Shown here one piece after another: positions 1-64,000 of a stretch of 64,000 nucleotides of DNA (position 1 is its first letter; every line of letters starts with the position of its first letter). Both the position numbers and the translations under genes were made by a program. The stretch comes from Mytilus galloprovincialis. Lineage: Eukaryota > Mollusca > Bivalvia > Mytilida > Mytilidae. The notes under the pieces were generated by a model. The model did not search any database, had not been told where the DNA came from, and saw nothing but the letters and a program-made list of their open reading frames with translations. The DNA lies in assembly GCF_965363235.1 (NCBI RefSeq), contig NC_134843.1, positions 1,550,001 through 1,614,000 on the forward strand, in the 5' to 3' direction.

Positions 1-887
1 CTTTCAAGAACCATAACTCCTGAATGGTAAAAGTCAAAATCGTCATTATTAAACTTGACCTCTAATTTGCCATCAGTAACAACATATAAAAAATTCAAAA
101 GCTTTGGTTGAATGGTTCATGAGAAAATGCACGGACACGACTGGAAACACCATTTTTCAATCTTTCAAGAACCATAACTCGTGAACGGTAAAAGTCAAAA
201 TCGTCATTATTGAACTTGACCTCTATTTTGTCATCAGTAACAACATATTAAAATTTGGGAAGCTTTGGTAAAACAGTTCATTTGTAAATGCACGGACACA
301 ACTGGAAACACCATTTTTCAATCTTTCAAGAACCATAACTCCTGAACGGTAAAAGTCAAAATCGTCATTATTGAACTTGACCTCCATTTTGTCATCAGTA
401 ACAACATATTAAAATTTGGGAAGCTTAGGTAGAACAGTTCATGCGTAAATGCACGGACACGACTGGAAACACCATTTTCCAATCTTTCAAGAACCATAAC
501 TCCTGAACGGTAAAAGTAAAAATCGCCATTATTGAACTTGACCTCCATTTTGTCATCAGTAACAGCATATTAAAATCTAGGAAGCTTAGGTAGAACAGTT
601 CATGCGTAAATGCACGGACACGACTGGAAACTCCATTTTTCAATCTTTCAAGAACCATAACTCCTGACCGGTAAAAGTCAAAATCGCCATTATTGAACTT
701 GACCTTCATTTAGTTGTCAGTAACAACATATTAAAATTTTAAAAGCTTTGGTTGAACGGTTCATGAGTTAATGCACGGACAACATTTGATTCCCGCCCGA
801 CCGACCGACCGACCGCCCGACCGCCCGCTCGCCGTACATCCCCAAATCAATAACCGACATTTTTGTCACAAAAATCCGGTTAAAAAT
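1..887 (+). mobile_element. Helentron-like non-autonomous element, left-truncated, with ~160-bp tandem units
   Basis: Five to six tandem units of about 160 bp, each containing the phrase CTTTCAAGAACCATAACTCC, are followed by a GACC/GCCC microsatellite near 796-830 and a 3' end that can fold: AACCG at 853-857 pairs with CGGTT at 877-881, with the neighbouring T and A runs also pairing. The same order (tandem units, microsatellite, hairpin, AAAAAT) recurs in the complete copy near 43268-45142. Tandem core, microsatellite and terminal hairpin without a clear target duplication fit non-autonomous Helentron/pearl-like elements of bivalves; that class name is inference. Open frames across it are repeat translations, not genes. 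Confidence 0.6.
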
Positions 888-1227
888 GACGACTATTAGG
901 TTATAAATAACACGGTTAGTGTCAGGTATGTATTTTTTTCCTGTTTAAAGTGCTCTCAAAAGTTTGCATGATATAAAGTAATCTTCACTAAAGATTTAAC
1001 TAGTGATTTATTTACTACCTAATATAGTAACAATAGAAAATCTCATTAGAACATTTCCTGAATTTAATACTTTTTCTTTCAAGTTAACTCATTATACCAA
1101 GTAAGTTTTATAACAACGGATAGTAAGCAAAGTTTACATTGGAAATCTTGAAGGTTTATCTTTGAGAGTTGTTTTCAGTTAAGATGTGCAAAAATTGAAA
1201 ACAACGCGTTAACTTTTTTGGATTCGA
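888..1227. other. Unassigned AT-rich spacer
   Basis: No coding frame with gene-like character and no repeat that recurs elsewhere in this window. Confidence 0.5.
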
Positions 1228-1271
1228 GCTTCACTGATGAGTCTTTTGTAGACGAAACGCGCGTCTGGCGT
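1228..1271 (+). ncRNA. Hammerhead ribozyme motif (type I, minimal stem III)
   Basis: The catalytic core is present in order: CTGATGA (1234-1240), stem II GTCT/AGAC (1241-1253), GAAA (1254-1257), a stem III ACGCGCGT of two base pairs with loop GCGC, and cleavage triplet GTC ending at 1265. Stem I is formed by 1228-1233 (GCTTCA) and 1266-1271 (TGGCGT) with one mismatch. Very short stem III is the known hallmark of the hammerheads of Penelope-like elements and animal retrozymes, which can act as dimers because ACGCGCGT is self-complementary. A repeat tail (AGGCCTGGTATCATGATGAG) follows to about 1310. Activity is not shown by sequence alone. Confidence 0.8.
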
Positions 1272-1316
1272 ATATATAAAATTTAGGCCTGGTATCATGA
1301 TGAGTTTATTTATAAA

Positions 1317-1420
1317 TCAAATGCGTCCGAGGTGCTTTTCTGGATTTACCTTCACCAGGAATGAATATTTAAAAGCCAAGTATGTATTAATCCGAACCAG
1401 ATGAAGAGCTATACATTCAA
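1317..1420 (+). repeat. Short interspersed repeat tail behind the hammerhead
   Basis: The stretch containing GCGTCCGAGGTGCTTTTCTGG and the phrase TTCACCAGGAA follows the ribozyme cassette directly. A related phrase occurs inverted near 28030. I recognise the wording as a common mussel repeat but cannot assign a class. Confidence 0.4.
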
Positions 1421-1659
1421 AAATGTTATTAAATAATAGACAAACCCTTCTAAGGCTAACATTGTCTGAGGCAAAGTTCTCAAATTGGTTGTGTTTATGC
1501 ATTTACTTGGACAAAACATCACAGTGAATTGTTTTAACGTGGCTGATATAACTCATTTTGTGTATTTTCAGGTTATTGTTATGGTGACCAGAAACAAAAG
1601 GACACAACAATTCGCATAGACTGTGATAAACTATGGACATTATATAACCAGTAACAAAA

Positions 1660-4600
1660 ATGTCAGTAAACACGTTTACGCTGTTTGTGGTTCTTCCAGA
1701 CGACAGTGTGTGCACGCTCAGAAACCTCGTTTCCGGTGTAAATATCGAAGAGATTAAAGCGAGGCTAGAATTGATAGCTGGACTTCCATCGCATATCTTT
1801 ATCTTAATATATCCTGATGGCGAAAAGTTACAAGACCATCAGAAACTTTTGATGCGAGAAAATATAAAAGATGGTTACGTTTTGAGAGTACATGTTATTG
1901 AACATTGGGAAACGTTATTTAACTCTGTCTTTAGAAACAATATAGAAAGTGTATACCACAATGGAGGGGTTCACTTGAAAGGAAATATGGTGATAAATGC
2001 CGAAGAGTCGGGGAAAATTGAAAACGCCGTTTACGATCGCGGATGTGTAGCTTTATATATGTCCAGTTTTCTTGGTTTACTACGCATGTGCAATATGTTA
2101 ATCACCGTTGGTAAGTATTGTTTTAACAGTTGTTTTTATGTTCGTCTCTTCGTGTTTTTTTGTGGATTTTTTTGCACTGTTGTCTATTTGCATTTGGTAA
2201 GTGTGTAATAAACGTATTATCATAAAAAAAATTATCGATGATATCCCTGGAAACGCACAGCAAGTTTTGCATCATAAACTCGCTATTTATTTTATGACCC
2301 TATCCGATTGACAGTTCATTTAAGACCCAAGTTACATATTGTCCACTGTTAAAGGTTCTGCATTTCATTTGATATTCATATGAACGGTACACAAACTGAT
2401 ATAACAGTACAAGGTTATAACAATTTATATGAGTCAGGAGATGCGGCACGATTGGCGATAAGACATTAAAGTTCAAATAAAGCGAATGTAAGAGGATAGA
2501 TGCTGAATAAAAGCAACAGTAATATACCGCTGTTCAAAAGTTATATATCGATTTAACTGAAACAAATCCGGGTCACAAATAAAACCAAGGGAAACACATT
2601 AACTATAAGAGGAAAACAACGGAACAACAATAACACTGAACTGGTACAAAACATAATACCAATATGCATAGAAACGGACTATTTGATAATAGTTGACATT
2701 TTTAGAAAAACAAATTAAATACTACCGTGTACACATTTTGCACACTACGTAATACAAAAATTCATATGAAAGAGATCGTTATGGAATTCAAAGTATATTA
2801 CGCAATGATAATTTCATAATTCATCGTATTATATTTATATTTGATTTAACTACCCACTTATGACGATCTATGATCACTTTCCAAAACATAAAAACCTAAT
2901 TGACCGATTATTTAAGTTTTTATAGTGTCTACACGAAGGTACTTTTTTTCAGATATACCGTAAAGAATACAAAATGTAGATGTTATAAAAAACAGCTTTC
3001 ATTTTATGAGTACGAAAAGTAAATGAAAACAAAACTAAGCTAGATATGATCCTATCGAAAGGATGGTCACTTTTTATACAATATTTATATTAGGGAACGT
3101 TTTTCACGTTACTTTATTTACAATTATTTTCTGTGTTTTTCAAGCAACACCTTCGATTCACATTCTACAATTCCTTCTATTCTTCTGTGGTAGTAAGTAA
3201 CAGTTGCCTGCCTTTCAATTGAAGATACGTGAGTCCTCAACATTTGAACATGATTGTAAATGGATCGGTAGTCCTCTAGTCCTTATTGACATTATTGCAT
3301 AGGGGTTGAGAGGACTCTAGGTTTATTTACCTCCTATACCTTGAGCCTATCAAATAATGCCATGTTTTAGCGATGTATTTAACATTGCCATAAAGCGCGA
3401 AGTTTGGCTAGCCACAAAACCTGGTTCAACCCACCATTTTTTCTTAACAGGTCCTGCACAAGTGAAGAATATGACAGCTGTTATCAAATGGTTCGTTTGT
3501 ATGTTTTTTGCATTGTCAGAGGTGTTTTTTTTTGTTGCACTTCTGTGTTCTGTTATTTCGTTTTTCGCCTCTTATAGTTGATTTGTACCCCTCGGTTTTA
3601 GTTTGTAACCCGAATTTTGTTTTCTCTCAATCGATTTATGACATTTGAATAGAAGTATACTACTGTTGCCTTTATTTATTGCACCGTTTTATTATCTCAG
3701 TTAATCTACTTGACACTTATCAAGATTCTCCAATTCATTTTCAGGTGTAGATATCAATGGAACTACGCAATTTGGGAGAACAGCACTACATGCAGCAGCA
3801 TCTAAAGACAACCTTATAACACTGAAGTATCTCATAGATCATGGTGCAAAAATAAACATTACAGATTTGTTAGGAAAGTCGCCATTAGATGTAGCGCAAA
3901 GCTGTGCGTCACTTATGTGTGAAAAAAATCTGAAAATCATGCAACTTAATTTACGTGGCAATAACAAAATGGCGAAGAATCCCAAAGCAATATATAATAC
4001 ACTTCAACTTTCTGACAAGAAACTTGTTAAAATTAATAAAGATCAGACGATAAGACCAAAATCATTAGTGGAAAGCAGAATTACTATAAATGATGATTCC
4101 CAAAAAACAAGACCACACACTCATTATACTCCGAGGCAAACATTAGGCAAAAGCCCTAAAGGTCCCAGAACGGTTGCATGGGTATCGATTCAAGACAGCA
4201 AAGTCAACCGAAATATTGGCAAGACGCCAAGCTATCATAAATTTGAAAACGTAACGAAGATGAAAACTTTAGATGAAAATGCTGTAACATGTAAACCGTT
4301 GCCACTATTGAAGAAGAAGTCATGTTTGAAATTTACACCCGGGGCTGATGAAAAAGCTATTTCTAGATCTACGCAGACAACACCCGTGGCATCTAAGACA
4401 GATGTGTCTACCACGCCTATGTTGTTTGCACCTCCTAGCAGCCGTTTGGATGGGAGCACTGTAGCAGATGAGATGAACACGTCCTTTTCAACTGAAGATC
4501 GTGCAGTGTCTGCTAGGACGAGATCTAGTAAATCTGGAAAACTTGTGTCGTTTTCTCACAAGGAAAGGTAAGTTTGAATTTCTTTCAATAGTATTTGCAA

Positions 4601-7305
4601 TATTGACTGTGGTGATTGTTGATGCGACGAATAGCAATAATTGTAAAGATAACAAAGATATATTGAATAATTTATTACCTTTTCATGTTATTCGTCGCAT
4701 ATCTCCTTTTTACTCACAGTGTATATATTTCATGTCATCAAATTTACAGTTAGTAAGGTTTATGGAATTTTTGGAATTTTGGATCCTCAATGCTCTTCAA
4801 CTTTGTACTTGTTTGGCTTTATATATATTTTGATATGAGCGTCACTGATGAGTCTTATGTAGACGAAACGCGCGTTTGGCGTACTAAATTATAATCCTGG
4901 TACCTTTGACAACTATTTACATCCTGGGTCGATGCCACTGCTGGTGGACGTTTCGTCCCCGAGGGTTTCACCAGCCCAGTTGTCAACACTTCGGTGTTGA
5001 CATGAATATCAATAATGTGGTCATTTTTATAAATTTCCTGTTTACATCCTGGTACCTTTGATAACTAATTATGTTGCTCAGTCTTTTGTTTTTTTATTTT
5101 GTGTTTTGTAAACTGTTGCAAAGCTCTAGTGTTTTTTATTTTGTGTTTTGTAAACGGTTACAAGTCTCTAGTAGTTTTTATTTTGTGTTTTGTAAACTGT
5201 TGCAAAGCTCTAGTGTTTTTTATTTTGTGTTTTGTAAACGGTTACAAGTCTCTAGTAGTTTTTATTTTGTGTTTTGTAAACTGTTGCAAGTGTCTAGTAG
5301 TTTTTCTTTGGTGTTTTACCATATCATTGTCAGTTTATGTTTTACTTATGATATCCGTTTGTTATCTTTTGCCCTTATTTTTGTAAATTATGTATAAAAA
5401 ATAGATTTCAGACGAATCGAACTGGTGTAGCTGAAAGGGGATTTTGATTTCGATGCTTGAAGACATTTTTTGAAATTAATTGCTATCCTTTTTGAACCGT
5501 AGATAATTTCCAGTGAAGGTCATTGCAGAAACACATTTCATTACTCTTCGAATTAAGTATTACAAGTTTTTATGGATGATAAGTTTAACACACATGTACT
5601 CCTTTTTAGTGAATGCAGATATTTTCGTCAGACGTAAGTTTTTTCGATGTTGTTGCACATAATGCATGTTTTAGTGTTTTGTGTAAATTTTGTTATTTAG
5701 ACCAATCCCAATCTATACATTATATATTGGAATATATCGATGATAGAATCAAATTCGCCATCGGCATCATGCTCTTTGTAGTATCAACTTTTAAAAGCTG
5801 AAAGCAGCGACTGAATGGTTTTCGTCTAAACGAAAGCGCACGCGTGCAGTTGCTGGAGATCGAAAACTTCCTAGAATGAGAAATTCCAAAACTCAGAAGC
5901 GAATTCTTTTTAATTGTATACAAAAAAAAAATGTTTTTATCATAACGATGAAAATTGATACTGTTACCCGATTTTCAAATTTGTATTATTCATATAATTG
6001 ACTTTACAAAAATGCATGTTTGAATAGTTGTGACTTAATTTCATTATGTATACCGACAATATTATTCATGTAATAAGAAATACTATCAGCTCCTTTCAAT
6101 TAATACAACATTTCAAAATAAGATTTCTAGTGTGCCAATGATCTCATGTAAGAATTTGATCGTTGTATGTACAGTCCACATTTGTTATTTCAATTACCAA
6201 AAAGAAAAATTTCTCGCATGTTCAAATATATATATATGAGAAATGTATTCATTATATTTTTAGACCCGAGTTTCCAGATTTTACTGAATCGTCCCGTGTT
6301 ATGAAGAGACGCATCAATCTAGCTGCCAATCGAAGTGCACAGCCTACCGACCAACGCGAAACTTCTACGCCAAAACGTTCAGGAGTGATCCATGATCGAT
6401 GGGCCGACAGAAAAAAAGTCTTCAATAAGAATGTTCGACAAGACATCTCAAGTAGCGACGACGATGACAGTGATTTCGACGATGATGACAGTGGTAATGG
6501 TTCTGAGGCTAATGCTGAGGCTTATGAAGCCTGGTTAAAGAGGAAAGAATTGGAAAGTAAACGAATGCCAAGAAAGGTAACTCGTCCTATCCATGACATT
6601 ATAAAAATAGGCAGCACTGAGGTGGGTGATGGTCGAAATCCTCCCGCGGAACATAACATTACAGCCTATAGAGACTGGTTTGAGAGACGAAAAACGAATA
6701 AGAGGACGCCAAATTTAGAACGAATTAAGTCCATGAAAGATTTTATGTCACAGAAGAAAATGCTGGAAGAAAAGCGCCAGAAACTTCTAATGACGGCCAT
6801 CTCATATGACGAATGGATGGACCAAGAATATGATCGTCGGGCGCTGATACGCAAGATTTTACAGGCGGATTATGAACAATTAAAAGTGATGGAACAAGAG
6901 AACGATAGGAATCCAGCTCCTGTGCAAAATGTAAATACAAAATGGCAGGAGGAGGTCATGAAACGTGAAGAAATGGAGAGAAAAAGAAGATTAATACAAC
7001 AAAGTTATAGTGAAGAAAAAGAAAAGTGGAGAAAGGAAATTATGAAAAATAGTACTGCCGTCTCACAGAATGACTGGCTACGCGGGAAAAATCCACAAAC
7101 TCCTCGATTATTGATGAGATCAAACTCGAAGGGAGCTCCCGGAAGTGACGTTAAACGAGCTGTAGAAGCTGATAAGGCGTACCAAGACTGGATGAAACGA
7201 AAACATTCAGAAGACATTTCGGATATTCAGAGGCAAGTGGAAACCGAAAGAGACATGCTCCACTCGTGTAGACAACGCCGCACCGCACAAGTTATCTCAT
7301 GTTAG
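1660..7305 (+). CDS. ANKUB1-like ubiquitin/ankyrin protein with Y-x-x-W C-terminal region
   Basis: Three coding exons join in phase: 1660-2110 (donor GTAAGT), 3745-4567 (after TTTTCAG, donor GTAAGT) and 6264-7305 (after TTTTTAG), giving 771 residues. Residues ~5-87 form a ubiquitin-like fold ending VLRVHVIEHWETLF, the layout seen in the second ubiquitin-like domain of ANKUB1. Residues ~126-200 hold two ankyrin-type repeats (RGCVALYMSSFLG; RTALHAAASKDN) split by intron 1. A basic, Ser/Thr-rich linker follows, then an acidic run (SSSDDDDSDFDDDDS) and four Y-x-x-W motifs (YEAWL, YRDWF, YDEWM, YQDWM) in a charged helical region like that of CCDC181/MAP9-type microtubule-associated proteins. The ATG has A at -3 and an in-frame stop 15 nt upstream, but an upstream exon ending near 1650 cannot be excluded, since vertebrate ANKUB1 has an additional N-terminal ubiquitin-like domain. 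Cellular role is not established here. Confidence 0.8.
2500..2640 (-). repeat. Diverged repeat fragment in intron 1 (family with GTATACTACTGTTGCCTTTATT)
   Basis: Reverse-strand similarity to the ends of the copies at 21590-22420 and 31787-32680: the phrases AAAAGCAACAGTAATATACCGCTG and AACCAAGGGAAACACATTAA are shared with changes. The rest of intron 1 (2111-3354) shows nothing I can name. Confidence 0.5.
3355..3690 (+). repeat. Interspersed repeat copy in intron 1 of the ANKUB1-like gene
   Basis: Matches the copies at 15415-15935, 21590-22420 (inverted) and 31787-32680: GTTTGGCTAGCCACAAAACC, CAACCCACCATTTTTTC and the terminal TATACTACTGTTGCCTTTATT. The open frame across it is a repeat translation. 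Confidence 0.7.
4839..4882 (+). ncRNA. Hammerhead ribozyme motif in intron 2 of the ANKUB1-like gene
   Basis: CTGATGA (4845-4851), stem II GTCT/AGAC (4852-4864), GAAA (4865-4868), palindromic ACGCGCGT (4868-4875) and cleavage triplet GTT ending at 4876. Stem I pairs GCGTCA (4839-4844) with TGGCGT (4877-4882) along all six positions, counting G-U pairs. Every invariant core base is present; the triplet is GUU rather than the preferred GUC, which the GUH rule still allows. It lies in the sense strand of the host transcript, so cleavage would cut the pre-mRNA inside an intron. Confidence 0.85.
4883..5075 (+). repeat. Structured repeat cassette following the hammerhead
   Basis: The phrase ATCCTGGTACCTTTGA appears twice (near 4892 and 5046), bracketing a segment with a perfect 8-bp hairpin capped by TTCG (GTCAACAC at 4982-4989, GTGTTGAC at 4994-5001) and a longer imperfect palindrome around CTGGTGGACGTTTCGTCC (about 4938-4975). 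The strong RNA fold suggests that the transcribed RNA is the functional form of this repeat; that is inference. Confidence 0.6.
5086..5310 (+). repeat. 42-bp minisatellite, two alternating unit types
   Basis: Five units of 42 bp (14 codons) alternate between a CTGTTGCAAAGCTCTAGT form and a CGGTTACAAGTCTCTAGT form, giving an 84-bp higher-order unit. Because 42 is divisible by three, frames stay open across the array, giving hydrophobic, Phe/Cys-rich translations that have no gene-like start or domain. Confidence 0.85.
5311..6263. other. Rest of intron 2, ANKUB1-like gene
   Basis: No repeat or exon recognised. The polypyrimidine-poor acceptor ATTATATTTTTAG at its end is used for exon 3. Confidence 0.5.
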
Positions 7306-7410
7306 TATTGTAAGGTTTCATACATTTGACAAATATATATATGCACTCAAAGACACGCTGTTACTTGCTTCTATATCCATATGACATCAACATTTCTTCT
7401 ACATCTATTT

Positions 7411-7416
7411 AATAAA
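7411..7416 (+). terminator. Poly(A) signal AATAAA of the ANKUB1-like gene
   Basis: Canonical hexamer 106 nt after the stop codon at 7303-7305, followed by a T/G-rich stretch. The nearest candidate for 3'-end formation. Confidence 0.55.
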
Positions 7417-8035
7417 CTACTTTCGAGTTTGTCCTTCACGGGAAAAAATCGTCAATTCTGCACGCCTTTATGACGTCATTTACCAGTTAGGGGGGATCAC
7501 CTGTATCCCTGCACTATTAATTCATCAAGCATCATAGTGATCGTCATTGTGCAGGATAAACTAGAATTAATATTTGTTCTGTGGGTACTTAGTCACAATT
7601 CCCTTATGACAGCAGTGTTGATTGTCAATTATGAGAATTCAATTTGTCGAATAATTCGTGCAATATAGCATCATAGTTTTCCAACCACTCGCTCAACATT
7701 GGAATGGAATTGACGTTGCCCCTAAACACACGAATGATGTTCACTAAAACCAAAGTTTTTGACGGAAATGTATCGAACTCGAAAGTTGTCTATTGGTTAA
7801 GCTGTGCACAACAAGAAAGAATTTGAAAACTTGTGCCTTCCGAATTATTTTCCAAAAAAATGAACTATTTCTTAGGCAAGGTTTGACACTCGGTATCTTT
7901 CAAGCTATAATCACATGGTTTAAATACATCCAATAATTTATAATAAACACGTATATAAATATTAAATTATTACGTTTGCACTACATTCTGATATATCCAT
8001 CCATTCATATTCCACTACCATTATTAAATCTAAAT
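7417..8035. other. Intergenic, nothing recognised
   Basis: AT-rich single-copy-looking sequence with one perfect TGACGTCA at about 7471; no coding character. Confidence 0.5.
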
Positions 8036-8290
8036 CGTCCCTTTGAATTTGATGCGACTGTTATACAAGTGAGAAAATTAGCTAGCTTTAAAAGCAGGTA
8101 TAAATCACCATTTTCTACATAACCAAATGTCTGTAGCAAGTCAGGAATATGACAGTTGTGATCCATTCGATTATTGTATTTGAGCTTTAGATTTAGACAT
8201 TTGATAAGGGAAATCCTCTTGGAATTTTCCTCAGAGTTCAGTTTTTGTGATTTTACTTTTTTCTATATCAACATTTGTTCTACGTCTATT
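8036..8290 (+). repeat. Interspersed repeat M1, plus copy
   Basis: Shares AATTTGATGCGACTGT, CAAGTCAGGAATATGACAGTTGT and the terminal TTTTCCTCAGAGTTCAG with the better preserved copy at 21275-21590. A non-autonomous element of unknown class with several copies in both orientations in this window. Confidence 0.65.
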
Positions 8291-8329
8291 CTGTTGGTTT
8301 AGGTATTGCACAACTGAAAACAATAAACT

Positions 8330-8655
8330 GTTTGATATACTCCATCATAAAAGTAAAATAACAAAAATACCGAACTTTAAGAAAAACTCTCATATCAAAT
8401 GGCAAAATCAAAAGCTCAAACACATCAAACAAATGGAAAACAGCTGTCAAATTTCTGACTTGGTACAGGCATTTCCATATGAGAAAATAGTAAATAAAAC
8501 CTAGTTTTATAGCTAGCCAAACCCCTTACTTGTATGACAGTCTCATAAGATTGCATTATAATTTTCAATAATGCGTGATCAGAATAAACAGAGTAAAAAT
8601 GTCAAAAATAAGGGTACAGCATTCGACTTTGTTTTATAATCTTAATCACCATTAA
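8330..8655 (-). repeat. Interspersed repeat M1, minus copy
   Basis: Inverse of the 8036 copy and 21275 copy: AAATGGCAAAATCAAAAGCTC, GACTTGGTACAGGCATTTCC, TTATAGCTAGCCAAACC. The two neighbouring copies in opposite orientation could form an inverted repeat. Confidence 0.7.
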
Positions 8656-10540
8656 ACAAAAAAAAATGTCAACTAAGAAAAACAAAACGGCACGAAGGTA
8701 AACGTGATTGACAATAATACAAAAATTGACTACAGTACAACACATTGGCGGGATGCATAAGCATCTAGCCACGCCTAAAGGTTATTGCTAAAAATAGACT
8801 TTACAGTAAAGGTTAATGATTTACAACTACAAATGAAGGAACACTTTAACACGCAATTAAAATAAAAACAACGTCTGTACCTAGAATCTTTACTTCAAGG
8901 CCATCATATATTATTTGTGAAGTTAACTAATATTTATCATCAAGGTCTACGTATCTTTCAATGAACGTTTTAAGAAAACAGGAGGATACTTTTTGACATA
9001 ACCTTTGTTCATCAACTCTCTGATCAGACACCGGTGACGTTCTATAATGTCTGAGTAGAGTTGCAAGCTCTTGAATAGCGAAATAGTTCGGAAATGTATA
9101 TTCCATATGCAGGTGAAGTCGGTTTATTGCTACTAATGTGGCGGAAATTGTTATAACTTCAAAATTGAAATAGTCTCGTTTGTCATATATTCTGACACCG
9201 ATATGACTGCTTATATCAAATATGAGGTATAAGTCTGAAAAAGGAGACAGAAGAAGCCGTGTCTGTTTTCCCTTTAATTTTTAGTCGTTGGGTAAATAGT
9301 TATGTAGCCCAATCAGAAAATTATGGATTGTTAATGGAAAGAACATCGTCACATATATATCTGAATGTGAAATTAAATTATCTGGCTTTTTTTGGTCTTC
9401 TTGTTTTTGACAAACGTCTGGAGGAACTCAGAGACTCAAATAAAAATAAACAGAGGTAATAAAGGAGAGGCGTACATTATTTTACCATATTGGTTGAAAC
9501 GGTCTACCTTCAAATTATACCAATATGTTACCAATAAGAACCGCAAGCATACTGATCACTTGTTCCTCTTTGTAGCATGGTTTACCTTTTCGTTAACTGT
9601 TAACAAAATAGGCCATCTATTATCCAAAAAAAAATCATTGACAAGACACTCGCAGTAGTACGATTGACATACAAAGACAAAAGTATGCAAAACTTTGTTC
9701 GTAGAAACAACAACATAATAATCGTGAAGACATGATAGACATTCGACAGCTTATTGGTCTTTGAAAACTAATGTTGGTCGATTTCACACAGTTTTTATTA
9801 AACTTATAAATTCGACGTGTTATCAGAAACCTGATTGTTTTGACCCATTCTGACAAAGTGTCCAGTTCAACTTCTATTTAGCCTATCACATGCTCTGGCG
9901 AAGTCCTCAATATAATCCATAACCATTTTGAAATAATGGTTCCAATTTATGTGTTGTGGTCCTCTGATAATAGGAACATGATATACTACCTTTCGAAGAT
10001 GTTCATGTTGAATTATGTTAAAATTAGGTAATTTGTTTTGATATTAAACTTAATACGCCCGCAGAAAGCGAGATAACTCCAAAATGTAAAAAACACAAGA
10101 CAAGATGATCGTCCTCGAAATGATCATCCGATGTTTTTTAAAGGTAACGATCACAGGTGAAATTTTAATTTATACAGCCAGCAGTAAGGTTTCTCATGTA
10201 GTTACTATGCGAAGCAAAAAGTTTGCAGTGCACAATTTTTCGTATCAGAAGAATTTATTTTGAACAAATTGTTTATAAATTCCCTTTTTAACAAACTTCG
10301 GAAGTAAAATGTAGTTGGAAGTAAACGATATCAATTAAATCCACGAATGACTCAGAAACGACAACTAAATGTCTATTTTAAGCAATTGCCCCTACAAAAT
10401 TGAAAACAATACATTTTACATTGTACATTCAATGCATCTGAGTCGCTTTATCATGAATGTTCAAAGCCGAATATTTGAATGTAAAGAATCTAAAAAAAGA
10501 AACAGGTGCAGAGCTATATGATAAACAAAAATGTGTCCAC
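8656..10540. other. Intergenic, no feature recognised
   Basis: Short open frames near 9259-9856 have no domain, no codon signature and no splice context that I trust. Confidence 0.5.
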
Positions 10541-10544
10541 AATA

Positions 10545-10830
10545 CACGGATGCGCCACGTACACTATCATTTTCTATGTTCAGTGAACCGTGCATTTGGG
10601 GTAATAACTCCAATTTGGCATTAAAATCAGAAAGATCATATCCAAGGGAACATGTGTACTGAGTTTCAAGTTGATTGGACTTCAACTTCATCAAAAACTA
10701 CCTCGACCAAAACTTTAACCTGAAGCAGGACATACGAACGAACAGACGGACGCACGGACGAACGAACGAACGCACAGACCAGAAAACATAATGCCCCTCA
10801 ACTATCGTAGGTGGGGTATAAAAGATGACA
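10545..10830 (+). repeat. Interspersed repeat with GAAC/GGAC microsatellite
   Basis: Shares GTTTCAAGTTGATTGGA, ACTTCATCAAAAACTACCTCG, CTTTAACCTGAAGCAGGAC and CCAGAAAACATAATGCCC with a second copy near 49815-50010. A GAAC/GGAC-type microsatellite (10732-10775) lies inside this copy and is nearly absent in the other. Confidence 0.7.
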
Positions 10831-10859
10831 CACAAATAATAGCCGGATCTATATAAAAG

Positions 10860-11690
10860 AGATACCAAAGGGACAGTCAAACTCATAAATCAAAAATAAA
10901 CTGACAACGCCATGGCTAAAATGAAAAAGACAAACAAACAACAGCACACATGACACAACATAGAAAACTAAAGAATAAACAACACGAACCCCACCAACAA
11001 ACTAGGGGTGATCTCAGGTGCTCCGGAAGGGTAAGCAGATCCTGCTCCACATGCGGCACCCGTCGTGTTGCTTATGTGATAACAAATCCGGTAAATAGCC
11101 TAATTCGGTAGGTCACATTCATGAAAGGAAAGAGGATTGTAGTTACGACGTAAGTAACATATCGATATCATTTGTGAAACGGTTATTCCATAACGGTCCA
11201 TCAACTCGTGATGGCGTCCGTAAAATTTACGAAGGGATGATTTCAACTTCACCATTTGGAACTCTTGGTTTAGTAGCTTCCTTGTGAGCAGCAACCCTCT
11301 ATCAAGAAAATCATGATAGGAAATGCAAGCACGGGAATATCGTATCAAATGAGAGATGTATATAGGCCGTGCTGCTGGAATGTTGCTACTTAGAAATGGA
11401 AAGTTCACAATCGGAAAGCTGAAATCATCTCTTTTGTCGTAAAGTTTTGTTTTCAACCGACCCTCATTGTCAATTTCTAGATGTAAGTCAAGATATGAGG
11501 CCGACTTAACTGTATCTGTAGTATCCTTTATCTCTAGCTCGATGGGATAGATGCGTTCCACATAGTCACCAAATTTTGAATTATTTAGTGAAAGAACATC
11601 ATATATATAGCGGAAAGTAGAGGTAAAGGATATTGCTAACTTCTTAGCTTTCTTCCTAAGAAGGTTAACTTTGCCTCTCTATATGTTTAT
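10860..11690 (-). mobile_element. Reverse-transcriptase element fragment, 3' part (Penelope-like by resemblance)
   Basis: Read on the minus strand this is the end of a reverse transcriptase reading frame followed by an untranslated tail. Conserved phrases include SASYLDLHLEIDNEGRLKTK, YDKRDDFSFPIVNFPFL and SLRKFYGRHHELMDRYG. The pattern (LDL..., LYxK, NFPF..NIP, QLIRYSRAC, LLxxKLL) resembles the part after the catalytic core of Penelope-like elements, so that is my best guess for the family. It is 5'-truncated and looks broken. The same segment, tail included, recurs in opposite orientation at 19850-20540; tail-only pieces lie near 31515-31675 and 53490-53640. Confidence 0.6.
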
Positions 11691-12249
11691 TTTAATTACG
11701 ACAGTTTTACTCTTTCGTTGCCTTTTACCATATATCTTCCTGCATTCCTGCAATATAAACCATTATTTCTAAAGTCTAGAGTACAAACAACGCTATCAAT
11801 ACCTATTTCCTCTGAAATCTCTTTTAATGTTTAACTTTTTTCCTCATTAAAACGTCCCTCGAAAGATTAATTGCATTGAGTGTGTGTCAATTGCGTGATA
11901 CATGTAATATATAAATAGTAAAGATTAAGTTAACAAAACTCTTTTAGGCTTTGTATAGATTATCGTAAATTGAATTGACACACATAAAGAAACGTATACT
12001 CATCAATCGGAATAAATATAGGATTGAAATACTATACACGCAGCTTATGATGAGAGGTTAGTTTAAAGGTAATAACAACATTAAACGTACCGATTTTACT
12101 GCAAGTATGTGTATGGATATCATGTCTTTGTTTTATGTCATTACTGCACATATTTAGATGGGAAATACGTCAATGAGAAAGACATATAAGAAAAAATAAT
12201 TACACAAATGACAGATGTATAATCTATTTGTCAAGTTATACCACTTACA
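11691..12249. other. Intergenic, nothing recognised
   Basis: AT-rich sequence without repeats shared in this window. Confidence 0.4.
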
Positions 12250-12362
12250 AGGTATGAGAAGATGTGGTATGAGTACCAATGAGACAACTCTCACAAAATT
12301 CATAAGGTTTAAATGTAAAGCTTTATATGTCAAAGTACGGCCTTGGAGCACACCTAACAAAA
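12250..12362 (+). repeat. Short interspersed repeat (GGTATGAGTxCCAATGAGACAAC family)
   Basis: Contains ATGTGGTATGAGTACCAATGAGACAACTCTC and a later CAAAGTACGGCCTTGGAGCACACC. Related pieces sit at 14995-15195, 48655-48795 and, weakly, 35998-36050 and 63470-63570. Confidence 0.65.
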
Positions 12363-13225
12363 CTAAAGTATTTCAAAAATATTTTAACTCTTTTTAAAAC
12401 TACCAGGGTTTGAAAACTATTGTATGTAACATAAGATGAAACAATAGATAAAAGAACATGACCAATGTTGAAATTTCATGAATCCACGAGGAATATACAA
12501 TTCAAGGTTTAGACAAAATATGAACTTCTTAAATGTTGTTAACGAGTGAAGCAGGTTAAGCGTCTCCATTTATAAATGTATCATAGGTCTGGGGATTTTT
12601 TTAATCATTTTTCGTGACTTTGATAGGAGTGTCCGTGAACGTAACTGGTCTAACGTGTACGTGTATCATTTCTTCAGCAGGACGATTCTGACGTTTAAAA
12701 ACTTGCTTATGTTACTCCTCAATTTATTATTGTGCTGTATCTGATATAGGATAAATAAGTTTATATTGATACTAATCACAACTGTTTACATCGGAGACAA
12801 CCATCCATCACTGGGTCTTATTCCGACTGTTCGGGTGATCTCGGATGTTATTCTTCCCATTAAAACATCAATATAAAATGGATTTCCTTGTCGCTTTTCA
12901 AAACAAAGTAAACCATTGTTAATTGATACAGTAAGATTGATTAATCATGTAAGTACCAATTATCTCTATTTAAAATGATTGATTGTTGCTAGGAAATCTA
13001 CATCTTGTTTTAATGGCGTACTAGCAACAAGTAAAATACCTGTTAGCTTTACTAACATCTCTTTATTGTACGGTTTATGGTCATTGGAATCCTATAAACG
13101 TTTAAATAATCGAATTTTGGTTGTTTGTGTTCTATTGAATCAGAGAGACAGAAAATAAAGTCATCCGTAAACAGTGCCGAGGCTATATGTTGTTTTACTC
13201 GAAATCAATTTCAGAAAACTTCGGA
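12363..13225. other. Intergenic, nothing recognised
   Basis: No gene-like frame or shared repeat seen. Confidence 0.4.
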
Positions 13226-13229
13226 CAAT

Positions 13230-13330
13230 TGAAAAAGTAAAATAACAAAAACGCTGAATTCGAAGGAAAATTCAAAAATGAAAGTCTAGTCCATAATTAA
13301 ATGGCAAAGACGAATGCATAACAATTAATA
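13230..13330 (-). repeat. Interspersed repeat M1, short piece
   Basis: AAAGTAAAATAACAAAAACGCTGAATTC and AATTAAATGGCAAAGAC match the start of M1 minus copies. Confidence 0.5.
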
Positions 13331-13629
13331 TATATTTTCCCCGAAGTGAAATGATTTTTGAAAGATTACAATTTTCTTGACTAGATGTGATATGAGTTTT
13401 GATTTGAATACACAATTGTTTGTAAATTTAAACTTTTACAAAATATCATATAAACATTATATTTTTTGGATTTGCTGATTTGGTGTACAATTAACACAAA
13501 ACTTTCTTATTGTCTTATCCTTGTATTCATAACGAAATAAATAAATAGGTAGTAACTTAATTGGTAGATATGCATATATTTAATTTAAGTAGAGGATAGT
13601 AAGCATACAAATAAAGACATCAAAGATAC

Positions 13630-13800
13630 AACATTGTACAAAAAATCACTAAAATACTGAACTCCGAGGAAAATTCAAAACGGAAAGTCCACAATCAAAT
13701 GGCAAAATCAAATGATAAAACACATCAAACGAATGGACAACAACTGTCATATTCCTGACTTGGTACAGGCATTTTCAACTGTAGAAAATGCATATAATAA
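13630..13800 (-). repeat. Interspersed repeat M1, partial minus copy
   Basis: ACTGAACTCCGAGGAAAATTC, CAAATGGCAAAATCAAATG and GACTTGGTACAGGCATTTTC are shared with M1. Confidence 0.65.
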
Positions 13801-14269
13801 TAAGAAATGATATTTCTAACAATATCATTATTATCATTGTTCTTACTATTATTATCATTTATGATATGAAAATCATCGGAAAAGTATAAGCTTACATTGA
13901 CCATTTGATATTTTATATTTTAATGTACCCTTTTTGTACTTTTTTTGCAGATATCTAGAGACTGCAGTACTATCAGGAATCTAGCGTGTAACAAAAGATA
14001 TTGTCTCCATCGTTCAAACATCATTTGTATTTATGATCAGTGACACGTTTTATGAGCCTTTGTTTTGTCACGCTTTAGTCATCGATGTTTTACAGTATTA
14101 GATGTTTGTTCGTAAATTTCTTAATACTATGGCAGTCAAATTTTATTGCAGTTTTTCATACCTACATACCATAGCTGTCTTCTACACTTTTGTTTCTCTG
14201 ATACATTTTAACAGGCTCTGAAGAGTCTGACAATTTAAAACAAAATTTTCTTTTTTTAAATTTGTTTTC

Positions 14270-14785
14270 CGAGCGTCACTAAATAGTCTTTTGTAGACTA
14301 AACGCGCATCTACCGTACACAATTCCAATGCTTGTATCAATGATTTGTTTATTTACTGACAATATAGTCTTTTTTTACTAATTCAACTGTTGAGAGCATA
14401 CATATATATAATTGTTGCTTCTCACATATCTGTCATATTTGGGGTTTTTTTTCCGCTTATTATTTTGTTAAAAATGAGGCTGCTTGATTTTACCACATTT
14501 TGTTATGTCGAGGTCATTGTCAAAAGCCGTACTGTGACCATTTGTTGTTTGAAAGTTGTATTTGGTTTTGATGTTATATATATATGTTATATTTGTTATT
14601 CTCGTGGGATTTTGTCTATGTGTGTTACATTTTAGTGTTATGTCGTTGTTCTCCTCTTATATTTAATTCGTTTCCCTCGGTTTTAGTTTGTTACCCCGAT
14701 TTTATTTTTTGTCCATGGATTTATGAGTTTTGAACAGCGGTATACTACTGTTGCCTTTATTTATACATCCACATTAAGAATATCA
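14270..14785 (+). repeat. Interspersed repeat M2, partial, headed by a decayed hammerhead-like motif
   Basis: The head GAGCGTCACT...GTAGACTAAACGCGCAT (14272-14310) is a degenerate form of the hammerhead cassette at 4839. It is followed by the end part of the M2 repeat: TTTGGTTTTGATGTTATAT, TTATTCTCGTGGGATTTTGTC, TTTGTCCATGGATTTATGAGTT, TATACTACTGTTGCCTTTATT. Confidence 0.65.
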
Positions 14786-14994
14786 AGGAGTTTTGTTTCA
14801 TTTGCAACTATAAACAGCTGTCACATAAGTGAGAGGTTAAGGCAGCTCTAAAACTAGGTTCAAGCAACCATTCTCTTCGGAAAATACCTGTAACAAAGTA
14901 GGAATTGAACATTTGTTTTTCACTTGTTACGTTGATTGACAGCCTTTGATTATGTTAGTTTTTATGAGAACATTAATGTTCATTGAAAGTAAAA

Positions 14995-15195
14995 AAGAAG
15001 ATATGGTATTGTTGCCAATGAGACAACTTTCCACAAGGTACCAAATTGACCAAAATGACACAGACACTAACAACTATAGGTCACCGTACGGACTTCAACG
15101 AAGCAAAGCTCATACCGCATAGTGAGCTATAAAAGGCCCCGATATGACAATGTAAAACAATTCAAACGAGAAAACTAACAGCCTTATTTAAAAGG
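14995..15195 (+). repeat. Short interspersed repeat (CCAATGAGACAACTTTCC family), longest copy
   Basis: GATATGGTATTGTTGCCAATGAGACAAC, TATAGGTCACCGTACGGACTTCAAC, GCTATAAAAGGCCCC and CAATTCAAACGAGAAAAC in order. No tRNA-like promoter boxes could be assigned, so its class stays open. Confidence 0.65.
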
Positions 15196-15414
15196 TCAAT
15201 TTTCAATCTTACACCTGATGAAAACGCCCGGCAACTAACAAGGCTTCAAAAGAGAAACTGCTTGACGTCGAACAGTACACACAAAGTATCTACTAAAAAC
15301 TATACCAATTTCAACCATAATCTAAAGACTTTATTATGTATTTCATACATTAAACAGATAATGTCGTCTTCTTATAGATAACATGCATATAGCCTTAACC
15401 ATTCCATTTAACAC

Positions 15415-15935
15415 TCCACTATTTCAAGTCAGGAATATGGCAGTTGTAATCAAATAGTTCTTTTCTGTGTATGTTGGTGTTTGTTTTTGTTTTGTTTTTT
15501 TTTTTGGCATTTTAGTGTTTCTGCTGTTTCTTTGTTGTTTCTAATAGTTGATGTCTTTCCCTAGTCCTGAATGTTCTTGCATTTATTTGAACCGTAGTCA
15601 TGTCATGTAATGTTGTCCTTTTAGTGTTATATTTAACGTAAAAGTGCGAGATTTGGCTAGCCGCAAAACCAGGTTCAACCAACCCTTTTTTACTTAAAAT
15701 GTCCCGTACCAAGTCAGGAAAGTGGCAGTTGTTATCTTATAGTTCGTTTCTGTGTGTGTTGCGTTACCTTTTTTTTTTTGTTTTGTTTTTGTTGCACTTC
15801 AGTATTTCTGTGTTTCGTTGTTTTCCTCTTATAGTTGGTGTGTTTATCTCATTTTAGTTTGTAACTTGAATTTTTTTTCTCAATCGGTTTATGACTTTGG
15901 AATAGCGGTATACTACTGTTGCCTTTAAATTATTT
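15415..15935 (+). repeat. Two adjoining M2 repeat fragments
   Basis: A first piece runs from CAAGTCAGGAATATGGCAGTTG to CTAATAGTTGATG, a second from AACGTAAAAGTGCGAGATTTGGC to TATACTACTGTTGCCTTTA. The phrase CAAGTCAGGAA..TGGCAGTTGT occurs in both (15427 and 15711), so the element is duplicated in tandem here. Confidence 0.65.
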
Positions 15936-16034
15936 GGGTCTGTAGTCCGTATTTGTGTTTTCCCACTCAATTTCAATCTTTCAATCTATGACTTTTCAAC
16001 ACCGGTATACTACTCGCACTCGTATCCATTGATG

Positions 16035-16200
16035 GTAGTTGAAAATAAAATATAACAAGCAAAATTCTTTACGGAAAATCTCATATCAAATGGCAAAATC
16101 AAAAGCTCAAACTCATCAAACCAATGAATAACAACTGTCATTTACTAACTTGGTACAAGCATTTCCTTATGTAGAAAGTCACACTTTATAAAAAATACTG
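16035..16200 (-). repeat. Interspersed repeat M1, partial minus copy
   Basis: ATCAAATGGCAAAATCAAAAGC, CTAACTTGGTACAAGCATTTCC. Confidence 0.6.
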
Positions 16201-17630
16201 TGTTGTACAATCAGAACACGTAATGTTAAAAAATAAAGATAGACACATAATTCTAATAAATTTATTCTCAGCAAGTAACACAGAAAAATGCTATTTGTAA
16301 TACTGACCGTTCTCACTATTGCACAAGAAAGTGTAAAAATCTAAAAAATCATTAAACAAAACTGTGTTAAAGCTCAAAGGATTTGTAAAAAAATCTAAAA
16401 TCATTTAACAAAGCCATGTTATAGCTACAAAATTGCACTTGGATACAACATAACAGTATATACAATGCTATAAGCACATTTCTCTCAAAAGCACTAATAC
16501 AACAATGATAGAATGATGAAATTTAAGTCCACGTCGTTTCCTGCATATAGAACGTCGTCAATCAAAAAGGTTATAACCAAATATTACTTCAAGCAAATGA
16601 CAGTTGCATAGAGACTATATTTAAACTACAAAGTTTTAATATCTCCTGGTGATAGTTGTGAATAATTGTTGCAAAAAAGACCGACATGTGAAAATAAATC
16701 TAATTTTTCAATTAAATATAAGTGTTTATATAACAGTACTTGCCACATGTCCCCATCATAGTTTTGTTACTGAATATTAATACTGCTATTGAAACGAGAC
16801 AGCTGAAAACGACCCACCCTCGGAAAAACTCAGAAGAACTCCATATCATCGACTATTGCCACTGCAGATGCAGCAAATAAGGCAGTTCAAAATTTATTGA
16901 ATAACAACGGCAATCAAAAATCTGCTGTACACGGTAGCAAAAATGATAGTGTTTAATGCCTTTGAATCGGGATATATTGTATCAACCGTAATGCCAGCCG
17001 GTAATAAGATGTGGGAAGGAAATTGGTATGTTTCTTCAAATTTCTAAAACAAAATGTCAAAAAGAAACAATACAAAGGGTTTAACAAATAGTACAGTATA
17101 TTTAAAAAAAAGAATAGTAGAAACATATTTTGAGATTGTCTATTCTTTGCTTTTCCGACATAATATGTGTATAACTTTCAATGACTTTAATAACAATTCA
17201 TCTGAACAAAGAATAATTGTGAGCTGTAACATTGGTGTTACTTCTATTTTCTCCTTCAAAAGATAGGGTTGGTTATTTGTATTTGTTACTTAAACACTAT
17301 AACTTGATTGGCACAATGGATTAATAACAATTATCTAACAATGAATAAAATCAAGATCAATATACAAAGCGTTAAGGTAGTAATTGGTATAAAATTGAAA
17401 ATAACTAGTGTGCAAACTTTTTACAATATAAAAGAAGAAAAATATAAATATGATTAAATTCGATAATAAAATTTTTAAATACTACCTCAAATACTTATTA
17501 GGTGTGGTGCTGTGAACAACTGTAATTTCAAAATAATGAATATTAAGTAGAAAAATATGAATATGTAATTTTGGAGTGAATGAATGGTATATAAATATGA
17601 TTTTATTCGTAAACAAATCAAAGAATATAT
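16201..17630. other. Intergenic, nothing firmly recognised
   Basis: A 39-codon frame near 16830-16946 (SSTIATADAANKAVQNLLNN) has a protein-like feel but no start, splice site or family match, so I do not call a gene. Confidence 0.35.
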
Positions 17631-17634
17631 GAAT

Positions 17635-18068
17635 CAATGAATCAATGAAGGAATTGAGACATGAAGGAATTAAGACATGAAGGTATGAAAGAAAGAACGA
17701 ACGAATGAACTAACGAACGTATAAAAATGCATGAAATAAAGAAAGAGATGAAGGAATCAACACATGACTGAATGAATGAATGAATGAAAGAAAGAATGAA
17801 TGAATGAAAGCATGCATGAAAGCATGCATGAATTAAAGGAAGAAATGAATGAATGAATGAATGAATGAATGAATGAATGAATGAATGAATGAAAGAATGC
17901 ATGAATTAAAGGAATGAATGAATGAATGAATGAATGAATGAATTAATGAATGAATGAATGAATGAATGAATGAATTAATGAATGAATTAATTAATTAATT
18001 AATGAGTGACTGACTGACTGACTGACTGAATGAATGAATGAATGAATGAATGAATGAATGAATGAATG
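17635..18068 (+). repeat. (GAAT)n-type microsatellite block
   Basis: About 430 bp dominated by GAAT with variants (GAAA, CTGA, TTAA, CATG). Its reverse translation yields a SFIH repeat frame which is not a gene. Confidence 0.95.
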
Positions 18069-18556
18069 AATTTCTACGCTATTTTCGTTGATGACATTTA
18101 TAAAAGGTTTTCTAAAACTAGATATATATTCAGTATAAAAGTAAGTATCTAAAATAGAGGACATATGTGCATATTTGGTAACAAGAAAACAACTTCATAA
18201 ATATAAATACTTCATGGTTAGAAAGCTTATCAGTGCAAAACTATGCTTGGTAAAATATACAGGTGCAACAATACAATATTTCACAACCTTTGAATGAGGA
18301 CACAAACTTCTAGGAAATAATATCCTAGGAAATATATATTTACATTTCCATTATGCAATAGATTTTGTTTAACATTTCAATGAAGACAATTAATATTCGG
18401 CATAGCAATTACCTACATTGTTAATTTTAGTCCTGTATGTACTCATGTACGACTATCTTCTTTTATCTTCAGTTATGTTAGTGATGTTATCCTTAGCTTG
18501 GAAATTAATTGTATGTAATCAAAACGTCATTTAGTTTTTCAACAATTTAGTCTCAA

Positions 18557-21500
18557 TTAACAAGAACTATTCGAGTTTTCAAATTCATATGTATCTCTTA
18601 CAGAACTTGAATCAGACAAACACTCGCTTCCATCTTTGATGCATGCAGATTCATAATGTTTATTCAAGTACGACTTTAAAGCAAACGATTTATTACATCT
18701 TTTACATGTGTAATGTTTAAAGGCTGAATGAGTCTGCATGTGTGCTCTTAGATTGGACCTATCTGCGAATGCTTTGCCGCAGTGGGCACATCCAAACGGT
18801 TTCTCTCCAGTATGCGACCGTCTGTGACCTTGAAGGAGCCATGGCCGTGAAAACGATTTGTTGCATATGTCACATGTATGTTTTAGATTATGTGTTAGAA
18901 TATGCATTGACAATGCTGGCATGCTAACGTAAACCTTGTCACAGTGAGGACATTTCTTGGCCGACTGGCTGTCAATACTTCTGTGCGTCTGTTTATGGCG
19001 GGAAAGATTTGATGACGTGGCGTAGTCCTTACCGCATTCATTGCATGTATACCGTTGTCTAGTTACTTTTTCAATAGATTTTCGTCTGGAACGTCCATCG
19101 CTTATGAAGAAGGAATCATAAGTATAACCGATGGTTATCCCTTCGTTTTCAATGTCGTCAACGAAAATTTGAGAAGATGAGGACGATACAAGTGATATAT
19201 TTTCTGTTTCTTCATTATTGCAGGACGAAACTTCGGGTTCAGAAATTCGTCCGGATTCATCCGGGATATTTGCTTTTTGCTGTAGTGATGACGGAATAAC
19301 AATGTCTTGCATGTAGCCTGAAAACAAAACAATATCGATAACAGATACATTTTCCGTAAATATGCGTTTCTAATATACATTTTAAGCCGTATGACAATGC
19401 TTTACTAATACAGACTATAGATAAATGCATGAAGGGTTTCTCAATCGCTTAATGTGATTTATGAATGCCTTCTTAAAAATGGAGAATATACACAAAGAAT
19501 TAATTAAAAAGAAAAAACACAATCGCTAGAAAAAAAAATCGCGAAAAAACGAATAGTATTCCACACAATACTATTGAAATAAGTCAAAAAATTGGCCAAC
19601 ACGAACCCAATCAAAAACTTGGATTAAACTCAAGTGTTTTGGAAGGTTATAGGTTCTTGATCTGCAAGTGTCACTTAGTAAGTAGATTCGTATTCTTGTT
19701 TTTCTTCAAATATTATTTTGTGTAAATACGGCATATACTTCACTTATTTTGATCAATTCCTTAGTTTTTATCAATAAACGATACCCATTTAGATTCAGCG
19801 ACTCAACGGTATTTTGATTAAAAAAAATCAAATGTGAAATGATAGGCTTATACTACAGATACAGTTAAGTCGGCCTCATATCTTGACTTACATCTAGAAA
19901 TTGACAATGATGGTCGGTTGAAAACAAAACTTTACGACAAAAGAGATGATTTCAGCTTTCCAATTGTGAACTTTCCATTTCTAAGTAGCAACATTCCAGC
20001 AGCACCTGCATACGGGGTATATATCTCCCAATTAATACGATATTCCCGTGCTTGCATTTCCTATCATGATTTTCTTGATAGAGGGTTACTGCTCACAAAG
20101 AAGCTATTAAACTAAGAGTTCCAAATGGTGAAGTTGAAATCATCCCTTCGTTAATTTTACGGACGCCATCACGAGTTGGTTGACTGTTATGGAATAACCG
20201 TTTCACAAATGATATCGGATATGTTCCTTACGTCGTAACTACAATCCCCTTCCCTTTCATGAATGTGACCTACCGAATTAGACTATTTACCGGATTTGTT
20301 ATCACATAAGCAACACGACGGGTGCCGCATGTGGAGCAGGATCTGCTTACCCTTCCGGAGCACCTGAGATCACCCCTAGTTTTTTGGTGGGGTTCGTGTT
20401 GTTTATTCTTTAGTTTTCTATGTTGTGTCGTGTGTGCTGTTGTTTGTTTTTCTTTTTCATTTTTAGCTATGGCGTTGTCAGTTGGTTTTAGATTTATGAG
20501 TTTGACTGTCCCTTTCGTATCTTTAGTCCCTCTTTTATAATTCTGTGGAATGTATTATAACAACCGACAAATAACTCGAGAAACTCGAGGAAAAATAAGA
20601 AATAAAATGATGGTCATTCATACGGTTGTTGATAAAATGATACAGGAAGAGGATTATGAAAATTAAATTCGATACATTCATGTTTGTTTTTTTAATAAAA
20701 AAAAAACATTGCCAAAGTCAATTGCAGGAAATATAATGGGATTGATCAAACAAAGCATAATGAACAAAGGGTTTTAACTTCCAGTCGCGACGTTTCCTTT
20801 TTTTAAAACGTTTTATGATGGTAATAATTATTATAATAAATATATAGATATGAAAATATTTTAAAAAATGGTGATATTTATATGGAAAATAAAGGCTGTT
20901 CAAAACTCGTAAATCCATGGACAAAAAACAAAATCGGGGTAACAAACTAAAACTGAGTAAAACGCATTAAATACAAGAGGAGAACAACGACACAACATTA
21001 AAATGTAACAAAGTCTGTTTTTTGTTATATCTACTTTACGTGAGTCTGCATTTATGTATGCCGTCATACGACAAAATTATTTTTATGTCTACCTGTGCGA
21101 ATTTCAAACGCGCAATTTTACACCAGTAATGAAAACCTTCTTTCATTTATGGGTAGACTTTACATAGATAAATTCACCCGTATAAGAAAAGCAAAATGAG
21201 AATGTTAAATTTGATGTATGCCTTTTTGTGCTACTTTGTTACATTTGTTGTTTATGTAGTGATATTAAGATGATAACACAATATTGACTGTTGTACCCCT
21301 ATTTTTGACATTTTTACTCTTTGAGTATGTTTGTTTTGTTCATGCATCGTTGACAATGTAATGGAATTTGATGCGACTGTCATACAAGTGAGAGGTTTAG
21401 CTAGCTATAAAACCAGGTTCAATCCACCATTTTCTACATTAGAAAATGCCTGTACCAAGTCAGGAATATGACAGTTGTTATCCATTCGTTTGATGTGTTT

Positions 21501-23110
21501 GGACTTTTGATTTTGCCTTTTGATTTTTGATTTTCCTTTTTGAATTTTCCTCGGAGTTCAGTATTTTTGTGTTTTTACTTTTTACACACACAGCAACGGA
21601 CTAAGCATTATACAAAATCCGATGAGAATAACAAATATAACATCAAAACCAAATACATGAATTTGGGATAGAAAAGTACCGTAACACGTCTCATAGTAAT
21701 ATGAATTCACACTCAAATATAAGAGAAAACAAACGACACAACGGAAACACAAAGTTAACATGTAACACACACAGAAACGAACTATAATATAAATAAAAGC
21801 AACAGTAGTATACCGTTGTTCAAAACTCATAAATCCATGGACAAAAAACAAAATCGGGGTAACAAACTAAAACCGAGGGAAACGCATTAAATATAAGAGG
21901 AGAACAACGACACAACACTAAAATGTAACACACACAGAAACGGACCAAGCATCAGACAAAATCCCACGAGAATAACAAATATAACATCAAAACCAAATAC
22001 ATGAATTTGGGATAGACAAGTACCGTGACACGTCTTATCGAAATGTGAAATTACACTCAAAAATAAGAGAAAACAAACGACGCAACGTTAAAATGTAACA
22101 CACACAGAAACGAACAATAATATAACAATGGCCATATTCCTGACTTGGTACAGGACATTTTTAAAGGAAAAAATGGTGGGTTGAACCTGGTTTTGTGGCA
22201 TGCCAAACCTCGCACTTTAATGGCAATGTTAAATATAACATTAAAATGACAACATTATATTACAGGACTACAATACAAATAAATAAGAGAACATATTCGA
22301 CAAAGAAACACATGAATAATAGCTAACAAAAGGCATCAGGTTTAAAATTCAATACGCCAGAAAATCGCCTCGTCCACACTAGACTCACCAGTGACGCCTA
22401 GACATTAAAAGTTCGAAAGTCAAACAGTAAATTTTATCAAATGAATATAAGAGATATACATGATAAAACTGAAGTATTAACTAATTACCCGAATACATTA
22501 CGAAGACCAACACAAAAAATAGACACACCTTTCTTAGTCAAGGCCTCAACGCAAAAAGTGAAAAAAGTGACGTCACATACGAAGTGGTGAAAAGGCACAA
22601 AAATTACGTCATATTTGAAAATCTGAAACAGCACAAGAATGACGTCATATTTGAATGACTAAAACTATATCTCAAAAGTAAGATAGAATTAGGATTGATT
22701 TAAGATTATATTTGAACTGAATACTGATATTACATTTAATAACAATGCACATTGCAATACTTATTGCAAAAGATATGCCCGTTCACTAGCTGATTCAAGA
22801 CTCAAAGTTATTATATACGGTCTTGACATAACCAAAATCAATGTAAAAGCAGTTTTATTGCAGAACAAAATATATTTTTGTAATATATTTCATGAAGATC
22901 TAAAACTTTGAAAAGTTAATATCTATACAATCAGACGTACTTACCATTATTCAATCTGACTGTTAATGGCTGTATATTGGGTGTGAATGGAACCACGGCC
23001 TTTATACTCTCCAGAGAATCATCATACACCGCTCGTAACCTTTGGTAATGGTAATTAGATACTTTCTCGTGGTGATCTATTTTTTTCTTCACCAAAAACG
23101 ACTTTGGCAT
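18557..23110 (-). CDS. scrt: Scratch family zinc-finger transcriptional repressor
   Basis: Two exons on the minus strand: 22945-23110 (ATG at 23110-23108; donor GTAAGT) and 18557-19317 (after TTGTTTTCAG), phase 1, 308 residues. Exon 1 starts with a SNAG repressor peptide, MPKSFLVKKKIDHHEK, which in this family recruits LSD1/CoREST-type corepressors. Residues ~145-281 are five zinc fingers with the Scratch signature phrases YATSSNLSRHKQTHRS, VYVSMPALSMHILTH, SRPWLLQGHRRSHTGEKPFG, CAHCGKAFADRSNLRAHMQT and FALKSYLNKHYESAC; the fifth is C2HC. Scratch proteins bind E2-box DNA (CAGGTG core) and act in neural differentiation. A Ser-rich acidic stretch separates SNAG and fingers. The 3.6-kb intron is mostly repeats. 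No changes in key residues are seen. Confidence 0.96.
19850..20540 (+). mobile_element. Reverse-transcriptase element fragment, 3' part, inside the scrt intron
   Basis: Second copy of the element at 10860-11690, opposite in orientation. It keeps the phrases YDKRDDFSFPIVNFPFL and AYGVYISQLIRYSRACISY and the same untranslated tail (CCGCATGTGGAGCAGGATCTG; TTTAGCTATGGCGTTGTCAG; GAGTTTGACTGTCCCTTTCG). It is 5'-truncated and broken. Penelope-like by resemblance only. Confidence 0.6.
20885..21010 (-). repeat. M2 repeat end fragment
   Basis: Nearly identical to the 21820-21930 part of the next M2 copy: AAATCCATGGACAAAAAACAAAATCGGGG. Confidence 0.7.
21275..21588 (+). repeat. Interspersed repeat M1, best plus copy
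   Basis: Runs from GACTGTTGTACCCCTATTTTTGAC to CTCGGAGTTCAGTATTTTTGTG. Contains TTAGCTAGCTATAAAACCAGG and ACCAAGTCAGGAATATGACAG. Used as the reference for the other copies. Confidence 0.75.
21589..22420 (-). repeat. Interspersed repeat M2, near-complete minus copy
   Basis: On the minus strand it begins with a hammerhead-like head (22405 to 22355: GGCGTCACTGGTGAGTCT, GTGTGGACGA, CTGGCGTATTGAA) and ends with TATACTACTGTTGCTTTTATT-like sequence. The internal part contains two related halves, each with a GTGTGTTACATTTTA phrase. The core is CTGGTGA instead of CTGATGA, so ribozyme activity is unlikely in this copy. Confidence 0.7.
22568..22647. promoter_or_regulatory. Three CRE-like sites at exact 36-bp spacing in the scrt intron
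   Basis: TGACGTCA at 22568-22575, TTACGTCA at 22604-22611 and TGACGTCA at 22640-22647, 300-380 bp downstream of scrt exon 1. The spacing and the similar surroundings (GGCACAAAAA / AGCACAAGAA) show a 36-bp tandem repeat. Binding by CREB/ATF factors is inferred from the consensus only. Confidence 0.45.
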
Positions 23111-23183
23111 GATGAAATTTAGATTAACAACTGTGTATATATATTTTCTATAGAACGTTTGTCTTCATTCATTTTTAAGTTCC

Positions 23184-23196
23184 CTTTTTATATATA
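23184..23196 (-). promoter_or_regulatory. Candidate TATA box of scrt
   Basis: On the minus strand this reads TATATATAAAAAG, 74-86 nt upstream of the scrt ATG, predicting a start site near 23160 and a 5' leader of about 50 nt. A second AT-rich run sits at about 23137-23154. Confidence 0.45.
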
Positions 23197-23864
23197 CTTG
23201 TTTTAACTTGTTATACCATCTGTCCTTTATTCACAAGAAAAGACTTTCCAAACAATTCCTCCAGATCGATTTAGAATTGATTTAATGTACATTATCTCCA
23301 ACTTTTTGTATAAATAACGGTTTAAGTAGTTATTTTACATTTTCATAATAGAAACCGTTATTCTCTGTTAGTGGGTTGACAATCATCTGGTTCTCTAACA
23401 AACCAGTCGCTTTTAAATACTCGAGACAACCCTGCATCCGAACTAACGAATCACCGCTCACAATGCATCATATTGGCATGAATAATTAAATTTAGGGAAC
23501 AATAGAACTATTTGACAAATATAAACAACAACCGATTCCAAGTATGGAGTTTAACAGATGAACTAATCCGCCCAGTCAGCTGCGTTCTAAAATCTATCGT
23601 TTATATTTGATTTCGATGTCCTTATCATATTTTAGGATAGTATGCGTGCATAGCACTCTGTCGCGTGCCGGGTAGAAAAGAACCAATAAGAGTTAAAAGT
23701 ATTTCTTAAGTTGTATAAAACAGTATAACAAAGAATAAGTAGCGAGGTATAACAAAGAATTAGTAGCGAGGTGTCAAATTGAGTATGTTTAAATAGACTT
23801 TATAATATCAATATCAGTACGAAAGCAACAGGCGATAGATGTTTTCCCGTGTGATAAGATCGAT

Positions 23865-23907
23865 ACAGGTAAAAATCAATAAGACAACAGGTACAAAATC
23901 TACAGGT
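23865..23907 (+). promoter_or_regulatory. Three ACAGGT half E2-boxes upstream of scrt
   Basis: ACAGGT at 23865-23870, 23887-23892 (in CAACAGGT) and 23902-23907, about 760-800 bp upstream of the scrt ATG. CAACAGGTG is the known Scratch/Snail target; here the final G is not kept, so autoregulation is only a possibility. Confidence 0.3.
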
Positions 23908-25109
23908 TGTAAAAAAAGAGAAAACAATATAAAAGATGAATTATTTATCTGAACTATAGAAATGAAGTCGATCAGGATGAAACTGTACGCTTCGACACCT
24001 GTCTTTATATCATTTATTTATAAGGTAACTAAAATTCAATTATACTTTTATTTGCGTAATTATGCGAAAATGTCCTGCAACAACTTGTACCATACGGTGA
24101 ATAGAAAATTGATTGTATTTCAATGCAAGTTGATAATTCGAGCGTAAATTTGACGTAAGAAATAATGTTATTAAAAGCGCCAACATGATTTTCGAATTGC
24201 TGTTAAAACTATATTTTATATTAATTTGTTTGGTTCCGTATATTGTTGGATGACTTTACATTAAAAAATATAAATTAATGTAAAACATTATGATGCCATA
24301 GCTCGATGATTCCAGATTGCTCTTTGAATATGCAACTTGATGCTACGATTCGAAACAAAGAATTTTATCATTATTAGTATATTTGAAAAAAGTGAGAATT
24401 ATGAATTTATTTTCATAAATAACCGAAAACATGCAATGGTTGACTTTTCTGTTGTGTCTCATAGTTATAGTGTATGTTTTAGATATGATTGTAAGTTAAT
24501 TTATCTTACAATAGGTTGATTGTTTGCAATGCCTCCCAGCTTCGTACCTTTTCCATCCTTTCAGCTTTCATTTGAGGAAGACTTATGACGCTTTTGTAGA
24601 CAAAACGCGCGTCTTGTGAACAAAATATAAGCCTGATATCTTTGCTGAGGTTGTTTTTTTTTTGCAAATGTAAGTTGTGATAAAGTCACTTTTTCTGTGT
24701 GCATATTGAAAGTATGTATCTTAATCTCTATGTACATTTTGATCAAATATATTTACCTTCGTGATTGCTGTGAAGTTAATTTTTCTCCGGTAATGGTATG
24801 ATTTAGCCATCTTATGTTGGTACTTTCTGTGTACTTTTTGAAGTCGGAATACATTGCAAACAATGAACTTTCTATAAAATAAATTGACGCCATCATCCCC
24901 CCTTTTCCTAAGAAAAAATGCCGCTAATAACTTTTAAAAAAATGTTTTTAAGCTTATGCAGTAAAAATACGAAAATTGCTAAATGAACGTTTGTTTGATA
25001 TAACAAATTACATGATATTTACCAGCTATGGATAATTATACCGGTATAAATGATAAAGACAAATAACTAAAAATCATACTAGTATCTAAAACATATGATT
25101 AGTATACAT

Positions 25110-25269
25110 GTACAAAGCCTGCCATACACTTTTACTATGTGAAACAACAGAACAGTATGAAATTAGTAAAAGATTTAGTGGTATTGTTCGTACAAAGTCT
25201 GCTATACACTTGTACTATGAGAAACAACAGAACAGTATGAAATTAGTAAAAGATTTAGTGGTATTGTTC
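25110..25269 (+). repeat. 80-bp direct duplication
   Basis: Two head-to-tail copies (25110-25189 and 25190-25269) differ at only a few positions; GAAACAACAGAACAGTATGA is identical in both. A recent tandem duplication. Confidence 0.95.
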
Positions 25270-27799
25270 AACTGTTTGCATTATTATAGCATGCTTTGTA
25301 TATACGTATTCTAATGAGCTATATATGCATCTTCTGTACATGTTCTAAATCAGTATTGTTCTAGCATTTTCCTTATTGTTAAACTATTTGTATTAACTGC
25401 GTATGAGAAAAATAGGATTAAAATGTTATCTTTCATTATCTGTAGGTGTATGTTTTGTTTCTCAATCCGTTTTGTACGTACAGATTCCGCGTATGAATTG
25501 TAAACCTTATTGATCGTGAATAGTTTTAATACAAATTTCATTTCTACTTACATGAATCGATTTTACCAAGAGCCAGCGTCCTGTAAAGGATGGACTTCTT
25601 TGCGTTTCTATACAAATTAAATAAAGAATATTTACATTAATTTTTATTTTTAAAGGGGGCATGTTCGTTCTATGAATAATTCACATCTTGGTACAGGAAC
25701 ATTGGACTATATATTTTAATTTTTCATAAAGGAGGGGGGGGGGGGGCAGACACGATCGATTACAGGGACTATTAAAATCTAAGAACATCCTTGGAAGAAT
25801 TTACTTTATCTTTTAATTAATGAACACATTTTGTAACTTGCAAACTTCAACACCTTTCAGATACTAAACAAGCATAGACTTTATGGATTTCAAGTTTTTT
25901 AAAGCTTTAATTGTTGTTTTTACGTTCATCAAGTGGAAATTTTAACGATTTAAACATGTTAATACCGAAGCAATCACACACCTGTATAGAAAAATATTCT
26001 TTAGTTTTATTATCATGCAATCAATTATTTATTTAACAAAAGCCTTCGTTTACCAATAAATATCAAGCAAAAGTTTTGTGAAACATTTTACAAGAACCAT
26101 TACGAAAACAAATATTTACAGGTTTAATTGATTGTCTTATTGTTGGTTGGTTTAATGTGAAATTTATGTGCGGAACTCAGTTTGATTCTATTACTTCCAA
26201 ATTGAGAAATAGATACAAAAGGTATTCTCTTTATGCGCAGGCATCTTCACTATCCAAGGGTTACTATCCGTTTCTATCATCAGGAACGGACCAGATCATA
26301 ACCCTTGACTATAGCGAAAATGCTGTATAACAAACTATCCAATCCTTCTTACACTGAGTGCAACAAATGAAATATAATTTTTAGTAACTATTTGTTATTC
26401 AAGATCTGATGTAGGCCTAATTATATATACTGAGTACAGAAATTTCAGCAACATATATTTTAATTCAAAAACTTTAAAAATGAAATATTTACTAAGTTAA
26501 GTTTATAACTTTTTATCATTTTGTCAATTACGCACTTGCATGCGTCTTATTCACCACGCAAGTACATATATATTCCTTATGTCAAAAGAAAGATGTTATC
26601 AACACATTTGTTGATAATTTGAAACAGAAAACAACACAAACTCGTCAAAGACAGTTTACTCTAAGTGTAAAAAGTTCCCAGTTCAGTGCTGGCATCGGTC
26701 GTGTTGCCTATGGTAAATGAAAATTCTGATGATCAAAACACAATGATACAAGGCCTAAACCATCGTTAAACTATCGTCACCTTAATCTTTGATTCAGGGC
26801 TGCCAGAATATACAAAATTCATTAGTGGTGTTTAATCGCAAAAGTTGGAATGTAAGATCAACGGGTTTTGATAAGTATAATAAATCTTTAGCTAAATCAG
26901 GTTTGTATTTTAAAAGAGCATTGACATTAGTAAAATGTTGGCAAATAAAGGCAACAGCAGTTGAGTCACAAATCGATTAAATGAATTCCAGGTTGCAAAC
27001 TAAAACCGAAGGAAACGTATCATCTATAAGAGTAAAACAACGAAACAGTAGAAACAATGAACTGCAACAAGTCAAACGTCAGTGATTGGAGATGATATAA
27101 ATGATATAACTTAGGTGGGTTACCCGATGTAGTTGCATCAATATTAACCCTAAAAGAAAATAAGGTCTGGCATTTCGTATTGACATAATGATTTTTATTC
27201 CATATGCAGGTTCTGCTTGAATGTTGCTACATTAAAGTGGAGAGTTAGCAACGAGAAAATTGTCATCCAAATAATCGTAATATTCAAATTTCACAGACGA
27301 CTATTTAATGTAGTCAATACAAAAACCTTTTATGTTTTGTCTTTCCTATTTGCTTTCATTAGAACGTTGAAAATGATCAGATGAAAGCCAAGATATCAAG
27401 AAGACTTTTAAAGACATCTTTTATCTAAAGTTGAATAAAAGATTCGATAAAATAGGAATGCAAGACGCAGATAGTTTGATATTTTTGCACGTGATTTTTT
27501 TTTCTCCTTAAATGATCTTAAATATTTTGTAGATTCAATCTCTATTATGGAATCATCTAGTTTGGTGTTTCACAGTAGGTCTGCAGGATACGTTGTTAAC
27601 TTCTGTCATTTGGTTTTTGATGCAGAGTTGTTTCATTGGCAATAATATCACTTCTTCACGTGTTTATAGTTTGATGATATACCAATGTTACTTATTTTAC
27701 AAAGTAGTAAGCAGATGACACAGTATAAAGTCATTGGTATCCACACTAATGTTATATTAGTATCGAGCCGGGTTATATTAAGACAACAGAAGTTTACAA
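25270..27799. other. Intergenic, few features
   Basis: A long G run (about 25734-25746) and an M2-like end fragment (about 26945-27070: AAAGGCAACAGCAGTTGAG, GGAAACGTATCATCTATAAGAG). No gene seen. Confidence 0.45.
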
Positions 27800-27837
27800 A
27801 TGTTTAAATTTTACAAATCCATACCAATACTAATCAA

Positions 27838-27958
27838 AAGTAACAAACAAAAACTAAGGGAATCGCTGAACTCCAAAAATAACAAACAAAAACTGAGGGA
27901 ATCGCTGAACTCCAAAAATAACAAACAAAAACTGAGGGAATCGCTGAACCCCAAAAGA
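27838..27958 (+). repeat. 39-bp minisatellite, three units
   Basis: Three units containing AACAAACAAAAACTGAGGGA and ATCGCTGAACTCC; 39 bp is 13 codons, hence an open NKQKLRESLNSKN frame without other coding evidence. Confidence 0.9.
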
Positions 27959-28139
27959 AGCAAAACTTTTTTGGACATAAAGCTCTTCGCTTGTTTCTGA
28001 TTTTTATTTTGTTATTTCATATATTTCAGTTTGAGCGTTCCTGGTGAATTTAAAACTCATGTTCTTCCACTTTATTTTAGGCAACACAAGTTTATCAATG
28101 TTTTAATTTAATAAAAAGATTAAAATGCAAAGCATGGCA

Positions 28140-28650
28140 ATAAAAAATAAAATTACAAAAACACTGAACTCCGAGGATAATTCAAAATGGAAAGCCCCTA
28201 ATTAAATTGCAAAATCAAAAGCTCATGCACATCTAACGAATGGACAACTGTTTAAACATATTTAATTATAGTGGATTGGGAAACAAGTTTTGCAACTTAT
28301 ATTAATCCCTTTCCACTTTGCAGGTGCGAGTGCTGCCTTGTAGCGGCATTAGCCTGCCCTTTTTCGAAATCTACAAGGGTGTCTTTAACGTGCAAGATAT
28401 ATGGCTCTCTCTTAACACGGGTCAGCCATTTATCGTCCCCTTCCGACGGACTATCATCGTTTCCTCAAGACCATACTCGCAAATGGTGTCAAGGGAGCGC
28501 CGAAAATTCAGTCCCTGAAATTTTCATCCCAAACGGGAATCGAACCAGGAACCTTTGTGTTAGTAGTCCGATGCACTAACCACTAGTGCACGGACAACTG
28601 TTATATTCCAGACTTGGTATAGGTATTTTACAAATGTAACTGTGTCAAAG
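28140..28650 (-). repeat. M1 copy split by a SINE
   Basis: The left part (28150-28252: ACTGAACTCCGAGGATAATTC, ATGGACAACTG) and right part (28592-28640: CAACTGTTATATTCCAGACTTGG) are halves of one M1 copy, separated by the SINE at 28253-28591. Confidence 0.75.
28253..28591 (-). mobile_element. tRNA-headed SINE, apparently full length, with 11-bp target duplication
   Basis: On the minus strand the element starts GTGCACTAGTGGTTAGTGCA (A box within 28568-28585) and has a perfect B box GGTTCGATTCC (28536-28546), the internal promoter of RNA polymerase III. The body includes CACGTTAAAGACACCCTTG and AGGCTAATGCCGCTACAAGG, phrases I associate with mollusc V-type/RUDI-like SINEs (recall, not checked). 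The flanks carry GGACAACTGTT at 28242-28252 and 28592-28602, the mark of target-primed insertion. The tail is AT-rich rather than pure A. Confidence 0.88.
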
Positions 28651-29362
28651 CAATTTTTGTACATGGAGCAAAATGAAAACCATTGGTTAAAAGAAAGATA
28701 ATGGGTTAAAGAAATATAAAACAAAGTTATCAATGTCCAGGTTTTCCTCATAAATGTTGTTGCTGCATATTATCTTTTAGATTTATTATGTGACCTTTGA
28801 CAGCAAAGCTCTCTTTCCTTGTCCATGTTTACTTAGTTCTGTGAGGTTTATCAGCTGTTCAACTTTTGTTTTAGCTTTTGTGCTTTTAAATACTTTCACT
28901 TCGACCATCACTAGGGAGATACCAATCGTCGAATGCGCATCTCATTCTGATACTATTAAATTTTTACTGTTAATGTTACTAATACCAGTGTTGATACCTT
29001 GCTGGTTGACTGTTTGTCCACGAGGGTATTGTAGCTCTGTAGCCATTACTTTAGTAATGGCATGCATATACGAAAATATTTTTCTTTTGTAATTTTTGCT
29101 TTATAATTAAAAGTCATTTTAAATGAAGGAATGCATCGCACATAATCATAGCTGGTTCCTTTGCCGATTTTGGCTTCACCTTTGGTCCTTTTTTGACCAG
29201 GCTAATTGGGTGGTGTTAAATTTTACAGTCTATCCAAATAATTTTTTCAAAGAATTCTGCTAAAGACAGTTCTTTTCAGTGAGGTGAGAAGATTTTTTTA
29301 GCTCTGTGTTGAGGCCTCACTGCAACTTTGAAATGAAGAACAGCAATAGAATCACTGTTCCT
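28651..29362. other. Intergenic, nothing recognised
   Basis: The 100-residue frame at 28790-29092 is hydrophobic but has no family or splice support. Confidence 0.4.
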
Positions 29363-31028
29363 TTGTTGTTGTGTATGTAATGATTTAGTGTCATAGATAG
29401 ATACCCCATATCCTTTGTTTTTTGAGTAGTTTTTTTTTTTTGCTGTGTATGTACTCATTTAGTGTCATAGATAGATACCCCATATCCTTTGTTTTTTTTA
29501 GTAGTTTTTTTTTTTTGCTGTGTATGTACTCATTTAGTGTCATAGATGGATACCCCATATCCTTTGTTTTTTGAGTAGTTTTTTTTTTTGCTGTGTATGT
29601 ACTCATTTAGTGTCATAGATGGATACCCCATATCCTTTGTTTTTTAGTAGTTTTTTTTTTTGCTGTGTATGTACTCATTTAGTGTCATAGATAGATACCC
29701 CATATCCTTTGTTTTTTAGTAGTTTTTTTTTTTGCTGTGTATGTACTCATTTAGTGTCATAGATGGATACCCCATATCCTTTGTTTTTTGAGTAGTTTTT
29801 TTTTTTTGCTGTGTATGTACTCATTTTGTGTCATAGATGGATACCCCATATCCTTTGTTTTTTGAGTAGTTTTTTTTTTTGCTGTGTATGTACTCATTTA
29901 GTGTCATAGATGGATACCCCATATCCTTTGTTTTTTTAGTAGTTTTTTTTTTTGCTGTGTATGTACTCATTTAGTGTCATAGATGGATACCCCATATCCT
30001 TTGTTTTTTTAGTAGTTTTTTTTTTGCTGTGTATGTACTCATTTAGTGTCATAGATGGATACCCCATATCCTTTGTTTTTTGAGTAGTTTTTTTTTTTTG
30101 CTGTGTATGTACTCATTTAGTGTCATAGATGGATACCCCATATCCTTTGTTTTTTGAGTAGTTTTTTTTTGCTGTGTATGTACTCATTTAGTGTCATAGA
30201 TGGATACCCCATATCCTTTGTTTTTTGAGTAGTTTTTTTTTTGCTGTGTATGTACTCATTTAGTGTCATAGATGGATACCCCATATCCTTTGTTTTTTGA
30301 GTAGTTTTTTTTTGTGCTGTGTATGTACTCATTTAGTGTCATAGATGGACACCCCATATCCTTTGTTTTTTGAGTAGTTTTTTTTTTTTGCTGTGTATGT
30401 ACTCATTTAGTGTCATAGATAGATACCCCATATCCTTTGTTTTTTAGTAGTTTTTTTTTGTGCTGTGTATGTACTCATTCAGTGTCATAGATGGATACCC
30501 CATATCCTTTGTTTTTTGAGTAGTTTTTTTTTTTTGCTGTGTATGTACTCATTTAGTGTCATAGATAGATACCCCATATCCTTTGTTTTTTGAGTAGTTT
30601 TTTTTTGTGCTGTGTATGTACTCATTTAGTGTCATAGATGGATACCCCATATCCTTTGTTTTTTGAGTAGTTTTTTTTTGTGCTGTGTATGTACTCATTC
30701 AGTGTCATAGATGGATACCCCATATCCTTTGTTTTTTGAGTAGTTTTTTTTTTTTGCTGTGTATGTACTCATTTAGTGTCATAGATAGATACCCCATATC
30801 CTTTGTTTTTTAGTAGTTTTTTTTTGCTGTGTATGTACTCATTTAGTGTCATAGATAGATACCCCATATCCTTTGTTTTTTGAGTAGTTTTTTTTTTTGC
30901 TGTGTATGTACTGATTTTGTGTCATAGATAGATACCCCATATCCTTTGTTTTTTTAGTAGTTTTTTTTTTTTGCTGTGTATGTACTCATTTAGTGTCATA
31001 GATAGATACCCCATATCCTTTGTTTTTT
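29363..31028 (+). repeat. 73-bp minisatellite, 23 units
   Basis: Twenty-three occurrences of ACCCCATATCCTTTG, each within a unit of 70-76 bp: GTGTATGTACTCATTTAGTG, TCATAGATGGAT, then a T tract of 9-12 that varies in length. Unit variants include GATAGAT/GATGGAT and TTTTTTGAG/TTTTTTAG. The minus-strand frames across it are repeat translations. Confidence 0.97.
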
Positions 31029-31514
31029 ATATCATTAGTATACCCCTGTTCAAAAATCATAAATTGATTTAGGGAAGTGAAATTGGTGTCACAAACAGAG
31101 GAAAACACATCAACAATAAGAAGAAAACTACAAAGCTATACAAGCTTTACTTAATAAATGTGTTGCATATAATGGTATACAGGGTCATAACTGGAGAATG
31201 GTAAAAGTGAGGCCACCCAAATTCGATCTTGATTTGTGAAAATAAGCATTGTGCATAAGTTAACTTTTATAACATTTATTTGAGGAAAACTAAAGTTAGT
31301 GAAAGGAAACCAATTTTCAGATGAGTGAAATTTATTAAGAGATTTTTTTTTTTCTTCATTTTAGCCCAGTTATGAAAGATTGTCTTCCTTAAATTTTTAA
31401 TGACCAACATTTGTTGATAAAAGTCGATGGCTGCTTCAAGAACCTAGATGTACGAATTTTCAAATTATTTGACAGAATGACTGTTTTCTCAATTATCACC
31501 AATGGTATTTGTTT

Positions 31515-31675
31515 GAGTAACTATCACATGGGGTTCGTGTTGCTTATTCTTCAGTTTTCTATGTTGTGTGTGCTATTTTTGTCTGTTTGTCTTTTTCATT
31601 TTTGGCCATGGCGTTGTCAGTTTATTTTCGATTTATGAGTTTGACTGTCCCTTTGGTATCTTTCGTCCCTCTTTT
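31515..31675 (+). repeat. Tail fragment of the reverse-transcriptase element
   Basis: GGGGTTCGTGTTGCTTATTC, CCATGGCGTTGTCAGTTTAT and GAGTTTGACTGTCCCTTTGG match the tail of the element at 19850-20540. No coding part. Confidence 0.75.
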
Positions 31676-31786
31676 GTGACTGTTTTCTTAAAACCCTAGC
31701 TGCATTTGGCACAACCTTTTTCAACTTTTGATCCTCAGTGCTGTACAATTTTGTACTTTTTTTTACTTTTCGAACTTTTATATCTG

Positions 31787-32680
31787 GGCGTCACTGGTAA
31801 ATTTTGTGTGGACGAGGCGCGTTTTTGGCGTATTGAATTTAAAACTTGAAGCCTTCTGTTATCTATTATTCATGTGTTTCTTTGCCTAATACGTTCTCCT
31901 ATTTATTTGTATTGTAGTCCTGTAATATTTTGTTGTCATTTTAATATGATATTTAACATTGCCATTAAAGTGCGAGGTTTGGCATGCCACAAAACCAGGT
32001 TCAACCCACCATTTTTTTCTTTAAAAATGTCCTGCACCAAGTCAGGAAAATGGCCATTGTTATATCATAGTTCGTTTCTGTGTGTGTAACATTTTTTACG
32101 TTGTGTTTCCGTTGTGGCGTTTGTTTTATCTTATATTCGAGTGTGAATTCACATTACTGTAAGATGTGTCACGGTACTTTTCTATCCAAAATTCATGTAT
32201 TTGTTTTTGATGTTATATTTGTTATTCTCAACCTGCCAACTTTTCAAAATGCCCATGGGGGTTTTACGTAAAAGATGGCTATCATAGTCCTAAAAAACCT
32301 TTAAGGGGACCTTCAAATACATTTTAATGTTTTTTTTTGGCTTCTTCATACTTTTACAAGCCTAAAGTTATTGAAAATTAATTGTTTTGTTGAAAATTGA
32401 GGACAAAATTGCTCTTTCAAAATTTCAATTTGGGAGCCTCTATGGGGGAAATCCCCCGCAAATAGTGACAGTTGGCAGGTGTTTTCTCATCAGATTTTGT
32501 CTAATGCTTAGTCCGTTTCTGTGTGTGTTACATTTTAATGTTGTGTCGTTGTTCTCCTCTTATATTTAATGCGTTTCCCTCAGTTTTGGTTTGTTACCCC
32601 AATTTTGTTTTTTGTCCATAGATTTACGAGTTTTGAACAGCGGTATACTACCGTTGCCTTTATTTCTCAGTTTCCACCAA
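31787..32680 (+). repeat. Interspersed repeat M2, near-complete plus copy with a nested insertion
   Basis: Starts with a hammerhead-like head (GGGCGTCACTGGTAAA ... GTGGACGAGGCGCG ... TTGGCGTATTGAATT) and ends TATACTACCGTTGCCTTTATT. It is the plus-strand counterpart of 21589-22420 and is interrupted at 32231-32483 by another element. Confidence 0.75.
32231..32483 (+). mobile_element. Small terminal-inverted-repeat element nested in M2
   Basis: Ends ACCTGCCAAC and GTTGGCAGGT are inverse to each other; the flanks repeat TTCTCA (32225-32230 and 32484-32489). Comparison with the uninterrupted M2 copy at 21589-22420 shows that the sequence between is an insertion. About 250 bp, so a MITE-type DNA transposon of unknown superfamily. 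A related end (ACCTGCCAACTTTTGAAAG) occurs at about 50045. Confidence 0.7.
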
Positions 32681-32914
32681 TGATATGGGTTGAGCAACCA
32701 TTGTACTGTGAAAATAAAACCTTCTCAAATAAGATATATTGATGAGTTAGCACCTCCTTTTAGAAATTGAAATAGTTATTGAAATGTGGTAAAATTACCA
32801 GTGAGGTCAGATGACTTTTAAATATTTAATTCACTCCATGGGCTACATGTATAAAGTGTGCAAATATCCTATCTAGAGCACTTGGGTACTATACTGGATT
32901 TAACTTACAGTTGA

Positions 32915-33055
32915 TGCCTGTACCAAGTCAGGAATATGACAGTTGTTATCCATTTGTTTGATGTGTTTGAGCTTTTGATTTTACCAATTTGATTACTGAC
33001 TTTCTGTTTAGAATTTTCCTTGAAATTTCAGTATTTTTGTGAATTTACTTTTTGA
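32915..33055 (+). repeat. Interspersed repeat M1, partial plus copy
   Basis: ACCAAGTCAGGAATATGACAG, TTGTTATCCATTTGTTTGATG. Confidence 0.65.
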
Positions 33056-33350
33056 TGGTCAGTAAAAAAACAAATCACTTTTAACAAATGAAGATAACAA
33101 ATATTTTCATGATTATTGAAATATGTATGTACAAAAAATGATTTCAGATGATGGTGACTTACAAATGCATCAATGAAAATGACTAAAATATATGAAATTG
33201 CTGTATTTTCCCTTCTTATTTTGCACTTTTAAACTACAAAATCATACAAATTAATCTCATGGCTCTTACAATTGAGCCGTTAGCTATTGACATGATAAAA
33301 GGTGAAAATCTGATTGTTTAAAAAATGTCCATTTTTACAGTTATCTATAT

Positions 33351-33356
33351 TTTATT
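33351..33356 (-). terminator. Candidate poly(A) signal of NUDT21
   Basis: AATAAA on the minus strand, about 190 nt after the NUDT21 stop codon. A TGTA (UGUA) motif lies 41 nt upstream of it at 33397-33400 (minus strand), the arrangement CFIm25 itself recognises. Another AATAAA-containing stretch is near 33440. Confidence 0.45.
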
Positions 33357-33547
33357 GACTTGAAAAAATCAAGTATAAAGATTAACCCTAAAATGTTACA
33401 TATAGGTGTCTTATTATATAAAATCATGAAAAAACATGTCTTTTTTATTAAAAAGTAGAGTCCTGTCTCTAAACAGATCAGCTTGTCTGTGAGCTGCCAT
33501 TTTACAACACCAAATTCTCTCTTCTTTAGACAAACAAACAAATCCTA

Positions 33548-58046
<24,499 letters not shown>

Positions 58047-58295
58047 TGTCAATGTTTTCCTACTTTATTCTGGTTCTTTTTATATTAATTTGAGGCAAAT
58101 CAGCAACAAAATTACAAACAAGGAACCAGTTATTTTAGAAAAGTGCCCTTCTGGGTCTTTTAAGCGCTTTAAAATAGAAAATATTTCGTTTGTTTGAATT
58201 GCAGATAATTGACACTGATCAAATTAAAAAAAATTGAAAATTGGTTTCGAGATCGAACTATTTACCTATTTACGAACCTGATTTAAGACACCACC
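58047..58295. promoter_or_regulatory. Divergent promoter between NUDT21 and METTL3
   Basis: Only 249 bp separate the two start codons, so both 5' leaders and the core promoters must fall here unless upstream non-coding exons exist. It is AT-rich without a CpG cluster; a near-palindrome TTAAGCGCTTTAA sits in the middle (about 58158-58170). No clear TATA box for either gene. Confidence 0.75.
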
Positions 58296-61200
58296 ATGTC
58301 AGATTCAGATGCATGGAGCGATATCCAAGCTATCAAAAGCAAACAGAGTAGCCTGAGAGCTAAAATGCTCCAGAGACGAAAAGAAAGAGAGGAAATTGCA
58401 GCCGAAATCACCAAGTCTAGCATCTCACCAACAATAAGCAGTGAAGGTGAAACACCATTATCTGTTTCTCATTGAAATTGTCCATTTTGCAACTGAAAAT
58501 TAGCACACAAAATAGCTGACCCATATATTTTTTTTCCATTGTCGTTAATGTTGATCTTATTGCTATTTTTACTGGAGGTCTCATGAATCTGGGTCTGTTC
58601 GCGAGTAATCACCTTCGCGCCCATTCACGTTGGCGCCCATTCACGTTCGCGCCCTTTCACTTTCGCACCCTACACTTTCGCTCTCAAAGTCCGTTCACAC
58701 CCTACACGTTGGAGACCAATTTTTATTGGTATTGTGTTATACAATTTGGAATCGAGTTTGGGTATTAAAGTGCATGAAGTGTATTGCTATTTATCAATAT
58801 TTTTTTCATTGTTTCTACATATAGTGAGGTTCTGATAACGTTTTTTTGACGTGTTGAATAAATCTTTATGTATTGCTCTACATAAATATGTTTTGTTCAT
58901 TGTTTCTAAGTAAAGTGAAATATTCTGACAATGTTTTTTATGTGTTGATAAAATCTTAATCATATTTTGTTAGTGTATTGCTATAAATATTTTTTTTTGT
59001 AAAAGAGATCAAATTTAGGAGCCAAGCTATTAAAAACAATTATCTCTCGTGATCTTCAAAGTTTTACTCACTCATACTAAGATAAATACATGCAGTATTT
59101 ACATCAAAGCAAGTTAAATCAACAATCATTATTTTTAAACACTCAATAATATTATCAAATTTAGCTGTTATAAATACCAATTAGCACTAATCATACATAA
59201 TTAACATTTTTAAAATAATTAATCATCAAATTAATAATAAAAAAAAAAATCCATATTATAATTCCTCAAATTTTATTCAAGAAAATAAAATTATTTGGTA
59301 TATATAATTTTTTATACAATCTAATAATTCAACTGAAATTCGAATAAAAATTGGGCACGAACATGTAGGGTGCTAACGGACTTCGAATTCTGTCTCTTTA
59401 CAAATTGAAAAGTTGCTAAATTTTTTGTTTCCGTTCTCTTAAATAAAGTTTGCTTCAACCAAATGTTATGAAACTTATACACAATACTTATTACCACAAA
59501 ACTCAGATCATGAGGAAATTTGGGTAGCATCACTTATAAAACTGTTCTTCAGTTTTGTCCCTTTATAACTTTATATGATATTCAAGCAATCAGTGTCCCA
59601 TGGACAAAATATTCCCCATTTATTTAATCTTGTATATGTATTTTGATATCATTCCTGTTGTGGAATTTACACCAATACATTTTTTATACGACCACAAAAA
59701 TTGAAAATTTTTTGGTCGTATATTGGTATCACGTTGGCGTTGTCGCTGTCGTCCAGATACTTTTAGTTTTCGCACTCTAACTTTAGTAAAAGTGAATAGA
59801 AATCTATGAAATTTTAACACAAGGTTTATGACCACAAAAGGAAGGTTGGGATTGATTTTGGGAGTTTTGGTCCCAATATTTTAGGAATTAGGGGCCAAAA
59901 AGGGCCCAAATAAGCATTTTCTTGGTTTTCGCACAATAACTTTAGTATAAGTAAATAGAAATCTATGAAATTTAAACACAAGGTTTATGACCAAAAAAGG
60001 AAGGTTGGGTTTGATTTTGGGAGTTTTGGTCCCAACAGTTTAGGAATAAGGGGCCCAAAGGGTCCAAAATTGAACTTTGTTTGATTTCATCAAAAATTGA
60101 ATAATTGGGGTTCTTTGATATGCCGAATCTAACTGTGTATGTAGATTCTTAATTTTTGGTCCCATTTTCAAATTGGTCTACATTAAGGTCCAAAGGGTCC
60201 AAAATTAAACTTAGTTTGATTTTAACAAAAATTTAATCCTTGGGGTTCTTTGATATGCTAAATCTAAAAATGTACTTAGATTTTTTATTATTAGCCCAGT
60301 TTTCAAGTTGGTCCAAATCGGGGTCCAAAATTAAACTTTGTTTGATTTCATCAAAAATTGAATAATTGGGGTTCTTTGATATGCCAAATCTAACTGTGTA
60401 TGTAGATTCTTAATTTTTGTTCCCGTTTTCAAATTGGTCTACATTAAAGTCCAAAGGGTCCAAAAGTTTGATTTTAACAAAAATTGAATTCTTGGGCTTT
60501 TTTGATATGCTAAATCTAAACATGTACTTAGATTTTTTATTATGGGCCCAGTTTTCAAGTTGGTTCAAATCAGGATCCAAAATTATTATATTAAGTATTG
60601 TGCAATAGCAAGAAATTTTCAATTGCACAGTATTCAGCAATAGCAAGAAATCTTCAATTGCACAGTATTGTGCAATAGCAAGAAATTTTCAATTGCACAG
60701 TATTGTGCAATAGCAAGAAATCTTCAATTGCACAGTATTGTGCAATAGAAAATATTTTTAATAGCACAGTATTGCGCAATAGCAAGAAATATCTAATTGC
60801 ACAATATTGTGCAATAGCAAGAAATTTTCAATTGGAGTTATCTTTCTTTGTCCAGAATAGTAGTTGAATCAACTTAAATCATTGTTTTATACTTTATACA
60901 ATGCATATTCACTTTTACTACCGACTGATAAATTAAAACAATCTTTACCATTCAGTGACAACAAGCACTTTATTTTATATTTTAATATTTTATGATGTAT
61001 TTAAATGAGTAGTTATTGTTGCAAACTCCATTAGAAATTTGAATTGAGATCAGTTTTGGAAAAAGGTAAAAGGGGATGTGAAAAAAAAATGGGGGGGGGG
61101 GGGTTAAATTTTTCTCATTTCAGATTTCATAAATAAAAAGAAAATTTCTTCAAACAATTTTTTGAGAGGATTAATATTCAACAGCATAGTGAATAACTCA

Positions 61201-64000
61201 AAGGCAAAAAAAATATTTTAAGTTCATTCATTCTGTGTCAGAAACCTATGCTGTGTCAACTATTTAATCACAATCCAAATTTAGAGCTGAATCCAGCTTG
61301 AATGTTGTGTCCATACTTGCCCCAACCGTTCAGGGTTCAACCTCTGCGGTCGTATAAAGCTGCACCCTGCGGAGCATCTGGTTTGAATTTGAATTTAAAT
61401 AAAAATTTTGTACAAGAACTTTTAAATAAATTTTGCCTCAAATCATGAACTTTATTTTTCAGATACAAAGAGCCAATCAGAATCAGCCAGTCCTGTTAAA
61501 GCAATACCATCTACTTCTTCCAGTCCAGTAAAGTCCACACCGGCTGCTGAACCTACAAAGATAGACCCTGTTCTAGAGAAGAAAGTCATGTTGGCCCTCT
61601 GTGACATAGATCTAGACATACCCTGTAGTTCTAATGTTATAGCAGAACATTCATCTAAAATACTCAAACAGACTGTTAAACTTGATGTTGTGGAAGAATT
61701 ACTGAAGAAATTTGCAGGACAACAGCTGATAAAGTAGGTGAAATAAATATGAACATGATGAAAGAAATATACATGTATAAGATATGAGTTATATGCCAAT
61801 ACTAGTACTATAGCAATGCAGCGACACCAAAATAAAAATTTGTTTATCTCTGCAGTTAATTAATGTAGATTTCCAAAACCAGGAGAAAATAAAATCCATA
61901 TGCTTTAATGGTACATTTCAATATGTCACCATGGTCATAAGGGATTGAAATGTGTAGACATTTTGTAATCAGAGCAAGACTAGTTGACATGGAGTCAGGA
62001 CAATTTGTTCATGTAGTAAGTGCAGGATGGCATGTTCTCTTGTTGACTATAACCTTATGTCTTAGCCTGTTAAGAATCTATCGCAACCTGTCAGTGTAGT
62101 GCAAGGCAGGGTATTATAATGACAATTTTCACCTCTGAATGTTAAGCAGCGATCAATCCATCAAACCATTATCCAAATAAAATATCCAATTTTAAGGTAT
62201 ATGAATACACCTTATCGCTAATTGTCTGCCATTACTGGACATCACACAGGTTCCTGTAAAATGGTGGCATCATAATACAAAATATTTGATGCCACAATGG
62301 AAAAGTGAATGTTGTATGATGTAAATAGTTCAAGCGGCACAGATTTTAGGTTCAGGAGGGAATAGGGATACATTGTAAGGTGTAAAGAAATTTAAATATT
62401 TTAATGATGTAATATTTTTCTTTCAGTATAACAGTAAAAGATGACAGTTTAGAAGATGAACAAGGCAAAATTACTGTCAATAGTATGGATATAACTAAGG
62501 TCTGTCTTATTGTATAAATTATGAAAGATAGCAAAATTACATTATTTAAGAACAATATCAAGTTAGGGGAGGAATTTGTAAAAGTGGAAATTCTCTTGTT
62601 TTCAAATCCTAATAAAACTGTCATATTGTAATGTATACGTTAATATTTTCAAATGAAATATTGTTTATTCTATGTTAGGTCTCAATTTACTGTCAATGGC
62701 ATGGCTATATATATAAGGTCTGTCTTAATGTCTCTATAACAAAAGGTAGGCAGAATACATGTAAATGGTAAATTTTTGATTGTGGTTCTTCATGTTGAGG
62801 TGTAATACCACCATTGATTTTCCCCTATAAGTCTTTGCTACATTTGCACTTTTCAAAAAAATGTGTAGAATTTATCTTTGTTTCAAATAAAAAAATACTT
62901 GGCAAGAGTAAAGTTTTAACCTGTCCAGTAGTATAGAAAAAAATTCACATAACATTTCATTGCATATAAGAAAATAACCATCACTGTAAGTTTTGATTGG
63001 ATGATATTTCCATCAATTCCATAAGAGTCATTGACAGTTTACATTTCATGGATATTCAAATGCTTAATTTTAAACATGAGTGTTGCATTAAAATAGGAAT
63101 AGCAGTACTTTATTCTTCAATTCTTTAAATTCGTAATTAGTCAAGGTTTCTTTACATTGAACTGTTTTACTGAAAATTTGAAGCTACTACATATTTCTCA
63201 ATTTCACAGTATTTTTATAATTCTGTTTTATTTTAGTTATCTGCCTTGACAAAAGAAAGCGATGACAAAGTATCTAAGAAACGGAAACATGAAGGGTATG
63301 TATCATGAGACATAATATATATACAACACCACTTAGATCTTTAGGAAAGTCACATTTTATTTAAAGACATAAAAATGTTAAAGTTTCATTAGAGCTGTTT
63401 AAATAGCTGTAAGGTATTGAAATTAGTTTGTTCAAAATATTGTCAATTTACAAAATCCTCTAAAAATCAGAATTTGTATGATTTTCAATGAGACAATCGT
63501 CCACAAAAGACCAAATTTGTTGAGATTTGCAACTGTAATTCAAGGTTTGGCCTTCAACACAGAGCAATATTGGTTGTTCTACTTTTTTGTCTTCAATTTG
63601 GTATTCTGTAGAAAATCTTTATCTCATAACTAGCTTATATAATAGCTTTATCTTAACTGTAAGGTCTATCCAAGGGCAAGCAAAATTACATGAATATTGT
63701 ATGTTCTTTTAATATAATTGATAGATTAATTGTTGCTTTTGTACTTTTAATTTGTTTTGTGATTGATATAATTTGATTTGTTCCAGAGATAGCAGTTCTG
63801 AAGAACCAGGGGTAAAACAATCTAAAGTTAAAGACAACAGCATTGAGGTATGTTGTCTATAACATGTCATAAAAACTATCTCAGTCATCTCTAGCATTGA
63901 GGTATGTTGTATATAACATTTCATAAAAACTGCCTCAGTCATCTCTAGCATTGAGGTATGTTGTCTATAACATTTCATTAAAACTATCTCAGTCATCTCT
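58296..64000 (+). CDS. METTL3: METTL3, catalytic subunit of the m6A mRNA methyltransferase (N-terminal part)
   Basis: Five coding exons before the window ends: 58296-58446, 61463-61733, 62427-62499, 63237-63295 and 63787-63847, phases 1, 2, 0, 2, 0, together 205 residues. ATG in a perfect CCACCATG context. The start MSDSDAWSDIQAIKSK with the following basic helix matches the METTL3 leader helix that contacts WTAP. Exon 2 has DPVLEKKVMLAL and VVEELLKKFAGQQLI, like human DPELEKKLLHHL and VESLLQKFAAQELI; exon 3 ends MDITK and exon 4 starts LSALTKES, aligning with HSKLSAMMG. KKRKHEG in exon 4 is a likely nuclear signal. The CCCH fingers and the DPPW catalytic domain would lie beyond the window. 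Donor of exon 3 (GTCTGT) is weak; the exon 5 donor is tandemly repeated. Confidence 0.94.
58607..58722 (+). repeat. ~16-bp GC-rich tandem repeat in METTL3 intron 1
   Basis: Diverging units TTCGCGCCCATTCACG, TTGGCGCCCATTCACG, TTCGCGCCCTTTCACT, TTCGCACCCTACACT. TTCGCGCC resembles an E2F site. A related inverted piece (GTGCTAACGGACTTCGAA) is near 59370. Confidence 0.65.
59682..61383 (-). mobile_element. GCTCCGCAGGGCGCAGC repeat, complete copy without insertions
   Basis: Read on the minus strand it starts CAGATGCTCCGCAGGGTGCA (61383) and ends with a hairpin ATACGACC / GGTCGTAT and TATAAAAAA (59682-59720). Middle: repeated phrases GATATGCxAAATCTAA and the 33-bp TTGCACAATA array (60590-60835). It serves as the uninterrupted reference for the copy at 38598-45363. 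No coding frame. It fills much of METTL3 intron 1. Confidence 0.75.
61734..63236. other. METTL3 introns 2 and 3
   Basis: Apart from exon 3 (62427-62499) no feature is recognised. A partial echo of exon 3's end (GTCAATGGCATGGCTATATATATAAGGTCTGTC) occurs at about 62692-62725. Confidence 0.5.
63839..64000 (+). repeat. Three 54-bp tandem units that include the METTL3 exon 5 splice donor
   Basis: Units start at 63839, 63893 and 63947. Each begins with AGCATTGAG|GTATGT, the last nine bases of exon 5 and its donor, and ends with CTCAGTCATCTCT. The array reaches the window edge, so more units may follow. Confidence 0.95.

What the first reader, a model, noticed from the sequence alone, without database searches (positions are those of the whole stretch)
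58047..58295. NUDT21 and METTL3 share a 249-bp head-to-head promoter
Seen: the two start codons lie 249 bp apart on opposite strands. Known: CFIm25 (NUDT21) selects poly(A) sites and METTL3 writes m6A, and in mammalian cells the m6A writer subunit VIRMA has been reported to associate with CPSF5/CPSF6 and to influence poly(A) choice. Inferred: co-expression from one promoter would couple the two processes at transcription level. To my knowledge these genes are not neighbours in humans.
Basis: partly seen in the sequence, partly recalled or inferred. Interest (0 to 1): 0.75.

Follow-up and report, generated by a model that had tools for sequence, protein, structure and literature searches.

The report
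Two mRNA-processing genes sharing one promoter
In this apparently molluscan genome the genes for a poly(A)-site selector (NUDT21) and the mRNA m6A-writing enzyme (METTL3) start 249 bases apart in opposite directions; this is real but is most likely an ordinary shared-promoter gene pair, and nothing here shows that the pairing links the two processes.

Summary
NUDT21 (start codon 58046-58044, -) and METTL3 (start codon 58296, +) leave exactly 249 bp between start codons. Both genes are intact: NUDT21 has seven coding exons reaching back to 33548; METTL3 has 16 coding exons (550 aa, all 15 introns GT-AG) running past the window to window-equivalent 83633. The 249 bp occur once in the 1.385-Gb assembly. 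A shared promoter is likely but not shown, because no start-site data exist here. NUDT21 exon 1 plus spacer keep CpGs (observed/expected 0.93) while most of both gene bodies is CpG-poor (0.19-0.47), which is modest support. The inferred m6A/poly(A) coupling is not supported. Divergent pairs within 1 kb hold >10% of human and 31.6% of fly genes. In vertebrates NUDT21 is paired with OGFOD1, an enzyme of different function, whose relative here lies on another contig. METTL14 shows no recognised head-to-head gene. In human cells METTL3/VIRMA loss and CPSF5 loss shift 3'UTR length in opposite directions. Against this, 41 of 101 vertebrate-conserved divergent pairs encode interacting proteins, so coupling is not excluded. 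Conservation in other molluscs could not be tested. New member of a known kind; modest interest.

The parts
58047..58295 (.). 249-bp spacer between the NUDT21 and METTL3 start codons; presumed bidirectional promoter plus both 5'UTRs; GC about 0.30; CpG observed/expected 0.89 (5 CpG)
57925..58046 (-). NUDT21 exon 1 (start codon 58046-58044), donor GTAAGC
55844..56044 (-). NUDT21 exon 2
55114..55177 (-). NUDT21 exon 3
53701..53790 (-). NUDT21 exon 4
53164..53239 (-). NUDT21 exon 5
52586..52700 (-). NUDT21 exon 6
33548..33569 (-). NUDT21 terminal coding exon (R)FNFIYN-stop, after a 19-kb intron; preceded by TTTCTTTTCAG
58296..58446 (+). METTL3 exon 1, start context ACCACCATG
61463..61733 (+). METTL3 exon 2
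62427..62499 (+). METTL3 exon 3
63237..63295 (+). METTL3 exon 4
63787..63847 (+). METTL3 exon 5; eleven more coding exons follow outside the window, to window-equivalent 83633 (G000 C6:1633633), with the DPPW catalytic domain
58077..58084 (-). TATAAAAA 31-38 bp upstream of the NUDT21 start codon; may be chance (37 TATAAAAR sites in the window, 28 expected)

Best explanation
An ordinary divergently paired gene locus. Two RNA-processing genes, NUDT21 and METTL3, probably both broadly expressed, start from two back-to-back core promoters inside one short (<=249 bp) open, unmethylated stretch. Open chromatin made for one gene would serve the other, so their expression would be loosely correlated, as for many divergent pairs. 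No special coupling of m6A with poly(A)-site choice is needed. Shown: orientation, distance, intact genes, single copy, a CpG notch. Inferred: the transcription start sites, the open chromatin, broad expression and co-expression.
For: Both genes are intact and conserved. Exact spacing 249 bp with in-frame stops just upstream of both starts. Single locus. Most of both gene bodies is CpG-depleted (NUDT21 52586-57073 o/e 0.39, last intron 0.47; METTL3 59401-61462 0.37, 61463-63847 0.19, 72500-83633 0.45), whereas NUDT21 exon 1 plus the spacer reads 0.93, 11 CpG in 371 bp; left out of the bodies are the repeat-derived 58586-59400 (1.26) and the 54-bp array 63848-72499 (not computed). Published base rates: 31.6% of D. 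melanogaster genes in divergent pairs with start sites under 1 kb apart, 59.0% of pairs under 400 bp, mostly housekeeping genes without a TATA box (PMC2670823: abstract, sections 5 and 8); over 10% of human genes (PMC12672016: passages). NUDT21-OGFOD1 is discussed there among 101 pairs conserved over all 46 vertebrates, OGFOD1 being called an enzyme of different function. The only OGFOD1-type (Ofd1_CTDD) matches in this genome, 2 of 2 scored, lie on C1, not C6.
Against: No start-site, chromatin or expression data. The CpG notch is small: 96 of 1555 sliding windows within the two gene bodies reach the same values, as do 360 of 1326 outside them in 1-33500. METTL3 exon 1 itself reads low (0.43, 3 CpG). 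A TATAAAAA sits upstream of NUDT21, atypical for housekeeping pairs, though it may be chance. Acceptor-like AGs exist in the spacer (58203 +, 58216 -), so a 5'UTR intron is not excluded. 41 of 101 vertebrate-conserved divergent pairs encode directly interacting proteins against 1 of 101 random pairs, so functional pairing is not rare among conserved pairs. The 5' regions of WTAP and VIRMA were not resolved.
Confidence: 0.75

Rival explanations
1. The pairing is kept by selection because CFIm25 and the m6A writer must be dosed together: they push 3'-end choice in opposite directions, and one promoter holds the balance.
For: Human data: VIRMA associates with CPSF5/6 in an RNA-dependent manner; loss of VIRMA or METTL3 lengthens 3'UTRs of several hundred mRNAs; loss of CPSF5 shortens over 2800, 84% of them m6A-marked (PMC5826926 abstract and passages). 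Among 101 vertebrate-conserved divergent pairs 41 encode directly interacting proteins, against 1 of 101 random pairs (PMC12672016 passage).
Against: NUDT21 is paired with OGFOD1, of different function, in vertebrates. METTL14 shows no recognised head-to-head gene: 8 of the 29 minus-strand frames listed over about 8 kb upstream were scanned against Pfam and none matched; a gene of short exons is not excluded. CPSF5/6 knock-down hardly changes total m6A. No conservation data.
Confidence: 0.1
2. The start codons are close but the promoters are separate or overlapping: one gene has a non-coding first exon upstream (inside the other gene or beyond), so the transcripts overlap antisense and interfere rather than share a promoter.
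For: Acceptor-like AG sites lie in the spacer on both strands (58203 +, after TTTCGTTTGTTTGAATTGC; 58216 -, after CAATTTTTTTTAATTTGATC).
Against: Such AGs are expected by chance in AT-rich DNA. In flies most divergent pairs have start sites under 400 bp apart, and only 5.2% overlap at the 5' ends.
Confidence: 0.13
3. The adjacency is an assembly or misjoin artefact.
For: One assembly only; no second assembly could be compared.
Against: The spacer is continuous sequence in a 103-Mb contig, 561 bp matching once at 100%. Both genes continue intact on either side.
Confidence: 0.02

Closest known systems
Divergently paired genes / bidirectional promoters (human DPGs, PMC12672016; Drosophila DPGs, PMC2670823)
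   Same: Opposite strands, starts under 1 kb apart, conserved genes, spacer in the commonest size class
   Different: This partner combination was not found in the papers searched; start sites and co-expression not measured; spacer AT-rich (GC 0.30), with a possible TATA box
Vertebrate NUDT21-OGFOD1 divergent pair (PMC12672016, passages)
   Same: NUDT21 is one arm of a divergent pair
   Different: The partner here is METTL3; the OGFOD1-type domain lies on another contig
CDT2-INTS7 bidirectional pair (PMC2194621; seen in the search listing only)
   Same: Head-to-head pair whose title calls the intergenic region evolutionarily conserved
   Different: Different genes; how its promoter was studied was not read

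Membership tests
Divergently paired genes (bidirectional promoter pair) | Two adjacent protein-coding genes on opposite strands, 5' ends facing | tested here: met
Divergently paired genes (bidirectional promoter pair) | Start sites under 1000 bp apart | tested here: inconclusive
   Start codons are 249 bp apart; TSSs themselves unknown
Divergently paired genes (bidirectional promoter pair) | Correlated expression | not testable with these tools
   No expression data held
Divergently paired genes (bidirectional promoter pair) | TATA-less promoter, typical though not required | tested here: inconclusive
   TATAAAAA at 58077-58084 (-), but the motif is frequent in the window (37 found, 28 expected)
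Conserved metazoan microsynteny pair | Same neighbours in other phyla | tested here: inconclusive
   Vertebrates differ for NUDT21: OGFOD1 is its partner. Other molluscs not available; G000 has no relatives here
METTL3 (m6A writer) | MT-A70 domain with DPPW and METTL3-type N-terminus | tested here: met
NUDT21 / CFIm25 | NUDIX_2 domain, CPSF5-type sequence throughout, FNFIYN C-terminus | tested here: met
   (FNFIYN as the expected C-terminus is recalled)

The most novel reading that the evidence does not exclude
A lineage-conserved molluscan bidirectional promoter holds the ratio of two antagonists of poly(A)-site choice, CFIm25 (distal) and the m6A writer METTL3 (proximal), so that any change in promoter strength leaves 3'UTR choice balanced; in vertebrates, where NUDT21 pairs with OGFOD1 instead, the two vary separately.
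Probability: 0.08. Interest if true: 0.55.

Novelty: new member of a known kind. Interest (0 to 1): 0.27.

Why it matters
If the pair proved conserved across bivalves and co-expressed, it would be a natural case in which poly(A)-site selection and m6A writing share one transcriptional control, testable with ordinary expression data. As it stands it is a clean example of NUDT21 having a different divergent partner in vertebrates (OGFOD1) and in this invertebrate (METTL3), which warns against reading function into one tight head-to-head pair.

Tried and rejected
Looking for the same gene pair as stray host DNA in prokaryote genome contigs and viral contigs: 44 and 28 pattern matches, none confirmed.

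Literature for the pair: METTL3+NUDT21+'bidirectional promoter' gave 1 paper, on lncRNA by title; METTL3+NUDT21+mollus gave 0; METTL3+microsynteny gave 1, on Ataxin-2; Mytilus+METTL3 gave 8, none about gene order by title; (at least 3 of 6 terms, 1903 papers, 15 listed) listed no paper holding both gene names. Searches gave background listings only. PMC2871058 and PMC3815023 hold neither gene name in the main text. The library is open-access only, and all ten searches are used.

Within-genome controls: METTL14's first exon (ATG at C9 about 63538110) has no recognised divergent gene. Of 29 minus-strand frames of 45 aa or more listed over about 8 kb, 8 were scanned against Pfam without a match; my first impression that they are transposon pieces was by eye and is not confirmed. 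WTAP and VIRMA 5' ends were not resolved, so they are not counted. CPSF6 was not tried.

The TATA box as evidence for a focused NUDT21 promoter was set aside: too frequent in this DNA. CpG-rich 58586-59400 (o/e 1.26) was left out of the promoter argument because it is a dispersed repeat (944 first-look candidates, 40 scored).

VIRMA's upstream frames, first called Mab-21-like by eye, are now described by what Pfam gave.

Full report
What is there. The NUDT21 start codon is 58046-58044 on the - strand and the METTL3 start codon is 58296-58298 on the + strand; the 249 bases between them are 58047-58295. METTL3's frame has a stop ending at 58286, and NUDT21's frame has a TAA seven codons upstream (read by hand), so both ATGs are good starts unless a 5'UTR intron intervenes.

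The genes are intact. NUDT21's first six exons (58046 down to 52586, GT-AG) give 222 aa, matching Pfam NUDIX_2 at 1.6e-78 and PDB CPSF5 chains at 3.6e-113. The missing C-terminus, (R)FNFIYN-stop, lies behind a CAG at 33569, after a 19-kb intron. METTL3 exons 1-5 are in the window and eleven more follow; all 16 join to one open frame of 550 aa with GT-AG at all 15 introns, ending at window-equivalent 83633. Its N-terminal 205 aa (typed with one junction residue different) hit METTL3 chains at 3.5e-13; the other four of six rows are E 0.13 or worse. MT-A70 matches lie at C6:1627694-1630962, and the joined catalytic pieces give METTL3 at 1.2e-106. NUDT21 occurs once (6 of 6 scored matches are its exons), and 561 bp around the spacer match once at 100%.

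The promoter. The spacer has GC about 0.30. CpG observed/expected is 0.39 over 52586-57073, 0.47 in the last NUDT21 intron, 0.37 over 59401-61462, 0.19 over 61463-63847 and 0.45 over 72500-83633, but 0.96 in NUDT21 exon 1 and 0.89 in the spacer; together the last two have 11 CpG in 371 bp, o/e 0.93. Left out are 58586-59400 in METTL3 intron 1 (1.26; a dispersed repeat) and the 54-bp array 63848-72499 (not computed). This is the pattern expected (recalled, for invertebrates with gene-body methylation) if both genes are methylated along their bodies with an unmethylated start region between them. It is modest evidence: 96 of 1555 sliding windows inside the two genes reach both values (windows starting at 43.5-45.0, 74.9-75.2, 78.8-79.0 and 79.9-80.4 kb), METTL3 exon 1 reads only 0.43, and in 1-33500, outside the two genes, 360 of 1326 windows reach them. 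A TATAAAAA lies 31-38 bp upstream of the NUDT21 ATG, but there are 37 TATAAAAR in the window against 28 expected. Acceptor-like AGs exist on both strands of the spacer, so a 5'UTR intron is possible.

What it most likely is. A divergently paired gene locus. Pairs with start sites under 1 kb apart hold 31.6% of fly genes, 59.0% of them under 400 bp apart, mostly housekeeping genes without a TATA box; of 1,770 fly pairs with data, 58.2% were positively and 22.8% negatively correlated in at least one dataset (PMC2670823: abstract and sections 5 and 8 read). Over 10% of human genes are so paired (PMC12672016: passages). The same paper discusses NUDT21-OGFOD1 among 101 pairs conserved over all 46 vertebrate species and says the two differ in function. 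In this genome the only OGFOD1-type domain matches are on C1 near 97.38 Mb (2 of 2 scored). NUDT21's partner therefore differs between lineages, in line with the conclusion that divergent pairs arose independently in different lineages (PMC2670823 abstract).

The coupling idea. In HeLa cells VIRMA associates with CPSF5/6 in an RNA-dependent way; VIRMA or METTL3 depletion lengthens 3'UTRs, CPSF5 depletion shortens over 2800, and CPSF5/6 knock-down leaves total m6A almost unchanged (PMC5826926: abstract and passages). The biology links the two, but in opposite directions, and nothing in the sequence shows that the promoter exploits it. For the idea: 41 of the 101 vertebrate-conserved pairs, against 1 of 101 random pairs, encode directly interacting proteins. 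As a small control, METTL14 (C9) has no recognised head-to-head gene: of 29 minus-strand frames listed over about 8 kb upstream, 8 were scanned against Pfam and none matched; a gene of short exons is not excluded. WTAP and VIRMA were not resolved.

Limits. No paper on the pair was seen in the open-access library.

Verdict. Observation confirmed; ordinary kind; the specific pair was not found in the papers searched; coupling unproven and, on present evidence, unlikely.

Noticed in passing
window 63839-64000 continuing to window-equivalent about 72280 (L013): METTL3 intron 5 opens with a 54-bp tandem array of about 8.4 kb in which exon 5's own end and 5' splice site (AGCATTGAG|GTATGTTG) is repeated: 153 exact copies of that 17-mer in the joined stretch, the first being the real donor. 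The 70 genome matches listed all lie in this array (one first-look candidate, a lower bound). Using any later donor would read GTA TGT TGT CTA TAA from exon 5, an in-frame stop (by hand), so the array is a field of potential decoy donors inside the m6A-writer gene. Whether they are used is unknown.
   Followed up: partly
window 57074-57718: Foldback element in NUDT21 intron 1: 257-nt arms, 79% complementary, with several copies of a palindromic CCCTCTATAGAGGG motif and almost no CpG (o/e 0.05). It is a dispersed family: 356 first-look candidates, 40 scored, nearly all of those full length at 95-99% identity, so recently spread.
   Followed up: partly
window 58586-59400: Dispersed repeat in METTL3 intron 1: 944 first-look candidates (40 scored), the copies partial and mostly at 67-85% identity. 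It holds a CpG-rich 16-bp tandem repeat and a 91-bp repeat, and its two ends match inverted (58684-58733 against 59337-59386, 82%).
   Followed up: partly
window 39296-42474: Retroelement in the last NUDT21 intron: PHD-like and endonuclease matches just under their cut-offs, and reverse transcriptase (PF00078, 8.5e-23), split over several frames. A similar-looking run of about 35-bp repeats occurs beside it (about 42.9-43.2 kb, by eye) and in METTL3 intron 1 (60594-60834).
   Followed up: no
window 1648-7302 and 18557-19369: + strand frames with ubiquitin-like (below cut-off), ankyrin and coiled-coil (CCDC34, below cut-off) matches (ANKUB1 came to mind, recalled), and a - strand C2H2 zinc-finger frame with at least 5 fingers.
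   Followed up: no
L001 (G000 C14:968415-971786): A single 467-aa open frame with an MT-A70 match, unlike the many-exon METTL3 and METTL14 genes; probably METTL4 (name recalled).
   Followed up: no
L024-L028 (G000 C6 12.0 Mb): VIRMA (VIR_N) lies on the same contig, 10.4 Mb from METTL3. Upstream on the opposite strand are frames of 168-339 aa; of two scanned, one has weak nucleotidyltransferase matches below cut-off (E 0.00047 and 0.0035) and the other none.
   Followed up: partly
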